Below are positions 1 to 64,000 of a stretch of 64,000 nt of DNA, one piece after another. Source of the DNA: Oceanimonas pelagia (GTDB taxonomy: Bacteria; Pseudomonadota; Gammaproteobacteria; Enterobacterales; Aeromonadaceae). Made by a program: the position numbers and the translations under genes. The stretch spans positions 2,216,001-2,280,000 of the forward strand of contig NZ_CP118224.1 of assembly GCF_030849025.1 (NCBI RefSeq), read 5' to 3'. Under the pieces are notes generated by a model. The model ran no database searches. It worked only from the letters and a program-made list of their open reading frames with translations, and had not been told where the DNA came from. The first letter of the stretch is position 1, and the number at the start of each line of letters is the position of its first letter.

Positions 1-136
1 GAGCATCATTGGTTTCTACGAGGTGCCACTGGACCTGATGAGCGGGGCCATGAAGCCTGGCACTCCCAACCTACAGGCCGGCACCGCCTTGTTGCACAAA
101 TACATGCTGACCATGCCCGTGCCGGAGGTGGTGTGA
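1..136 (+). CDS. 3' end of an unidentified element gene
   Basis: An open frame enters from the left edge (first full codon at position 2) and stops with TGA at 134-136. The last 44 codons read SIIGFYEVPLDLM onward and end in PVPEVV. No family was recognised. The stop codon overlaps the start codon of the next small gene (TGATG), which fits the coupled arrangement of this module and supports the reading frame. Confidence 0.5.
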   Translation, partial: SIIGFYEVPLDLMSGAMKPGTPNLQAGTALLHKYMLTMPVPEVV

Positions 137-267
137 TGGACGCCCCTTACAACTGCCCCTGGTGCGGAGCCCCCGCCTGGCGGGAGCCGGGGGAGATAGA
201 CCCACCGGCGGACTATTGCCATGAAGGCGACCACGGCACCCCTGAAGAATGGGTGGAAAACAGCTGA
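136..267 (+). CDS. Small putative zinc-binding protein (43 aa)
   Basis: The ATG at 136 overlaps the preceding stop codon as TGATG. The 43-residue product has Cys7 and Cys10 in a CPWC knuckle, followed by Cys28 and His33 in YCHEGDH. That spacing suggests a single small zinc ribbon or finger. Such mini-proteins are common in phage early regions, but the function is unknown. The gene overlaps the next small ORF by one base, again as TGATG. The coding call rests on the start/stop coupling and the metal-ligand pattern rather than on homology. Confidence 0.55.
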   Translation: MDAPYNCPWCGAPAWREPGEIDPPADYCHEGDHGTPEEWVENS

Positions 268-374
268 TGGCCCGCCGTCGTAAATCCCTCAGCCAGCGGC
301 AGAAGCGCCGCTGGCCTCAAATCTGGTGCAGTCATCACAGGCCCAAGGAGAAGAAACATGACCCAAGATACTGA
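267..374 (+). CDS. Tiny basic protein (35 aa)
   Basis: The ATG at 267 overlaps the previous stop as TGATG. The product is strongly basic, with many Arg and Lys residues (MARRRKSLSQRQKRR at the start), so nucleic-acid binding is conceivable. It overlaps the next gene by 17 bases in another frame. The only support is translational coupling and composition, and it may be a chance ORF spanning the gap between two real genes. Confidence 0.35.
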   Translation: MARRRKSLSQRQKRRWPQIWCSHHRPKEKKHDPRY

Positions 375-627
375 CAACTCCAACGTGATCCCGTTACCCC
401 CAGCCCGTTTGGTAACCCTTACAGCCGATAAGCTGGAGCAGTCAATCATCAAGCCCGCACGTATCTACAACAACATGCCGTCCACTTTTCGGCTGGCCCT
501 GTATCCCGATGGACGCAAGGTGATTCAGGGCGGTTATGTCTGGAGCGAAGGCTTCCAGAGTGGGATCGAGTGGAAGGATCTTCCCGTGGTGGAAGTGGAC
601 GAACACGGCAAGGCCGAGGGGGATTGA
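358..627 (+). CDS. Hypothetical element protein (89 aa)
   Basis: The ATG at 358 is preceded by a good ribosome binding site (AAGGAGAAG, about 4 bases upstream). The 89-residue product begins MTQDTDNSNVIPLPP. It is soluble, with no signal peptide or membrane segment, and ends in an acidic tail. The middle part (STFRLALYPDGRKVIQGGYVWSEG) looks like a small beta-rich fold. No family was recognised. Its stop overlaps the next start as TGATG. Confidence 0.6.
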   Translation: MTQDTDNSNVIPLPPARLVTLTADKLEQSIIKPARIYNNMPSTFRLALYPDGRKVIQGGYVWSEGFQSGIEWKDLPVVEVDEHGKAEGD

Positions 628-794
628 TGGGATACGTCCTAGCTACCATCCTCGCCCTGATCATAGGGCATCAGTGGGGATGGTCCGCAGCCCATAAAAC
701 CGTTGCCCGGGAGTGCCAGCTTTTGGGCAAGTTCTGTGTCGGAAACACGGTGTATCGATGCACCGAGATAAACAAGGAAACCCAGAATGGCTGA
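627..794 (+). CDS. Small membrane-anchored protein (55 aa)
   Basis: The start at 627 was chosen because it overlaps the upstream stop (TGATG); an in-frame ATG at 570 lies wholly inside the previous gene. The product opens with a hydrophobic stretch (residues 2-13, GYVLATILALII) that could be a membrane anchor or signal sequence. A short region with two cysteines about seven residues apart follows (ECQLLGKFC). It overlaps the methyltransferase start by 8 bases. The function is unknown; the size and topology would suit a lysis or superinfection accessory protein, but nothing specific supports that. Confidence 0.5.
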   Translation: MGYVLATILALIIGHQWGWSAAHKTVARECQLLGKFCVGNTVYRCTEINKETQNG

Positions 795-1389
795 CTACGG
801 AGGATCTACCACCCCGGCCGAGACCCGGGACCAGACCCAGACCCCTTTATGGCTGTTTCAAGCCATGGATCTGGAGTTCGACTTTGCGTTGGACGCCGCC
901 TGCATGGACCACACCGCGCTGGTGCCCGGCGCCTACCTGACCCCCCGGGAGAACAGCCTGATCGTGCCCTGGGCCGATCAGCTGGACCCTCTCAAGAACA
1001 ACGCCCATGTCTGGCTTAACCCGCCCTATTCCAATCCCAAACCTTGGGTAAAAAAAGCCATGATTGAGCGTCACAACGGGGTCACGACGGTGATGCTGGT
1101 CCCCATGGATGCCACTGCCTCTTGGTGGCCGGGGGATAACGCTCAGGAGCTGCGTGTGATCACCGGCTATTACGATGAGAACAACAAGTGGCGCAGTGGC
1201 CGCATCGCATTTATCCACCCGGTTACCGGTGAGGAGATGCCGGGGAATCCCAAAGGAAGCTGTTTCTTAATCTTCCGACCCGAGGTTGACCACCATACCG
1301 TGACCTACGTCAGTAAGGGTGACCTGTTGCTGTATGCCAAGCTGCATCCCAACTACGGAAAAACCCTGCAGCAGTTACTGGCTGCATAA
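787..1389 (+). CDS. Phage-type DNA N6-adenine methyltransferase
   Basis: This 200-residue protein matches the phage N-6-adenine-methyltransferase (Dam-like) family. It has the expected N-terminal TPLWLFQAMDLEFDFALDAAC and the catalytic motif NPPY at residues 78-81. The family transfers a methyl group from S-adenosylmethionine to adenine N6, often at GATC, and protects phage DNA from restriction or marks it for replication control. The length is normal for the compact phage form, which lacks a separate target-recognition domain. It lies at the end of a run of coupled small ORFs. The next gene is separated by the first hairpin/GAATCCAA element. Confidence 0.85.
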   Translation: MADYGGSTTPAETRDQTQTPLWLFQAMDLEFDFALDAACMDHTALVPGAYLTPRENSLIVPWADQLDPLKNNAHVWLNPPYSNPKPWVKKAMIERHNGVTTVMLVPMDATASWWPGDNAQELRVITGYYDENNKWRSGRIAFIHPVTGEEMPGNPKGSCFLIFRPEVDHHTVTYVSKGDLLLYAKLHPNYGKTLQQLLAA

Positions 1390-1397
1390 CCTACCCC

Positions 1398-1426
1398 GGG
1401 GCTCCACGTTGAGCCCCTGAATCCAA
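1398..1426 (+). repeat. Intercistronic hairpin + GAATCCAA element, copy 1
   Basis: A hairpin with the 7-bp stem GGGGCTC/GAGCCCC and a 6-nt loop (1398-1417) is followed by GAATCCAA at 1419-1426. The rdgC-like start codon is 15 bases further on, with a GGAG ribosome site between. There is no T-tract, so it is not an ordinary terminator. Confidence 0.75.
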
Positions 1427-1441
1427 AAACGGAGAACCATA

Positions 1442-2359
1442 ATGGCTATACTGAACCCTCTGAAGAACATCATCACCTTTGCCGCTCAGCTGCCTGAAGC
1501 CAAGGACCTGGAAGGGCACTTGGCCAAACTCCCCTTTAAGGAGCTGGCATCCAGCGAGTACCAGACTGCCGGCTTCGTCCAGCACCCGATTACCAAGCAG
1601 ATGGTATCCCCTTTCGAGGATGGGTTTGCTTTCGTTGTTCGTTACGACGAGAAGGTGATCCCGGCGGCGGCCGTGAAAGCGGAAGTGGCCAACCGGGTGG
1701 CTCACATCGAGGCCGAGGAGGAGCGCCCCGTCAGCCGCAAAGAGAAATCAGCCATCAAGGATCAGGTGATGGGTGAAGTGGTTCGGACAGCATTGGCCCG
1801 CCAACAACTGATCCACGCCTACTACGTCCCCTCCAGCAAGCGCCTGTTTGTGGTAACGGCCAGTGAGCGAATGGCTCAGGTAGTGATGAATCTGCTGGTG
1901 AAGGTCGTGGGTTCGGTGAAAACCGAAACGACCCACGTTACCGATGTTAAGCACGGCCTGACTACCCGCTTGCAAGCCTTCTTGACCACGGACACGCAAC
2001 CATGGGAAGCCTTCGGGGATTTCGAGCCCGGCGATGCCTGCAAGCTGACCCGGAAGCTGGAAACCAAAGAAACCATCAACTACACCGGCCTGGACATCGC
2101 CTCCTGCGATGAACTGGTGGACAAGCTGGAGTCCGGGTTCAAGGTGGAGTCCCTGCGACTCAACTGGGAGGGCCTGGAAATGACGCTGACCCAGGACTTC
2201 CACCTGAAGTCCTTGAAGTGGGAAGACAGCGATGACCAAGACGCTGAGGACGAGCATGAAGCCTGGCAGGAAGACGCCGCGATGAAGGTTTACCTGTTGG
2301 ATCAGGTGTACGGTGAACTGCTGCAACTGGTCGAGTACAAGGAGGAACAGGCGGCGTGA
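1442..2359 (+). CDS. Element-encoded RdgC-like recombination protein
   Basis: The 305-residue product has the length and layout of RdgC, a ring-forming DNA-binding protein that limits RecA access to DNA. Matching landmarks include the SRKEKSAIKDQV region (host copy: KKKEKDAIKEEV), the LARQQLIHAYYVPSSKRLFV strand and a C-terminal LRLNWEGLEMTLTQDFHLKSLKW segment. It is clearly divergent from the host RdgC at 41613-42521, and its N-terminus (MAILNPLKNIITF) differs from the host MWFKNLQVYRF. GGAGAACC supplies the ribosome site. The stop overlaps the next start as GTGA. An element copy would act on element DNA during replication or recombination; that role is inferred. Confidence 0.85.
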   Translation: MAILNPLKNIITFAAQLPEAKDLEGHLAKLPFKELASSEYQTAGFVQHPITKQMVSPFEDGFAFVVRYDEKVIPAAAVKAEVANRVAHIEAEEERPVSRKEKSAIKDQVMGEVVRTALARQQLIHAYYVPSSKRLFVVTASERMAQVVMNLLVKVVGSVKTETTHVTDVKHGLTTRLQAFLTTDTQPWEAFGDFEPGDACKLTRKLETKETINYTGLDIASCDELVDKLESGFKVESLRLNWEGLEMTLTQDFHLKSLKWEDSDDQDAEDEHEAWQEDAAMKVYLLDQVYGELLQLVEYKEEQAA

Positions 2360-2742
2360 ATCCCTCACCTGTGGCGATTGCCACTCTGAGATGGATGTTT
2401 CTAATCGGAGACATCCTCGTTTTCGCCATGATAGTCGTCGGCCACATCCATGAAATACCTTCCCTTGTGGAGCTTGGTGTGGGGTTTGTTTGGTCTGCAG
2501 TCATCACCTTCGGCGGCCTCAACGGTATTCTGATCATCCTGATCATGACACTGGACCTGTTGGGGTATCCGTATGTTCTTGATGAACCTCATGAGCCGAC
2601 ACGTTTCACGCATTGGGGCTGTGCCCATGTGGTGCTTTGGGCCGTCCTGATGGTAGAGGTTCAGGAAATCACGCTGGCAGGTTTGGTGTTACTGACTTAC
2701 GCCTCCCAGTTCATGCTGGACAAAACCATACTTCGAGACTAA
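2356..2742 (+). CDS. Small polytopic membrane protein (128 aa)
   Basis: The start is GTG at 2356, overlapping the rdgC-like stop as GTGA; AAGGAGG lies a suitable distance upstream inside that gene. The product is very hydrophobic, with about four predicted membrane spans (roughly residues 12-30, 38-56, 54-72 and 90-120). Two histidines and acidic residues sit in the connecting loops. No family was recognised. The position between RdgC and the DNA polymerase gives no clear clue; membrane association of replication or superinfection exclusion are possibilities only. Confidence 0.65.
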   Translation: MNPSPVAIATLRWMFLIGDILVFAMIVVGHIHEIPSLVELGVGFVWSAVITFGGLNGILIILIMTLDLLGYPYVLDEPHEPTRFTHWGCAHVVLWAVLMVEVQEITLAGLVLLTYASQFMLDKTILRD

Positions 2743-2745
2743 CCC

Positions 2746-2780
2746 AACCGCCGGCCCCGCGCCGGCGGTTTCGAATCCAA
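2746..2780 (+). repeat. Intercistronic hairpin + GAATCCAA element, copy 2
   Basis: A perfect 10-bp stem AACCGCCGGC/GCCGGCGGTT with a 5-nt loop (2746-2770) is followed after two bases by GAATCCAA at 2773-2780. The polymerase start codon is 12 bases downstream with GGAG between. No T-tract follows the hairpin. Confidence 0.8.
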
Positions 2781-2792
2781 GGAGAACCGATC

Positions 2793-5606
2793 ATGCTTTC
2801 ACGATTCAACGATAAGTTGGGCGTTACCGAAACCCTGGTGGACGCTCGTAACTTAGAGGCCGTGCTGCCCACGATCCTGGAGAAGGCCAAGCAGTACAGC
2901 AATTGCGGTTTCGATATCGAAACCGAGGACAGTAACCGGCACGATGGTCTGAACAAGTTCATGAACCTGGAAGCCGGCAGTGAGAAGTTCAAGAAAGCCA
3001 AAAAGCTGGTGTTTGATACTCGCCGCACCAACATCACCGGCTTCTCTGTGTACTTCGACGGCGACGACACCGCATACTACTTCAACACCTTCCACGCCGA
3101 TGCAGAGAACCGTATCCCGCTGGCCACGGCCAAACAGATCGTGACGGTACTCAGGAACAGCTGCACCCTGTTCATTCACAACGCCGCTTATGAATGGGGG
3201 ATGCTCAAGGCCTGCTGGGACATCGATCTGGGTACCAACTACATCTGCACCCTGCAGATGGCGGTATCCGCCTACAACGACGACGAATATGACCCTCAGC
3301 GACTATTTGCCCATGGTCTGGGTGCCATTGGCGGCCTGATGAAGGATGTGGTGAAGGCCTTCTCCGATTTCCAGGAAGGTAAGGGCCGCACCGCCGAGCA
3401 GCAGGAGCTGCTGAACAAGGTCTGCGGCAAAACCTCCGACGCCGCCCACAGCTACAACGGTCTGGTCAAATCCATCCGTTATGGTTATGCCTTGAAGACG
3501 GCCAGCAAGAGCTGGCTGAACTACGACCAGGACACCTTTGAAGCCACTCTGAACGGCAAGGCCCACATGGGATTGCTGACGGGCGAGGAAGTGCTGCACT
3601 ACGGCGCCGACGATGCGGTGGTATGTATGCGCCTGTTCCATGCCATTTATGACTTCATGATGCGTACCAACCCTCAGGTGTTCAAAACCTTTCTGGAACA
3701 GGAAAACCCTATGCCCAGAATCTTTGCCAAACGGTGGATCCGTGGCGTAAAGATTAACCTGGCGGCGGTGTATTCCCGGCAGGACACCGAACGGGCCAAC
3801 ATGGCTCAAACCATCCGTGACCTGAAACAGTCGCTGGCTACCCTGGTCCCCTTTGACGACCAGCCCTCCCCTCGCCTGTGGCAGCGTCAGAAGTGGTATG
3901 TCGGGAAGAACGAGGACGCCTACCTGAAATACCGTAATCGCATCATAACCTTGGCCACCGCCCCGGACGGGGACGACTACACCGTCTGTAAGCAGATTTC
4001 CGGTGCCGTGACCGAACGCTGGATGGCCGTGAAGGGGGACAAGTGGACTGGCAAGGAGAAGGATAAGCGAGGCAATCTGAGCCATTACATGATGCAGCGA
4101 GTGCTTCTGCATGACCTGTGCGAACTGCCATTTGTTTACTCGGCCGGCGCCATTACCACCGATGCCGAAGCCCGAGGAAAAATGAAAGACAAGGCCCGGG
4201 AGCTGGCCGAGAATCCCAAGGTGTGGATTAAGGAAGCTGAACGCTACGGCGGCACCATGACCATGGAGCAGGCCCAGGCCAAGGTGGCGGCCTACCAGGA
4301 AAAGCTGCCTGCGGTTCTGGCGGTGATTGGGGCACTGGATCGCATGACCAACATTGAGCAACGCATCAAGCTGTTCATCAACCCGTACCTTTACCTCACC
4401 GACCCCGAGACCCAGAGGATGTACCCCATCATCTCCAGCCGGCTTAACACGCGCCGGATGGCTGCCCAGGATCCCAACCCGATGCAGCTCAGCAAGCGGG
4501 GTGAGAGTACCTACATCCGTGGTTTCTACGAGCCTGATCGGGAAGACCATGTTCTGGTTTCCGTGGATTGGTCCCAGATTGAGCTGGTCTTGATGGGTGA
4601 ATTCAGCCGGGACCCCGCCTTTTATGAGGCTTACGGCCAGATCCCCTACAACGACTTGCACCTGGGCGCCGCCGTGTCGGCCCTCAAGGTATTCCACCCC
4701 GAGTTTACTGTGGACGACCTGAAGGCCGTTCGTAGCCTTCCCGCCGAGCAGTACCCGGATTACCGGGACAAGTGGCCCAAAGTGTGTACCGACCCGGTAT
4801 CGATGGAGCCTCTGGATCAGGGCTACGTCTACAAGAAATGGCGGAACGACGCCGGCAAGCCGTCGAATTTCGGTTACTGGTATTCCGGCAGCCTGATGAC
4901 CGTTCAGGAAAAGATGGGGTGGAACTCCGAGGAAATGTGGGAAGCCACCGAAAACTACCGGCGCACCTTCCCCGTGGCCGAGGCCTACCGGGTACAGCTG
5001 CAGCGCACCGCCCAGCAGCAGGGGTATATCGTGCTGCCGGATGGCCACCGCCGCACCCGCTTCGAGGCCACCCAATACTGGGCGGTGTGGATGACTGCCC
5101 AGTTTGACGCCTACAAGAACCCGGCAATCAGCGCCTTTGGCCGTACCGTGGTCAAGACCATTCAGCGCCGGGCGGCCAATCAGGTGGTGAACGCCCAGAT
5201 CCAGGGCAGCTGTGCCACCCTGGCAAAACGCAGCATCATCGCCATTGAGCGCATGATCGAGTCGGAGGGCTGGGATGCCGCCTTCTGGATGCCTATCCAC
5301 GATGAATTGGTGTTCAGCGTCCACCGGGACCAGGCTGTCGAGTTCGTGGCCCGTGTTAAACAAGCGATGTGCGATCACCCGGAGATTATCAGCCTGCTCA
5401 AGACGGATGCCACCGGATCCATTGGCCGAACCCTGGAACCTTACCATCCGAAAAAGGCCCCCTTTGGACAGGTGGAGCTGGATGAGGCCCCGTCATTACC
5501 CGGGATTCTGCCGAAGGATACGACAGATGGCGCACTCAACAAGGACCAACAGCAGGCTGTTGTGGAGTATCTTTTTGGTGAACGCAAACTGCAACAGGCG
5601 GCTTAA
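2793..5606 (+). CDS. Family A (PolA-like) DNA polymerase with 3'-5' exonuclease
   Basis: The ATG at 2793 was chosen because it follows GGAGAACC and keeps upstream copy 2 of the hairpin element in the leader; an in-frame ATG at 2613 lies inside the previous gene. The 937-residue product has the proofreading exonuclease first: DIE at residues 41-43, HNAAYEW, and YGADD at 270-274. The polymerase follows: motif A DWSQIEL with Asp592, motif B KPSNFGYWY with Lys689, and motif C HDE at 836-838. All expected catalytic residues are present, so it should be an active replicative polymerase like those of T7- or T5-type phages. There is no 5'-3' exonuclease domain. The region from about 410 to 560 is longer than in T7. 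Confidence 0.93.
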   Translation: MLSRFNDKLGVTETLVDARNLEAVLPTILEKAKQYSNCGFDIETEDSNRHDGLNKFMNLEAGSEKFKKAKKLVFDTRRTNITGFSVYFDGDDTAYYFNTFHADAENRIPLATAKQIVTVLRNSCTLFIHNAAYEWGMLKACWDIDLGTNYICTLQMAVSAYNDDEYDPQRLFAHGLGAIGGLMKDVVKAFSDFQEGKGRTAEQQELLNKVCGKTSDAAHSYNGLVKSIRYGYALKTASKSWLNYDQDTFEATLNGKAHMGLLTGEEVLHYGADDAVVCMRLFHAIYDFMMRTNPQVFKTFLEQENPMPRIFAKRWIRGVKINLAAVYSRQDTERANMAQTIRDLKQSLATLVPFDDQPSPRLWQRQKWYVGKNEDAYLKYRNRIITLATAPDGDDYTVCKQISGAVTERWMAVKGDKWTGKEKDKRGNLSHYMMQRVLLHDLCELPFVYSAGAITTDAEARGKMKDKARELAENPKVWIKEAERYGGTMTMEQAQAKVAAYQEKLPAVLAVIGALDRMTNIEQRIKLFINPYLYLTDPETQRMYPIISSRLNTRRMAAQDPNPMQLSKRGESTYIRGFYEPDREDHVLVSVDWSQIELVLMGEFSRDPAFYEAYGQIPYNDLHLGAAVSALKVFHPEFTVDDLKAVRSLPAEQYPDYRDKWPKVCTDPVSMEPLDQGYVYKKWRNDAGKPSNFGYWYSGSLMTVQEKMGWNSEEMWEATENYRRTFPVAEAYRVQLQRTAQQQGYIVLPDGHRRTRFEATQYWAVWMTAQFDAYKNPAISAFGRTVVKTIQRRAANQVVNAQIQGSCATLAKRSIIAIERMIESEGWDAAFWMPIHDELVFSVHRDQAVEFVARVKQAMCDHPEIISLLKTDATGSIGRTLEPYHPKKAPFGQVELDEAPSLPGILPKDTTDGALNKDQQQAVVEYLFGERKLQQAA

Positions 5607-5658
5607 CATATTGATATTTGGGTAGTATCCTGTCGCTCATTGGTGACAGTGGGCAGCC

Positions 5659-5699
5659 GAGGGCGCCGCTGGGCGCCCTCATCTGCACAGCGAATCCAA
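5659..5699 (+). repeat. Intercistronic hairpin + GAATCCAA element, copy 3
   Basis: A 9-bp stem GAGGGCGCC/GGCGCCCTC with a 4-nt loop (5659-5680) precedes GAATCCAA at 5692-5699. The next start codon follows after a single base, which leaves no room for a Shine-Dalgarno sequence between the octamer and the ATG. Confidence 0.75.
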
Positions 5700-5700
5700 A

Positions 5701-5967
5701 ATGACGGAACGACGACTATCCCCTTTCGAGCGGCTGAGTCATGAGGCACAGCTGCGCCGCGCCCTCCTGGTGCTCACCTATGAAAACACCGCCATGGCCG
5801 TGAGTGATGTCGCGGAGTTGGTCGGAGCCCCTACGTCTCTTACCCGATCACTGTTGCAACAACTGGCCGCATCCGGGCGAGCCATTCAAATTACCACTGG
5901 CCGTGGTCACAAATACAAACCCGCCATGCGGGATCCCTTACGTTATTACCTGAGGAAACCGAAATGA
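5701..5967 (+). CDS. Small winged-helix-like protein (88 aa)
   Basis: The 88-residue product has the helical pattern of a winged helix: a helix (AQLRRALLVLTYEN), an AVSDVAELVGAPTSLTRSLLQQLAASG helix-turn-helix-like section, and a short basic wing (RAIQITTGRGHKYKP). DNA binding is inferred from this pattern and not from a recognised family. The ATG at 5701 sits one base after GAATCCAA and has no Shine-Dalgarno sequence; no other in-frame ATG occurs before residue 32. The stop overlaps the next start as ATGA, so the two genes are coupled. Confidence 0.65.
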   Translation: MTERRLSPFERLSHEAQLRRALLVLTYENTAMAVSDVAELVGAPTSLTRSLLQQLAASGRAIQITTGRGHKYKPAMRDPLRYYLRKPK

Positions 5968-6521
5968 TTGATGACCGCCTCTACGCCACCATGTATGCCG
6001 ACGTGCTGGAATTCCGCCGGGCGTTTGACCTAAGCCTGGAACTGCCCACGGATTCCGACGCGACTTTGCATGACCGTCTGCGTCTGGAAGAATTCGAGGA
6101 AGCGGTACTGGCCGACACCCAAGTAGACCGCCTGGACGCACTGGTGGACAGTGCCTATGTCACCCTGGGCGATTGTGTTCAGCGTGGCTTGCTGTCGCTG
6201 GCAGAGCTGAAACAGAAGGCTCCTGAGCTGTGTTTCTACCTTAGCCTGATTGTGCGCACCGCCGAGCGTCTAGGCTTTGATTTCGCCGGTGCCTGGGCTG
6301 CCGTTCATAAAGCCAATATGGACAAGCTGGTGGATGAGGCACAGGTATGGGCGGTGCAGGCCCACTATCAGGCCCGAGGCATCATGGTGGAGTTCACTCC
6401 CACCGACATCACGGGCAAGTACATTGCCAAGGCTGCCAACGACACCGACGAGGTGAAGAAGGGCAAGCTCCTGAAGCCGGCTAACTTTCAAGCGCCTAAT
6501 CTCATGGAATTTATTGGTTAA
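5964..6521 (+). CDS. All-alpha NTP pyrophosphohydrolase-like protein
   Basis: The 185-residue product resembles the phosphoribosyl-ATP pyrophosphohydrolase/MazG-like all-alpha superfamily. It has an FRRAFDLSLELPT helix, LRLEEFEEAVLAD carrying the acidic metal-binding residues, DALVDSAYVTLGD, and the diagnostic AAVHKANMDKL segment. Such phage enzymes hydrolyse nucleoside triphosphates to monophosphates, either to clean the dNTP pool or to alter nucleotide signalling. The substrate cannot be read from sequence. It overlaps the small winged-helix gene by 4 bases. Together with the ThyX-like gene it suggests that the element manages nucleotide supply. Confidence 0.75.
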   Translation: MIDDRLYATMYADVLEFRRAFDLSLELPTDSDATLHDRLRLEEFEEAVLADTQVDRLDALVDSAYVTLGDCVQRGLLSLAELKQKAPELCFYLSLIVRTAERLGFDFAGAWAAVHKANMDKLVDEAQVWAVQAHYQARGIMVEFTPTDITGKYIAKAANDTDEVKKGKLLKPANFQAPNLMEFIG

Positions 6522-6543
6522 ATCGGTCAAGCTATAGACACCC

Positions 6544-6574
6544 GGGGGCAGCGTATGCCCCCCTTCGAATCCAA
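6544..6574 (+). repeat. Intercistronic hairpin + GAATCCAA element, copy 4
   Basis: A 7-bp stem GGGGGCA/TGCCCCC with a 5-nt loop (6544-6562) is followed by GAATCCAA at 6567-6574, 13 bases before the primase-helicase ATG. Only a weak ribosome site is visible between them. Confidence 0.75.
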
Positions 6575-6587
6575 CTCTGGTACGGCT

Positions 6588-9500
6588 ATGAAACTGTCAC
6601 TTTCTGTTATCACCAAAAATGGTACCGATCCCCTGCTGACCAAGCGGATTACCCTCCAGGATGGTCGAGCAGTCTCTGATGCTACTGAATGTAAAATGAC
6701 CAATGGTGTGGCCAACCGTGTAGATATTGCACTGGAAGCCCTGCCCTATCTGCTTCAACAACTGGGCCACCATCAGGCCATTACCTCCGGCTGGGTTAAC
6801 GACGACCACACCGACGAACACCAAATCATTGCCCGGGCCAAGTTTCAGGACCGTAGCTGGCAACTGCCCGTACATCGACAGGGTGACATTTCTTATGCAA
6901 CCCGAACACTGGATTCGATGCACCAGAAAGGGCTGAGCCTGCTTCCCATCGACTACGACTACAACGACGAAGCACCCATCAACTCTCCAGAGGAGCTGGT
7001 ACAGAAGCTGGAAGCCGTGATCCCGGGACTGTCCCAGTATGCCCATGTAGTGTCCTACTCGTCTTCTTCGGGCATCTATCATGCCGAGACCGGTGAATGC
7101 CTGAAGCCGGCAAAATCCTTCCACCTGTTTTTTGCGATGGTGGATGGGGATGACCTGACCCGGATCCGGGACGTACTGAACAAACGCCTGAGCCTCGCCG
7201 GTCTGGGCCGTATTACCCTGTCCCGATCTGGTGCCAAGCTGGAACGTCACCTGATCGACTGCGCGGTATTCAGCCCCGAGCGGTTGTTATTTGAGGCAGA
7301 TCCTGTTCTGGGAGAGGGATTGGTGCAACGCCGGCCGGTCCCCTCCTATCACGCGGGTCTGCCGGCCCTTGATACGAAAACCCTGATCCCGGACCTGTCA
7401 GACGACGAGATCAAGGCCTACGACAAATGGAAGAAAACGCAGGAGAACAGCCCTGAGCTGCAGGCCCGAATCCAAGCGATACGGGAATCCCGTATCGAAA
7501 AGCTGATGACGGAAGGCCATAGCCGGCAGGAAGCCCAGGTGATGGTGGAACATCGCATGGCGGGCAAGCTCATGCTGACTGACGAGCTGCTGTTTGATGG
7601 TCTTGATGAACCCGTGACCGTCTTCGAAGCCATGATGAACCCGATGAAATATGATCGGCTGAGTCTGGCGGATCCGCTGGAGCCCGAGAAAGGCCCCTCC
7701 AAAGCCATGTTCTACTCGAACGATGACACCAACCAGCCGATGATCCACACCTTTGTGCGCGGCGGGGGTATCTACAATCTGATGGAAGCGCACCTGTTGC
7801 AGGTTCAGTTGACGGCCAGTAACGCCGAAGCCAGCGCCGCCATCGTTCAAGAGATGCACGGTGATGATTCGGTTACCATGGTGGAGCAACAGTATCTGGG
7901 TAATGCCCCGGAGATCCAGGGCTGCACCCGTACTGGGACCGTGACCGTGCGCAGCCCCAAAGGGACAGGTAAAACAGAATGGCTCAAGGACCAGATTGGT
8001 TTGTGGGGGCGTACCATTATCGTGGTTCACCGGACAACCCTGGCCGAGCAGATGGCTACCCGTCTGGGAGTGGCTTGCTACAACGAGAAGCGCCCGGCTA
8101 CCGACTTCCACAATGCCCCGGCACTGGTGACCACTTACGACTCCCTGCATAAGTTCATGCTGGAGGGTCTGCCCCACACCACCGTGGTCATTGATGAGTT
8201 TGAACAGGTTGTGGAGCACATCAAGGCCGGTACCGTGAAGCGTAAATCCACGGCGCTGAACTTCTTCATCGGTGCGCTGAATCAGGCGGAGCGTCGGGTG
8301 TTTCTGGACGCTGACCTCGACCCTGCCACGGTCGATTTCCTGTGCAAGATCGGTCTGAAGGCCGGCGAAGTCCATCATTACATCAACCGCTGGAAGCGGG
8401 TAGCCCCGGCCACCATCACCGAGTTGGAAGGTAAAGGAGTAGCAGAGGCCAAGCTGGTGGAGCTGCTGCAAGACCCGACTCGGGGCATGTACCTGGCCTG
8501 TCAGGCTCGGGAAAAATCCCGGACCCTGGCCTGGCTGGTGCTGCAGACCTTGGGGGTTGTCAGCGAACCCAAGGAGAAGGGTTACAAGCTGCAGTTTGAA
8601 ACCCCTCTCCCTGATGGCCGGCGGATGATCCTGGTCAACCAGGATACGGTCAGCGAGGATGCGGCCAAACCGTTCCTGACCGATGCCAACCGCTTCCTGA
8701 AGCCCACCGATATTCTGATCGGGTCTCCGTCCATGGGTACCGGTTTCAGTATCGACGCCGTAGAGGGCAAGCCGCTGTTTCCTGTCCGGTTCCTGTTTGC
8801 CTCAGCTTCTGCCGGCCCCACCTCTGCCGACGCCATGCAGCACCTGGAGCGGGTTCGTGAAGGGCATCTGTGCGAGAATTACCTGACGGTGACCGAGAGC
8901 AACAAGGTACTGCCCACTGACCCCAACAAGCTGATCATCAGTGAGCTGCTGGCCGCCGCCCTGCTGGGAGAGAAGAAGTTTCACGAAATCTCCAAATACC
9001 AGGACCTGAGCCTGACCTATAATCCCACCACCGGCCGCACCGAGATAATGCACCAGGCCTACGAACTGGCCTATGGATACCTGACCGGTCGAAACCATAC
9101 CGACCGAAACAACTTCTCGGACAACCTGCGTAACCGGCTGAAACTGGAGGGTTACGAGCTGCTTAGTGGGGAAGGGTCTTCCGAACTTGAATCCTGCCTG
9201 GAGCAGGTCAAGGAAGCGAAGGAGACCTACAAGGAGAATGAGGAGCAGCTGAAAGCCGCCTATCCCCTGATCGATGACGACACCATGGCCAAGCTGCAGG
9301 AGCAGGAGCAGTTAACCGGTGAAGAAAAGGAGATGGTAGCCAAGAAGCGGATTGCGGATCTGTTCGGCTTTGAAACGGTGGAAGAAGCCAATGAGGTGTA
9401 CCTGCTCAGCGACGCAAAACGCCGCTACCGGCAGAACGGCCTCAAGTTTGGTCTGACGCTGAACCGGGCTCTGCTGCTGGATATGGAACGACTGACCCGC

Positions 9501-10142
9501 CCGGGCCGGGAACGCTGGGAAGGAGCCATTCAGACCGAGGTCGTGGACTTTTTGGAAGACTTTATGGGTAAGCTGGGTCTTTCTTGGGAAGGCGACCGCA
9601 TCGTTTCCAATGGCCGTACCTGGGACCCTGATCAGATGGCGTCGCTGTATAACTGGTTGTATAAGGTGGATAACGGCTTGAGCCCTGAAGGGCATCGTTT
9701 TTCCATCATCAAGACGGTGCTGGGCTTCTCGATGCCTGCCATTGAGGACACCAAGAAAATCGCCCAGAGCGTAGCCACCGTGCTGAAGGCCGCAGGGCTG
9801 GGAACCTTTAGAGTTTCCCGGGTTCGTACTGATGATGGATTCATTCGGGTTCGCAGCATTGACCCTGAGTGTTTGGACGCCTTGAATGAGGATCTGGCCC
9901 GGGCCAGAGCGCACAGCAAGAGCCCGTACTATCGTCAGGATTACACGCTGGCACCGGATTGTCCGTTGATGACCTATTCGTTGGCAAAATTGCAGGGACA
10001 GGATGTTACCGGATCTCCGGTTCACAAGATGGTGGGCAGACTACAGGAGTATCTGCACCCTATACTCAACAAAGAGTTGAACCGGCAATTGGATATGGTC
10101 TATCCCGGTATTAGGAATGCTCATCTTCCGGTAACTGGGTGA
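6588..10142 (+). CDS. Primase-helicase fusion (archaeo-eukaryotic-type primase plus SF2/origin-binding helicase)
   Basis: The ATG at 6588 (MKLSLSV) was chosen over 6555 because 6555 lies inside the hairpin of element copy 4. The 1184-residue product begins with a region that fits an archaeo-eukaryotic primase: PIDYDYN with Asp122 and Asp124, SFH at 177-179, and LIDCAVFSP with Asp224. A helicase part follows, with Walker A PKGTGKT (Lys462), Walker B VIDEF (Asp536-Glu537) and a conserved GSPSMGTGFS motif, resembling origin-of-replication-binding helicases. A long helical C-terminal part follows. It should initiate replication, prime and unwind DNA for the adjacent polymerase. The helicase call is firm; the primase call rests on three short motifs. 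Confidence 0.8.
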   Translation: MKLSLSVITKNGTDPLLTKRITLQDGRAVSDATECKMTNGVANRVDIALEALPYLLQQLGHHQAITSGWVNDDHTDEHQIIARAKFQDRSWQLPVHRQGDISYATRTLDSMHQKGLSLLPIDYDYNDEAPINSPEELVQKLEAVIPGLSQYAHVVSYSSSSGIYHAETGECLKPAKSFHLFFAMVDGDDLTRIRDVLNKRLSLAGLGRITLSRSGAKLERHLIDCAVFSPERLLFEADPVLGEGLVQRRPVPSYHAGLPALDTKTLIPDLSDDEIKAYDKWKKTQENSPELQARIQAIRESRIEKLMTEGHSRQEAQVMVEHRMAGKLMLTDELLFDGLDEPVTVFEAMMNPMKYDRLSLADPLEPEKGPSKAMFYSNDDTNQPMIHTFVRGGGIYNLMEAHLLQVQLTASNAEASAAIVQEMHGDDSVTMVEQQYLGNAPEIQGCTRTGTVTVRSPKGTGKTEWLKDQIGLWGRTIIVVHRTTLAEQMATRLGVACYNEKRPATDFHNAPALVTTYDSLHKFMLEGLPHTTVVIDEFEQVVEHIKAGTVKRKSTALNFFIGALNQAERRVFLDADLDPATVDFLCKIGLKAGEVHHYINRWKRVAPATITELEGKGVAEAKLVELLQDPTRGMYLACQAREKSRTLAWLVLQTLGVVSEPKEKGYKLQFETPLPDGRRMILVNQDTVSEDAAKPFLTDANRFLKPTDILIGSPSMGTGFSIDAVEGKPLFPVRFLFASASAGPTSADAMQHLERVREGHLCENYLTVTESNKVLPTDPNKLIISELLAAALLGEKKFHEISKYQDLSLTYNPTTGRTEIMHQAYELAYGYLTGRNHTDRNNFSDNLRNRLKLEGYELLSGEGSSELESCLEQVKEAKETYKENEEQLKAAYPLIDDDTMAKLQEQEQLTGEEKEMVAKKRIADLFGFETVEEANEVYLLSDAKRRYRQNGLKFGLTLNRALLLDMERLTRPGRERWEGAIQTEVVDFLEDFMGKLGLSWEGDRIVSNGRTWDPDQMASLYNWLYKVDNGLSPEGHRFSIIKTVLGFSMPAIEDTKKIAQSVATVLKAAGLGTFRVSRVRTDDGFIRVRSIDPECLDALNEDLARARAHSKSPYYRQDYTLAPDCPLMTYSLAKLQGQDVTGSPVHKMVGRLQEYLHPILNKELNRQLDMVYPGIRNAHLPVTG

Positions 10143-10156
10143 ACGCTATAGAATAA

Positions 10157-10184
10157 TACCACGTCGGGTATGCCCGGCGTGGTA
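10157..10184 (+). repeat. Strong intercistronic stem-loop before the ProQ-like gene
   Basis: TACCACGTCGGG and CCCGGCGTGGTA form a 12-bp stem with one G-T pair and a 4-nt loop. No T-tract and no GAATCCAA follow. It lies between the helicase stop and the FinO/ProQ gene, 24 bases before the latter's start. A GCTATAG heptamer precedes it at 10145-10151, as also before copy 4 at 6531-6537. Confidence 0.7.
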
Positions 10185-10208
10185 AGACTAGAGATAACGG
10201 GGAGATTA

Positions 10209-10667
10209 ATGACCATTAAGTATCATCCGAAAAACAGCAAGGAGGCACTGTACCTGCTCCGTCGCCTGTGTAAGGAGCAAGGAATCCGTATATTCTGGAA
10301 CCGTCCACTGGCGAAAGGTATGTACCATCAGCTCAAGGAACGTGTAGGACATCTGATGTTGTCCGGGGATATCTACAAAGCCATCGGACATCACGTTAAC
10401 AGTCACTCTTATCTGATCAGTATGAAAGAAGGGGCTCAGAGGTTTGACATTAACGGCAAGGTAAGCGGTGTCGTTACCGCCGAAGAAGCTCAGCTGGCTC
10501 ACAAACAACGAGGAAAAAAACATCGGAAGTTGCTTAACCGGGGCAAAAAGAAAGGACCAGGACGTAGATCTACCCCCCAATCCCTATCATCCACTCCCCG
10601 TAGAAACTCTCCGGCCCCCACGGTAGTGATCAGGAAAAAACGAAAGCTCTCATACGATAATCAGTAA
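10209..10667 (+). CDS. FinO/ProQ-domain RNA-binding protein
   Basis: The ATG at 10209 follows GGGGAG; an earlier in-frame ATG at 10170 lies inside the upstream stem-loop. The 152-residue product has a FinO/ProQ domain over about residues 1-100. Recognisable parts are the FWNRPLAKGMYHQL segment, the helix with HHVNSHSYLISM, and the diagnostic RFDINGKVSGVVTAEEA strand (ProQ: RFDLDGNPAGEVT). A Lys/Arg-rich disordered tail (about 100-152) follows, as in other members. FinO-family proteins bind RNA hairpins with single-stranded tails and act as RNA chaperones. Here the gene sits among genes separated by repeated hairpins, which are plausible ligands; that link is inference. Confidence 0.85.
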   Translation: MTIKYHPKNSKEALYLLRRLCKEQGIRIFWNRPLAKGMYHQLKERVGHLMLSGDIYKAIGHHVNSHSYLISMKEGAQRFDINGKVSGVVTAEEAQLAHKQRGKKHRKLLNRGKKKGPGRRSTPQSLSSTPRRNSPAPTVVIRKKRKLSYDNQ

Positions 10668-10671
10668 TGTG

Positions 10672-10698
10672 TGGGGCATTGCCCCATCTTGAATCCAA
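10672..10698 (+). repeat. Intercistronic hairpin + GAATCCAA element, copy 5
   Basis: A 6-bp stem TGGGGC/GCCCCA with a 3-nt loop (10672-10686) is followed by GAATCCAA at 10691-10698, 13 bases before the RecU-like start; GGAG lies between. Confidence 0.7.
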
Positions 10699-10711
10699 AC
10701 TGGAGAATCCG

Positions 10712-11188
10712 ATGACCACCGCCAATCGTGGCAAGCCTGAAGAACAGGAGATTGAGGCCTTTTTTGACCTCATGGGTAAGGACGCCGACCTGTACCGCTT
10801 CGAGGACTATGCCGAAGCCAATTTCAAAGGCCCAACCAAAACCCGCAAGATCGTTTCAGCCAAACCTTCCGACTACCTGCTGACCTGGAAGGGTCAGATG
10901 TGCTATCTGGAAGTGAAGGCCAGTGCCGACCCCAAGCGGTTCTCACTGAAGAACATACGCACCCACCAATGGCTTCGCGCCAAGCGTTGTACAATGGCGG
11001 GAGGGCTTTATGTCTTTTGGGTGAAATCCACCGCTCATGGTCGCTGGTTCGAGATCCCTGCCGAGGAGCTGTTAAAAGCTCGGGAGGAGGGTAAAGCCTC
11101 GGTCACTTGGGACGAACTGAAAGAGCATGACAGCACCGAATACATGGAAGAACTGAGACAATACGCCCTGGCTGACAAAGCCAAATAA
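10712..11188 (+). CDS. RecU-like / PD-(D/E)XK nuclease
   Basis: The ATG at 10712 follows CTGGAGAATCC; an upstream ATG at 10667 precedes element copy 5. The 158-residue product has the core of a PD-(D/E)XK nuclease: PSDYLL with Asp54 and YLEVKAS with Glu67 and Lys69. KRFSLKNIRTHQWLRAKR and GLYVFWVK strands follow, as in the RecU Holliday-junction resolvase family. It would cleave branched recombination or replication intermediates. Its place immediately before sbcD and sbcC homologues supports a role in DNA recombination. Another structure-specific or degradative nuclease of the same fold is possible. Confidence 0.75.
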   Translation: MTTANRGKPEEQEIEAFFDLMGKDADLYRFEDYAEANFKGPTKTRKIVSAKPSDYLLTWKGQMCYLEVKASADPKRFSLKNIRTHQWLRAKRCTMAGGLYVFWVKSTAHGRWFEIPAEELLKAREEGKASVTWDELKEHDSTEYMEELRQYALADKAK

Positions 11189-11190
11189 CT

Positions 11191-11213
11191 GCCCCCCGGG
11201 GGCTCGAATCCAA
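11191..11213 (+). repeat. Intercistronic hairpin + GAATCCAA element, copy 6
   Basis: A compact GC hairpin, GCCCC/GGGGC with a 3-nt loop (11191-11203), is followed by GAATCCAA at 11206-11213, 15 bases before the sbcD-like start; an AGGAG ribosome site lies between. Confidence 0.7.
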
Positions 11214-11228
11214 AACAGGAGTAACACG

Positions 11229-12206
11229 ATGCAACATCCCCAACTTCCCGGGGTTGTCCTGCTGGGCGACCCGCACCTTGGCAAGGCCTTCAAGACCGGC
11301 ACCCCGCCTCACCGGATGGGTGACCGGGACAAAATTCAGTTCGATACCTTCAAGCAATCCTTGCTCACGATCCCCGACAATACTCACCTGCACGTCTGCA
11401 TGGGTGACTTGTTCGACCGCCCCCATGTACCGGAGTCCCTGGTACTGCGCGTGTACCGGACCTACAAGCAGGCCTGCGCCGGCCACCCCGACACTACTTT
11501 TGTGCTGATCGAGGGCAACCACGACGCCAGCCGGGACGCCAGCAAGGCCAGTTCCTTTGATGTGCTGGCCCACCTGCTCGACGGTATCCCCAACATGGTG
11601 GTGGTGCAGACAGACCCTCAAATCGTGGCCAGTGCCGGCCAGGAATACCTGTTCGTGCCCTGGGTGTTGGGGAAGGACGCCGAGGAGGTGGTGGCCCACC
11701 TGCCGTCCGGTTGCCCCTTTGCCGCCGTATTCGGCCACTGGGACCTGGACAACTTCAAGGGCGCCGAAGACCTCAATGTGCTTCCCTACGAGACCCTGAG
11801 CAAGGTCACCGACGTGGTGGTGACGGGTCACATTCATATTGCCGAGAACCGAACCTATGGTGACATGCTGGTGATCGGCACCGGCTCCATGCTGCCCTGC
11901 AGCCATGCTGAAGACCCGCTGGAAGAACTCTATGTGACCCGTAGCCGAAAAACAGTTCTGGCTGCCTTGGAGGAGAAACCGGACGTCTACTTCAACCACC
12001 ACCTGCGGGTGGAGCTGGAGCCTCACGAAGACCCTCTGGCCGGCATTGACTGCCTCAGCCTGACCCATAAGCGGGTGGCCGCCGAGGGGCTGGAAGATGT
12101 CACGACTCAGGTGGATGATTTCGACCTCAAAACCATTTTCTTCGATGTAATGGCTGAGGAAGGCGTAACCCCCGACCTCACCGATGAACTATGGAAGCAG
12201 CTGTAA
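11229..12206 (+). CDS. SbcD/Mre11-like nuclease subunit
   Basis: The 325-residue product carries the metallophosphoesterase motifs of Mre11/SbcD in order: GDPHLG (residues 13-18), GDLFDR (from 59), GNHD (96-99), GHWD and GHIH (200-203). These bind the two metal ions that catalyse DNA cleavage. It should form a complex with the Rad50/SbcC-like ATPase encoded immediately downstream, as T4 gp47 does with gp46, and process DNA ends or hairpins. It is shorter than host SbcD, as usual for phage forms. GGAG precedes the ATG. The GDPHLG motif has Pro where many homologues have Thr or Ser. Confidence 0.9.
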   Translation: MQHPQLPGVVLLGDPHLGKAFKTGTPPHRMGDRDKIQFDTFKQSLLTIPDNTHLHVCMGDLFDRPHVPESLVLRVYRTYKQACAGHPDTTFVLIEGNHDASRDASKASSFDVLAHLLDGIPNMVVVQTDPQIVASAGQEYLFVPWVLGKDAEEVVAHLPSGCPFAAVFGHWDLDNFKGAEDLNVLPYETLSKVTDVVVTGHIHIAENRTYGDMLVIGTGSMLPCSHAEDPLEELYVTRSRKTVLAALEEKPDVYFNHHLRVELEPHEDPLAGIDCLSLTHKRVAAEGLEDVTTQVDDFDLKTIFFDVMAEEGVTPDLTDELWKQL

Positions 12207-12228
12207 GCCGCCCCCCAAGGAGACTCCG

Positions 12229-14349
12229 ATGATTAAGCAACTGACCTACGATGTAACCTTTTCCAACGGGAAACAGCTTAAACGAGAGCTGACGCTCGAC
12301 GCCGGCTCCTGGCTGATCACCGGCAAGAACGAGGCCGGGAAATCGATGAACCTGGAGATGATCGCCTACACCCTGTATGGCACTGAAGCTCTGCGGGGAA
12401 AGAGCGGCGACTACACCAAGATAAAGAGCCGTCTTGAGCTGTCGATCCGTGGCCAGGATTATGTGATTGAGCGTACCAAATCCAACGGCAAGGTGCTGGC
12501 CGCCAACGGTGATGTACTGGCCGAAGGTACCAAGGGCGTGAACGCCAAGGTGACCGAGCTGATGGGTTATGACCTGTCGGTGTTCCGCATCGCCCACTGG
12601 TGCGCCCAAGGCGACATTCAGGCGCTGGCCAACATGAAGCCCACCGAACGCAAAGCCATGGTGGATAACGTGTCCGGTCTCAATCAGCTGGATGCCCTGG
12701 AGCTGTTTCTGAAAGAGACCATCAAGACCTACAAGGACCAGCTTTCAGCCATTGAAGGGGTGGTTCACAAACCTGAAGCCCCTGAGAAGCCTGAAGGCCT
12801 TTCCCGGGCCGACCTGGAGAACAAGATGAAGCAGCTTCAGGACCAGTTTGCGAAGGTGAACCGGTTGAAGGCGGTGGCCGAGCAGACGATTCACATTCCT
12901 GAACAACCCACTCCGTTCACCTCTCGCCCCATGCCGGAGCGTCCCCTGCCCTACCAGGAGCAGGCGTTGCCGGCAGAGCCCGAGTATCAGGCAGAGCCGG
13001 AGCAACCGGTGTTCCCCGGCAGCGAGGATGAACCCGAAGGCTTCAGCCGCCCGGCGCTGGAGCAGCTGAAAGAGAACCAGAAATGGCGTGAACAATTGCT
13101 GGGTCGTATCGAACGGTTGAAGGCGGAGCTGCTGGATATCGGGAGTATTGACCCCGATAAGGTCGATCAGTTGCGTACCCTGCTGGCCACCGCCGAGCAA
13201 AGCAAGGAGAAAGCCCGGCTTCAAGCCATGGGTGAGGTGGACTGCCCTAACTGCAATCACCACTTCCCTCTGGAGCATCAGGCGCTGGCTGAGCTGGCTG
13301 ACGTCCCCGACAACTTCACCGTACAGTTCACCGCCCGCGATATTGCCCGTTTTGAAGCTCAACTGGAGCAAAAGCAGAAGCTGGAGAACACTATCGAGAA
13401 TGCTTATAACGAACTCGAAATGTACCCAGACGCTGCCTCTACCATTGCCGAGTGGGAGGCTTACGACCAGGCCCTGCAGAAGTGGAATCTGTCACTGATG
13501 CACTGGGAGCAGGCTTGTGCCCAGGTGAAGGAACTCAATGCTCAGGCCCGCGACCACTGGAAGAACCAGTGCAAGCGCGTGGTTCAAGCCAATCAGGCCG
13601 GCGCTGAACACTACGCTCAGCAAATGGTGAAATGGGACCAGCTATGTACTCAGACGCAGCAGGAGAACGCAGCAGGAGAAGACCGGTACCAGAAGGCCCT
13701 TGAACACTATCAGAGAGAGCTGGTGAGGGCTCAGGAGGCCCAGGAAGCCCGCCGGGCGGCTCAAGAGGAGCTGCAGCAGCTCCCCGACGAGGCGGAACTT
13801 CATAACGCCATTGAGGAAGTCCGGGCCGTAGAGCGCCGCTGGGAGGTATACGATTTCGCCATGGAGCAGTACACAACAGCCTTGAAGAAATATGAGCAGC
13901 ATCAAGCAGAAATCGAGCGGATGAGGGTACAACTGAAAGACCATCAGGCGGCTCAGGCGGGGATCAAGGCCGTGAAAGCCCGGGTCAAGAACTACCTTCT
14001 GCCAAGCCTCAACCAGGCCGCTTCCTATCTGGTTAATGAAATGACGGGAGGTGAGCGAGCCCAGGTGGTGATTGATGAATCATTTGAGGTAGAAGTAGAT
14101 GGTCAACCTTTGCGCACGCTATCCGGGAGCGGCCAGGACATTACCAACCTGGCTATCCGGTTGGGGCTGGGTCAAATACTGACGCACAAGGTCCTCCCCT
14201 TGTTCATGGTAGATGAACATGATGCCGGCATGGATTGGGAGCGTGCGACGTATACTCACAATTGTTTAACAAAAATTACACCTAAAATCGGCCAGCTTCT
14301 GATTGTCAGTCATAAGGAGTTGAGTGCTGAAAATATAATCAACATTTAA
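12229..14349 (+). CDS. SbcC/Rad50-like SMC-family ATPase
   Basis: The ATG at 12229 follows AAGGAG; the in-frame ATG at 12184 lies inside the previous gene. The 706-residue product has Walker A GKNEAGKS (Lys38), a long coiled-coil region, a zinc hook CPNC (339-342) in the middle, a second coiled coil, the ABC signature LSGSGQ (631-636) and Walker B FMVDEHD (Asp662-Glu663). This is the Rad50/SbcC layout, shortened as in phages. The insert at about 220-275, rich in Pro and Glu, is unusual for a coiled coil. With the preceding SbcD-like protein it should handle double-strand ends during element replication. A strong terminator follows at 14389. Confidence 0.9.
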   Translation: MIKQLTYDVTFSNGKQLKRELTLDAGSWLITGKNEAGKSMNLEMIAYTLYGTEALRGKSGDYTKIKSRLELSIRGQDYVIERTKSNGKVLAANGDVLAEGTKGVNAKVTELMGYDLSVFRIAHWCAQGDIQALANMKPTERKAMVDNVSGLNQLDALELFLKETIKTYKDQLSAIEGVVHKPEAPEKPEGLSRADLENKMKQLQDQFAKVNRLKAVAEQTIHIPEQPTPFTSRPMPERPLPYQEQALPAEPEYQAEPEQPVFPGSEDEPEGFSRPALEQLKENQKWREQLLGRIERLKAELLDIGSIDPDKVDQLRTLLATAEQSKEKARLQAMGEVDCPNCNHHFPLEHQALAELADVPDNFTVQFTARDIARFEAQLEQKQKLENTIENAYNELEMYPDAASTIAEWEAYDQALQKWNLSLMHWEQACAQVKELNAQARDHWKNQCKRVVQANQAGAEHYAQQMVKWDQLCTQTQQENAAGEDRYQKALEHYQRELVRAQEAQEARRAAQEELQQLPDEAELHNAIEEVRAVERRWEVYDFAMEQYTTALKKYEQHQAEIERMRVQLKDHQAAQAGIKAVKARVKNYLLPSLNQAASYLVNEMTGGERAQVVIDESFEVEVDGQPLRTLSGSGQDITNLAIRLGLGQILTHKVLPLFMVDEHDAGMDWERATYTHNCLTKITPKIGQLLIVSHKELSAENIINI

Positions 14350-14388
14350 CTTTGCGAAACTAGATTCTCAGAATGCAAAATAATTGAT

Positions 14389-14424
14389 AAGCCGGAACTT
14401 AACGTAAGTTCCGGCTTATTTTTA
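14389..14424 (+). terminator. Rho-independent terminator after the sbcC-like gene
   Basis: A 13-bp perfect stem AAGCCGGAACTTA/TAAGTTCCGGCTT with a 3-nt loop is followed by TTATTTTT. It closes the long replication operon. Confidence 0.9.
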
Positions 14425-14458
14425 ATTCCTAACCCTCACTGGTCAGACCTGTTTTCAA

Positions 14459-14488
14459 TTGATCTAAGTCATATCTCAGAGTTATAAA
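14459..14488 (+). promoter_or_regulatory. Candidate sigma-70 promoter of the thyX-like/int unit
   Basis: TTGATC (14459-14464) and TATAAA (14483-14488) are separated by 18 bp, directly downstream of the terminator. The predicted transcript has a leader of about 100 nt. The arms GGTCAGA (14441-14447) and TCTGACC (14534-14540) bracket the promoter and leader. Confidence 0.55.
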
Positions 14489-14546
14489 TGTCGCCGTTCA
14501 GGGATACCTGTCCTCACAGGGTAGATGTTGTACTCTGACCTTTAGC

Positions 14547-14580
14547 GAATCCAAAACTTGCGCTCCCCTCCACGGGGAGC
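14547..14580 (+). repeat. GAATCCAA + hairpin element, copy 7 (reversed order)
   Basis: GAATCCAA at 14547-14554 is followed, not preceded, by a 7-bp hairpin GCTCCCC/GGGGAGC (14562-14580). The thyX-like ATG lies 15 bases after the hairpin, with GGAG between. It is the only copy with this order. Confidence 0.65.
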
Positions 14581-14595
14581 TGCCACGGAGATATT

Positions 14596-15432
14596 ATGAT
14601 CACGGCCGACTTAATCACTCATTCCATTTGTTCTCAGACTGGCACTCAGCTTCGATCTTTCCTACTTGAATATCCTCGGTTCATTCACGCCGAACTGATG
14701 ACCCATCGGGTATTCTCCCGGAACTCAGCCAGCAGTCGTGCTATTCCAATCACTACCGTTATGCAGTTGGTGGAAGCCGACCCTGCCATGCCCATCCACT
14801 GGGGGGCGGATCAGCCCGGAATGCAGGCACGGCAAGAGGTTGAAGACGTTGAGGGCGCCCGGGAGGAGTGGCTGGCGGCCATGCGTAGTGCCCTTTTCCA
14901 TGCCGAGCGTATGCGTAAAAAAGGCCTTCACAAACAGATTGTCAACCGCCTTCTGGAGCCTTTTCAACGCATTAAAGTTCTGGTCAGCAGCACGGATATG
15001 GCGAATTGGTATGCCCTTCGTCACCACCCTGATGCGCAACCAGAAATTGAATGTCTGGCCGCTCTGATGTTTGAAGCGGAACAGAGCAGCACCCCCTTTG
15101 AATTACACCAGGGTGAATGGCATCTGCCTTTTATTGATCGAAAAAGGAATGACAAAGGTGAATTGCTTTATTATTCCGAGGGGGAATTGGTTTCGTTAGA
15201 TTCTGCGAAACGAATATCCGCCAGTTGCGCCGCCCAAACCAGTTATAGAAAAAATGACACCAGTGAAGAAAAGGCCGGGTTGATTTTTCAAAAGTTGGTT
15301 GAAAGTCTTCCCGTTCACGCTTCACCTTTTGAACATCAAGCCCAGGCGTTTCCTGGTCGCAGCAGTAACTTCCGAAACTTCAGGCAGTTCCGTAAAGAGA
15401 TTGCTAATGAAACGGTAAAGGATGCAGCATGA
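14596..15432 (+). CDS. ThyX-like flavin-dependent thymidylate synthase
   Basis: The 278-residue product contains the ThyX signature RHRxxSxxxxSxR in the form THRVFSRNSASSR at residues 36-48; the first Arg is replaced by Thr. The FAD/dUMP-binding helices further on (HKQIVNRLLEPFQRIKVLVSST, SCAAQTSYRK and HASPFEHQAQAF) also fit phage ThyX homologues. The enzyme makes dTMP from dUMP with methylenetetrahydrofolate and FAD. It has its own promoter and leader, separate from the replication operon, and overlaps the AlpA-like gene by 4 bases. The changed first residue of the motif leaves some doubt about activity or substrate. Confidence 0.8.
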   Translation: MITADLITHSICSQTGTQLRSFLLEYPRFIHAELMTHRVFSRNSASSRAIPITTVMQLVEADPAMPIHWGADQPGMQARQEVEDVEGAREEWLAAMRSALFHAERMRKKGLHKQIVNRLLEPFQRIKVLVSSTDMANWYALRHHPDAQPEIECLAALMFEAEQSSTPFELHQGEWHLPFIDRKRNDKGELLYYSEGELVSLDSAKRISASCAAQTSYRKNDTSEEKAGLIFQKLVESLPVHASPFEHQAQAFPGRSSNFRNFRQFRKEIANETVKDAA

Positions 15433-15734
15433 TGCCGATGACTCAACCTCAGGGCGCGGGTGAATCCCGCATCCAGCATCTGGAGAAACAACTTGCTTTC
15501 TTGTCTAAGGAAGTGGTACGCCTTGCCGAGTTGGTGGACCGTCCAATGGCCAACAACGTCTACCTGTGTGAGGAAGTCGCCAATCGTGTGGGTCTGAAGC
15601 GACAGACGCTGTATCGGAAGTTCAAGCGTGGTCAGATCCCCCAAGGGACCATCTGGCGATACACCCCTGAAGGCCGCATTATGGTTAACCTGCCGGCCCT
15701 GGAGCAGTGGCTCAGCTCTGCTCCTCAAGTATAA
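15429..15734 (+). CDS. AlpA/excisionase-like DNA-binding protein with coiled coil
   Basis: The 101-residue product starts at the ATG overlapping the previous stop (ATGA); further in-frame ATG codons follow at once, so the exact start is uncertain. Residues about 14-35 form a heptad-like helix (HLEKQLAFLSKEVVRLAELVD). A MerR/AlpA-type helix-turn-helix follows (VYLCEEVANRVGLKRQTLYRKFKRGQIPQGTIWRYTPEGRIMV). Its position directly before the integrase suggests an excisionase or integrase regulator. The coiled coil would allow dimerisation, which is less usual for a small excisionase. Confidence 0.7.
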   Translation: MMPMTQPQGAGESRIQHLEKQLAFLSKEVVRLAELVDRPMANNVYLCEEVANRVGLKRQTLYRKFKRGQIPQGTIWRYTPEGRIMVNLPALEQWLSSAPQV

Positions 15735-15751
15735 CCCCCCTCCTCAATATG

Positions 15752-15788
15752 CTACGGTATCCGTAGAGTTCCCAGGCTACGGCCTGGG
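15752..15788. promoter_or_regulatory. Paired palindromes upstream of the integrase gene
   Basis: CTACGG-TAT-CCGTAG (15752-15766) is followed by CCCAGG-CTACGG-CCTGGG (15771-15788). Both contain CTACGG. They fill the gap between the AlpA-like gene and the integrase start, so they are candidate operator, excisionase or integrase arm-binding sites. Confidence 0.5.
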
Positions 15789-15799
15789 GACAGCCTTCG

Positions 15800-17161
15800 A
15801 TGCGTACCACCATGAAAATTACAAAAAAAGCCGAAAAACTACTGGCGGCCACTCCCGGATTACATCTGCACAACAATAAGCTGCGGGTCGTATTTCGTCT
15901 GCCCGGAGAAACTAAACCCACCAAGCGGTCCCTGAAATTAGAGCCGACCGAACCCAACATTCTGTTCGCGGCCAACAAATTGGGGACCATAAAACAGGAC
16001 ATTACCTTTGGCCTGTACAGCAACGATCCTGAGGCCTTCTGGCTTAAACACTTCCCCGAAGAACTCCAATCCAAGGCCGAACAAACCCCTACCTTGAAAG
16101 AGGTATTGTATGCAAAATACAACGATCTTTTATACACCTGGAGTGGTAGTTCTCAGCGGTCCTACGGGTATGCTGTGTCTACCGTCAGCCAGTACCTGGG
16201 GCACCTGCCGGTAGATCAAGTAAGAAGCTCCCATGTGAGGGAATTACAGAAAAAGCTCCTTTCTGGGGAAGATCGACACAAACCCTTGGCTTCCCGTACT
16301 GTGAACATGTACCTGAAGCAGAGCCAATATCTGCTGGATCTATACCTGGAGGAGCTGGGGGAGCGTACCAATCAGATCTACTCCAACCCGTTCAAGAAGG
16401 TGCCGGCGCTTAAAGAGGGACGGTCCTTCTCCGATGATGAGGATCAGGATGTGTACCCTTTCTCTCCCCAGGAGCTGTCCCGGATCCTGGAATACCTGGC
16501 GAAGAACCCTCTCAAACACCGCTTGGTCCGGTGGATGGTGTACACCGGTATGCGCCCGGGAGAAATTGTGGCCCTGGCATGGGAAGATATCGACCTGGAA
16601 GCCAACGTCGTAAAGGTCCGGTACAACTACTCCCGCCACTCCAACGGGCTCAAGCTCCCCAAAACAACCCACGGCCGGCGCACCATCGAGTTACTGCCTC
16701 AGGCGGCCGAGGTCTTAGCCGAGATGTTTCCGGTGACCGGTCATCTGCCCGGTGAGTTGATGACGGTGACGGAACATTACAACAAGACAAAGGAGGTGCT
16801 GCGGCGCAATGTTTTCCTATACCGTTCTTCCAAAGGTGTTTTTCGTAGGTTACATGAGAATTTAACCTTTCCTACTGTTACCTGGGGACGTATTCTTAAC
16901 AAAGTTGATGTGCCGTATCGCAGGCCGTACCAGTTGAGGCATACTTACGCCAGTTGGGCACTGATGAACGGCGCTGATCCCATGTGGGTTGCCCGGCAGA
17001 TGGGACACAGTGACTGGGGTGTGATCCGAACGGTTTACGGTAAATGGATCCCTCAAGCCATGCAGTCCCCTGCTCAGTTACTGGGAAGCAAATTAGGTGG
17101 CTTTGTCCCCTATACGTCCCCAAAGCCGGGGACACAGGAAGACGGTGAAAAAAGTCTATGA
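15800..17161 (+). CDS. int: Tyrosine-type site-specific integrase
   Basis: The 453-residue product is a tyrosine recombinase with an N-terminal Arm-binding-like part, a core SAM-like domain and a C-terminal catalytic domain. Visible catalytic landmarks are Arg252 in YTGMRPGE, PYQLRHTYAS (the usual His of HxxR is Tyr, the His after Arg is 381), GHSDW, and the nucleophile Tyr413 in VYGKW. This pattern is typical of prophage integrases of marine gammaproteobacteria. It is the last gene before host DNA, which marks the element end. The start may be 15800 or the in-frame ATG at 15812. It should catalyse insertion and, with the AlpA-like protein, excision. Confidence 0.93.
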   Translation: MRTTMKITKKAEKLLAATPGLHLHNNKLRVVFRLPGETKPTKRSLKLEPTEPNILFAANKLGTIKQDITFGLYSNDPEAFWLKHFPEELQSKAEQTPTLKEVLYAKYNDLLYTWSGSSQRSYGYAVSTVSQYLGHLPVDQVRSSHVRELQKKLLSGEDRHKPLASRTVNMYLKQSQYLLDLYLEELGERTNQIYSNPFKKVPALKEGRSFSDDEDQDVYPFSPQELSRILEYLAKNPLKHRLVRWMVYTGMRPGEIVALAWEDIDLEANVVKVRYNYSRHSNGLKLPKTTHGRRTIELLPQAAEVLAEMFPVTGHLPGELMTVTEHYNKTKEVLRRNVFLYRSSKGVFRRLHENLTFPTVTWGRILNKVDVPYRRPYQLRHTYASWALMNGADPMWVARQMGHSDWGVIRTVYGKWIPQAMQSPAQLLGSKLGGFVPYTSPKPGTQEDGEKSL

Positions 17162-17459
17162 AAAACAGGGGCTTAGGACGATGATTTTGATATGGTTGTT
17201 ATGCCCCTGTTAACTGTTAAAATAACACCAATTTAGCAAAAGGACCTCTGTTCTTCCCGTATTCTAGTCTGTTGGGTATGACGCAGTAACTGCATGGGAT
17301 GCATATAAAAACAATAACGGCACAACCAAAAAGGCCGGCCCCGGCACTCTGAGTGTCTTGCATACGTAAGTTTGTTACACAAACACCTTGCCATGCAGCC
17401 TGTCCTTTTCCGCGTGGTGCCGACGACAGTATTTTTACATTCAGAGAACAGGTAAGCTC
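17162..17459 (+). other. Element/host junction and arcA upstream region
   Basis: This 298-base stretch has no convincing gene. It holds inverted arms AACAGGGGC (17164-17172) and GCCCCTGTT (17203-17211) just after the integrase stop, and a perfect palindrome GTTTGT-TAC-ACAAAC (17370-17384) about 75 bases before arcA. The element attachment site and the arcA promoter must both lie here. Neither could be fixed from sequence alone. Confidence 0.5.
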
Positions 17460-18176
17460 ATGCAGACTCCACACATTCTTATCGTTGAAGACGAACTGGT
17501 CACCCGTAACACCCTGAAAGGCATTTTCGAGGCGGAAGGGTACACCGTGCTGGAAGCCACCGACGGTGAGGAAATGTACAAGGCCCTGTCCGATCACAAG
17601 GTAAACCTGGTGATCATGGACATCAACCTGCCCGGCAAAAACGGCCTGCTGCTGGCCCGGGAGCTGCGTGAGCAGCACAACCTGGCACTGATGTTCCTCA
17701 CCGGCCGCGACAACGAGGTCGACAAGATCCTCGGTCTGGAAATCGGTGCCGACGACTACATCACCAAGCCGTTCAACCCCCGCGAGCTGACCATCCGCGC
17801 CCGCAATCTGCTGGGCCGCACCATGCAGGCACCCGACGCCCAGGAAGACGACAAGCAGGTGGAAGCCTACCGCTTTAACGGCTGGACCCTGGACATCAAC
17901 AGCCGTGCCTTGGTCAGCCCCAGTGGCGAGGTGTTCAAGCTGCCCCGCAGCGAGTTCCGAGCCATGGTGCACTTCTGCGAGCACCCGGGCCAGATCCAGA
18001 GCCGTGCCGAGCTGCTGAAGAAAATGACCGGCCGCGAGCTCAAGCCCCACGACCGCACCGTGGACGTGACCATTCGCCGCATTCGCAAGCATTTCGAGTC
18101 GGTGCCCGACACCCCCGAAATCATCGCCACCATTCACGGCGAAGGCTACCGCTTCTGCGGCGAGCTGGAAGGCTAA
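17460..18176 (+). CDS. arcA: Aerobic respiration control response regulator ArcA
   Basis: The 238-residue product is almost collinear with E. coli ArcA, starting [20 protein letters not shown]. It has a receiver domain with the phosphoacceptor Asp in VIMDINLPG and the conserved Lys in YITKPF. An OmpR-type winged helix ends in [17 protein letters not shown]. The ATG at 17460 was chosen by this match; in-frame upstream codons from 17388 are leader. ArcA represses aerobic respiratory genes when phosphorylated by ArcB under low oxygen. Its upstream region is the integration neighbourhood of the phage-like element, so arcA regulation may have been altered by the insertion. Confidence 0.97.
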
Positions 18177-18260
18177 AAACGCCGTGCCGGATCTTGGCCC
18201 GGCCTCTTCGAATGCCGGCTCAAGGCCGGCATGACAGAAAACCAGCCCATACACCTAAAA

Positions 18261-18292
18261 AAATACCGGCCAGCTGGCCGGTATTTTTATTC
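18261..18292. terminator. Bidirectional terminator between arcA and fbaA
   Basis: AAATACCGGCC/GGCCGGTATTT with a 4-nt AGCT loop, A-rich upstream and T-rich downstream, lies between the convergent genes and can serve both. Confidence 0.9.
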
Positions 18293-18306
18293 ACGAGATA
18301 AATGCC

Positions 18307-19386
18307 TTACAGCACATTCACGGCGTTCAGCTCGCGGAACGCCTGCTCCAGGCGGGCGATCATGCTGAGCTGGCCTTCACGCAGCCAGACGCGGGGGTCG
18401 TAGTATTTCTTGTTGGGCTTGTCGTCGCCGTCCGGGTTGCCGATCTGACCCTGCAGATAGGCTTCCTTGTCCTTGTAGTAGTTCATCACCCCGGCCCAGG
18501 TGGCCCACTGGGTATCGGTGTCGATGTTCATCTTGATCACACCGTACTCGATGGATTCCTTGATTTCCTCAGCGGAAGAGCCGGAGCCGCCGTGAAACAC
18601 AAAGTTCAGGGACTTGGGGGCCAGGCCGAACTTCTCGGACACGAACTTCTGCGAGTTGTCGAGGATCTTCGGGGTCAGCTTGACGTTGCCCGGCTTGTAC
18701 ACGCCGTGCACGTTGCCAAAGGAGGCGGCAATGGTGAACTTGTCGCTGATGGCACTCAGCTTCTCGTAGGCGTAGGCCACGTCTTCCGGCTGGGTATACA
18801 GCAGCGAGCTGTCCATGCCGGTGTTGTCGACGCCGTCTTCCTCACCGCCGGTGCAGCCCAGTTCGATTTCCAGGGTCATGCCAATCTTGCTCATGCGCTC
18901 CAGGTAACGGGCGCAGATCTCGATGTTTTCTTCCAGGCTTTCCTCGGACAGATCGATCATGTGCGAGCTGAACAGCGGCTTGCCGGTTTCGGCAAAGTGC
19001 TGCTCGCCGGCCTCGAGCAGGCCGTCGATCCAGGGCAGCAGCTTCTTGGCGGCGTGGTCGGTGTGCAGGATCACCGGAATGCCGTAGGCTTCGGCCAGAG
19101 CGTGCACGTGACGGGCACCGGAAATGGCACCCAGAATGGCGGCCTGGTGGCCTTCCAGTTTCAGGCCCTTGCCGGCAAAGTAGGCGGCACCGCCGTTGGA
19201 GAACTGCACGATCACCGGCGCTTTCACCCTGGCGGCGGCTTCCATCACCGCGTTGACCGAGTCGGTGCCCACCACGTTGACCGCCGGCAGGGCGAACTGG
19301 TTGGCCTTGGCGATGGCAAAAATCTTCTGCATGTCATCGCCGCTGACCACACCCGGCTTGACCACGTCGGAAATTTTCTGGGACAT
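18307..19386 (-). CDS. fbaA: Class II fructose-bisphosphate aldolase
   Basis: The 359-residue product is the E. coli FbaA type (E. coli 359 aa). It has the zinc-binding HTDHAAKKLLPW motif, the SSHMIDLSEESLEENIE segment and the phosphate-binding NFVFHGGSGSS and NIDTDTQWA motifs. It splits fructose-1,6-bisphosphate into dihydroxyacetone phosphate and glyceraldehyde-3-phosphate in glycolysis, and works in reverse in gluconeogenesis. It is the last gene of an epd-pgk-fbaA operon, 60 bp after pgk. An intercistronic hairpin in that gap may set relative expression. Confidence 0.97.
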   Translation of the reverse strand: MSQKISDVVKPGVVSGDDMQKIFAIAKANQFALPAVNVVGTDSVNAVMEAAARVKAPVIVQFSNGGAAYFAGKGLKLEGHQAAILGAISGARHVHALAEAYGIPVILHTDHAAKKLLPWIDGLLEAGEQHFAETGKPLFSSHMIDLSEESLEENIEICARYLERMSKIGMTLEIELGCTGGEEDGVDNTGMDSSLLYTQPEDVAYAYEKLSAISDKFTIAASFGNVHGVYKPGNVKLTPKILDNSQKFVSEKFGLAPKSLNFVFHGGSGSSAEEIKESIEYGVIKMNIDTDTQWATWAGVMNYYKDKEAYLQGQIGNPDGDDKPNKKYYDPRVWLREGQLSMIARLEQAFRELNAVNVL

Positions 19387-19409
19387 TGTATTGCTCCTGT
19401 ATGCTGCAT

Positions 19410-19432
19410 CACGGCCGGTGTAACCGGCCGTG
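19410..19432 (-). repeat. Intercistronic hairpin between pgk and fbaA
   Basis: A perfect 10-bp stem CACGGCCGGT/ACCGGCCGTG with a 3-nt loop lies in the pgk-fbaA gap. In the direction of transcription no T-tract follows it, so it probably shields or processes mRNA rather than terminating. Confidence 0.6.
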
Positions 19433-19446
19433 TTGAAAAAATGGGT

Positions 19447-20610
19447 TCAGTCTTTGGCACGCTGTTCCAGCATGGCCACCGCCGGCAGGGTCTTGCCTTC
19501 CACGAACTCCAGGAAGGCGCCGCCACCGGTGGAAATGTAGGACACCTGGTCCTTGATGCCGAACTTGTCGATGGCCGCCAGGGTATCGCCGCCACCGGCG
19601 ATGGAGAAGGCATCGCTCTCGGCGATGGCGCGGGCCACCACTTCGGTGCCGTGAGCGAACTGATCGAATTCAAACACGCCCACCGGGCCGTTCCACAGAA
19701 TGGTTTTGGCTTCCTTCAGGATTTTGGCCAGGGCCTCGGCGGAGTCGGGACCCAGATCGAAGATCATGTCGTCGGCGTCCACTTCACTCACCGGCTTGGT
19801 GGCGGCCTCGGCCTGCTCGGAGAATTCGGTGCCCACCACCACGTCGGTGGCCAGCGGAATGGCGCACTCGGCGGCCAGCTTTTGGGCGGTGTCGAGCAGC
19901 TCCGGCTCATACAACGACTTGCCCACCGGGTGACCGGAGGCGGCGATAAAGGTATTGGCGATACCGCCGCCCACCACCAGCTGGTCGGCCACCCTGGACA
20001 GGGACTCCAGCACGGTCAGCTTGGTGGACACCTTGGAACCGCCCACAATGGCCACCATGGGCCGGGCCGGCTTGTCCATGGCCTTGGCCAGGGCGTCCAG
20101 CTCGGCGGACAGCAGCGGGCCGGCACAGGCCACGGGAGCGTATTTGGCCACGCCGTGGGTGGAGGCCTGGGCGCGGTGGGCGGTGCCGAAGGCGTCCATC
20201 ACGAACACATCACACAGGGCGGCATACTGGCGCGACAGGGTCTCGTCGTCCTTTTTCTCGCCCTTGTTGAAGCGCACGTTCTCCAGCACCACCAGCTCGC
20301 CCTCGGCAATGTCCAGGCCGTCCAGGTAATCCTTGGCCAGGCGCACCGGCACGCTCAGTTTGCCGGCCAGGTAGTCCACCACCGGCTGCAGCGAAAACTC
20401 GTCGGCATATTCCCCTTCGGTGGGGCGGCCCAGGTGCGAGGTCACCATCACTCTGGCGCCCTGGGCCAGGGCCGCCTCAATGGTGGGCAGCGAGGCCAGG
20501 ATGCGGGCATCGGAGCCGACCTTGCCGTTTTTCACCGGCACGTTCAGGTCGGCGCGGATCAGCACCCGCTTGCCGGACAGATCGAGTTCATTCATTTTGA
20601 TGACAGACAT
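19447..20610 (-). CDS. pgk: Phosphoglycerate kinase
   Basis: The 387-residue product begins [25 protein letters not shown], as in E. coli Pgk (387 aa). It contains the RADLNVP and SHLGRPTEG substrate loops, the [13 protein letters not shown] region, [10 protein letters not shown] and the nucleotide-binding [13 protein letters not shown] near the C-terminus. It interconverts 1,3-bisphosphoglycerate and 3-phosphoglycerate with ATP formation. GAGGACG provides the ribosome site. It sits between epd and fbaA, the standard order in gammaproteobacteria. Confidence 0.97.
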
Positions 20611-20653
20611 AATGCGTCCTCTAAATTGGCAGTACTGTGGTTAATCGAGTCTG

Positions 20654-21673
20654 TTAAATCGTCTTGCCCGCCGCCAGCCAGGCCAGGCTGGTGTCCAGCA
20701 TACGGTTGGCAAAGCCCCATTCGTTGTCGCACCACATCAGCATCTTGATCAGGTTGGCGTCACTGACCCGGGTCTGGGTGCCGTCGATAATGGAAGAATG
20801 GGGATCGTGGTTGAAGTCCACCGACACCAGCGGCGCTTCGGTGTAGTCGAGAATGCCCTTGAGCGGGCCCGCGGCGGCCTCACGCAGCACCCGGTTCACC
20901 TCCTCCACCGAGGCGTGTTGTTCCACGATCACGCTGAGATCCATGGCGGTGACGTTGATGGTGGGCACCCGTACGGAAATGGCCTCGAACTTGCCGGCAA
21001 AGTGCGGCAATATGCGCTCAACGCCCTTGGCCAGCTTGGTGTCGACCGGAATGATGGACTGGCTGGCGGCGCGGGTACGGCGCAGATCGGCATGGTAGGC
21101 GTCGATCACCTGCTGATCGTTCATGGCCGAGTGAATGGTGGTGATGTTGCCACACTTGATATTGAACACCCGGTGCAGGGTTTCGATCACCGGCACCACG
21201 CAGTTGGTGGTGCAGGACGCGTTGGAGACGATGGTCTCACGGCCGGTAAGCTGCTGGTGATTGACACCATAGACGATGGTGGCGTCCACGTCGCTGTCGG
21301 CCGGATGGGAAAACAGCACCCTGCCCGCCCCCGCCAGCAGGTGCAGGCCGGCATCGGCCCGGCTGGAGAGCACACCGGTGCAGTCCAGCACCAGATCTAC
21401 CCCCAGTTCGGCCCAGGGCAGGCGGGCCGCGTCAGGCTCGTGGCACAGGCGAATAATGTCATCGCCAATGCGCATGTATTCCCCCGCCAGGCTCACCGGC
21501 TGACCAAAGCGGCCGTGGCTGGAATCGTAACGGGTCAGGTGGGCCATGGCCTCGGGCTCGGCCAGCTCGTTGATGGCCACGATTTTCATGCGCCGCTGAA
21601 GGCCGCGCTCGAAAAAGGCGCGCAGCACACTGCGGCCGATGCGGCCGTAACCATTGATGGCGAGTCGAATCAT
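20654..21673 (-). CDS. epd: D-erythrose-4-phosphate dehydrogenase
   Basis: The 339-residue product is a GAPDH-fold enzyme with the NAD-binding [17 protein letters not shown] motif and the active-site cysteine in [10 protein letters not shown]. Epd-type features rather than GAPDH features are SSHGRF, the [14 protein letters not shown] segment and the genomic position before pgk and fbaA. It oxidises erythrose-4-phosphate to 4-phosphoerythronate, the entry to pyridoxal-5'-phosphate synthesis. It is the first gene of the operon. The gene-specific promoter was not identified with confidence. Confidence 0.93.
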
Positions 21674-21788
21674 TGCTGTCTGCTTCCTGCTGGGCTGAGG
21701 GCGTGGGCCCGGTATCAGAATTCAGGCCCAAGTCTAACGAGGATTGAAAGCAAGGGGAATGGTGAAGGCAGTGATGCAGCGCTAAAAA

Positions 21789-21818
21789 GGAAAATCCCGG
21801 CCATTTGCCCGGCCGGGA
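21789..21818 (-). terminator. Terminator after the small gene at 21838
   Basis: On the minus strand TCCCGGCC/GGCCGGGA forms an 8-bp stem followed by TTTTCCTTTTT. It lies between the 55-aa ORF and the start of epd. Confidence 0.7.
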
Positions 21819-21837
21819 CGATCAGGGGGAGCAAAAT

Positions 21838-22005
21838 TCAGACAACTTCCAGCCCGGGCTCCGGCTCGGTGACCACGGGCGTCTCCCTCGCCTGCCCGGC
21901 CTCTTGCTGCAGCCAGCGCAGCATGTGGGCTGGGTAACAATCGTCCGCCGACCAGATGCAGGGCGGCGGGCTTGAGACAGCACTCATACGGGGCAACTTA
22001 TCCAT
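21838..22005 (-). CDS. Hypothetical small protein (55 aa)
   Basis: A 55-codon frame begins MDKLPRMSAVSSPPPC and ends in EPEPGLEVV. It has a GAGGA ribosome site about 8 bases before its ATG and a terminator right after it, between epd and the MFS gene. The middle (IWSADDCYPAHMLRWLQQE) suggests a short amphipathic helix. No family was recognised. The independent ribosome site and terminator make it likely to be a real monocistronic gene. Confidence 0.55.
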   Translation of the reverse strand: MDKLPRMSAVSSPPPCIWSADDCYPAHMLRWLQQEAGQARETPVVTEPEPGLEVV

Positions 22006-22140
22006 GAACTTGTCCTCGCTGATAAAACCGAACTCAGGTTAACCATACCGATTGACGGTTTGATGACAGTACATCATTTAAACAGGAAAGACCAATTTGA
22101 GCCACAAGGCCGCCCGGTCGCCACAGGTGCCCCGCGAGCG

Positions 22141-23535
22141 CTAATGGGGCTGAGCCGCCCGTGCCTCCCCGGCCTGGATCTGTGGCTCTTTCTCGGCCTC
22201 GGGCGCCGGCTCGTTCAGCTCCAGCTCCATCTGGCCGGCGCTGGCTTCGGCCATGGCTTCCTCTTCCAGATCCGGAAACACCTCCTCCATGGGCAGATCC
22301 ACGAACTCCTCGTTACGGGGATCCAGCTCGGTGATCACACCCGCGGTATCCACCGGGGTGGCGATCCAGGCGGTTTGCTCCTCCACCGGCATCACGGGGG
22401 TGCGCCATTGCCACCACCAGGTGTAGCTGCCCAGCAGCAAGGCCACGGCGCCACAGCCGATATACAGCCCCTGGGGGCCGAGCCAGGTCATCATGCCCGA
22501 GCTGAACAGGGGCCCCAGTGAACTGCCCAGGCCATAACTCAGCAGCAGAGTGGTGCTGGCCGCCACGATATGATGGGCCTCCATACGGTCGTTGGTGATG
22601 GCCACCGCCACCGGGTAAATGGACGCCACCATGCCCATGTAAAGGGCGGAAAAGCCGATCAGAATGCCGACATGATGGCCGCCACCGGCGATCACGCCGG
22701 CGGCGCTGACGGCGATGACCAGGTTGATGGCCACCATGATCCGGCCCCGGTCCAGCCGGTCACACAAGCGTCCCAGGGGCCAGGCAAACAGAATGAAGGT
22801 GAAAATGGACGCCGCCATAAAGTAAGACAGCTGATCCACCGGCAGCCCCACCTGAATGGCATAAACCGGTGCCATGGCGTAAAAACTGCTGATCAGCACT
22901 CCACTGCACAGGGCCGCCAACAGCCCCACCGGGGCACTGCGCACAATGGACTTCAGGCTGATGCGCTCGCTGTGCTCCACCGTGGGCGCTTCCATGCGGG
23001 TCAGCGACAGCGGCACCAGGGCCGCGGTCAGTAATATGGCGCCGAGGGTAAAGGGCACAAAGGCGGCGGGATCGGTAAAGCCGATCAGCAGCTGGCCGGC
23101 GGTGGCGGCCAGATAGGCGCAGATCTGATAGGCAAAAAACAGGGTGGCGCGATTGTCGCTGGTGGCCACGGCGCTGAACCAGCTTTCAATCACCACAAAG
23201 CTGCCGGCCACGGCAATGCCGCTGAGCGCCCGCAGCAGGGCCCAGATCATGATGCTGTCGGTGAGCGGAAAGATCAGCGTGGAGCTGGCCAGCACGGCGC
23301 TGAACACCGCAAAGGCGCGAATGTGCCCTACCCGCTTGATCACCCTGGGCCCGTACAGGGAGCCCAGCACGAACCCCACCGAATAACACACCATGATGCT
23401 GCCGATCAGGGTCGGCTCCACCTGTTTCAGCCCCAGGTTGACCCCGAGCAGGGTCATCACGAAGGTGTTGCCCCCCATCAGCAGAAACACGCTGAAGATC
23501 AGCGACGACAGGGAAATGACCAGGCGTTTTATCAT
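22141..23535 (-). CDS. MFS transporter, YcaD-like, with acidic tail
   Basis: The 464-residue product has twelve hydrophobic segments over about residues 1-380 and resembles the YcaD subgroup of the major facilitator superfamily. Typical stretches are VCYSVGFVLGSLYGPRVIKRVGHIRAFAVFS and the PLGRLCDRLDRGRIMV loop. The substrate is unknown. After the last membrane span comes a Glu/Pro/Ala-rich cytoplasmic tail of about 80 residues that the roughly 380-residue E. coli protein lacks. The gene is monocistronic between the 55-aa ORF and glcB. Confidence 0.8.
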   Translation of the reverse strand: MIKRLVISLSSLIFSVFLLMGGNTFVMTLLGVNLGLKQVEPTLIGSIMVCYSVGFVLGSLYGPRVIKRVGHIRAFAVFSAVLASSTLIFPLTDSIMIWALLRALSGIAVAGSFVVIESWFSAVATSDNRATLFFAYQICAYLAATAGQLLIGFTDPAAFVPFTLGAILLTAALVPLSLTRMEAPTVEHSERISLKSIVRSAPVGLLAALCSGVLISSFYAMAPVYAIQVGLPVDQLSYFMAASIFTFILFAWPLGRLCDRLDRGRIMVAINLVIAVSAAGVIAGGGHHVGILIGFSALYMGMVASIYPVAVAITNDRMEAHHIVAASTTLLLSYGLGSSLGPLFSSGMMTWLGPQGLYIGCGAVALLLGSYTWWWQWRTPVMPVEEQTAWIATPVDTAGVITELDPRNEEFVDLPMEEVFPDLEEEAMAEASAGQMELELNEPAPEAEKEPQIQAGEARAAQPH

Positions 23536-23670
23536 GATGGCGACAATCTGAGCGAAAATGAAAGACGCTCAGAGTGACAGCACAGGGTGGGGCTGAACAA
23601 GTCCTGGCCGTTCAATATCGGGGATGGATCACTTTTCTCGCGGCCCGTGGCCCTGAGCGCGCATAAAAAC

Positions 23671-23700
23671 AAAAACCCCCGGCACAAGCCAGGGGTTTTG
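23671..23700 (-). terminator. glcB terminator
   Basis: On the minus strand AAAACCCCTGG...CCGGGGGTTTTT, a GC stem followed by a long T-run, begins about 18 bases after the glcB stop codon. Confidence 0.9.
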
Positions 23701-23718
23701 GGTCCGCAACAGCCGGGT

Positions 23719-25896
23719 TTAACCCTGGGCTTTCAGCTTGCGACGGTAGGCGTGCAGCAGCGGCTCGGTGTAACCGCTGGGCTGGGTGGTGCCTTCGAAC
23801 ACCAGGGCACAGGCGGCCTGGAAGGCCACGCCGTCAAAGCCCGGCGCCATGTTGCGATACAGCGGATCGCCGGCGTTCTGCTCGTCCACCACCGCGGCCA
23901 TGCGCTTCATGGTTTCCATCACCTGCTCTTCGGTGCAGATGCCGTGACGCAGCCAGTTGGCAATGTGCTGAGCGGAAATACGCAGGGTAGCGCGATCTTC
24001 CATCAGGCCCACGTTGTTGATGTCGGGCACCTTGGAGCAGCCCACCCCCTGGTCAATCCAGCGCACCACATAGCCCAGAATGCCCTGAGCATTGTTGTCC
24101 AGCTCGTTCTGGATTTCTTCCGCGGTCAGGGCATCCTTGTCGGCCTGGGTCAGCAGCGGAATGGTCAGCAGGTCGTCCAGGCTGGCCGGCTCGCGGGACT
24201 TGAGCTCGTCCTGACGGGCCTTCACGTTCACCTGATGATAGTGGGTCACGTGCAGGGTGGCGGCGGTCGGAGACGGCACCCAGGCGGTGTTGGCACCGGC
24301 CAGCGGGTGGGCAATCTTCTGCTCCAGCATGTCGGCCATGTTGTCGGGAATGGCCCACATGCCCTTGCCGATTTGCGCCTTGCCCTGCAGGCCGGCGGCC
24401 AGACCCACGTCCACGTTGTTGTTTTCGTAGGACTGGATCCAGGCCTGCTGCTTCATGTCGCCCTTGCGAACAACCGGGCCGGCTTCCATGCTGGTGTGAA
24501 TTTCGTCACCGGTGCGATCCAGGAAGCCGGTGTTGATGAACACCACGCGCTCGCGGGCTTCGTAAATGGCGGACTTCAGGTTGGCGCTGGTACGACGCTC
24601 TTCATCCATGATGCCCACTTTCAGGGTGTTTTTGGCCAGACCCAGTACCTGCTCGATGCGCTCGAACAGCTCCACCGCAAAGGCCACTTCTTCCGGGCCG
24701 TGCATCTTGGGCTTGACGATGTACACACTGCCGGTGCGGGAGTTGCGGAACTTGCCGTTGCCCTTCAGGTCGTGAATGGCGATCAGGCAGGTGACCAGGC
24801 CATCGATGATGCCTTCCGGCACCTCGTTGCCGTCCTTGTCGAGCACAGCGTCGTTGGTCATCAGGTGACCCACGTTGCGCACGAACAGCAGGCTGCGGCC
24901 GTGCAGGGTAAAGGCTTCACCCTGCGGGTTCAGGTATTCGCGATCCGGGTTCAGCGCACGAACGATTTCCTTGTCGCCCTTCTTCACTTTCTGGGTCAGG
25001 GTGCCTTTCATCAGGCCCAGCCAGTTGCGGTATACGCCGACCTTGTCTTCGGCGTCGACGGCGGCCACAGAGTCTTCGCAGTCCATGATGGTGGACAGGG
25101 CGGCTTCAACGATCAGGTCCTTGATGCCGGCCTTGTCGAGCTGGGCAACCGGGTTGCTGGCGTCGAACTGCAGCTCGATGTGCAGGCCGTTGTTGCGCAC
25201 CAGCACGGAAGTCGGGGCGGCGGTGTCGCCCTTGTAGCCGGCGAACTTGTCGGCATCGGCCAGAGTGGTGGTGTCGCCGTTTTCCAGGGTGATCTGCAGC
25301 TGACCGTTCACCACCTGGTAAGCGGTGGCGTCGGCATGGCTGCCGGCGGCCAGGGGAGCGGCCTGATCCAGCAGGTTACGCCCCCAGGCGATCACCTTCT
25401 CGGCGCGGCGCGGGTTCAGGGTCTTGGTCTTTTCGGCGCCATCGGTTTCGGGAATGGCGTCGCTGCCGTACAGGGCGTCATACAGGCTGCCCCAGCGCGC
25501 GTTGGCGGCGTTCAGGCAGTAACGGGCGTTGTTCACCGGCACGACCAGCTGCGGACCGGCCAGGGTGGCCAGCTCGGCGTCAACATTGGTGGTGGTGATC
25601 TGGTAGTCTTCCACCACCGGCACCAGATAACCGATGTCGGTCAGGAATTGCTTGTAGGCCGCAGCATCGTGGGGTTTGCCGGCGTTGGCGCGGTGCCATT
25701 CGTCGATCTGACGCTGCAGCGTTTCACGCTTTTCCAGCAGGGCGCGGTTCTTGGGGGCCAGATCATTAACGATCTGCTCCATGCCATTCCAGAACGCGGC
25801 GGGCTCAACGCCGGTACCGGGAATGATTTCATTTACTACCAGATCATGTAGAACGGTAGCGACTTGCAAAGTGCCGAGGTGAGTACGTTCCGTCAT
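23719..25896 (-). CDS. glcB: Malate synthase G
   Basis: The 725-residue product is the size of E. coli GlcB (723 aa). It carries landmark segments such as [39 protein letters not shown] with the metal-binding acidic residues, [29 protein letters not shown] and [18 protein letters not shown]. It condenses glyoxylate with acetyl-CoA to malate in the glyoxylate/glycolate pathways. No glc operon partner lies beside it, so it is monocistronic here. A candidate promoter lies about 75 bases upstream and a terminator follows. Confidence 0.97.
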
Positions 25897-25969
25897 AGTT
25901 GCTTCTTCTATTCTAGTTGTCAGTAGTGTTCAATCGACCGATCACTAACCCTAATCGCTTGGGAGCGAT

Positions 25970-25998
25970 AGTTTACCCGCGAAGACGGGTCTAGGCAA
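25970..25998 (-). promoter_or_regulatory. Candidate glcB promoter
   Basis: On the minus strand TTGCCT (25998-25993) and TAAACT (25975-25970) are separated by 17 bp, about 75 bases before the glcB start codon. The rest of the 354-base gap between glcB and phoU is AT-rich upstream of this promoter and holds no gene. Confidence 0.5.
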
Positions 25999-26180
25999 AG
26001 TCGAATTGCAATATATGGTCACAGGATCTTCACAAATTGTGAATAAAAAATCACGCACTTTGTAATACTCAATACAATTCAATGAGATAATGTCTACGTT
26101 CCGTGTTTTATATCCCGGGTTCAGGATCAAACAGGATCCTGTGCGGATCCTCCCCTGCAAGCATCCGCCCTTGCCCGGAT

Positions 26181-26211
26181 AAAAAACAAAAAACGCGCCG
26201 AAGCGCGTTTT
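26181..26211 (-). terminator. phoU (pst operon) terminator
   Basis: On the minus strand AAAACGCGC/GCGCGTTTT with a 4-nt loop is followed by a T-run broken by one G. It begins about 40 bases after the phoU stop. Confidence 0.9.
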
Positions 26212-26250
26212 GAAGTCAGTCACAGCCATCCCGGTCGCGGCCGGGCCGGC

Positions 26251-26955
26251 TCAGTCCAGCATGCTGTGAATGTCTTCGTCGCTGGTATGGCGCACGTCCT
26301 TGCCCTTGACGAAGTAGATGATGTATTCGCAGATATGCTGTACCCGGTCCCCGACCCGCTCCAGCGAGCGGGCACACCAGAGCACGTTGAGCACATGGGG
26401 AATGGAGCGGGGATCCTCCATCATGAAGGTCATCAGCTCACGAATGATGGACTCGTATTCCCGGTCCACCTTGTCGTCTTCCTTGTGCACCTCGATGGCC
26501 GCTTCCACGTCCATGCGGGCAAAGGCATCCAGCGCCTCGTGCAGCATGCGCACGGTACGCCGGCCCATGTTTTCCATCGACACCAGCGGCGGCTGTTTCT
26601 TGTTGGCGTTGTCGAGCAGCATCATGCCGATGCGCTTGGCCACGTCGCCGATGCGCTCCAGATCGGTGATGGTCTTGATGATGGCGAGCACCAGGCGCAA
26701 ATCCGAGGCCGCCGGCTGACGCTTGGCGATAATGCGGGTGCATTCCTCGTCGATCTGCACTTCCAGGGCGTTGACCTTATGGTCGTTGGCCACGATCTGG
26801 CGGGCCAGATCCATGTTCTGCTCGTGAATGGCGGTAATGGCGTCGGTGAGCTGCTGTTCCACCAGGCCACCCATCACCAGCACCTGGTTGAGCACCCCTT
26901 CCAGCTCGGCGTTGAACTGGCCGGAAATGTGTTTGTTGAGATTCAGCTTGTCCAT
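26251..26955 (-). CDS. phoU: Phosphate signalling protein PhoU
   Basis: The 234-residue, all-helical product has two PhoU domains, with the metal-binding-type repeats [19 protein letters not shown] and [15 protein letters not shown]. PhoU connects the Pst transporter to the PhoR sensor and keeps the Pho regulon off when phosphate is plentiful. It is the last gene of the pstC-pstA-pstB-phoU operon, 14 bases after pstB, and a terminator follows. The size is normal. Confidence 0.96.
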
Positions 26956-26969
26956 TCTTGCAGAGCTCC

Positions 26970-27788
26970 TTAGCCGTAACGACCGGTGATGTAGTCTTCG
27001 GTCTTTTTCTTGCTGGGGGTGGTAAACAGAGTGTTGGTGTCGGCGTATTCAATCAGCTCGCCCATGTACATGAAGGCGGTCTGATCCGACACCCGCGCCG
27101 CCTGCTGCATGTTGTGGGTCACGATCACCACAGTGTACTGCTCTTTGAGGGTGTTGATCAGCTCTTCGATCACCAGGGTAGAAATGGGATCCAGCGCCGA
27201 GGTGGGTTCGTCGAGCAACAGCACCTCCGGCTCGATGGCGATGGCCCGGGCGATCACCAGACGCTGCTGCTGGCCACCGGACAGGCCAAAGGCGTTGTCG
27301 TGCAGCCGGTCCTTCACCTCGTCCCACAGCGCCGCGCCACGCAGGGAGCGCTCCACCGCCTCGTCCAGCCGGCGACGGTCGTTGATGCCCTGCAGCCGCA
27401 GGCCGTACACCACGTTCTCGTAAATGGACTTGGGAAAGGGATTGGGGCGCTGAAACACCATGCCCACCCGGCGGCGCAGGGCGGCCACATCCACTTCCTT
27501 GCCGTAGATGTTCTGGTTGTGCAGCAGGATCTCACCCTCGATGCGGCAGGTCTCCACCAGGTCGTTCATGCGGTTGATGCAGCGCAGCAGGGTGGACTTG
27601 CCACAGCCGGACGGACCGATAAAGGCGGTCACCTGGCCCTTGGCAATTTTCATATCCACATTGAACAGCGCCTGCTTGGCGCCGTAATACAGGTTCAGCC
27701 CGCGCACTTCCAGCGCGGTCTGCTCTTCGCTCAGGCGGCCAAGATCCAGGGTGGTGTCCTGACTCAGGGGGGTCGCTACGTTAATCAT
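26970..27788 (-). CDS. pstB: Phosphate ABC transporter ATP-binding protein PstB
   Basis: The 272-residue product has Walker [10 protein letters not shown], the Q-loop in [12 protein letters not shown], the ABC signature LSGGQQQR, Walker [12 protein letters not shown] and the H-loop VTHNMQ. It powers phosphate import through PstA and PstC. It lies between pstA and phoU with short gaps. An N-terminal extension of about 25 residues before the ABC domain is within the normal range. Confidence 0.97.
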
Positions 27789-27820
27789 GTTTCTATACCT
27801 CTAACAAGTGGCCGGCCGAA

Positions 27821-29470
27821 TTACTGATCCAGCGAGCGGAATTTTTCACGCAGATGGTTGCGAATGCCGATAGCGGTCAGGTTCAGGCCCACGATCACCG
27901 TGACCAGCAAAAACGAGGTCGCATACACCAGCGGGCGCGCCGCCTCCACGTTGGGGCTCTGAAAACCCACGTCGTAAATATGAAAGCCCAGGTGCATGAA
28001 CTTGCGGTCCAGATGCAGATAGGGGAAGTTGCCGTCCACCGGCAGGTTGGGCGCCAGCTTGACCACGCCCACCAGCATCAGCGGCGCCACCTCGCCCGCG
28101 GCCCGGGCAATGGCCAGGATCAGGCCGGTCATGATCGCCGGGCTGGCCATGGGAATGATGATCCGCCACAGGGTCTCGGCCTTGGTGGCACCCAGCGCCA
28201 GCGAGCCCTGGCGCACCGAGGCGGGAATGCGTGACAGGCCTTCCTCGGTGGACACGATCACCACCGGCAGGGTGAGAATGGCCAGGGTCAGCGCCGACCA
28301 CAACACCCCGGGGGAGCCAAAGGTAGGCGTGGGCAGGGCTTCCGGGTAAAACAGCTTGTCGAGCGAGCCACCCAGCATATAGACGAAAAAGCCCAGGCCA
28401 AACACGCCGTATACAATGGAGGGCACCCCCGCCAGGTTGATCACCGCGATGCGAATGATCTTGGTCAGGTTGTTCTTGCCGGCGTATTCATGCAGGTAGA
28501 TGGCGGCCACCACCCCCAGCGGGGTGACGATAATGGCCATCAGGATCACCATGAACACGGTGCCGAAAATGGCCGGGAACACGCCGCCCTCGGTGTTGGC
28601 TTCCCGCGGCTCACCGCTGATGAACTTGCCCATTTCACCGAACCAGTGACCGGTCTGGGCCAGCCAGCTCATGTCGTTGGGCCAGGCCACATCCAGCACT
28701 TCACCCAGCGAGATCGTCACCTCCTGACCGCGCATGTCGCGCACCACCACGCTGTCGCGGCGTGCCTGCTCGCGCAGTTCAAACAGTTCCTTTTCCAGCA
28801 CCTGATAGTCGGCACGCAGTTGCTGCTCCTGAGCCTGAATATCGGCCAGCGCGGCGTCGGTCAGTTCGCCGTCCAGCTCCAGCCCGCGCTGCTTCAGACG
28901 CAGCCGCTCCAGCTGGTGGTTGATGGCACCGATGTCGCCCTTTTGCAGATCGTCCATGCGCTCGTTGAGCTCGCTCACCCGTTCGATGCGCGCCAGCAAC
29001 TGCTCACGTACGTCGCCGGCCACGGCATTGCCGTTTTCCTGCACGCGCTCCACGTAGCCGTAGAAGTTGCCGTTGTGAGAGCGCTCCAGCACCGCCAGAT
29101 TGACCGGCTCGCTGCGGGAGACGATGTCGGTTTCCAGCAACCAGCGAAAGTCCAGGGGCACAAATTCCCGGTTGCCGGTTTTCACCAGGTAGCGGGTCAG
29201 GGTGTCGTCGGTCACCCCTTCCAGCGCCAGGCCGGCACCGCGCAGCTGGGCCACCGGCACCTGTTCGCGGTCGTGAATTTCCCCGATAACGGTATAGCGC
29301 TCCCCTTGCGGGGTACTCAGTTGCCACTCATAGATGGTGTGCGGCCAGAAGTAGGTCAGGCCGCGCCAGCCGATCATCAGCAGCAGGCCCAGCACCGCCA
29401 CCAGGCTGAGGCTTACCGCCCCGCCGGTCATCCAGATCCAGGGCGCACCCGATTTGAACCATTTACTCAT
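27821..29470 (-). CDS. pstA: Phosphate ABC transporter permease PstA, long form
   Basis: The C-terminal half (from about residue 290) is a standard PstA permease with five to six membrane spans and the EAA-type loop IPASVRQGSLALGATKAETLWR. The protein is 549 residues, against 296 in E. coli. The extra N-terminal part has one membrane span near residues 13-34, a mixed region, and a long coiled coil around 160-245 (for example LERLRLKQRGLELDG). Long forms like this are known from marine gammaproteobacteria. The extension probably sits outside the membrane and pairs with the long PstC. It is 12 bases after pstC. Confidence 0.93.
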   Translation of the reverse strand: MSKWFKSGAPWIWMTGGAVSLSLVAVLGLLLMIGWRGLTYFWPHTIYEWQLSTPQGERYTVIGEIHDREQVPVAQLRGAGLALEGVTDDTLTRYLVKTGNREFVPLDFRWLLETDIVSRSEPVNLAVLERSHNGNFYGYVERVQENGNAVAGDVREQLLARIERVSELNERMDDLQKGDIGAINHQLERLRLKQRGLELDGELTDAALADIQAQEQQLRADYQVLEKELFELREQARRDSVVVRDMRGQEVTISLGEVLDVAWPNDMSWLAQTGHWFGEMGKFISGEPREANTEGGVFPAIFGTVFMVILMAIIVTPLGVVAAIYLHEYAGKNNLTKIIRIAVINLAGVPSIVYGVFGLGFFVYMLGGSLDKLFYPEALPTPTFGSPGVLWSALTLAILTLPVVIVSTEEGLSRIPASVRQGSLALGATKAETLWRIIIPMASPAIMTGLILAIARAAGEVAPLMLVGVVKLAPNLPVDGNFPYLHLDRKFMHLGFHIYDVGFQSPNVEAARPLVYATSFLLVTVIVGLNLTAIGIRNHLREKFRSLDQ

Positions 29471-29482
29471 TCGTTTCGCCCC

Positions 29483-31702
29483 TTACATTGAGCTGTACTT
29501 GTCACGCAGCCGCTGACGCACGAACTCCGCAACCGTGTTGAACAGGAAGGTGAAGACAAAGAGCACAAAGGCTGCCAGGAACAGCACCCGGTAGTGGGAG
29601 CTGTTCACCTCCGCTTCCGGCATTTCCACCGCGATGTTGGCGGCCAGGGTACGCATGCCGTTGAAGATGCTGAAGTCCATCACCGGGGTGTTGCCGGTGG
29701 CCATCAGCACTATCATGGTTTCCCCCACGGCCCGGCCCAGGCCCATCATCACCGCCGAGAAGATACCCGGGCTAGCGGTGAGCATCACTACCCGGGTCAG
29801 GGTCTGCCAGGGGGTGGCGCCCAGCGCCAGGGAGCCGTTGGTCAGGTGCCGGGGCACCGAGAACACGGCGTCTTCGGCGATGGAGAAAATGGTCGGGATC
29901 ACCGCAAAGCCCATGGCAACGCCCACCACCAGAGAGTTGCGCTGGTCAAAGCCGATGCCCAGCTCGTTGGTGAGGAAGCCGCGGGCATCGCCGCCGAAAA
30001 AGGCGCTTTCCACCGCCGGACTGAAGGCAAAGCAGGCCCAGCCCACCAGCAGTACCACCGGCAGCAGCAGCAGACTCTGCCAGCCATCGGGCACGGCGTT
30101 ACGGATGTGCTTGGGCAGGTGGTACCAGACAAAGGCGGTCAGCAGAATGCCCGCGGGCATCAGCACCAGCACCATAACCACACCCGGCAGGTGGGTTTCA
30201 ATCAGCGGCGCCAGCCACAGGCCGGCCAGAAAACCGAGGATCACCGTGGGCAGGGCTTCCATGATCTCCACCGTGGGCTTGACCACCTTGCGCAGCCCCG
30301 GCGACATGAAATAGGCGGTGTACACGGCGCCGGCAATGGCGATGGGCACCGCAAACAGCAGGGCATAGAAGGCCGCCTTGATGGTGCCGAAGGAAATGGG
30401 CACCAGACTCAGCTTGGCTTCAAAGTCGCTGCTGCCGGAGGTGGACTGCCACACATACTGGGGCTCGGGATAGCCTTCGTACCAGACCTTGGTCCACAGC
30501 GCCCGCCAGGTCACTTCCGGGTGTTCGTTTTCCACCTCAAAGGTGGACAGGCTGTCGCCCTCGGCCACCAGCAGCAGGTTGTTGCGCGGCGACAGGGCCA
30601 GGGCCGACACGTCCTGGCCGGCCAGCCGCTCGGAAAACAGATGGCTGCCGCCGGTGGTATGGAAAATGTCCACATCGCCCCGCGTGCTCACGGTCACAAA
30701 GCCCTTGCGGTTGATCTCGTTGGCGATGTGCGCCACCGGCCCGGCGGCCTTGAACTGGCGAATGAAGGTAAATTCGCGCTTGCCGTCCTTCGCCACCTCA
30801 AACCACTGGGACACCACGCCGTTGTCGTTGCCCACCAGCAGGGAATTGCCACCGGCCAGCAGGATCATGGCGCTGATGTTGCCCCCCTGGGCATTCATGG
30901 GAATGACCGAGCGCAGCCGCACCTTGTGAATGTTGCGCACGTCATACACCGACACTTCGTTGCCGCTGCGCACGAACATAAAACGCAGATTGGGGGTCAC
31001 CAGGATCTGATCCACCCGTGCCGGCAGGCCGGGAATGGCCACCTGAGTGGGAGACAGCTCCAGCTCGCCGGTGAGGAAGTTTTCCTTGCCGGAGAAGCGG
31101 GTCAGCACGATGTCGCCACCGGCCACCACCGCCGCCGCCAGCAGATCTTCGCCATTGGTGGCAAAACTCAGCCGCTCCAGCGCCCGGCCCTGCGCATCCA
31201 CCTGCAGCGGAGCCTCGCCAAAGGGCCAGGTAATGCCGGGAGTAATGGTGCGCACGTTGTCCGGATAGCTGACGCTGAATTTGGGCGCCAGCACCTGCAT
31301 GGTGCCGTCGCTCAGGCCATAAGCCACCATCGGCTTGGCATCACTGGCGGTTGCCGTGGTGATGTCGCCGGTCAAGGTCTCGCTGGCCAGCAGCGCGCCT
31401 CCCTGCAGCAGGGAGTAAAAACGCACCTCGCCGCCGGCGGAAAAGGTAAAGGCCTGCTCGTTCTGCTCTTCCACTCCCAGCAGCAACGGGGTCTCGTTGT
31501 TCGCCAGGGTCAGTTGCCCGGCGGGCTCCACGCTGGCGCCGTCGAAGATGGGTTTGACCACATACAACAGGTAGAAAAAAATCAGCAGCAGGGCCACCAG
31601 CACGATAATACCGCCGGCGGTCACGCCCATTTGGGCCGCTCTGTCCTTGAGCCAGCGCTTGCGGCTGCCGGTCAGGGCCATGGTTTGAGTCTGGGTTGAC
31701 AT
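29483..31702 (-). CDS. pstC: Phosphate ABC transporter permease PstC, long form
   Basis: The 739-residue product is more than twice the length of E. coli PstC (319 aa). After a membrane span near residues 31-50 comes a beta-rich region of roughly 380 residues, with recurring short strands that look like a propeller (for example VSVYDVRNIHKVRLRSVIPM and SALALSPRNNLLLVAEGDS). The permease domain with the conserved loop LTNGSLALGATPWQTLTR follows. It is the first gene of the operon and its promoter carries a Pho box. The role of the large extra domain is unknown. Confidence 0.93.
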   Translation of the reverse strand: MSTQTQTMALTGSRKRWLKDRAAQMGVTAGGIIVLVALLLIFFYLLYVVKPIFDGASVEPAGQLTLANNETPLLLGVEEQNEQAFTFSAGGEVRFYSLLQGGALLASETLTGDITTATASDAKPMVAYGLSDGTMQVLAPKFSVSYPDNVRTITPGITWPFGEAPLQVDAQGRALERLSFATNGEDLLAAAVVAGGDIVLTRFSGKENFLTGELELSPTQVAIPGLPARVDQILVTPNLRFMFVRSGNEVSVYDVRNIHKVRLRSVIPMNAQGGNISAMILLAGGNSLLVGNDNGVVSQWFEVAKDGKREFTFIRQFKAAGPVAHIANEINRKGFVTVSTRGDVDIFHTTGGSHLFSERLAGQDVSALALSPRNNLLLVAEGDSLSTFEVENEHPEVTWRALWTKVWYEGYPEPQYVWQSTSGSSDFEAKLSLVPISFGTIKAAFYALLFAVPIAIAGAVYTAYFMSPGLRKVVKPTVEIMEALPTVILGFLAGLWLAPLIETHLPGVVMVLVLMPAGILLTAFVWYHLPKHIRNAVPDGWQSLLLLPVVLLVGWACFAFSPAVESAFFGGDARGFLTNELGIGFDQRNSLVVGVAMGFAVIPTIFSIAEDAVFSVPRHLTNGSLALGATPWQTLTRVVMLTASPGIFSAVMMGLGRAVGETMIVLMATGNTPVMDFSIFNGMRTLAANIAVEMPEAEVNSSHYRVLFLAAFVLFVFTFLFNTVAEFVRQRLRDKYSSM

Positions 31703-31733
31703 GCCGTCACTCCGTTACTTTGCAATTGCCTGC

Positions 31734-31767
31734 ATTCTATGGCGATCAAATGACAATTTTGTTACAG
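31734..31767 (-). promoter_or_regulatory. Pho box and -10 of the pstCAB-phoU operon
   Basis: On the minus strand CTGTAACAAAATTGTCAT (31767-31750) is an 11-bp-period PhoB site. Exactly 10 bp later comes the -10 element TAGAAT (31739-31734). This is the known architecture of PhoB-activated promoters, in which PhoB replaces the -35 element. Confidence 0.88.
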
Positions 31768-31857
31768 AGCACAAAAGCCGCAAGTCTCCCCCTGTAAAAA
31801 ACATCGCTGGCGTGTATCTTGAACGGTGCACGATGTCATCATTCAAGGAGAGAACCC

Positions 31858-32358
31858 ATGAAAACCCTGGTCGCCACCCTGATTGGCCCCGACAAGACCG
31901 GCCTGGTCCGGCAACTGGCCGCCCTTATCCGCCGGCATCACGGCAGCTGGCAGAGCAGCGCCATGAGCGAGCTGGCCGGCTATTTCGCCGGTATTGTGGA
32001 AATTCGCGTGCCCGCCGAGCACAGCGCGGCACTGGAACAGGCGCTGACCTCCCTGCCCGATTTTCAGGTGCAGCTGGTGGAAGGCCAAAGCCCCACGCCC
32101 CGTGGCCAGCAGCTCAGGCTGACGGTTACCGCCAACGACCGGGTCGGCATCATCGACGAGGTGACCGACATCATCAACGGCCTCAACATCAGTGTGCACA
32201 GCCTGAAAACCGACAGCCACCCGGCGCCCATCACGGGCATTCCCCTGTTTGAAGTACAAAGCACCCTGGTGCTGCCCCACGGCCAGACCCTGGGCGACCT
32301 GCAACAACGGCTGGAAGCCCTGAGCGACGATCTGGTGGTGGACATAGATCTCATTTGA
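31858..32358 (+). CDS. GcvR-like double-ACT-domain regulator
   Basis: The 166-residue product has two ACT domains, MKTLVATLIGPDKTGLVRQLAALI and LRLTVTANDRVGIIDEVTDIINGLNISVHSLKT, like GcvR, the repressor partner of the glycine-cleavage activator GcvA. The start at 31858 follows AAGGAGAG; an in-frame ATG at 31819 is upstream of that ribosome site. It is transcribed divergently from pstC and precedes ppk1. Because GcvR paralogues are common, and this one sits among phosphate genes rather than near bcp or dapA, the exact ligand is uncertain. Confidence 0.75.
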   Translation: MKTLVATLIGPDKTGLVRQLAALIRRHHGSWQSSAMSELAGYFAGIVEIRVPAEHSAALEQALTSLPDFQVQLVEGQSPTPRGQQLRLTVTANDRVGIIDEVTDIINGLNISVHSLKTDSHPAPITGIPLFEVQSTLVLPHGQTLGDLQQRLEALSDDLVVDIDLI

Positions 32359-32359
32359 G

Positions 32360-32393
32360 TGGTCATTAAAATGTCATAATCATTTGTCATAAA
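32360..32393 (+). promoter_or_regulatory. Pho box and -10 of ppk1-ppx
   Basis: TGGTCATTAAAATGTCAT (32360-32377) is an 11-bp-period PhoB site. Exactly 10 bp downstream is CATAAA (32388-32393). A further TTGTCAT half-site lies at 32384-32390. The site starts one base after the upstream gene's stop codon, so ppk1 has its own phosphate-controlled promoter. Confidence 0.82.
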
Positions 32394-32434
32394 AAGTGCC
32401 CAAAAATGACAAATTAAATATAACGGGAAATACA

Positions 32435-34489
32435 ATGGGCACGGACAAATGGTACCTGGAGAAGGAACTCAGCTGGCTGTCGTTTAACGAGCGGGTATTA
32501 CAGGAGGCCATGGACAAAAGCGTCCCCCTGATCGAGCGGGTACGCTTTCTGGGCATTTTTTCCAATAATCAGGATGAGTTTTTCCGGGTGCGCGTGGCCG
32601 ACGTCAAACGCCGGGTAATGATAGACGCCGACAGCGGGCGGACCAATGGCGCCGCCGCGCTGCTGCAGCGCATTCAGCAAAAGGTGGTGCGCCTGGGCGA
32701 AACCTTTGACGAGGTTTACCGGGAACTGATCGTCACCCTGGCGCGGCAGAACATTTTCCTGCTCAACGAATCCCAGCTCGACGCCGAACAGGAGCGCTGG
32801 GTGCGGCGCTATTTCGAAAACGAGGTGCGCGCCTACCTCTCCCCCATCGTACTGAACGCCGGCATCAATCCGGTGCATTTTCTGAAAGATGAGCACACCT
32901 ACCTTTGCGTGGGCATGAGCAAGAACCGCCAGCACCACTATGCCCTGGTGGAAATTCCCACCGATGTACTGCCCCGCTTTGTGGTGCTGCCGCCGGGCAA
33001 AAGCCGGCGCAAAAAAAGCATCATCATTCTGGATAACGTGATTCGGCTGTGCCTGAATGACCTGTTTGCCGGATTTTTCGATTACGATCACATCGGCGCC
33101 CACGCCTTCAAGATGACCCGGGACGCGGAATACGATCTGTCGGATCAACTCGATCAGAGCCTGCTGGAAAAAATGAGCGACGGCCTCAAACAACGGCTGA
33201 CCGCCCTGCCGGTGCGCTTTGTGCACGATCGGGACATGCCCGCCGACATGCTCGCCACCCTGCTGCACAAGCTCGGCATTCAGCATCACGACAGCGTGAT
33301 GCCGGGCGGCCGTTACCACAACTTCAAGGATTTTATCGGCTTTCCCAACGTGGGCCGCAAACACCTGGTGAACCGGCCGCTGCCGCCGCTCAAGTGCCGG
33401 GAGTTTCGCGACAGCCCTTCGTCCTTTGACGCCATTCGCCGGCGCGACATTCTGCTGTATTTTCCCTACCACAGCTTCAGCCATGTCACCGAGTTCGTGC
33501 GCCAGGCCTCCTTTGACCCGGCAGTGGTCAGCATCAAAATGAACGTGTACCGGGTGGCGTCGCTGTCACGCATCATGTATTCGCTGATGGACGCCGCCAA
33601 CAACGGCAAGAAGGTGACCGTGGTGATCGAGCTGCGCGCCCGCTTTGACGAGGCCGCCAATATCGACTGGGCCAAACAGCTGACCGAGGCCGGCATTACC
33701 GTGGAATTCGGCGTGCCCAGCCTCAAGGTGCACTCCAAGCTGTGCCTGGTCACCCGGCGGGAAGAAGGCCGGCTGGTGCAGTATGCCCATGTCGGCACCG
33801 GCAATTTCAACGAAAAAACCGCCAATATTTACACCGACTTCTCGTTGCTGACCGCCAACCCGGAGATCACCCAGGAAGTGGCGGCGGTGTTCGACTTTAT
33901 TCGCCAGCCCTATCGTCGCAGCAAGTTCCAGCACCTGCTGGTGTCGCCCCTCAACCAGCGCCGGGGCCTGTATGCGCTGATCGACGCCGAAATTGCCCAT
34001 GCCCGCCAGGGTCTGCCGGCGCGCATGATCCTCAAGCTCAACAACCTGGTCGACAAGGGCCTGATCCACCGGCTTTACGCCGCCAGCCAGGAAGGTGTGC
34101 AGGTGGATCTCATCATTCGCGGCATGTGTTCACTGATGCCGGGGGTGCCCGGGATCAGCGAGCGCATTCGCGCCATCAGCATTGTCGATCGTTATCTTGA
34201 GCATCCGCGCGTCATGGTGTTTCACAACAACGGCCAGCCCAGGGTCTATCTGTCTTCCGCCGACTGGATGACACGCAATATGGACTTTCGCGTGGAAGTG
34301 GCCACTCCCGTACTGGAGCCCGAGCTGCGCCGGCGCATAATGGATCTGCTGGAGCTGCAGCTCAACGACACCACCAAGGCCCGCGTGCTGGACGCTGCCC
34401 AGAGCAACCGTTATGTAAAACGGGGCAACCGGCGCAAGGTGCGTTCCCAGACCGCCACCTATGACTACCTCAAGGCGCTGGAGGAATAA
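32435..34489 (+). CDS. ppk1: Polyphosphate kinase 1
   Basis: The ATG at 32435 gives MGTDKWYLEKELSWLSFNERVLQEA, matching the conserved start of PPK1; the in-frame ATG at 32396 lies in the Pho-box promoter. The 684-residue product has the N, H and two C domains. The phospho-acceptor His is in LKVHSKLCLVTRRE and a second conserved His in RYLEHPRVMVFHNNG. It makes polyphosphate reversibly from ATP at the membrane. It is followed after 6 bases by ppx, so synthesis and degradation are encoded together, as in E. coli. Confidence 0.97.
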   Translation: MGTDKWYLEKELSWLSFNERVLQEAMDKSVPLIERVRFLGIFSNNQDEFFRVRVADVKRRVMIDADSGRTNGAAALLQRIQQKVVRLGETFDEVYRELIVTLARQNIFLLNESQLDAEQERWVRRYFENEVRAYLSPIVLNAGINPVHFLKDEHTYLCVGMSKNRQHHYALVEIPTDVLPRFVVLPPGKSRRKKSIIILDNVIRLCLNDLFAGFFDYDHIGAHAFKMTRDAEYDLSDQLDQSLLEKMSDGLKQRLTALPVRFVHDRDMPADMLATLLHKLGIQHHDSVMPGGRYHNFKDFIGFPNVGRKHLVNRPLPPLKCREFRDSPSSFDAIRRRDILLYFPYHSFSHVTEFVRQASFDPAVVSIKMNVYRVASLSRIMYSLMDAANNGKKVTVVIELRARFDEAANIDWAKQLTEAGITVEFGVPSLKVHSKLCLVTRREEGRLVQYAHVGTGNFNEKTANIYTDFSLLTANPEITQEVAAVFDFIRQPYRRSKFQHLLVSPLNQRRGLYALIDAEIAHARQGLPARMILKLNNLVDKGLIHRLYAASQEGVQVDLIIRGMCSLMPGVPGISERIRAISIVDRYLEHPRVMVFHNNGQPRVYLSSADWMTRNMDFRVEVATPVLEPELRRRIMDLLELQLNDTTKARVLDAAQSNRYVKRGNRRKVRSQTATYDYLKALEE

Positions 34490-34495
34490 GCGTTC

Positions 34496-36013
34496 ATGAC
34501 CGATCAGTATGTAGCCACCATAGACCTGGGCTCCAACAGCTTTCATATGGTGATCGCCCGTTACCATGGCGACAGCCTGCGCATCGTCGACCGGCTGAAA
34601 CAGCGCGTGCGCCTGGCCGATGGGCTGGATGATGATAACCGCCTCGGCGAGGAGGCCATGGCCCGGGGTCTGGAGTGCCTGAGACTGTTCGGCGAACGCT
34701 TGCACGGCTTTGATGCCACCCGCGTCAGGGTGGCGGGCACCTACACCCTGCGCGAGGCCGTCAATGCCCAGACGTTCGTGCGCCGGGCCCAGCAGGTACT
34801 GGGGTTTCCCATCGACATTGTCAGCGGCAACGAAGAGGCCCGGCTGATTTATCAGGGGGTGGCCCACACGCAGCAGACTCAGGGCCGCGTGCTGGTGATC
34901 GACATCGGTGGCGGCAGTACCGAGCTGATTATCGGCCAGGATTTCGACTGCCGGCAGGTCTCCAGCCGCAGCATGGGCTGTGTCAGTTTCACCCGCAGGT
35001 ATTTTGCCGACGGTGTGCTCACCGCGGCGCGTTTCAAGCAGGCGACCGAAGCCGCGGAATATCAACTGGTGCCGATACAGGATCGTTACCTAGCACTGGG
35101 CTGGGATCAGGCGCTCGGCAGCTCCGGCACCGTCAAGACCCTGTTGGAAATGTGTACCGCCGCCACCGGCGAGCCGGTCATTGACCTGCCTGCACTGTTA
35201 CATATCCAGCGCCAACTGGTGCAGGCCGGGCATATCGATCAGGTGAACATGGCCGGCCTGAGCGAGGATCGAAAACCCCTGATTGCCGCCGGACTGGCAA
35301 TCCTGCTTGGCATCTACCGCAGTTTCAATCTGGAGCGCATGGGCTTTTCCGATGGAGCCCTGCGCGAAGGCCTGCTGCACAGCTTCTTCGGCCGGGTCAA
35401 ACACCATGATATTCAGCTTAATACCCTGCAGGCCCTTGCCCGGGAATATCATATCGACCGGCACCAGGCAGACCGGGTGCAGGACACCGCCAGCCGGCTC
35501 TTTGCCCAGGTATGTGACGCCTGGCGGCTGGATGCGGACTTCGGCGATCTGCTGGGCCATGCGGCCCGGCTGCACGAAATTGGCCTGCACATCAACTTCA
35601 CCGGTGTTCACCGCCATTCCGCCTATATCGTCGGCAATACCGATCTGCCCGGCTTTACCCAGGAGCAACAAAAGGCGCTGGCGGCCCTGGTGCGCTTTCA
35701 CCGCAAGGCGCTCAGACTGTCCGAGCTGGAGCCGCTGAACTACCTGCCCGAGCACCAGTTGTGGCGGCTGGTACGATTGCTGCGCATTGCCGTAGCACTG
35801 AATCGCCGCCGCCAGGACGGTGTGTTGCCGGCACCGGTGCTGGAGCCGGCCGCCGATGACGAACTGCGCCTGCACCTTCCCGCCGAGTGGTGCGACAGCA
35901 ACGCCCTGCTGCTGACCACGCTGGAGCGGGAGCAGGCCTGTCAGGACAAGGTCGGCTGGAAACTGACGCTGGTGCGAACCCGGGGGGCCCCCCAGAAGAA
36001 GGGGGCAGAGTAA
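34496..36013 (+). CDS. ppx: Exopolyphosphatase (Ppx/GppA family)
   Basis: The 505-residue product has the actin-like Ppx/GppA fold: the first phosphate loop TIDLGSNSFHMV near the N-terminus, the NEEARLIYQGV motif, and the second loop VLVIDIGGGSTELI. An HD-like C-terminal half contains HEIGLHINFTGVHRHSAYIV. It removes phosphate from polyphosphate chain ends and may also act on pppGpp. Its place directly after ppk1 favours Ppx over GppA. It converges with tadA, with only 7 bases between the stops. Confidence 0.95.
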   Translation: MTDQYVATIDLGSNSFHMVIARYHGDSLRIVDRLKQRVRLADGLDDDNRLGEEAMARGLECLRLFGERLHGFDATRVRVAGTYTLREAVNAQTFVRRAQQVLGFPIDIVSGNEEARLIYQGVAHTQQTQGRVLVIDIGGGSTELIIGQDFDCRQVSSRSMGCVSFTRRYFADGVLTAARFKQATEAAEYQLVPIQDRYLALGWDQALGSSGTVKTLLEMCTAATGEPVIDLPALLHIQRQLVQAGHIDQVNMAGLSEDRKPLIAAGLAILLGIYRSFNLERMGFSDGALREGLLHSFFGRVKHHDIQLNTLQALAREYHIDRHQADRVQDTASRLFAQVCDAWRLDADFGDLLGHAARLHEIGLHINFTGVHRHSAYIVGNTDLPGFTQEQQKALAALVRFHRKALRLSELEPLNYLPEHQLWRLVRLLRIAVALNRRRQDGVLPAPVLEPAADDELRLHLPAEWCDSNALLLTTLEREQACQDKVGWKLTLVRTRGAPQKKGAE

Positions 36014-36020
36014 TGGCGGT

Positions 36021-36545
<525 letters not shown>

Positions 36546-36673
36546 TCACCGCCTCCTGAAGGCGGCTATTATGGCAAAAGCCGGCCCCGCTGCAAGCAAA
36601 GCGAAAAAAGGCCGAAAAAAACGCCATCACGAGCAATAAAGCGCCAAACGGACACAAAACATAAAAAAGGGAC

Positions 36674-36702
36674 TTGCAGCAGACCGGGCGGGTCTTTATA
36701 GT
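36674..36702 (+). promoter_or_regulatory. Promoter of tRNA-Pro
   Basis: TTGCAG (36674-36679) and TATAGT (36697-36702) are separated by 17 bp. The stretch after the -10, up to the tRNA start, is GC-rich (GCTCCCG), as in stringently controlled stable-RNA promoters. Confidence 0.85.
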
Positions 36703-36713
36703 TGCTCCCGATT

Positions 36714-36790
36714 CGGCGTGTAGCGCAGCCTGGTAGCGCACTGTCATGGGGTGTCAGGGGTCGGAGGTTCAAATCCTCTCACGCCGACCA
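36714..36790 (+). tRNA. proL: tRNA-Pro (anticodon GGG)
   Basis: The 77-nt sequence folds as a tRNA with acceptor stem CGGCGTG/CACGCCG, the D-arm region GCGCAGCCTGGTAGCGC, anticodon loop ATGGGGT giving anticodon GGG, the T-arm GGAGGTTCAAATCCTC and an encoded CCA end. It closely matches E. coli proL. The anticodon stem has one T-T mismatch, at the same place where E. coli proL has a mismatch. Confidence 0.96.
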
Positions 36791-36800
36791 AATCATCCTC

Positions 36801-36828
36801 AAAAAGCCCACCTTGCGGTGGGCTTTTT
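36801..36828 (+). terminator. tRNA-Pro terminator
   Basis: AAAAAGCCCACC/GGTGGGCTTTTT with a 4-nt loop begins 10 bases after the tRNA end. The following 36829-36945 is a GC-rich gap without a gene. Confidence 0.93.
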
Positions 36829-36945
36829 ACGTTTCGGGACGGCAACGCCGTCTCTGCGGTCATGCCGGGTTCGGCCCGCCTCTTTTTGCGGCCCCCGGCC
36901 AGGGTCCGGCTCCAGGCCGGATAACCAGGCGGGGCCTTGGCTCCC

Positions 36946-37407
36946 TCAGGCCTTATACTCCATCAGCAACACCTGCACCGGCTGGCCATGACGCTCCAGC
37001 CGGCGCTGCTCCACCTCGGTAAAGCCCATGGCCTCGAAAAATGGCCGGGCATTGATGCTGGCATCGCAATACAACCGATACAGTCCTCTCGACGCCGCCT
37101 CGGCCTTGAGCCGCTGCATCAGCGCCCGGCCGATGCCCTCGCCTTGGCGGGCGTGGTGCACATAAAACAGATCGATACGACCGTCGTCATCAAGCTCGGC
37201 AAAACCGAGCAACCGTTTGCCTTCCATTGCCACCAGCGGCCGGGTGCGAATGAAACGGCTGACCCAGCGCGGCTCGTCATACTCCTCAGGTGCCCAGACC
37301 GCCAGCTCGCTTTCGCTGTAGTCGGCCTGGTTGATCCGGTGCACGGTATCGTGGAACAACTGCCAGATACTGCCCGTTTCACCACTGCGGATCTTCCTGA
37401 TTTCCAT
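36946..37407 (-). CDS. GNAT-family N-acetyltransferase
   Basis: The 153-residue product has the GNAT fold: an N-terminal helix pair, the central LLGFAELDDDGRIDLFYVHHARQGEGIGRALMQRL section with the acetyl-CoA-binding Q/RxxGxG/A motif (RQGEGIG), and the terminal NARPFFEAMGFTEVEQR helix. The layout resembles the YafP subgroup. The substrate cannot be deduced. It appears monocistronic. Confidence 0.88.
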   Translation of the reverse strand: MEIRKIRSGETGSIWQLFHDTVHRINQADYSESELAVWAPEEYDEPRWVSRFIRTRPLVAMEGKRLLGFAELDDDGRIDLFYVHHARQGEGIGRALMQRLKAEAASRGLYRLYCDASINARPFFEAMGFTEVEQRRLERHGQPVQVLLMEYKA

Positions 37408-37663
37408 AATTGCTCCTGCTGCTGATACTGCTTACACGCTCCCCTTTATATAGCCACAGTTACCGCCAATAAAAAAGCGGCTTTTCGGCCACGATCAATC
37501 CGTTAGCCGGTTTTTTGCCGGTGGCGGGCGCAGTGTGCCACGCCCTGCGGGGCGCATTCGGCAAGCTCCGGAGTGGGCCCAGGGCGTGACCGGGCCACAA
37601 CAAATACCGGACCGCCGGTGAATGGCCACGCTGAACAGATGAAAAAACGCACGGCCCGGAAAC
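37408..37663. other. Gap between the GNAT gene and the pstS terminator
   Basis: This stretch of about 255 bases has no supported gene. It is GC-rich with several short inverted repeats (for example around 37530-37600). A 65-codon minus-strand frame at 37495-37692 runs through the pstS terminator and has no family resemblance, so it is not called. Confidence 0.5.
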
Positions 37664-37690
37664 GAAAAAAGCCCCGGCGAACCGGGGCTC
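37664..37690 (-). terminator. pstS terminator
   Basis: On the minus strand GAGCCCCGG/CCGGGGCT is followed by TTTTTT, about 27 bases after the pstS stop. Confidence 0.92.
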
Positions 37691-37716
37691 AAACCACCAT
37701 GATGTGAAATCAGGGG

Positions 37717-38688
37717 TTATTTCAGGCCAAGCTTTTTCAGGTCGGCTTCCACCACGGCGGCGGGCACCGGCACGTAGCCGTCCTTGTCAACAATCTGCTG
37801 GCCCTGCTTGGAGAGCATCAGTTTCACGAATTCGGCTTCCATCGGACCCAGCGGCTTGTTGGGGTGCTTATTAACGTAAACGTACAGGAAGCGGGACAGC
37901 GGATACTCGCCGCTGATGGCGTTTTCGGCGTTGGCTTCCACATAATCGCTGGAGCCGGCTTCGGCCAGGGGCACGGCGCGCACGCTGGAGGTGCTGTAGC
38001 CCAGACCGGAGTAACCGATGGCGTTCAGGGAGGAAGACACGGACTGCACCACGGAGGCGGAGCCGGGCTGCTCGTTCACGTTGTTCTTGAAGTCACCCTT
38101 GCACAGGGCCTCGTCCTTGAAGTAACCGTAGGTGCCGGACACGGAGTTGCGGCCGTAGAGCTGAATGTCGCGGTTGCTCCAGTCGCCGTCCAGGCCGGTC
38201 TGGCCCCACTTGGTGATCTGCTCGGCCATGCCGCAGGCCAGGGTGCTGGAGAAGATGGCGTCAACCTGATCCAGGCTCAGTCCCTCAATGGGGTTGTCCT
38301 TGTGCACGAACACCGCCAGGGCATCGATGGCCACGCGGATCGGCGTGGGCTTGTAGCCGTAGCGTTTTTCAAAGGCTTCGATTTCGTTGCTCTTCATGGC
38401 GCGGCTCATGGGGCCGAACTGGGAAGTGCCTTCGGTCAGGGCAGGCGGCGCGGTGGAAGAGCCGGCGGCCTGGATCTGCACGTTCACGTTGGGATACTGG
38501 CGTTTGAACTCCTCGGCCCACAGGGTCATCATGTTGGCCAGGGTGTCGGAGCCGACAGAAGACACGTTACCGGACACGCCGCTGACTTTCTGATAATCGG
38601 GCAGGGAATCGTCCACGGCTGCGAAGGCGGAAGTGGCGGCCATGGCCACGGTCAGTCCCAGTGCACTTGCCAGTTTGTTCAGTTTCAT
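37717..38688 (-). CDS. pstS: Phosphate-binding periplasmic protein PstS
   Basis: The start at 38688 gives a classical signal peptide ([23 protein letters not shown], cleavage after AFA); the frame upstream is leader. The 323-residue product is a PstS-like binding protein with the phosphate-contacting segments [35 protein letters not shown] and [14 protein letters not shown]. It delivers phosphate to PstCAB. It is encoded apart from pstCAB, 6 kb away, but its promoter carries two tandem Pho boxes. Placement next to phoR-phoB strengthens the assignment. Confidence 0.95.
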
Positions 38689-38727
38689 CCTTAATCTCCA
38701 ATAAGTTCGGTCTTTCAAGACGCGGCC

Positions 38728-38783
38728 AGTATTGCTGCCGGCAATGACAACTATATGACCCGAAAGTGACGCTTTTATGACAA
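38728..38783 (-). promoter_or_regulatory. Tandem Pho boxes and -10 of pstS
   Basis: On the minus strand TTGTCATAAAAGCGTCAC (38783-38766) and GGGTCATATAGTTGTCAT (38761-38744) are two PhoB sites in 22-bp phase. Exactly 10 bp after the second is the -10 AATACT (38733-38728). Two boxes suggest the strongest phosphate response in this region. Confidence 0.92.
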
Positions 38784-38833
38784 CCCGCTCCCCTGTTCCC
38801 GGTGCCGTCATGGCCGGCCGGCGCCGTAAACAA

Positions 38834-38860
38834 CACGGCCTCCGCAGGGCGGAGGCCGTG
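38834..38860 (-). terminator. phoB-phoR terminator
   Basis: CACGGCCTCCGC/GCGGAGGCCGTG with a 3-nt loop is followed on the minus strand by a short TTGTTT, just after phoR. The T-tract is weak. Confidence 0.65.
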
Positions 38861-38876
38861 CCTCATCATGGGGTTA

Positions 38877-40193
38877 TCAGGCGCTTTGCTGCACACTGGC
38901 ATCCAGCACCAGCAGTCGGGCGGGCAGGCGAAAGCTGAAACAGCTGCCCTTGCCCGGACGACTTTCTATCTCCAGATGGCTGTCGTGGTGGCCGAGCGCA
39001 TGCTTGACGATGGCCAGGCCCAGCCCCGAGCCACCGGTCTGGCGGCTGCGGGCCTTGTCGACCCGGTAAAAGCGTTCGGTCAGGCGGGCGATGTGCTCGG
39101 GCGCGATGCCGTCGCCGTCATCACTCACCGCAAAGCGGCCAGCGTCGCCCTGGCGGCCCCATTCCACGCGAATATGACTGCCCGCCGGCGTGTGGCGCAC
39201 GGCGTTATACACCAGATTGGACACGGCGCTGCGCAACTGCTCGGGCTCGCCCCGCACTCGCAGCCCGGCTTCAACCACAAAACTGAACTGGTGTTTGCGC
39301 TCGCCACTGAGCGCCACCGCTTCCTGCTCCAGCATCTGCAACATGGCGGGCATGTCCACCACCTTGGTAAAGTCGGAGTCGGGAGCGGCTTCGTAACGGG
39401 TCAGGGTCATCAGCTGGTTGACCAGGGCGTCCATGCGCTGGGTCTGCTCCAGCAACACCTTCTGGGTTTTGCGCCACATGGCCTCCGAGGGCGGATCCTC
39501 CAGCATTTCCAGGTAGCCCTTGAGCACGGTGAGGGGGGTACGCAATTCGTGGGAAACGTTGGCCACAAAGGACTTGCGCACCTGCTCCAGACTGCGCAGC
39601 CGGGTGACGTCGCGCACCACCAGCAGCGCCTGATCTTCGGTATAGGGCATGATACGGCACTCCAGCAGCCGCTCTTCACTGAGCGGCGACGGCATTTCCA
39701 GGGGCTCGCGAAAGTCGGCCCGCTTCATGTAGGCAATAAACACCGGAGTGCGGATCAGGTTGGCGATGTGCTGGCCGGCGTCATCGGGCCAGCGAAACCC
39801 CAGCAGTTGCTGGGCCAGCTTGTTGCACCAGATAATGCTGCCGTCGCGGCGAATGACCACGGCGGCATCGGGCAGGGCCTCGGCCCCTTCACGAAACCGG
39901 CGCACCAGTCCCGCCAGCTCCCGGCGACGGGCGCGCTGGCGCTGTTGCAGCCGGTAGATGCCGTTGAAAATGTCTTCCCAGCTGCCCTTGCCCTCGGGCG
40001 GGGTCAGGCTGCGATCCTGCCACAGCCACACCGACAGCTTGTGCTGATAACGATATTGCACAAACAGCTGGATCAGGGTGCCGGCCAGCAGCCCCAGCGC
40101 CAGGTTGCCTGCCAGCAGGCCCCCCAGTCCAAAGGCCAAGTAAAACAGGCCAAGCCGCCACCATTTGCCCCGGTTGGAAGTCTGTTGCTGCAT
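38877..40193 (-). CDS. phoR: Phosphate regulon sensor kinase PhoR
   Basis: The ATG at 40193 (MQQQTSNRGKWWRLGLFY) lies 7 bases after the phoB stop and was preferred to an in-frame ATG at 40232 inside phoB. The 438-residue product has two N-terminal membrane spans, a PAS domain (DAAVVIRRDGSIIWCNKLAQQLLGF), the phosphorylated His in FVANVSHELRTPL, and the ATPase boxes NLVYNAVRH, DDGDGI and GGSGLGLAIVKH. It phosphorylates PhoB when phosphate is scarce. The short periplasmic part is typical of PhoR, which senses through Pst and PhoU. Confidence 0.96.
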   Translation of the reverse strand: MQQQTSNRGKWWRLGLFYLAFGLGGLLAGNLALGLLAGTLIQLFVQYRYQHKLSVWLWQDRSLTPPEGKGSWEDIFNGIYRLQQRQRARRRELAGLVRRFREGAEALPDAAVVIRRDGSIIWCNKLAQQLLGFRWPDDAGQHIANLIRTPVFIAYMKRADFREPLEMPSPLSEERLLECRIMPYTEDQALLVVRDVTRLRSLEQVRKSFVANVSHELRTPLTVLKGYLEMLEDPPSEAMWRKTQKVLLEQTQRMDALVNQLMTLTRYEAAPDSDFTKVVDMPAMLQMLEQEAVALSGERKHQFSFVVEAGLRVRGEPEQLRSAVSNLVYNAVRHTPAGSHIRVEWGRQGDAGRFAVSDDGDGIAPEHIARLTERFYRVDKARSRQTGGSGLGLAIVKHALGHHDSHLEIESRPGKGSCFSFRLPARLLVLDASVQQSA

Positions 40194-40200
40194 GAAAGCC

Positions 40201-40890
40201 TCATAGGCGAACGGAAAAACGGTAGCCGGCACCCCGCACCGTCTGTATCAGCTTGTCGTGTCCGGCTGGCGAAATGGCCTTGCGCAGCCGGCGAATGTGC
40301 ACATCCACGGTGCGATCTTCCACAAACACATTGGTGCCCCACACATTATTCAGCAACTGCTCGCGACTGTATACCCGCTCCGGATGGGTCATAAAGAAAT
40401 GCAGCAACTTGAACTCGGTGGGTCCCATGTCGAGCTGCTGGTTGTCGGCGCTGACCCTGTGGCTGAGCGGATCCAGGCGCAGGCCCTGCACCTCGATCAC
40501 GTCTTCCACCGAGGTGGGGGCCACCCGGCGCAGCACCGCCTTGAGGCGGGAGGTCAGCTCCTTGGGAGAAAACGGCTTGGTAATGTAGTCATCGGCGCCC
40601 ACGTCCAGGCCCTTGATCTTGTCTTCCTCCTCGGCCCGGGCGGTGAGCATGATCACCGGGATCTGGCGGGTGAGTTCATCCTGCTTGAGGTGCTTGATCA
40701 GCTGAATGCCACTGCCGCCGGGCAGCATCCAGTCGAGCAGGATCAGCTCGGGGTAAGGCTCCTTGATCATCTCCAGCGCCTGGTCGTAGTCTTCGGCCTC
40801 CTGGGTTGCGAAGCCCTTTTGCTCCAGTACGAAACACAGCATTTCCCGAATGGGTGCCTCGTCTTCAACCACCAGTATTTTCCGTGTCAT
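40201..40890 (-). CDS. phoB: Phosphate regulon response regulator PhoB
   Basis: The 229-residue product starts [17 protein letters not shown] and is collinear with E. coli PhoB. It has the phosphoacceptor Asp in [13 protein letters not shown], Lys in [11 protein letters not shown], and an OmpR-type DNA-binding domain ending in [11 protein letters not shown] and VRGAGYRFS. It activates the Pho-box promoters described here, including its own. It is the first gene of phoB-phoR. Confidence 0.98.
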
Positions 40891-40931
40891 TCTTCAACTG
40901 CCTCTTGGTATGGGTCTTGTCGCTTTAACCC

Positions 40932-40965
40932 ATTATTGGAAGCAAGTATGACATTTTTATGAAAA
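40932..40965 (-). promoter_or_regulatory. Pho box and -10 of phoB-phoR
   Basis: On the minus strand TTTTCATAAAAATGTCAT (40965-40948) is a PhoB site, and exactly 10 bp later is AATAAT (40937-40932). An extra GCGTCAT lies just upstream (40973-40967). This indicates autoregulation. Confidence 0.88.
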
Positions 40966-41008
40966 CATGACGCAAAGGTTTCATTTGAAAACCAAGGCAC
41001 AACCGGAC

Positions 41009-41437
41009 TCAGGCGCCGCCAAACCCCATGCACAGCTGAGGCTGGCCGGTGCCCGGGTCCACGCTTTCGGCGGTAATGGCAAAACCGTGCTGGCGATAAA
41101 AGTTCACCGCAATGTCATTTTCGCAATACACCCTGAGCGACAAATACCGGCGCCGGCGCTTGGCGGTGGCCATCAGTGCCTTGCCAATGCCCTTTTGCTG
41201 GCAGTCGGGGCGCACAAACAGCGCCGCCAGGTAGTCTTCCGCCAGGGCGATAAAGCCCTGTATTTCCCCGTCCCGCTCGCATACCCACACCTCCGCCGAG
41301 GGCAGGTAACGGGCCCGCATTTGTTCCTGCTGCTGCCACCAGTAGGCGGCGGGCACAAAATCGTGGGCCTGCAGCGACGCAAGCAGCCAGACGTCCAGAA
41401 TGGCGTCGGTATCTTCCGGCCTGGCCTGTCGTATCAT
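41009..41437 (-). CDS. GNAT-family N-acetyltransferase
   Basis: The start at 41437 (MIRQARPEDTDAILDVWL) fits the GNAT N-terminus; earlier in-frame ATGs give a low-complexity leader. The 142-residue product has LAALFVRPDCQQKGIGKALMATAKR, carrying the acetyl-CoA-binding motif Q-Q-K-G-I-G, and the terminal NFYRQHGFAITAES segment. It resembles YjaB-type acetyltransferases. The substrate is unknown. It is divergent from rdgC. Confidence 0.88.
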   Translation of the reverse strand: MIRQARPEDTDAILDVWLLASLQAHDFVPAAYWWQQQEQMRARYLPSAEVWVCERDGEIQGFIALAEDYLAALFVRPDCQQKGIGKALMATAKRRRRYLSLRVYCENDIAVNFYRQHGFAITAESVDPGTGQPQLCMGFGGA

Positions 41438-41612
41438 TCCCCTTCTCCCCCGGCTGACTGGTGATTTCATTGTATGGAGCCAGACCGTGACCGAGGGGGG
41501 ATTTGTGCGCCTCTGTGAGCGGGATCCGCCTTTATGATTCGAGAATGACCCACTGATCACAAAGTCGGATTGCTATACAATGCCGGTTTTTCGGCTCGTG
41601 ACCGAGGACGCC

Positions 41613-42521
41613 ATGTGGTTTAAGAATCTGCAAGTTTACCGTTTTACCCGCCCCTTTGAGCTCAGCCTGGAAGAGCTGGAAAAACAGCTTGAAACCATGA
41701 CCTTCAGCCCCTGCGGCAGCCAGGAGCAGGCCAGGTTCGGCTGGATTTCCCCCCTGGGCAAACAGGGCCAGGCCCTGACCCACAGCGCCGGCAGCCAGAT
41801 TTTGCTGTGCGCCAAAAAGGAAGAAAAAATGCTGCCGGGCTCGGTGGTCAACGATGAAGTGGCCGAAAAGGTGGAAAGCCTGGAAACCGAACAGGGCCGG
41901 GCGCTGAAGAAAAAGGAAAAGGACGCCATCAAGGAAGAGGTGATCGTCAGCCTGCTGCCCCGGGCCTTCAGCCGCTACCAGCAAACCTGGGCCTGGATCA
42001 ACCCGGATGACGGCTTTATTGCCGTGGACGCCAGCTCCGCCAAACGCGCCGAAGATCTGCTGGCGCTGCTGCGCAAGTGCATCGGCAGCCTGCCGGTGGT
42101 GCCCCTGGCCATGACCACGCCCCCGGAGCTGACCCTGACCGACTGGCTGAAAGAAGGGGCCGCCCCCGCCGGCTTTGCGCTGGAAGACGAGGCCGAGCTG
42201 CGCTCGGCACTGGAGCACGGCGGCATTATTCGCGCCAAGCAACAGGATCTGCTGAGCGATGAAATCAGGGCCCATCTCGACGCCGACAAACTGGTCACCA
42301 AACTGGCGCTGAACTGGAGCGACACCATCAGCTTTATTCTGGGCGACGACATGAGCATCAAGCGGCTCAAGTTTTCGGAAGAGCTGCGCGAGCAGAACGA
42401 CGACGTCACCAGCGAAGATCCGGCCGCCCGCTTCGACGCCGACTTCGCCCTGGTCACCGGCGAGCTGTCCCGCTTTATTCCCGAGCTGATCGAGGCCATG
42501 GGCGGCGAGGAAAGCCGGTAA
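41613..42521 (+). CDS. rdgC: Host recombination-associated protein RdgC
   Basis: The ATG at 41613 gives MWFKNLQVYRFTRPFELSLEELEKQL, the conserved RdgC start, and a product of 302 residues (E. coli 303). Conserved segments include FGWISPLGKQG, PGSVVNDEVAEKVESLE, KKKEKDAIKEEV and LNWSDTISFILGDDMSIKRLKF. RdgC forms a ring on DNA and restrains RecA filament formation. A second, divergent RdgC is encoded by the phage-like element at 1442-2359, about 39 kb away. Confidence 0.97.
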   Translation: MWFKNLQVYRFTRPFELSLEELEKQLETMTFSPCGSQEQARFGWISPLGKQGQALTHSAGSQILLCAKKEEKMLPGSVVNDEVAEKVESLETEQGRALKKKEKDAIKEEVIVSLLPRAFSRYQQTWAWINPDDGFIAVDASSAKRAEDLLALLRKCIGSLPVVPLAMTTPPELTLTDWLKEGAAPAGFALEDEAELRSALEHGGIIRAKQQDLLSDEIRAHLDADKLVTKLALNWSDTISFILGDDMSIKRLKFSEELREQNDDVTSEDPAARFDADFALVTGELSRFIPELIEAMGGEESR

Positions 42522-42547
42522 GCAGACCGGGCAAACCAGCCAGCCTC

Positions 42548-42575
42548 CCTATGCCCCACTGAAATGGGGCATAGG
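42548..42575 (+). terminator. Hairpin after rdgC
   Basis: A perfect 11-bp stem CCTATGCCCCA/TGGGGCATAGG with a 6-nt loop begins 26 bases after the rdgC stop. No T-tract follows, so it may be an mRNA 3'-end stabiliser rather than an intrinsic terminator. Confidence 0.5.
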
Positions 42576-42710
42576 ACCGCCCTCCTATGACCAAAGCTGT
42601 CCCACGGGTTCCGTTTTTCGGCCCGTTTCTGCCCGTTTTCACCGGCAGCGACGGCTTCCTTCGCAGGTGAGTACTATGGTGCCACCATATTCCATGAAGG
42701 GAGCTTACCC

Positions 42711-43121
42711 ATGCGTCACTTTTCTTTTGCCGGCCTGCTGGGACTCTTGTGGCTGGCCGCCGGCCCCGTTTCGGCCCATGACGACCACCGCTGGCAGCGC
42801 CATGAACATGGGCCGGATTATCGCGATCAATACTACCGGGAAGACCGCCGCCATCGCCTGCCCATTACCACGGTGGCCGAGGCCCGCCGGCTGGCGGACG
42901 ACAGCCGCATTATTCTTTCCGGCCATATCGTGCGCCGGCTGGATGACGACGAATTTCTGTTCCGCGACGGCACCGGCACCATCAGAATCGAAATGGACGA
43001 GGACGACTGGCGCAGACTGCGCCGCCATCGCCGGGGCGAAATCCTGATCTGGGCCGAGGTGGAGCGGAAAAAACGCCGGGTGAAACTGGAGGTAGAGCGG
43101 GTGCGGCCGGCCTGGCGGTAA
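42711..43121 (+). CDS. Periplasmic BOF-domain protein (YgiW/YdeI family)
   Basis: The 136-residue product has a signal peptide (MRHFSFAGLLGLLWLAAGPVSA, cleavage near residue 22), a His/Arg/Asp-rich linker (about 23-50) and a BOF domain (TTVAEARRLADDSRIILSGHIVRRLDDDEFLFRDGTGTIRIEMD). The YgiW/YdeI proteins are small periplasmic OB-fold proteins linked to stress and antimicrobial-peptide tolerance. The charged linker is longer than in YgiW. AAGGGAG precedes the ATG. Confidence 0.85.
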   Translation: MRHFSFAGLLGLLWLAAGPVSAHDDHRWQRHEHGPDYRDQYYREDRRHRLPITTVAEARRLADDSRIILSGHIVRRLDDDEFLFRDGTGTIRIEMDEDDWRRLRRHRRGEILIWAEVERKKRRVKLEVERVRPAWR

Positions 43122-43215
43122 CCATCACTCGAAATCAGCGGCCCGAGGGAGTAAAATGCCGGCCCCGGCCGCCATCAGGTGGCGGCCTGCTGACCTGACA
43201 TCAGACGAGACTTCC

Positions 43216-44845
<1,630 letters not shown>

Positions 44846-44846
44846 C

Positions 44847-44871
44847 ACAACCGGCCGTCATGGCCGGTTGT
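44847..44871. terminator. Terminator between yfhL and emrD
   Basis: ACAACCGGCC/GGCCGGTTGT with a short loop and TTCGTTCT after it lies between convergent genes, 1 base after yfhL and 10 before the emrD stop. Confidence 0.7.
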
Positions 44872-44881
44872 TCGTTCTGGC

Positions 44882-46072
44882 TTACACTCCGGGCTCGGGC
44901 AGGGCTTCATCGGCGGGCAGCAGAAACCACACCACCAGCCCGGCACAGGCCAGCAACAGTCCGCCCAGTACCGGCTGATTCATTTGCGGCAAAGCCCCCT
45001 GGCCCAGCAGGAACAGACCACCACCCAGATTGGCGCAGCCGCCCAGCAAGGCACCGGCGGTGCCGCTGTGTTGCGGAAACGGCGACACCGCGGCGGAGGT
45101 GGCCACCGGAAACAGCAAACCGGCGCCGGCAAAATACAGGCCGCCTCCGGCCACCAGCCCCGCCAGTGCCCATTGCCCGGAAAAACTGCCTGCCAGCACC
45201 AGCAGCGCGCCACTCACCAGCCCCAGGCTGGCCCAGGCCTGCATCCGCCGCACCGACCAGCTAGACGCCTTGCAGGAGGCCAGCATGGCGCCGCCAAAGT
45301 ACAGCGGCAGCGGCAGAATAAACAGCAGGCTGATCTGGGTACTGGTCAGCTGATGCCGTGCGGCCAGCACACTGAACACCGCCTCATACAGAATGAGGCC
45401 GGCAAAGGTAGCGATCAGCATGCCCAGCTGACGGCGAAAACCGCCGTGATGCAGCACATGCTGATAGGCAGGCAGCATGGGTTGCACGTGGCGCCGCTCC
45501 ACCGGCAGGGTCTCCCGAAACCACACCACCATCACCAGCAGGATCACCAGTCCCAGTCCCAGCAAAAAGCCGTACATGGACTGCCAGCCATAATGCTGGT
45601 TGAGCCAGCCCCCGGCCAGGGGCGCCAGCAAGGGCGCCAGCATGATGCCCATGGACACATAGCCGTTGTAACGCACCAGCTCGGCGCCCTCAAAGCGATC
45701 CCGCATCAGGCTGCGGCACAGGCTGCCGGCGGCCGCCGTGCCGGCGCCCTGCACAAAACTGCCCAGCAGCAGCATGGAATACACCGGCACCAGCAGGATC
45801 AGCACCGAGCCCAGCACATAGATAGCCAGGCCGGCCAGCAGCACGGGGCGACGGCCATGGCGATCCGACAGAGGGCCATAGATAAACTGAAACAGGCCAT
45901 AGGGCACCAGATAAAATCCCATCACCAGCGGCAGCGCCTGGCCGCTCACCTGCAGGGCCTCGGCCATGTCGCCCATGGCGGGTACATAAAGGGTTTGGGT
46001 CATCTGACCCGTGGCCACCATCAGCACGGTCAGCAGCACCAGGGACAAGCCGGACATGGTCACTCTCTTCAC
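44882..46072 (-). CDS. emrD: EmrD-like multidrug efflux MFS transporter
   Basis: The 396-residue product has twelve membrane spans and is collinear with E. coli EmrD (394 aa). Shared segments include VATGQMTQTLYVPAMGDMA, the loop YGPLSDRHGRRPVLLAG, SMGIMLAPLLAPLAGGWL and LLFPVATSAAVSPFPQHSGTAGALLGG. EmrD exports uncouplers and amphipathic drugs by proton antiport. A neighbouring Bcr/CflA-type function cannot be fully excluded. It is convergent with yfhL. Confidence 0.85.
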   Translation of the reverse strand: MKRVTMSGLSLVLLTVLMVATGQMTQTLYVPAMGDMAEALQVSGQALPLVMGFYLVPYGLFQFIYGPLSDRHGRRPVLLAGLAIYVLGSVLILLVPVYSMLLLGSFVQGAGTAAAGSLCRSLMRDRFEGAELVRYNGYVSMGIMLAPLLAPLAGGWLNQHYGWQSMYGFLLGLGLVILLVMVVWFRETLPVERRHVQPMLPAYQHVLHHGGFRRQLGMLIATFAGLILYEAVFSVLAARHQLTSTQISLLFILPLPLYFGGAMLASCKASSWSVRRMQAWASLGLVSGALLVLAGSFSGQWALAGLVAGGGLYFAGAGLLFPVATSAAVSPFPQHSGTAGALLGGCANLGGGLFLLGQGALPQMNQPVLGGLLLACAGLVVWFLLPADEALPEPGV

Positions 46073-46171
46073 AAAAACAGGCAGGGAATATGATCCATAT
46101 CATAGAGAGTGGAGAGATCTGCTGGCAATCGAGATTCATGCGAGGTTTTATAATGGCCAGACCCAGTTTTT

Positions 46172-46678
46172 CTAATCGAACCGGTAGCGATAGCTGATGC
46201 CCCAGGAGGTAAGGCCGTCGTTGGGCTTTTTCAGCCCGCCGTTGGACAAATGCCAGGCCTCCAGCGCCAGGCTGTGCCGGCCCATGGCCACCCCCAGACC
46301 GGCACGGGAATTGAACTGCAAGCGGGTGGACAACTGCCGGGAGCCCAGCTGCTCCTGATTGATCCAGGCCGGCCCCACGCCGGCATAGGCCAGGGGCCTG
46401 AGCCCGGGCTGACTGCCTTTGTAAACCAGCCCCGGCACCAGACTGAACTGGGCCAGCCCGTCCCGCTCCAGGGTCCAGTAACTGCCGTCCAGGTTCAGTG
46501 CAAAATCCAGCCCTCCACCTTGCAGTTGCCGCCATTCTCGCAGCCACTGCGCCCCCAGGGTGTAGCGTTCGGCATCGTCGCCATGACCGGTCGAAACCAC
46601 CACAGCCGGCTCGCCGTGCAGGATGGCCGGCCAGATTAAGAGCAGCATCAGCCACAACCCCGTCGCTTCCCTCTTCAT
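46172..46678 (-). CDS. pagL: Lipid A 3-O-deacylase PagL
   Basis: The 168-residue product has a signal peptide (about residues 1-22) and alternating amphipathic strands ending in YRYRF, typical of a small outer-membrane beta-barrel. The PagL active-site segment WHLSNGGLKKPNDG contains the catalytic His and Ser (HxSN). It removes the 3-O acyl chain from lipid A at the cell surface and reduces endotoxicity. It is divergent from suhB and has no obvious PhoP box in the short upstream region. Confidence 0.85.
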   Translation of the reverse strand: MKREATGLWLMLLLIWPAILHGEPAVVVSTGHGDDAERYTLGAQWLREWRQLQGGGLDFALNLDGSYWTLERDGLAQFSLVPGLVYKGSQPGLRPLAYAGVGPAWINQEQLGSRQLSTRLQFNSRAGLGVAMGRHSLALEAWHLSNGGLKKPNDGLTSWGISYRYRFD

Positions 46679-46733
46679 GCCGGCCTACCTCTTACCACAA
46701 GCCTGGTTAAATTTTAGCCACACATTTTATCCC

Positions 46734-46761
46734 TTGCCTGCTTCAGGGACGCTGGTATAAT
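46734..46761 (+). promoter_or_regulatory. suhB promoter
   Basis: TTGCCT (46734-46739) and TATAAT (46756-46761) are separated by 16 bp. TGG precedes the consensus -10, giving an extended -10. It lies about 45 bases before the suhB start. Confidence 0.85.
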
Positions 46762-46805
46762 TCGCGCTCGAATTTTGTTCTTTAACATCAAGTGGGTCTT
46801 CTCAT

Positions 46806-47609
46806 ATGCATCCGATGCTGAATATTGCGGTGCGCGCTGCGCGTAACGCCGGTCAGGTTATCGTCAAGGGTTTTGCCAACCCGGACAATCTGGAAACGCG
46901 CCAAAAAGGCCAGAATGATTTCGTAACCAATGTCGATCTTGACGCGGAAAGCGCCGTAATAAACACCATTCGCAAGTCTTACCCCGAGCACACCATCATT
47001 GGTGAGGAGTGTGGCGAGCTGACTGGCAGCAACCCCGATTACCAGTGGATCATCGACCCCCTTGATGGCACCACCAACTTCATGAAGGGCATTCCCCACT
47101 TTGCCGTGTCCATTGCCCTGCGGGTAAAGGGCCGCACCGAGCAGGCCGTGATTTACGATCCCATCCGTGACGAGCTGTTCACCGCCAGCCGCGGCGCCGG
47201 CGCCCAGCTTAACGGCTACCGCATTCGTACCGGCAAGGCCAAGGATCTGACCAACACCGTGCTGGCCACCGGCTTTCCGTTCAAGCAAAAGCACCAGGCC
47301 GATGCCTACCTGGCCATGTTCAAGGACATGTTCGTACAGTGCGCCGACATTCGCCGAGCCGGTGCCGCCAGTCTGGATCTGGCCTATGTGGCCGCCGGCC
47401 GGGTAGACGGTTACTGGGAGCTGGGCCTCAAGCCCTGGGACACCGCCGCCGGCAGCCTGATCGCCCGGGAAGCCGGCGCCATCGTCACCGACTTTGTGGG
47501 TGGCCACAACTTTGACCGCAGCGGCAATGTGGTCTGTGCCAACCCCAAGGTACTGAAGGTGATGCTGTCCACCATTCGCGAGCACCTGCCCGAGTCCCTG
47601 GCCAACTAA
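46806..47609 (+). CDS. suhB: Inositol-1-monophosphatase SuhB / transcription antitermination factor
   Basis: The 267-residue product begins MHPMLNIAVRAARNAGQVI, as in E. coli SuhB. It has the metal-binding motifs IIGEECGE, IDPLDGTTNF and KPWDTAAGSLIAREAG. It hydrolyses inositol monophosphates and, in gammaproteobacteria, joins the Nus complex that supports rRNA transcription. The size matches the family. A strong promoter and terminator make it monocistronic. Confidence 0.97.
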   Translation: MHPMLNIAVRAARNAGQVIVKGFANPDNLETRQKGQNDFVTNVDLDAESAVINTIRKSYPEHTIIGEECGELTGSNPDYQWIIDPLDGTTNFMKGIPHFAVSIALRVKGRTEQAVIYDPIRDELFTASRGAGAQLNGYRIRTGKAKDLTNTVLATGFPFKQKHQADAYLAMFKDMFVQCADIRRAGAASLDLAYVAAGRVDGYWELGLKPWDTAAGSLIAREAGAIVTDFVGGHNFDRSGNVVCANPKVLKVMLSTIREHLPESLAN

Positions 47610-47631
47610 ACCAGGCCAGCAATCAATACCG

Positions 47632-47659
47632 AGCCCCGCCACCGTGCGGGGCTTTTTTA
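47632..47659 (+). terminator. suhB terminator
   Basis: AGCCCCGC/GCGGGGCT with a 6-nt loop followed by TTTTTTAT, 22 bases after the suhB stop. Confidence 0.93.
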
Positions 47660-47671
47660 TGCCTGTGAAAT

Positions 47672-47732
47672 GTGAGACGTGAGACGTGAGACGTGTGGAG
47701 TGTGGAGTGCCCCCGATTGGAGTGCCCCCGAT
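47672..47732. repeat. Tandem short repeats abutting the IS element
   Basis: GTGAGAC is repeated three times (47672-47690). TGTGGAG is then repeated, followed by two adjacent exact copies of TGGAGTGCCCCCGAT (47703-47717 and 47718-47732). The second of these is the outer part of the IS left inverted repeat. Confidence 0.8.
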
Positions 47733-47748
47733 AAAGTAGACACTTAAG

Positions 47749-48558
47749 TTAAGCGGCAGCTGCGTAGGCATCGGGAGTCATCCCTCCCAGCGCCATGTGG
47801 CGCCGCACTTTCGGGTAATACTCGTCTGTATAATACCGGACTTCATCTGCCATTTCGTCTCTTCCGAGCACGCCCAGAGGGCGAGTCCACTCCTTCTTGA
47901 GTAGCGCGAAGAAGCTTTCCGAACAGGCGTTATCCCAGCAGTTACCTCGGCGTGACATGCTGATGGTGATTCCCCGTGTATTCAGCCATCTCATCACCTC
48001 TCCGTTGCGATACTGACTCCCTTGGTCCGAGTGGAACAACAGCTGTTTCCCATCTGGCCGCTGATGTTGCCATGCCTGCTCAAGGGCCTCCAGCACCAGT
48101 TGGGCGCTATTGATGGCACCCATGGCTCGGCCCACCACGCGGCGTGTGCCCAGGTCTAGGACTGCTGCGATGTAGAGCCAGCCTTCACTGCACCGGATTT
48201 GGGTGATATCTGATACCCAAACTCGGTTCGCTGAACCCACCGAGAACTGGCGATTCAACAGATTCGGTAACACAGGCAAGGACGATGTTGGCTTTTGATA
48301 TCCTGCTTTAGGAGCCGTGCATGAACGATAACCAGCGTCTCTCAGCAAGCGCTGAACCTGGTTCTTGCCGCAGCAGAACCCGGCATCCCGTGCTTCCAGC
48401 CACAGCTTGCGATAACCCGGCACATTCTTCAGTTGCCTGGCTCGCTCGAGCAGGAAGGTGTTCAGCGTCCGTCGCTCGATGGCACGCGCCCCCGGAGAGT
48501 GTTGACGTGTTCGCCAGCGATAATATCCCGCTCGTGACACGTCGAGTACTTCACACAT
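47749..48558 (-). CDS. IS3-family transposase OrfB (DDE integrase-type)
   Basis: The 269-residue frame from ATG 48558 has the integrase-core DDE catalytic residues: Asp in WVSDITQI, Asp in LLFHSDQGSQY and Glu in CSESFFALLKKEW. An N-terminal HTH_21-like segment precedes them. The same frame stays open upstream without an ATG, encoding FAFIEAHRSQRWRVSI before the first Met. This indicates that the active transposase is an OrfA-OrfB fusion made by frameshifting. No internal stop was seen, so the IS may be active. Confidence 0.93.
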   Translation of the reverse strand: MCEVLDVSRAGYYRWRTRQHSPGARAIERRTLNTFLLERARQLKNVPGYRKLWLEARDAGFCCGKNQVQRLLRDAGYRSCTAPKAGYQKPTSSLPVLPNLLNRQFSVGSANRVWVSDITQIRCSEGWLYIAAVLDLGTRRVVGRAMGAINSAQLVLEALEQAWQHQRPDGKQLLFHSDQGSQYRNGEVMRWLNTRGITISMSRRGNCWDNACSESFFALLKKEWTRPLGVLGRDEMADEVRYYTDEYYPKVRRHMALGGMTPDAYAAAA

Positions 48559-48608
48559 TATCGAGACCCGCCAGCGTTGACTTCGGTGGGCCTCGATAAA
48601 GGCAAACC

Positions 48609-48926
48609 TTACTTGCCGTGCTTGGCGAAGTACTCTTGCGCCTTTTTTAGGATTTCGTTCTCCAGCTCTTTCCGCTCAAGCTGCTTCTTCAGCCGAGCTA
48701 CCTCGCGCTCCAGCTCCTGCAGGCTTTTTTCTGGTCCGGTGTTTTCAACGGCTTTGTCGGATGATTTCTTGGTCATGCTCCACTCTCTACGCCAGCGACT
48801 CAATTGGTTAGGATGGATCCCAAGTCTGCCAGCAAGCTGAGCTTGTGTCTCTGTGGTGGAGAGCGAGGCCTCGACGGCCTCACGTTTGAATGCATCGCTA
48901 AAGCGACGGTGGGGTTTGTATTTCAT
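48609..48926 (-). CDS. IS3-family transposase OrfA
   Basis: The 105-residue product has a helix-turn-helix near residues 20-45 (TQAQLAGRLGIHPNQLSRWRREW) and a C-terminal leucine zipper (LQELEREVARLKKQLERKELENEILKKAQEY). Both are standard for IS3-family OrfA. Near its end the codons CTA AAA AAG contain the slippery heptamer A AAA AAG (minus strand of 48642-48648). A -1 slip there joins the orfB frame. Confidence 0.92.
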   Translation of the reverse strand: MKYKPHRRFSDAFKREAVEASLSTTETQAQLAGRLGIHPNQLSRWRREWSMTKKSSDKAVENTGPEKSLQELEREVARLKKQLERKELENEILKKAQEYFAKHGK

Positions 48927-48974
48927 AACACCTTCTCATCTAATGAAGGTGTCTACTTTTCTCGGGCCAGTCCA

Positions 48975-49184
48975 CCATTATGGGCCGCCCAGTGCACCGG
49001 GGAGCAACCACCTTCACCATAAAGATGGTGAGTTAACGTCGTTTATCACCGTCTGCAAATCACCCAGCTTCACTGCCTGCTGTTCCAGGCCAGCGCCTAT
49101 CCAGCAAACAAACAGGCTATCTTCACTACTCTGCCTCCTCCCCCTTACGTTTTTCCTCCAAGGTCTTCCATCTTCCACGCAATA
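48975..49184. other. Gap between the IS and the deaD terminator
   Basis: No gene is supported here. The stretch is pyrimidine-rich near 49120-49180 (runs of CCTCC and CTTCC), which may be a degenerate counterpart of the purine-rich repeats on the other side of the IS. Confidence 0.4.
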
Positions 49185-49216
49185 AAAAAGCCCGCCGGGA
49201 ACACCGGCGGGCTTTT
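49185..49216 (-). terminator. deaD terminator
   Basis: AAAAGCCCGCCGG/CCGGCGGGCTTTT with a 5-nt loop gives a T-run on the minus strand, about 20 bases after the deaD stop. Confidence 0.92.
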
Positions 49217-49236
49217 CAGTCAGCGAGAAACGGCGG

Positions 49237-51015
49237 TCAGCCGTTCAGGCGCTTGTCGTTGCGACGGGGGCGGAACTTGCCACGGTCACCGCCGCGGTCG
49301 TCCTTGTTGCGGAACTGGCGACGGGGCAGCGGGCCACCCTCGTATTTGGCCAGGTTCAGCGGACGCTGGCACACCCGCACCTTTTGCAGGATCTGCTGCA
49401 GCTCGGCGGGAATGCCCTCGGGCAGATCCACGGTAGAGAAATCGTCGTGGATCTGGATCTGGCCGATGTAACGGGACTCCAGATCCGCCTCGTTGGCAAT
49501 GGCACCCACCAGGTGGCCCGGCTTGACGCCGTGCACCCGGCCCACGTCGACGCGGAAGGTTTCCATGGTCACACCGGATACCTCATCCTTGCCGCCACGA
49601 CGGGGGCGCTCGCCACGCTCGGGGCGATCACTGCGCTCAAAGCGCTCACGGCTTTCACGCACGTCGGGGCGACGGGCCGCCATCGGCTTGTCTTCCACGA
49701 ACAGCGGGCGATCGCCTTGCAGCAGGCGGGCCAGACCGGCGGCCAGGGCGGCGGTGTCCATGCCATCGGCCTGCAGCTCGTTGACCATTTCCACAAACGG
49801 CGCCAGCGCCTTTTCGTCGGCGTCCACGCTGGTGCGAATGCGGGCCTTGAAACGCTCGGCGCGGATCTTGTTGATCTCGGCGGCGGTGGGCATGCTCATT
49901 TCTTCGATGGGCTGGCGGGTGTGCCGCTCCAGGTTGTACAGGCTGCGCTTTTCACGGCCGGTCACAAACAGAATGGCGTCGCCTTCACGGCCGGCGCGAC
50001 CGGTACGGCCGATGCGGTGCACATAAGACTCGTTGTCGTGGGGCATGTCGTAGTTGATCACGTGGCTGATGCGCTCCACATCCAGACCACGGGCCACCAC
50101 ATCGGTGGCCACCAGAATGTTCAGGCGGCCGTTCTTCAGCCGATCCACCACTTTTTCCCGCAGCTTCTGGGGAATGTCGCCGTGCAGGGCTTCACAGGCA
50201 TGGCCTTCGCGGCTCATCAGCTCGGCCACGTCTTCGGCGTCCTTGCGGGTGCGCACAAAAACCAGGCAGGCGTCCATGTCTTCGGTTTCCACCAGACGGC
50301 ACAGGGCTTCCTGCTTGGGCATGCCACGCACGAACCAGTAACGCTGGCGAATGCTGGCGTTGGTGCGGGTCTTGTTGGCGATGCGCACTTCCTGCGGATC
50401 TTTCAGGTATTTCTGAGCCACGCGCTGAATGGCCGGTGGCATGGTGGCGGAGAACAGGGCGATCTGACGGGTCTCCGGAGTGTGCTCCAGAATCCATTCC
50501 ACGTCGTCGATAAAGCCCATGCGCAGCATTTCATCGGCTTCGTCCAGCACCAGCGCCTGCAGGCTGTCCAGCTTGAGGGTGCCGCGGCGCATGTGATCCA
50601 TGACCCGGCCGGGGGTGCCCACCACGATGTCGACACCGCGCTTGAGAGCACGGATCTGGCTGTCGTAGGCCTGGCCACCGTAGATGGACACGATGCGAAT
50701 GTCTTTCTGGTATTTAGCGTAGTTTTCAAAGGACTCGGCCACCTGAATGGCCAGCTCCCGGGTCGGGGCCAGCACCAGCACCTGCGGATAGGCGTTGCCA
50801 CCGCTGATGCGGCTCAGCATCGGCAGGGCAAAGGCGGCGGTCTTGCCGGTGCCGGTCTGGGCCAGACCCAGCACGTCGCGCCCGGTCAGCAGAGTCGGAA
50901 TGGCGGCGGCCTGAATGGCAGAAGGCTGCTCATAACCGGCATCGGTCAGAGCTTGAAGAACGGCAGGCGCCAGCCCGAGATCGGCAAAACCGGGTACTAC
51001 AGAGGTATTTGTCAT
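49237..51015 (-). CDS. deaD: ATP-dependent DEAD-box RNA helicase DeaD (CsdA)
   Basis: The 592-residue product has all DEAD-box motifs: the Q motif PSAIQAAAIP, AQTGTGKT, PTRELA, TPGRVMDH, DEAD, SAT, and HRIGRTGRAGR. It also has the DeaD-specific C-terminal RNA-binding domain (FRVDVGRVHGVKPGHLVGAIANEADLESRYIGQIQIHDDFSTVDLP) and a basic Arg/Gly tail. It remodels structured RNA in ribosome assembly and mRNA decay, especially in the cold. The leader before the start contains a hairpin (CTCACT-TCG-AGTGAG) consistent with a structured cold-shock leader. Confidence 0.96.
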   Translation of the reverse strand: MTNTSVVPGFADLGLAPAVLQALTDAGYEQPSAIQAAAIPTLLTGRDVLGLAQTGTGKTAAFALPMLSRISGGNAYPQVLVLAPTRELAIQVAESFENYAKYQKDIRIVSIYGGQAYDSQIRALKRGVDIVVGTPGRVMDHMRRGTLKLDSLQALVLDEADEMLRMGFIDDVEWILEHTPETRQIALFSATMPPAIQRVAQKYLKDPQEVRIANKTRTNASIRQRYWFVRGMPKQEALCRLVETEDMDACLVFVRTRKDAEDVAELMSREGHACEALHGDIPQKLREKVVDRLKNGRLNILVATDVVARGLDVERISHVINYDMPHDNESYVHRIGRTGRAGREGDAILFVTGREKRSLYNLERHTRQPIEEMSMPTAAEINKIRAERFKARIRTSVDADEKALAPFVEMVNELQADGMDTAALAAGLARLLQGDRPLFVEDKPMAARRPDVRESRERFERSDRPERGERPRRGGKDEVSGVTMETFRVDVGRVHGVKPGHLVGAIANEADLESRYIGQIQIHDDFSTVDLPEGIPAELQQILQKVRVCQRPLNLAKYEGGPLPRRQFRNKDDRGGDRGKFRPRRNDKRLNG

Positions 51016-51137
51016 TTAACAGTTCCGAAAAAATAAAATGTCGGCGGACTGATACAGTAAAAGGCCGGGAACAGCCCTACTCACTCGAAGTGAGGGCTTT
51101 CCTTCACACGAAAGGTGTCACACATGAATACACAAGG

Positions 51138-51563
51138 CTAATCTGGCCGTTTTTGTCTCAACACCGCCATGGTCAACCGGCTGGTACATACCAGGCGGTC
51201 ACGCTCGTCATGGATGTCGATCTGCCAGACTTGTGTCGTCGCGCCCAAATGGAGGGGACGTGCGGTTCCTGTTACCAGGCCGCTTCGTTTGGCGCGGACG
51301 TGATTTGCGTTAACTTCCTGCCCAACGCAATAAAAACCCGCTTCAACGCACATATTGGCAGCTATTGAACCCAGGGTCTCGGCAAACGCGACACTCGCGC
51401 CGCCATGCAACATGCCAAGAGGCTGATGAGTACGATGGTCTACCGGCATGGTACCGCGCAAATAATCGTGACCCACTTCACAAAAGGTCATGCCCAACTG
51501 GGCTGCGAGCGTATTCTCCGACAGTTGGTTCAAACTGTCCAGCGTAAATTCACGTTTCCACAT
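51138..51563 (-). CDS. menI: Hotdog thioesterase MenI (YdiI/EntH type)
   Basis: The 141-residue product matches the YdiI/YbdB family: MWKREFTLDSLNQLSE at the start, TMPVDHRTHQPLGMLHGGASVAFAETLGSIA with the catalytic Glu, EVNANHVR and PLHLGATTQVWQIDI. It hydrolyses acyl-CoA thioesters, with 1,4-dihydroxy-2-naphthoyl-CoA of menaquinone synthesis the physiological substrate of YdiI. Proximity to ydiJ, as in E. coli, supports YdiI rather than EntH. Upstream lies a repeat-rich gap. Confidence 0.88.
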   Translation of the reverse strand: MWKREFTLDSLNQLSENTLAAQLGMTFCEVGHDYLRGTMPVDHRTHQPLGMLHGGASVAFAETLGSIAANMCVEAGFYCVGQEVNANHVRAKRSGLVTGTARPLHLGATTQVWQIDIHDERDRLVCTSRLTMAVLRQKRPD

Positions 51564-51576
51564 ATTTAACTGCTCG

Positions 51577-51649
51577 GAACTGGGGATTAGTGATTGGAGA
51601 CTAAGAACAGGGCGTTCTAGTCCCTGGTCCCTATTCCCCAGTCCCTGTT
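51577..51649. repeat. Inverted degenerate intergenic repeat
   Basis: TAAGAACAGGG (51602-51612) pairs with CCCTGTTCTTA (51643-51653), and the preceding ACTGGGGA pairs with TCCCCAGT further in. The two arms are diverged copies of a short purine-rich unit facing a pyrimidine-rich unit. Confidence 0.55.
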
Positions 51650-51650
51650 C

Positions 51651-51896
51651 TTAACGTCGGCCTTTGATTTTGCCGACAATAAAGATCAGCAGCACGGCAC
51701 CTATCACCGACATCACCAAGGATCCGATCATGCCGGTAGCCGCCAGGCCCAGCAGGCGGAACAGCACACCGCCAAGAAAGCCGCCCACCAGGCCGACAAT
51801 GATGTTACCGAGCAGACCAAAACCGCCGCCTCGGGTCAGGTTGCCGGCGATCCAGCCGGCCAGGCCACCAATAATCAATCCCCAGAGTAATCCCAT
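51651..51896 (-). CDS. GlsB/YeaQ/YmgE-family small membrane protein
   Basis: The 81-residue product has three hydrophobic, Gly-rich spans (MGLLWGLIIGGLAGWIAGNL, GLLGNIIVGLVGGFLGGVLF and GMIGSLVMSVIGAVLLIFIVG) and a short basic end, the transglycosylase-associated-protein pattern. Members are stress-induced inner-membrane proteins of unknown mechanism. It lies between menI and ydiJ. The stop codon overlaps the arm of the inverted repeat. Confidence 0.9.
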   Translation of the reverse strand: MGLLWGLIIGGLAGWIAGNLTRGGGFGLLGNIIVGLVGGFLGGVLFRLLGLAATGMIGSLVMSVIGAVLLIFIVGKIKGRR

Positions 51897-51899
51897 ACA

Positions 51900-52012
51900 C
51901 GCTCCTTATCCCATTGGTGAGGGGTGAAGAGTAAGAGGTGAGGAGCACAACACCGAGTTGGCAGAGCCAGTGTGTTTCCCCTCACTCCTCACGCCTTTCC
52001 CTCACCTCAGCC
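51900..52012. repeat. Facing purine-/pyrimidine-rich repeats
   Basis: GGTGAGGGGTGAAGAGTAAG and GAGGTGAGGAG around 51915-51945 face CCCCTCACTCCTCACG and CCCTCACCTC around 51977-52009. The arrangement can fold back as a long imperfect hairpin between the GlsB-type gene and ydiJ. Confidence 0.6.
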
Positions 52013-55000
52013 TCAGGCCAACAAGCTTAGCAAGGCCTGCAGCGGATGGCGAAGGCCTTCACCTTCGATGCGTTTGACCTGGCTGCGACAGGAAAAGCCG
52101 GTGGCCAGGCAGCGCTCTCTGGGCAACTTGCTCAGGGGCTCGGCCCAGCTCATGGCGAACAGCGAGCGTGAGCCCTCGGCGTGCTCCCGCTCATGGCCAT
52201 AGGTACCGGCCATGCCGCAGCAGCCCACAGGCACGGCGTTCAGTTTGGCGCCCAGATGGGCAAAAATGCGGCTCCAGTCCTGATGGGTGGTGGGCTTGGC
52301 GGTTTTCTCGGTGCAATGGGCAAACAGGTGCCAGGGCTCGCCGCTCGGCTCGCGGGCCGGCACCTGCTCCAGCACGCTGAGCAGCCATTCCTGGGGCAGC
52401 AACACCTCAAAGTCGCCCCGGGCCGGGCCCAGCACCTTGGCGTATTCGTCCCGGTAACAGAGCACCAGCGACGGATCCACCCCCACCATGGGAATATTGA
52501 GCCGGGCCAGCCGGTTGAGGAACTGGGCGCTGTCGGCAGCCATGGCGGCAAAGCGGCGCAAAAAGCCCTTTACGTGGGCCGGCTTGCCATTGGGTTTGAA
52601 CGGCAGCACCACGGGGTTAAAGCCCAGTGCCGTGGCCAGGCGCACCAGATCGTGCACCACGCCGGCATCGTAAAAGGAGGTAAAGGGATCCTGCACCACC
52701 AGCAGGGTTTTCGCCCTTTCCTGCTCGCTCAGCGCCTGCAGTTGTTCCAGATCGAACTGCGCCGCCGGGCCCTTGCCGAGGCGCGCCTTGAGCGATGGCT
52801 GGCTCAGTTGCGGCATGTCCACCATGCCCAGCAATGAAGCGGTACCGCCCTGCAGCCACTTGTGCTTCATGACGGGGTTAAACAGCCCCGGCGCCTTGGC
52901 CATCCAGGGAGTATAGGTCTCCACCCAGGACACCAGATAATCCCGGGGCGGGCGCTGGTAACGCTGGTAATACAGCTGCAGAAAGCGGGCGCGGAAGGTG
53001 GGTACATCCACCTTGATCGGGCACTGGCTGGAGCAGGCCTTGCACGCCAGGCAGCCGTCCATGGCCTCTTTCACCTCATGGGAGAAGTCATACTCACCCC
53101 GGCGCTTGTCCAGGGTGTTTTTCACTCTGAGCACCATGTCCTTGACGCTGGTGCCCCGGCTTTGCACTGCAGCCTCGCCGGCCATGGGATCAAAGCCCTG
53201 GGCCGAGAGCTGGCGCAGCCATTCCCGCACCAGGCCGGCCCGGCCCTTGGGCGAATGACGGCGGTCGGCGGAGAGCTTCATGGACGGGCACATGGGTGAG
53301 CGCACGTCAAAGTCGAAACACAGGCCGTTGCCGTTGCAGTCCATGGCCTGGGTAAAGCCGTCGCGCACGTGCACCGGGATCTGCCGGTCGAAATAGCCGC
53401 GCTTGGTGGCGTCCACCGACACCAGCTGCTCCAGGCTGTCCAGCGGCGTGCAGATCTTGCCCGGATTCAGCCGGTTAAAGGGATCAAAGGCCGACTTGAT
53501 GCGACGCAGCTCGGTAAACAGCACCTCGCCAAAAAAGGTGGGGCTGTATTCGGAGCGAAAGCCCTTGCCGTGCTCGCCCCACATCAGGCCGCCGTATTTG
53601 GCGGTAAGCGCGTTCACCTTGTCGGAAATGCGCCGCAGCATCACTTCCTGCTCCGGATCGGTCATGTCCAGGGCCGGGCGTACATGCAGCACGCCGGCGT
53701 CCACATGGCCGAACATGCCGTATTGCAGGCCGTGGTCGTCGAGCAACTGGCGGAATTCCATAATGTAGTCGGCCAGATGCTCCGGGGGCACGGCGGTGTC
53801 CTCCACAAAGGCCACCGGCTTTTTGCGGCCCTTGGCGTTGCCGAGCAGCCCCACCGCCTTTTTGCGCATGCCGTAGATGCGGTTGATGGACGCCAGATCG
53901 TCGCATACCTGATAACCGATGACGCCGGCCTCGCCCCGTTCAATCAGGCCGTCGAGGCGGGCACACAGGGCCTCGACTTTTTCCCGCTGGGCGGTCTCAT
54001 CCTGATCGGCATATTCCACCATGTTCAAGCCGTCCATGACCTTGCCGGGCACATCCTGAATAAGATCGCTTACCGAATGCCAGACAATGTCTTCCCGGGC
54101 CAGATTGAGCACCTTTGAGTCGACAGTTTCCACCGACAGCGCCCTGGCTTCTACCATCAGGGGGGCGTTGCGCAGGGCCGACTCAAAGCTGTCGTACTTG
54201 ACGTTGACCAGAGTGCGGTAGTTGGGAATGGGGGTCAGATCCAGCCAGGCCTCGGTGATAAAGGCCAGGGAGCCTTCCGAGCCGCACAGAATGCGGGTCA
54301 GATCCAGGGTGTGGCTGGCCTGGTCGTAGACATGCCTGAGATCGTAGCCGGTGAGAAAGCGGTTCAGTTTGGGAAAGCGCCGCTCAATTTCCTCGGCGTG
54401 GCCGGTGACGCTCTGATACACGCAGCGATACAGCTCCCCTTCCTGGCTGTCTTCCTCCAGCTTTTTATTCAGCGCCTCGCCGGACACCGGGCCGGTTTCA
54501 ATCAGGGTGCCGTCCACCAGCACGGCGGTGACGCCCAGCACGTGATCCGAGGTTTTACCATACACCAGCGAGCCCTGACCGGAGGCGTCGGTATTGATCA
54601 TACCGCCCACGGTGGCCCGGTTGCTGGTGGAGAGATCCGGCGAAAAGAACAGGCCGTGAGGCGCCACCAGCTGGTTGAGCCGGTCCTTGACCATGCCGGT
54701 CTGAATGCGCACCCGGCGGCCACCGGCGTCCAGGGTCAGCAGCTGGGTCATGTGCCGGGACAGGTCCACCACGATATTGTCGTTCAGGGACTGGCCGTTG
54801 GTGCCGGTACCGCCCCCCCGGGGCGAGAAGCGAATGTCTCTGTAGGCATCTTTCGCGGCCAGGGTCAGCATCACCACCAGATCCTGGGATGAGCGCGGAA
54901 ACACCACCGCCTGGGGCAGACACTGATACACGCTGTTGTCGGTGGCCACCGCCAGCCGGCTGGCATAGCTGCGCTCTATGTCGCCGCGAAAGCCGCTGTC

Positions 55001-55069
55001 GGCCAGTGCCTCAAGAAATGAGTGGTAGATGGGGGTTGTTTGCTGTGGCAGCGCTAACCTTGGGATCAT
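52013..55069 (-). CDS. ydiJ: FAD-linked and iron-sulfur oxidoreductase YdiJ (D-2-hydroxyglutarate dehydrogenase type)
   Basis: The 1018-residue product equals E. coli YdiJ in length. The N-terminal half is a PCMH-type FAD-binding domain (IRFSPRGGGTGTNGQSLND, RATVGGMINTDASGQGSLVYG) with an FAD-oxidase C domain. The C-terminal half has ferredoxin-like cysteines (DGCLACKACSSQCPIKVDVPTFRARFL) and CCG-type motifs (CCGMAGTYG). This matches the D-lactate/D-2-hydroxyglutarate dehydrogenase group. E. coli YdiJ is thought to oxidise D-2-hydroxyglutarate; the substrate here is inferred. Confidence 0.9.
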   Translation of the reverse strand: MIPRLALPQQTTPIYHSFLEALADSGFRGDIERSYASRLAVATDNSVYQCLPQAVVFPRSSQDLVVMLTLAAKDAYRDIRFSPRGGGTGTNGQSLNDNIVVDLSRHMTQLLTLDAGGRRVRIQTGMVKDRLNQLVAPHGLFFSPDLSTSNRATVGGMINTDASGQGSLVYGKTSDHVLGVTAVLVDGTLIETGPVSGEALNKKLEEDSQEGELYRCVYQSVTGHAEEIERRFPKLNRFLTGYDLRHVYDQASHTLDLTRILCGSEGSLAFITEAWLDLTPIPNYRTLVNVKYDSFESALRNAPLMVEARALSVETVDSKVLNLAREDIVWHSVSDLIQDVPGKVMDGLNMVEYADQDETAQREKVEALCARLDGLIERGEAGVIGYQVCDDLASINRIYGMRKKAVGLLGNAKGRKKPVAFVEDTAVPPEHLADYIMEFRQLLDDHGLQYGMFGHVDAGVLHVRPALDMTDPEQEVMLRRISDKVNALTAKYGGLMWGEHGKGFRSEYSPTFFGEVLFTELRRIKSAFDPFNRLNPGKICTPLDSLEQLVSVDATKRGYFDRQIPVHVRDGFTQAMDCNGNGLCFDFDVRSPMCPSMKLSADRRHSPKGRAGLVREWLRQLSAQGFDPMAGEAAVQSRGTSVKDMVLRVKNTLDKRRGEYDFSHEVKEAMDGCLACKACSSQCPIKVDVPTFRARFLQLYYQRYQRPPRDYLVSWVETYTPWMAKAPGLFNPVMKHKWLQGGTASLLGMVDMPQLSQPSLKARLGKGPAAQFDLEQLQALSEQERAKTLLVVQDPFTSFYDAGVVHDLVRLATALGFNPVVLPFKPNGKPAHVKGFLRRFAAMAADSAQFLNRLARLNIPMVGVDPSLVLCYRDEYAKVLGPARGDFEVLLPQEWLLSVLEQVPAREPSGEPWHLFAHCTEKTAKPTTHQDWSRIFAHLGAKLNAVPVGCCGMAGTYGHEREHAEGSRSLFAMSWAEPLSKLPRERCLATGFSCRSQVKRIEGEGLRHPLQALLSLLA

Positions 55070-55186
55070 GACCTGCGTCCCCTTTGTCCTTGTCGAAATC
55101 GCCCGAAGTGGCGGCCATTATACACCGGCACTCCGTTTGAGCGAGTCTCGAAAGACGTCTGGACATCTTCAGGTAAAGAGGTTGCC

Positions 55187-56143
55187 TCAGGCCTTTTTGC
55201 CCCGGCCCGACGAGGGTGCCTTCCAGCGCTCAATGCGGGAGCCACCGGGCTTGCTGCCCTCTGAGCCTTCACGGCGCTTATGGCGGCCGGTGCCGCTCTT
55301 CTGCTCTGAGTCTTTGGGCTTTTGTCGCTCACCATTGGCCGGCCGGCGCTGACCCTGAGCGGCAGGTTTGCGAGGCCCCTTGCGGGCGGCCCTGGGCTGC
55401 GCCAGCACCGAGGCTTCCTCGGTCTTGCTGGAGCCGGCGATCATGCGGTTAATCAGCTGAAGCTCGTCCTCGCTGACATAGCGCCATTCACCCGGCTTGA
55501 GGTTGCCGAGCCGAATGTTCATGATGCGAACCCGCTTCAGACTGGTCACCCGGTAGTCGAGATACTCGGCCATGCGCCGAATCTGCCGGTTCAGTCCCTG
55601 GGTCAGAATGATATTAATGGTTCTGGGGCCGATTTTGCGCACCTTGCAGGGCTTGGTCACGGTCTCGAGAATGGGCACGCCCGCCGCCATTTTGGCGACA
55701 AAGTCATCGGTAATGGGCTTGTCCATGGACACGATATATTCTTTCTCGTGGGCATTGCCGGCGCGCAGTATCTTGTTGACGATATCGCCGTCGTTGGTGA
55801 GCAAAATCAGCCCGCAGGACGGCTTGTCGAGCCGGCCGATGGGAAAGATACGGGCAGGGTAGTTGACCGCATCCACAATATTGTCGGGAATGGCGCGGTC
55901 GGTGGTGCAGGTGATGCCGATGGGCTTGTTGTACACCAGATACACCGCCCTGGGTTTGGCGCGCAGCGGTTTGCCGCGCACGGTGATGTCATCAGCATCG
56001 CTGACCCTCACGCCCATGCCGGCCACCTCGCCGTTCACCCTGACCAGCCCCTGCTCAATCAGCCGGTCGGCTTCCCGTCGGGAGCAGATGCCGGTTTCAC
56101 TGATGAATTTGTTCAGGCGGGTATCGCCATTGTCTGCGGTCAT
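55187..56143 (-). CDS. rluF: 23S rRNA pseudouridine synthase RluF
   Basis: The start at 56143 (MTADNGDTRLNKFISETG) has an AAAGGGAG ribosome site; longer in-frame starts lack one. The 318-residue product has an N-terminal S4 RNA-binding domain (RLNKFISETGICSRREADRLIEQGLVRVNG) and the RsuA-family catalytic Asp in FPIGRLDKPSCGL. NKILRAGNAHEKEYIV and GLNRQIRRM follow, and then a long basic tail of about 90 residues. RluF modifies U2604 of 23S rRNA. The tail is rich in Lys, Arg, Gly and Pro, as in E. coli but longer. Confidence 0.93.
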   Translation of the reverse strand: MTADNGDTRLNKFISETGICSRREADRLIEQGLVRVNGEVAGMGVRVSDADDITVRGKPLRAKPRAVYLVYNKPIGITCTTDRAIPDNIVDAVNYPARIFPIGRLDKPSCGLILLTNDGDIVNKILRAGNAHEKEYIVSMDKPITDDFVAKMAAGVPILETVTKPCKVRKIGPRTINIILTQGLNRQIRRMAEYLDYRVTSLKRVRIMNIRLGNLKPGEWRYVSEDELQLINRMIAGSSKTEEASVLAQPRAARKGPRKPAAQGQRRPANGERQKPKDSEQKSGTGRHKRREGSEGSKPGGSRIERWKAPSSGRGKKA

Positions 56144-56496
56144 GGGCTCAGGCTCCCTTTCGGTGGTCATAACAAAACAGCCGGGCGAGGGCTGTTCACG
56201 AGCAGGCCTGGCCAAAGCGCGCCAGTGTAAGGCTCCGCCCCCCACCCCGCAAGAGCTGGCAGTCGCTTCATGAAAGGAAGCCGTATCGCTTGTACGTTTG
56301 TGCACATTCGTCGGTCAAAGGGCACTACTTCACCGGCACGCTGTAATGACATGTCACTCAAATGTTTCAACCTGCTGCGAACATAGTCAATGTTCGCAGC
56401 AGGTTTTTTAGTGAGTGGCCTTCACCGAAGCGTGTCGGCGTAGTGCAACCGCACTGATGCTTCGCGTTACGCTCGCTCAGATTATGTACTTAACGG
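56144..56496. other. Gap between rluF and the methyltransferase-like gene
   Basis: About 350 bases without a supported gene. It holds an orphan terminator-like hairpin at 56377-56414 (see that entry). The rluF promoter should lie near 56150-56300 on the minus strand but was not identified. Confidence 0.45.
56377..56414 (+). terminator. Orphan strong terminator on the + strand
   Basis: AACCTGCTGCGAACAT/ATGTTCGCAGCAGGTT is a perfect 16-bp stem with a 5-nt loop followed by TTTT. Outer arms CACTCA and TGAGTG extend it. No + strand gene ends nearby, so it may belong to a small RNA transcribed from about 56250-56380 or be a remnant. Confidence 0.75.
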
Positions 56497-56952
56497 TCAC
56501 AACCAGCGCCGTACCCGAGCGCAGTAGTCGGCAAAGGCTTTTCCAAAGCGGGCATGCAGGGCCCGCTCCTCGGCGCTTATCTGCACCCGGTTCATGTAAG
56601 CCACAAACAATACCGGCCCCGGCAGGGCCGGCCAGCTTTGCAGCCAGAGCGCAAAGGCCAGCAGCAATAAGGCGTCTCCCAGATAAATGGGATTGCGGGA
56701 ATACGCAAACACGCCCGAGGTCACCAGCCGGCTGGCCCGCTCGGGCGCAAAGGGCAACAGGGTGGTGTGTGCCCGGTGCAGGGCCCGAGCCGCCAGCAGC
56801 ATCAGCGCCAGCCCGGCCAGCAGAGGTCCCCATGCCAGCCAGCGTGGCCAGAAGGCACCGGGCCATTGTCCGGCGAGCGACCACATTAACAGGGCCACCA
56901 GCGCCGCCACGGCAGGGGGTGGCAGCCACAGCAGCCATCGCGCCCGGTTCAT
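56497..56952 (-). CDS. Isoprenylcysteine carboxyl methyltransferase-family membrane protein
   Basis: The 151-residue product has four hydrophobic segments and the ICMT/PEMT-family C-terminal pattern: RLVTSGVFAYSRNPIYLGDALLLLAFAL, then EERALHARFGKAFADYCARVRRWL with the conserved EE. These enzymes methylate small or lipid substrates in the membrane using S-adenosylmethionine; bacterial substrates are mostly unknown. Its start overlaps the SulP stop by 4 bases (ATGA), so the two membrane proteins are co-translated. Confidence 0.85.
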   Translation of the reverse strand: MNRARWLLWLPPPAVAALVALLMWSLAGQWPGAFWPRWLAWGPLLAGLALMLLAARALHRAHTTLLPFAPERASRLVTSGVFAYSRNPIYLGDALLLLAFALWLQSWPALPGPVLFVAYMNRVQISAEERALHARFGKAFADYCARVRRWL

Positions 56953-58715
56953 GCCTCGCTCCTGAGCGCCCCGGTTCCGGCCGGCGCTGCGCTGTCATTA
57001 CGGCTCTGACGCTCGTCGGGCGAGGATGCAACAAGGTAGCTGCGGGTCATACGAAGGGCTTCATACAGATCCGGGTACACCAGTATGCCTTCTTCTCCCA
57101 CTCGAATGCCCGCCTGCTGCAACCAGTGGGTCATCTGGCTGCGACGGCCCGCCATCACCATGTGGATGCCACGCCGCTTCAGCTCCTTGTGCAGCTCCCC
57201 CACCACACTCATCACGCTGATGTCCTGATGGGTAAAACAGGACACCGCATCGATGATCAGGCAGTTGGGCTGGGCCTGTTCGTTGCCGATCAACGACAGC
57301 ACCCGGCGCTTGAAATAGGAGGCATTAAAGTAGGTGAGCGGCGAATTGAAGCGGTAGATCAGCACGCCGGCGATGGCCTTCACCTCCTCGTTGCGCCCCA
57401 GGGTGTGCACCACTCCTTCCTCGTTTATGCCCATCAGCTGATCCGTGGGCCGCATTACATTGCGCAAAAACTGGAACAGCCCCAACAGTACCGCCAGGGT
57501 AATACCCGGGATCACTCCCATGAACAGCACGCTGACAAAGGTGATCCAGGCCAGCCAGAAGGCGGCCATGTCGGACTTGCGCAGTGCCCACTGGCCGCGC
57601 AGGTTGATCAGCGACCAGGACGCCATCACCAGCACCACCCCCAGGGCCGCCGAGGGAATGTACTGCAGGGGCGCGGTCAGGAAAAAGGTCACCAGGGCGA
57701 TCACCCCGGCGGCCACCACGGACACCATCTGGCTTTTGCCGCCGTTGGCATCGTTCACGGCGGTACGGGAGTCGGCGCCGCTGATGGCAAACCCCTGAGA
57801 GATGGCCGAAGCCAGATTGGCCACCCCCAGAGCACGGAATTCCTGGTCGGCGTCTATGTCATAGCCATTGCGGGCGGCAAAGCTGCGGGCGGTGAGCATC
57901 ATGGACACAAAGCTCACCATGGCCAGGTTGAGCGCCGGCATCACCAGATCCCGCATCAGCCCGGGGGGAAACTCCGGCAACTGAAACTCCGGCAGCCCGC
58001 CGCTCAGGTTGCCCACCACCTCAATGCCGGGCTGGTTCGGCCCCAGCAACCACAGCAGGGTCGCCGCCACCGTCAGCGCCAGCAGGCTGCTGGGCCAGAG
58101 CGGACGAAAACGCCGACACAACAGCATCAGGCTCAGGGTCAGGGCACTCACCCCCAGAGTGGGCCAGTGCACCAGCGCCAAGTAGTCCGGGGTGGCCGCC
58201 AGGCGCTCGATCAGCTGGGACTCGTCAAAGGTAAAACCGAAAATCCGCGACAACTGCCCCACCATGATGGTGATGGCCACGCCGTTGAGCAGGCCCAGCA
58301 GAATGGGCCGGGACAGAAAGTCCGCCAGCACCCCGAGGCGAAAATAGCTTGCCACCAGGCACCACAGGCCGGTCATGGCGGTCATGGTCATCACCAGCTG
58401 CCAGTGGCGGGTGGCGTCACCGGCGGCCAGGGGCGTTACCACGGCGGCGATCACCGCGCAGGTGGCCGCGTCCGGCCCCACGATCAGCTGGCGCGAGGTG
58501 CCAAACAGGGCATAGGCCACCATGGGCAGCATGCACGAGTACAGGCCCACCACCGCACTCACCCCCGCCAGCTCGGCATAGGCAATGGCCACCGGCAGCG
58601 CCACGGCGGCCACCGACAGACCGGCACGCACGTCCGCCGTCAGCCAGTCACGGCGATAATTCAGCAAGCTCACCAGGCCCGGCATCCAGCGAGCCAGAGT
58701 AAATAAATCCCGCAT
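56949..58715 (-). CDS. SulP/SLC26-family anion transporter with STAS domain
   Basis: The 588-residue product has a transport domain of 12-14 membrane spans. It begins with the SulP-like LLNYRRDWLTADVRAGLSVAAVALPVAIAYAELAGVSAVVGLYS and contains the conserved GVANLASAISQGFAISGADSRTAVND. A C-terminal cytoplasmic STAS domain lies at about 430-550 (IAGVLIYRFNSPLTYFNASYFKRR). Substrates in this family include sulfate, bicarbonate and dicarboxylates, and cannot be fixed here. It is co-translated with a methyltransferase-like gene. The divergent upstream gap has a strong palindrome. Confidence 0.93.
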   Translation of the reverse strand: MRDLFTLARWMPGLVSLLNYRRDWLTADVRAGLSVAAVALPVAIAYAELAGVSAVVGLYSCMLPMVAYALFGTSRQLIVGPDAATCAVIAAVVTPLAAGDATRHWQLVMTMTAMTGLWCLVASYFRLGVLADFLSRPILLGLLNGVAITIMVGQLSRIFGFTFDESQLIERLAATPDYLALVHWPTLGVSALTLSLMLLCRRFRPLWPSSLLALTVAATLLWLLGPNQPGIEVVGNLSGGLPEFQLPEFPPGLMRDLVMPALNLAMVSFVSMMLTARSFAARNGYDIDADQEFRALGVANLASAISQGFAISGADSRTAVNDANGGKSQMVSVVAAGVIALVTFFLTAPLQYIPSAALGVVLVMASWSLINLRGQWALRKSDMAAFWLAWITFVSVLFMGVIPGITLAVLLGLFQFLRNVMRPTDQLMGINEEGVVHTLGRNEEVKAIAGVLIYRFNSPLTYFNASYFKRRVLSLIGNEQAQPNCLIIDAVSCFTHQDISVMSVVGELHKELKRRGIHMVMAGRRSQMTHWLQQAGIRVGEEGILVYPDLYEALRMTRSYLVASSPDERQSRNDSAAPAGTGALRSEA

Positions 58716-58809
58716 CGTTAATTCATCATCCCCTGCAGCGAGCGGCGCTCCCTATGCTTCAATATGGCGCGCCACCCCGGAATTCACAATAGAAAGTCTT
58801 GCTTTTCAG

Positions 58810-58828
58810 CTGGTTATATAATAACCAG
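58810..58828. promoter_or_regulatory. Operator-like perfect palindrome
   Basis: CTGGTTATATAATAACCAG is a perfect inverted repeat of two 8-bp arms around ATA. It contains TATAAT and lies in the 352-base gap between the divergent SulP and REC-CheC genes. A further inverted pair, GTCTC...GAGAC, spans 58831-58868. The rest of the gap holds no supported gene. Confidence 0.6.
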
Positions 58829-59067
58829 ACCGTCTCCCGCGCCAGCCTGCGCCGGAGCCGGCGCGAGACTATAGCGCCAAGCCGGTGCCGAATACAGCCA
58901 GCCGGGCTGTTTGGCTTGCAGCCCTCCATTTGCCGCGGCCGTCGTGCCTGTTCCGGTTTTTTGTGGTCGCCAGCATTTTACGCGCTTTTGTACCCATCAA
59001 GTCTGTGGTTAAATTGGCTTCTCAGCGTCCCACGGAAGGGACTGCCATCAGGACATCAGACCCCGGC

Positions 59068-60069
59068 ATGACCACTCACATACTGATCTGCGACGACTCC
59101 GTTGTGGCCCGTAAACAAATGGCCCGCGCCCTGCCCCCGGACTGGGACACAGAGCTGCACTTTGCCGAACACGGCAAGGCGGCGCTGGCCATGCTGCGCC
59201 AGCGTGCCTTTGATTTGCTGCTGCTCGACCTGAACATGCCGGAGCTGGATGGCTTTGGCGTGCTCGAGGCCATTCGCGCTGAAGGCCTGGAGGTGCTGAC
59301 CCTGGTGGTGTCTGCCGACATTCAGCCCAGGGCCCGGGAGCGGGTGCAGACCCTGGGCGCCATGGCGTTTATCGCCAAGCCAATAGACACCACCGAGCTG
59401 ACCACGCTGCTGCGCCGCTACGGCCTTTATCACCCCGGAGAGCAACAGGCCGCCATTGTTGCCGCCAGCCCGGATGCCTCTCTGGAGCTGTGCGACTACC
59501 TGCAGGAAGTGGCCAACATCGCCATGGGCCGGGCCTCGGATCTGCTGGCCCGGCTGCTGGATGTGTTTGTGCGCCAGCCGGTGCCCCGCGTGGCCCACAT
59601 TGCCCGCACCGAACTCAGCATGGCCATTTCTGCCGCCGATGACGACGGCGGTTTTTCCGCCGTGTGCCAGGGCTTTGTGGGCGCCGGCATTTCCGGCGAG
59701 GCGCTGCTGCTGTTTTCCGACAGCGGCATGGAGGAAATGGCCCGCCTGCTGCACCACGCCCCGTCGGACACCTCGGCACCCGACGTGGAGGTGCTGATGG
59801 ACATGTCCAGCATACTGTTCGGCGCCTTTCTCAAGGGCCTGGGGGATCAGCTCGATGTGCGCCTGGGGCTGGGCCAGCCCACCGTGCTGGGCCGCCACCA
59901 GCCCATTACCACCCTGCTGGAACACCACAGCAACAAGCATGAACAGTTGCTGTGCATCGAGATCCCCTATGCCCTGGAACAACACCAGATCCACTGCAAC
60001 CTGCTGGTGCTGCTGACCGAGGCCTCGGTCAGCCGGCTGGAGCAGAATCTCGCCTACCTGACGGAGTAA
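59068..60069 (+). CDS. Response regulator with C-terminal CheC-like domain
   Basis: The ATG at 59068 gives MTTHILICDDSVVARKQMARAL, a clean receiver start; upstream in-frame codons are low-complexity leader. Residues 1-120 form a receiver domain with the phosphoacceptor Asp in LLLLDLNMPELDG and Lys in FIAKPID. From about residue 135 the sequence is CheC/CheX-like: ELCDYLQEVANIAMGRASDLLARLL, then DVEVLMDMSSILFGAFLKGLGDQL as the second half-site. CheC proteins dephosphorylate CheY-P. The fusion could be a self-limiting regulator. It precedes a diguanylate cyclase by 4 bases. Confidence 0.85.
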   Translation: MTTHILICDDSVVARKQMARALPPDWDTELHFAEHGKAALAMLRQRAFDLLLLDLNMPELDGFGVLEAIRAEGLEVLTLVVSADIQPRARERVQTLGAMAFIAKPIDTTELTTLLRRYGLYHPGEQQAAIVAASPDASLELCDYLQEVANIAMGRASDLLARLLDVFVRQPVPRVAHIARTELSMAISAADDDGGFSAVCQGFVGAGISGEALLLFSDSGMEEMARLLHHAPSDTSAPDVEVLMDMSSILFGAFLKGLGDQLDVRLGLGQPTVLGRHQPITTLLEHHSNKHEQLLCIEIPYALEQHQIHCNLLVLLTEASVSRLEQNLAYLTE

Positions 60070-60073
60070 CCCC

Positions 60074-61033
60074 ATGGCACTGACGGCACAGAGCCCCCGC
60101 GACTTTCACTGGCTGGTCGACATGCTGGAGTCGGTCGACATCGGCCTGGTGGTGCTGGACTGCGAGTACCGCATCGAGCTGTGGAACGGCTTTATGGAAA
60201 ACCACAGCGGCCTGAGCTCCACCCATGTGCGCGACCAGAACCTGTTCAGCCTGTTTCCGGAACTGCCCGAACAGTGGCTCAGGCGCAAGGTGGATACCGT
60301 GGTCACCCTCAACACCCGTACCTTTACCAGCTGGGAACAGCGGCCCTGGCTGTTTCGCTTTCGCAGCACCCGGCCCATTACCGGCACCCACGACTACATG
60401 TTTCAGAACCTGACCATACATCCGCTGGCCGACCCGGACGGACACATACGTCGCGTGTGCCTGATGGTGTATGACGTGACCGACGTGGCCACCAGCAAGC
60501 TGGCGCTGGAGCAGGCCAACAAGCAACTGTCGCGCCTGAGCCGCACCGACCGGCTCACCGGCCTGCTCAACCGGGGCAGTTGGGAAAGCCTGCTGCATAC
60601 CGAGTTTGCCCGTTACCGCCGCTATCGCCAGCCCTGCACGCTGGTGATGCTCGACATCGACCACTTCAAGCGCATCAACGACAGCCATGGCCACCCGGCA
60701 GGTGACGATGTGATCCGCCATGCCGCGGCGCTGATCCAGGGCTGCTTGCGCGATGCCGACGTGGCCGGTCGCTACGGCGGGGAAGAGTTCGGCCTGATCC
60801 TGCCCCAGACCGACCTGGAAGGCGCCGGCGTGATCAGCGAACGGCTGCGCCGCGCCATTGCCGATGCCAGGGTCGACACCCATGGCCAGTTACTGCGTTA
60901 TACCATCAGCATGGGCATGGCCTCGCTCACCCCCGCCACGGCCACTGCCCAGGAGTGGCTGGAGCGGGCCGACCGGGCGCTGTACCAGGCCAAACGGGAA
61001 GGGCGCAACCGCGTGTGCGCCCTTGACGACTGA
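60074..61033 (+). CDS. PAS-GGDEF diguanylate cyclase
   Basis: The 319-residue product has an N-terminal PAS domain (about residues 10-130, MLESVDIGLVVLDCEYRIELWNGFMENHSG) and a C-terminal GGDEF domain. The active-site motif reads GGEEF (RYGGEEFGLILPQ) and the preceding TDRLTGLLNRGSWE and MLDIDHFKRINDSHGHPAGD segments are intact. It should make cyclic-di-GMP. No RxxD product-inhibition site is obvious five residues before GGEEF. It starts 4 bases after the REC-CheC gene, so the two form a signalling pair. Confidence 0.93.
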   Translation: MALTAQSPRDFHWLVDMLESVDIGLVVLDCEYRIELWNGFMENHSGLSSTHVRDQNLFSLFPELPEQWLRRKVDTVVTLNTRTFTSWEQRPWLFRFRSTRPITGTHDYMFQNLTIHPLADPDGHIRRVCLMVYDVTDVATSKLALEQANKQLSRLSRTDRLTGLLNRGSWESLLHTEFARYRRYRQPCTLVMLDIDHFKRINDSHGHPAGDDVIRHAAALIQGCLRDADVAGRYGGEEFGLILPQTDLEGAGVISERLRRAIADARVDTHGQLLRYTISMGMASLTPATATAQEWLERADRALYQAKREGRNRVCALDD

Positions 61034-61048
61034 GCGGCTCCTGCCGGC

Positions 61049-61546
61049 TCAGTTGAGAATGTCCTCGAGAATGTAACGCACGTTTTCGGTGGCCAGATCC
61101 ACCAGCACCGCCTTGTTGTCGACCCGCCGCCACTCGTAGCCTTCGTAGTAGGGCAGGCGCGCTCTCAGCCGCGGGTCAAACTGCCTGGCAATGCCCGGTG
61201 GCAACGGCTTGCCCCGGCGCAGGTTCTTGGCAATGCCCGGCGGCAGGCTGCGCCGGCCATCGTGGTCGAGCCAGTCCCTGTGCTCGCGGAACAGCCGGCG
61301 CAGCACCAGATCATCAATGTGCAGCTCCCGCTCATGGCGCCGGTCCTGACGGTAGTCGCGGTGCTCCTCGCGGTGTTCGTACCCTGCCTCATGCGGACGG
61401 CCCTCTTCCCGCTGCCATTTCTGCTCTTTTGGCTCCTTGTGCCGGCCGGGGGCATGATCCGGCCCCTTGCCTTCGGGCGGCTGGGCCTGGGCCGGCAGCG
61501 CCAGCCCGGCCAATAACAGTGACGCGATCAGGGTATGCTTGTTCAT
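61049..61546 (-). CDS. CigR/RcnB-like periplasmic protein
   Basis: The ATG at 61546 gives a signal peptide (MNKHTLIASLLLAGLALPAQA). After a long charged, His/Arg/Glu-rich linker (about 22-75) comes the RcnB-like domain with the repeated RSLPPGIAKNLRRGKPLPPGIARQF motif and the ending YEWRRVDNKAVLVDLATENVRYILEDIL. This is the pattern of anti-virulence regulator CigR and related proteins. The function outside Salmonella is unknown. The 165-residue size is typical. It converges with the diguanylate cyclase gene. Confidence 0.85.
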   Translation of the reverse strand: MNKHTLIASLLLAGLALPAQAQPPEGKGPDHAPGRHKEPKEQKWQREEGRPHEAGYEHREEHRDYRQDRRHERELHIDDLVLRRLFREHRDWLDHDGRRSLPPGIAKNLRRGKPLPPGIARQFDPRLRARLPYYEGYEWRRVDNKAVLVDLATENVRYILEDILN

Positions 61547-61648
61547 GGCGGCTCTCCTGCCGTTAAAGATGTTATTAACCCTAGCGCCGCCGGGCCCGCC
61601 TGACCATGGCCGGCCGGTCGCACCGAGACGGATATTGTCAAACACACA

Positions 61649-61673
61649 CAAAAAAGCCCCGTAACGGGGCTTT
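61649..61673 (-). terminator. fabV terminator
   Basis: On the minus strand AAAGCCCCGT/ACGGGGCTTTTTT, a GC stem with a T-run, begins about 24 bases after the fabV stop. Confidence 0.92.
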
Positions 61674-61696
61674 GGCGTTATGCAAAAGGGTCGGGC

Positions 61697-62896
61697 TCAG
61701 GCCAGTTCAATCACATCGAAGTCGACCTGAGTATCCACGTCGGCGTCGTAATCCACTCCCTTCAGGCCGAACCCGAACAGGCGCAGGAATTCGTCCTTGT
61801 AGCCCTGATAGTCGGTGAGCTGGTAGATGTTGTCGTCCTGCACCTGTTTCCAGATCTCGCGGCAGGCGTTCTGCACTTCGTCGCGCAGCTCCCAGTCGTC
61901 CAGACGCAGACGGTTCTGCTCATCCACCGGGGCCGGCTGACCGCTGTAGAGGCGATCGCAGAACAGACGCTGAATTTGCTCGATGCAGCCTTCGTGAATG
62001 CCCTGCTCCTTCATCACCTTGAAGGCCATGGAAATGTACAACGGCATCACCGGAATGGCGGCAGACGCCTGGGTTACCACCGACTTGAGCACCGCCACAT
62101 GGGCGTTGCCACCGCGCGCTTTCAGCTTGCTGTCGATGGCGTGGGCGGCGCGGTCCAGATCTTCCTTGGCCTTGCCCAGGGTGCCGTGCCAGTAGATCGG
62201 CCAGGTGAGATCGGTGCCGATGTAGGAATAGGCCACGGACTTGGCGCCCTCGGCCAGCACGCCGGCCTCTTCCAGGGCGTTCATCCACAGTTCCCAGTCC
62301 TGACCGCCCATCACCTTGATGGTGTCGGCAATTTCCTGCTCGTTGGCCGGCTCCACCACGGCTTCCACCAGCACGTCCTTGTTGGTGTCCAGGGCGGTGG
62401 ACTTGTAGGGCTCGCCGATGGGCTTGAGGGCGGAGCGCACTACTTCACCGGTGTCGGGCAGCTTGCGCACCGGCGAGGCCAGGGAGTACACCACCAGGTC
62501 GACTTCGCCCAGATCCTGCTTGATAAGCTCGATGACTTTTTCGCGGCACTCGTTGGAGAAGGCATCGCCGTTAATGCTCCTGGCGTACAGGCCTTCTTCC
62601 TTGGCGGCCTTGTCAAAGGCGGCGGCGTTGTACCAGCCGGCGGTGCCCGGCTTTTTGTCGGTGCCCGGCTTTTCAAAGAACACACCTATGGTAGCAGCGC
62701 CGCTGCCGAAGGCGGCGTTGATGCGTGAAGCCAGGCCGTAACCGGTGGACGCGCCGATCACCAGCACCTTTTTCGGCCCCTGCTCCAGTTTGCCCTTGCC
62801 TTTGACGTAGGCGATCTGCTCACGTACATTCGCCTCACAGCCGACCGGGTGGGTGGTGGTGCAGATAAAGCCACGAACCTTGGGTTTGATGATCAT
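61697..62896 (-). CDS. fabV: Enoyl-ACP (trans-2-enoyl-CoA) reductase FabV
   Basis: The 399-residue product is a FabV-type reductase. It starts [24 protein letters not shown] and has the NAD-binding [12 protein letters not shown] motif, and [27 protein letters not shown] with the family's Tyr-x8-Lys catalytic pair. It reduces the enoyl intermediate in fatty-acid elongation and is intrinsically triclosan-resistant. A weak promoter candidate lies upstream on the minus strand (CTCACA-17 bp-TATCTT, 62964-62936). It is monocistronic. Confidence 0.97.
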
Positions 62897-62983
62897 AGAA
62901 ATGGTTGCCTCGGTTATTACAAAGAATAGGGGCTAAAGATACCCTATTCCGGGGCAAATGTGAGGCCCAACGTGTTAAAGCGT

Positions 62984-63100
62984 GAGGGGTGAGGGGTGAG
63001 GGGTGAGGGGTGAGAAGAGTAACACGCCCCCAGCAGCTCTTGCGCCGAAGGTACCTTCTTTTTTTCTTCTCCTCACCCCTAACACCTCCCTCCTCACAGT
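62984..63100. repeat. Tandem GTGAGGG repeats facing a pyrimidine-rich copy
   Basis: GTGAGGG recurs four times in 7-bp steps (62983-63013), and CTTCTCCTCACCCC plus CTCCCTCCTCAC follow at 63065-63097 in the inverted sense. It resembles the arrangements at 51900-52012 and 47672-47732 and fills the gap between fabV and radD. Confidence 0.7.
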
Positions 63101-63116
63101 TCTGAAGGAACAAAGC

Positions 63117-64000
63117 ATGTTTACGTTACGTCCCTATCAGCAGGAGGCGGTTGACCGCACCCTTGCCTATTTTCGCCGCCACAGCGAGCCCGGGGTGCTG
63201 GTGCTGCCCACCGGCGCCGGCAAGAGCCTGGTGATCGCCGAGCTGGCGCGCCTCGCCCGCGGCCGGGTGCTGGTGCTGGCCCACGTGCGCGAGCTGGTGG
63301 AGCAGAACCACGCCAAGTATCAGGCCTACGGGGTGGAAGCAGATATCTTCTCCGCCGGGCTCAAGCGCCGGGAAAGCAGCCGCCAGGTGGTGTTTGGCTC
63401 GGTGCAGTCGGTGGCCCGCAACCTGAAGGCCTTCAGCGGCTTCAGCCTGGTGATCATCGACGAGTGCCACCGGGTCTCCGACGACGACAACAGCCAGTAC
63501 GCCCAGGTCATCAATCATTTGCGCGCCGGCAATCCGGCGCTCAAGGTGCTGGGACTCACCGCCACCCCCTACCGGCTGGGGCTGGGCTGGATTTACCGCA
63601 CCCACCACCATGGCATGGTGCGCAGCCGGGGCCCGCGCTTTTTTGAACACTGCCTGTTTGAGCTGCCGCTCAGACTGATGATCAAGCAGGGCTACCTGTG
63701 TCCACCCGAGCTGGTGGACGCCCCCGTGGTGCATTACGACTTTTCCCGGCTGTATGAGCAGGGCCTGTTTACCGAGCAGGCGCTGGAGCGGGAGCTGGCC
63801 CGCCAGCCCCGGGTCACGCCCCATGTGGTGGAGCAGATCAAGGACTACGCCGAAGACCGCCAGGGCGTGATGATCTTCGCCGCCACCGTGCGCCACGCCA
63901 GCGAGGTGGCCGGCCTGCTGCCCCCCGGGCACACCGCCCTGGTGACCGGCGACACGCCGGGGCCGGAGCGGGACGCTATCATTGCCCGCTTCAAGGCCAA
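63117..64000 (+). CDS. radD: DNA repair helicase RadD (5' part)
   Basis: The ATG at 63117 follows GAAGGA. The 294 visible residues read [22 protein letters not shown], then Walker A PTGAGKS, the [27 protein letters not shown] segment, [12 protein letters not shown], the DECH box ([12 protein letters not shown]) and motif [12 protein letters not shown]. They match E. coli RadD (YejH), an SF2 helicase that assists RecA-dependent recombination and repair. The helicase C-terminal domain begins ([14 protein letters not shown]) and the gene runs off the right edge. Confidence 0.95.

Follow-up and report, generated by a model that had tools for sequence, protein, structure and literature searches.

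CheC is a brake on chemotaxis, found in bacteria mostly outside the γ-proteobacteria. The locus described here, from the γ-proteobacterium Oceanimonas pelagia, raises the question of what such a domain does when it is fused to a receiver and encoded directly before a PAS-GGDEF protein. The locus lies in a stretch of 64,000 nucleotides of contig NZ_CP118224.1 (the window). The original prediction was that this architecture is uncommon and that the pair could link chemotaxis-type phospho-signalling to cyclic-di-GMP.

Organisation of the gene pair

All features described here lie on the forward strand. The REC-CheC gene (P0001, 59068–60069, 333 residues), defined from its open reading frame, Pfam matches, a structural model and profile searches, is followed by the PAS-GGDEF gene (P0002, 60074–61033, 319 residues), defined from its open reading frame and Pfam. 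A start at an in-frame GTG further upstream, at 58885, would give 394 residues, but alignments with close relatives begin at residue 1 of the 59068 start. The gap of four bases to a cyclase gene, part of the original prediction, stands (60070–60073), and a GGAG picked out by eye at the 3′ end of the first gene could be the ribosome-binding site of the second. A simple scan gave no promoter-like site at the gene pair, and its terminator-like matches fall inside the two genes. Searches of the source genome returned a single REC-CheC/PAS-GGDEF pair.

The receiver and CheC domains

The receiver (approximately residues 1–117, 59068–59418; Pfam and family alignment) matches Response_reg at 4.1e-22 over residues 5–115. 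We compared it across 173 non-redundant family loci, no two of which share the same first 300 residues; the window copy (L031) is one of them, and clustering at 90% or 70% identity leaves 143 or 79 loci. D9, D10, D54 and K104 are present in all 173 members, and S82 in 171, with threonine in the other two. With this intact phospho-acceptor set joined to a CheC domain, the protein is assigned, on predicted domains, to the response regulators with CheC output. The inter-domain linker (approximately residues 118–137, 59419–59478) was placed from the model and the family alignment; measured over residues 118–141, it has a median length of 25 in fused members, with a range of 19–79.

The remainder of the protein (approximately residues 138–333, 59479–60066) was defined as a CheC-type domain from the model, Foldseek, VIA-align and profile searches. 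Its Pfam matches, CheX at 0.0046 and CheC at 0.0071, each fall under the respective cut-off (scores of 17.4 against 27 and 16.7 against 22). Among split relatives, in which receiver and CheC are separate genes, L220, L237, L281, L282, L338 and L339 pass the CheC cut-off, and L105 and L239 miss it. A profile built from 21 CheC-domain sequences, the window's included, matched Thermotoga CheC (1xkr, 1.3e-13) and FliY (4hyn, 3.5e-13), with the E, N and P of REC-CheC aligned to those of CheC. An AlphaFold2 model made from 51 sequences (pLDDT 88, pTM 0.87) had Thermotoga CheC as its best Foldseek match (2f9z, 2.4e-12; 1xkr, 2.4e-11), followed lower down by the CheC-like 3qta, FliY, CheX (1xko and 3hm4), FliM middle domains and C-ring chains. 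VIA-align superimposed residues 139–332 of the model on 1xkr with Z 19.1 and an rmsd of 3.1 over 188 residues. The second half of REC-CheC has the CheC fold, and the fusion originally proposed is confirmed by the Pfam receiver match, the profile, the fold and the six split relatives that pass the CheC cut-off. CheX was considered as the identity of the domain and rejected: CheC comes first in both fold and profile searches, and the two CheX structures rank lower.

The original prediction turned on the CheC catalytic residues, and these are present and aligned to CheC rather than absent. Site 1, D143-x3-E147-x2-N150-x22-P173 (59494–59586; family and CheC alignments), keeps its E, N and P in every one of the 173 members, the window copy included, whereas residue 143 varies (D in 155 members, E in 16, Q in two). 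An excerpt of PMC3035606 describes how CheC, CheX and FliY enzymes place a conserved asparagine and an acidic residue in the active site of the receiver. The fold, together with E-x2-N and a proline 23 residues further on, places the domain in this phosphatase superfamily, with activity predicted. A second canonical E-x2-N site is absent from REC-CheC: the corresponding D245-x2-S248-x22-P271 (59800–59880; family alignment) is degenerate, and across the 173 members its first position is D in 161, E in 11 and N in one, and its second N in 118, S in 51, G in three and T in one. Because site 2 is non-canonical, we place the domain in the CheC superfamily, with a single canonical site, and not in CheC proper, which has two.

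The degenerate second site would suit a domain that mainly binds proteins and positions the cyclase, for example at the motor or the array, with hydrolysis incidental, and the fold is indeed common to FliM and FliY, with FliM middle domains and C-ring chains among the Foldseek matches. A pure scaffold, however, need not retain the E, N and P that every member keeps at site 1 (their catalytic role is given in the excerpt of PMC3035606), and we regard this reading as improbable.

The PAS-GGDEF partner

Pfam places a GGDEF domain (1.7e-46) at residues 158–313 (60545–61012) of the partner and gives a PAS_4 match (1.2e-7); the best NCBIfam match is SiaD (7.2e-53, under its cut-off). The protein carries GGEEF, and an RxxD I-site was seen by eye. 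In 142 partners the motif is GGEEF in 137, GGDEF in one, GSEEF in one and unmatched in three, and 137 of the 139 with a match have the I-site. A partner with GG[DE]EF is classed as a diguanylate cyclase, with cyclic-di-GMP synthesis predicted, as originally proposed.

The PAS domain (residues 9–140, 60098–60493), recognised from Pfam, alignment and profile searches, belongs to a subfamily that tracks REC-CheC. In an alignment of 45 partners from fused loci, 13 of them PAS-only proteins, the invariant residues are H12, G24, N38, F40, M41, S45, W68, K72, W87, P91, M109, Q111, N112, P117 and D134, and the PAS residues remain conserved in the 13 rows that have no GGDEF domain. Residues 86–110 form a long stretch between predicted strands, and within this stretch and the next two residues lies the family motif WEQRPxL...RP[IV]TG....M.QN. 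The PAS domain is probably the docking partner of REC-CheC, and the conserved stretch at residues 87–112 (60332–60409; alignment) is perhaps the docking site.

Conservation of the pairing

The order, class and phylum samples used here are draws from larger groups. Of the 295 order genomes sampled, 165 have REC-CheC, as do 46 of 99 genera (E ≤ 1e-30); of the 274 class genomes, 39 have receiver and CheC (E ≤ 1e-35). Named genomes hold at least 80 REC-CheC loci, with matches that include Marinobacter, Shewanella, Pseudoalteromonas, Alteromonas, Aeromonas, Aliivibrio, Pseudomonas, Marinomonas and Ectothiorhodospiraceae. An excerpt of PMC2222644, moreover, lists "CheC-like" as a class of response regulators that includes the orphan regulators Psyr_0886, PSPTO1039 and PSPPH0923. 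From its frequency in these samples and this listing, we abandon the view that the architecture is uncommon or rare.

A PAS-type partner lies beside CheC in 170 of the 173 loci, so the pairing is not a matter of chance. The three exceptions are L101, where an insertion interrupts the PAS-GGDEF gene, L179, at a contig end, and L172, where the frame is apparently broken. A further constant neighbour was sought by eye, without Pfam, among the 14 largest neighbour families and rejected, the most frequent being present at 30 of 144 loci. This neighbour is a divergent upstream gene, thiol peroxidase-like by eye (for example, L069 2537–3259).

Occurrence of the PAS domain was examined with a PAS profile (E ≤ 1e-12) in 80 of the 295 order genomes, selected because their REC-CheC status was known: all 45 with REC-CheC have the PAS and none of the 35 without. 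These genomes hold 14 PAS copies beyond one each; all ten that were fetched come directly after a REC-CheC gene or after separate genes for receiver and CheC, and the other four adjoin REC-CheC matches by coordinates. In the class sample, 38 of the 39 genomes with receiver and CheC have a strong PAS match (4.5e-43 or better), and all 38 genomes with a strong match have receiver and CheC. The exception, G491, has a receiver, CheC and PAS-kinase whose PAS is too divergent for the search. Six weaker matches (5.1e-11 to 1.7e-14) comprise five directly after receiver and CheC and one, L336, on a short contig with a receiver and no CheC; G346 has a second, partial match at 2.2e-25.

That the two genes are adjacent without joint function, their order being inherited background, is scarcely credible to us. 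Both do resemble large families, and the pair lies far from the CheZ gene of the source genome; against this stand the adjacency at 170 of 173 loci, the agreement between PAS and REC/CheC across all 80 chosen genomes, the replacement of the output while the PAS is kept (see below) and a best other neighbour at 30 of 144 loci.

REC-CheC is 59–61% identical to Marinobacter copies (L118–L124) and its partner 58–61%, whereas identity to REC-CheC of the same-family relative Aeromonas (L146) is only about 46%, and in the CheC tree the domain from the window clusters with those of Marinobacter (support 100). Horizontal transfer of the gene pair is therefore possible. Within the source genus, G101 lacks the pair, CheA and CheZ, and G269 has CheA and CheZ and lacks the pair.

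Forms of the cassette and exchange of the output

When the loci are compared, the pair appears as one form of a three-part cassette of receiver, CheC and a protein that starts with one particular PAS. The 173 loci comprise 124 with fused REC-CheC and PAS-GGDEF, 27 with fused REC-CheC and a short PAS protein, 19 split loci with PAS-GGDEF, and three fused loci without a recognised partner. Two loci in this tally, L227 and L230, were assigned by hand. One locus labelled PAS-only, L192, carries the remnant of a GGDEF domain immediately downstream and was taken out of that set, leaving 26 of 168 family members without GGDEF. Among these 26, no GGDEF remnant was found on the same strand in the 604 to 1500 bases examined downstream (604–1060 for L012, L013 and L114); L193 has a downstream GGDEF match on the other strand. 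With a remnant in just one of 27, we rejected the idea that the PAS-only proteins are broken cyclases.

Trees were built with FastTree or short IQ-TREE runs and midpoint-rooted, with long branches flagged. In a gene tree of 168 rows, from which L192, L102, L172, L179 and L101 were dropped, one change separates split from fused forms (support 100), and the PAS-only form takes nine changes, at least seven of them forced by well-supported branches. GGDEF has thus been lost or gained many times while the PAS was kept.

In other relatives the output is a kinase. In L241, L243 and L244 a histidine kinase takes the place of GGDEF behind the PAS (HATPase_c matches of 7.1e-22 or better; only L241 has HisKA above the cut-off). 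A phylum-level search matched 78 genomes, from which 18 CheC loci were taken (15 outside the class and three from the same order). By custom profiles, the protein after CheC is of the histidine-kinase type in 16 of them and PAS-GGDEF in one (L323); in one (L325) the contig ends there. Fifteen of the 16 kinase-type proteins also score for PAS, weakly outside the class, and a receiver gene lies directly upstream of CheC in at least 12 of the 18. A CheC tree of 78 rows (samples of 22 fused PAS-GGDEF and ten PAS-only, all 19 split, the window, five extra split and 21 kinase-type) places the fused forms as one clade (SH-aLRT 100) within the split forms, with 15 kinase-type loci across a well-supported branch (99) and six γ-proteobacterial kinase-type loci as an inner group (85). 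Under the midpoint root, the order would read as kinase output, then GGDEF, then receiver-CheC fusion, then repeated loss of GGDEF.

The cyclase was originally taken to be the partner, and this view survives in part: GGDEF is present in most members, but 26 of 168 lack it, and other relatives have a histidine kinase in its place. Across the loci compared, the constant partner of REC-CheC is seen to be the PAS domain and not the cyclase.

Some loci have further components. In one family (L281 and L282) a receiver-SpoIIE phosphatase protein is encoded before the cassette, which has a multi-PAS histidine kinase as its third member; L281 additionally has STAS and MCP-like genes before the cassette. 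In L248 a gene for a receiver with HD_5 (HD-GYP-like; 10393–11736) directly follows a PAS-kinase cassette, another link to cyclic-di-GMP.

Chemosensory context

In two distant γ-proteobacteria, L338 (G524) and L339 (G335), a cassette with GGDEF ends a Wsp-like cluster, with CheW, CheR-TPR, CheW, MCP, CheA-REC, CheB, receiver, CheC and PAS-GGDEF in this order on one strand. We take this gene set to be the make-up of a Wsp cluster in which the cassette replaces WspR; the receiver and CheC are of the split form, distant from fused REC-CheC. The MCP of the L338 cluster (8165–9736) starts with a protoglobin domain (1.1e-43), so that a gas- or haem-linked input is possible. Cassettes with PAS-kinase also end che clusters. 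The order in L246 is receiver, CheA, CheW, a large protein, CheR, CheD, CheB, then receiver, CheC and PAS-kinase, the large protein being in the position of the MCP, which is its counterpart in L344; in L342 it is receiver, CheA, CheR, CheD, CheB, then the cassette. CheA and MCP are confirmed in L344, the layout of which is like those of L246 and L342. In L247 a CheA/MCP/CheW group lies about 4 kb from the cassette. No che genes were seen by eye in 19 kb around L343, a close relative of the kinase-type loci in che clusters.

In the order sample, CheA is present in 165 of 165 REC-CheC genomes and, among the 130 without REC-CheC, in 60 and absent from 70, counts that are confounded by phylogeny. 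CheZ is present in 162 of the 165; the other three, G050, G070 and G271, have CheA. In the source genome the pair (2.28 Mb) does not lie in a che cluster, with CheZ at about 0.69 Mb, and by eye no kinase, CheD, MCP, CheA or CheB gene was seen beside it. The proposed link from chemosensory signalling to cyclic-di-GMP thus draws partial support from the phylogeny-confounded co-occurrence with CheA and from distant cassettes that end Wsp-like or CheA/CheR/CheD/CheB clusters.

The universal presence of CheA, also in the three genomes without CheZ, would suit a role at the motor, in which REC-CheC assists CheZ by dephosphorylating flagellar CheY-P, under regulation by its own receiver and the PAS, and GGDEF is a lineage-specific addition. 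In the PAS-only form (26 of 168) there is no cyclase to be controlled, and in L246 a CheD gene lies two genes before the cassette receiver, CheD being a regulator of CheC. Yet 162 of the 165 genomes already have CheZ, CheC is mostly accompanied by its own receiver, separate or fused, as an apparent dedicated substrate, and many relatives end in kinase or cyclase proteins and not in motor parts. We consider such a motor-side role unlikely, though worth keeping in view.

Proposed mechanism

The REC-CheC pair probably lets a chemosensory signal set cyclic-di-GMP levels, because the pairing is kept across many γ-proteobacteria and relatives lie in chemotaxis-like clusters. With moderate confidence, we propose that it works as a phospho-switch cassette with CheA-type input, CheC reset, PAS reading and GGDEF output. 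A histidine kinase, most likely the CheA of a chemosensory array, would phosphorylate D54 of the receiver. The CheC domain would hydrolyse the receiver phosphate by means of E147 and N150, in cis or between subunits, and hence reset the receiver quickly. The PAS of the neighbouring protein would read the phosphorylation of REC-CheC by direct contact, perhaps through residues 87–112, and relay the state to GGDEF, so that cyclic-di-GMP would go up or down. The step from PAS to cyclase is the most inferential of these.

The domains, phospho-acceptor, CheC site 1, GGEEF, adjacency, PAS co-occurrence, output swapping and chemosensory-cluster relatives are all read from sequence. The mechanism is supported by the receiver residues and CheC site 1 kept in all 173 members, the partner in 170, PAS co-occurrence, swapping of the output (GGDEF, none or histidine kinase), the restriction of REC-CheC to genomes with CheA in the order sample and the chemosensory-cluster loci L338, L339, L246, L342 and L344. 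Against it we count the position of the window pair outside any che cluster with no adjoining kinase, the 60 CheA genomes without the pair (including G269 of the source genus), phylogenetic confounding, the distant, split nature of the relatives in Wsp-like clusters, and L343 without che genes. The one experiment found is in an excerpt of PMC5654926: the bacteriophytochrome kinase BphP1 did not detectably phosphorylate Psyr_0886, which that paper describes as REC plus CheC. This could reflect rapid self-dephosphorylation or the wrong kinase, Psyr_0886 being likened to REC-CheC by architecture alone.

Under the phospho-switch mechanism, the PAS-only form would be a regulator of REC-CheC and not an output, and it therefore better fits the motor-side role; cyclase-switch and motor-side roles may coexist in different lineages. 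More tentatively, REC-CheC-PAS may be a general cassette, in which CheC, as both transmitter and phosphatase, would dock on one type of PAS and drive interchangeable outputs (diguanylate cyclase, histidine kinase or none); chemosensory arrays would use it instead of a WspR-like REC-GGDEF protein.

Comparison with known systems

REC-CheC regulators, CheC and PAS-GGDEF cyclases are already known. CheC-like response regulators reportedly figure in a classification by Galperin. REC-CheC has the REC plus CheC architecture in common with them and is likened to them by architecture alone; the excerpt of PMC2222644 reports no function or partner for Psyr_0886, PSPTO1039 or PSPPH0923. To Thermotoga maritima CheC (1xkr/2f9z) and its superfamily, the likeness is in the whole-domain fold and E-x2-N-x22-P. 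REC-CheC differs in having its own receiver, one canonical site, a PAS-protein partner and, by eye, no adjoining CheD, and the window protein scores below the Pfam CheC cut-off. GGEEF, the I-site and a C-terminal GGDEF domain are shared with PAS-GGDEF cyclases, SiaD being the best match, whereas, of the 80 chosen genomes, none but those with REC/CheC had the partner's PAS with its 87–112 stretch.

An excerpt of PMC8789113 calls Vibrio cholerae VC0377 a CheX-family protein. The pair is not described in the excerpts of PMC9239204, PMC8789113, PMC5026340, PMC6424431, PMC3447774 and PMC8396549, and those of PMC5847659, PMC4951495 and PMC12471899 contain nothing relevant to it. In open-licence full texts we found no description of the cassette, its output swapping or its Wsp-like placement. 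A CheC family with its own receiver and one PAS subtype extends across γ-proteobacteria that nearly all already have CheZ (162 of 165, order sample), and distant copies end chemosensory clusters. This points to a widespread path by which chemosensory or two-component phosphorylation may reach cyclic-di-GMP, with an exchangeable output.

The Wsp system has a CheA-REC, a CheB and the REC-GGDEF protein WspR. The likeness to it lies in the distant relatives L338 and L339, which end a Wsp-like cluster with a GGDEF output; the cluster of MCP, CheA-REC, CheB and CheR is absent beside the window pair and present only at those two loci. WspR, moreover, is a single REC-GGDEF protein, whereas the cassette has receiver and GGDEF in different proteins, with CheC and PAS as the link between them.
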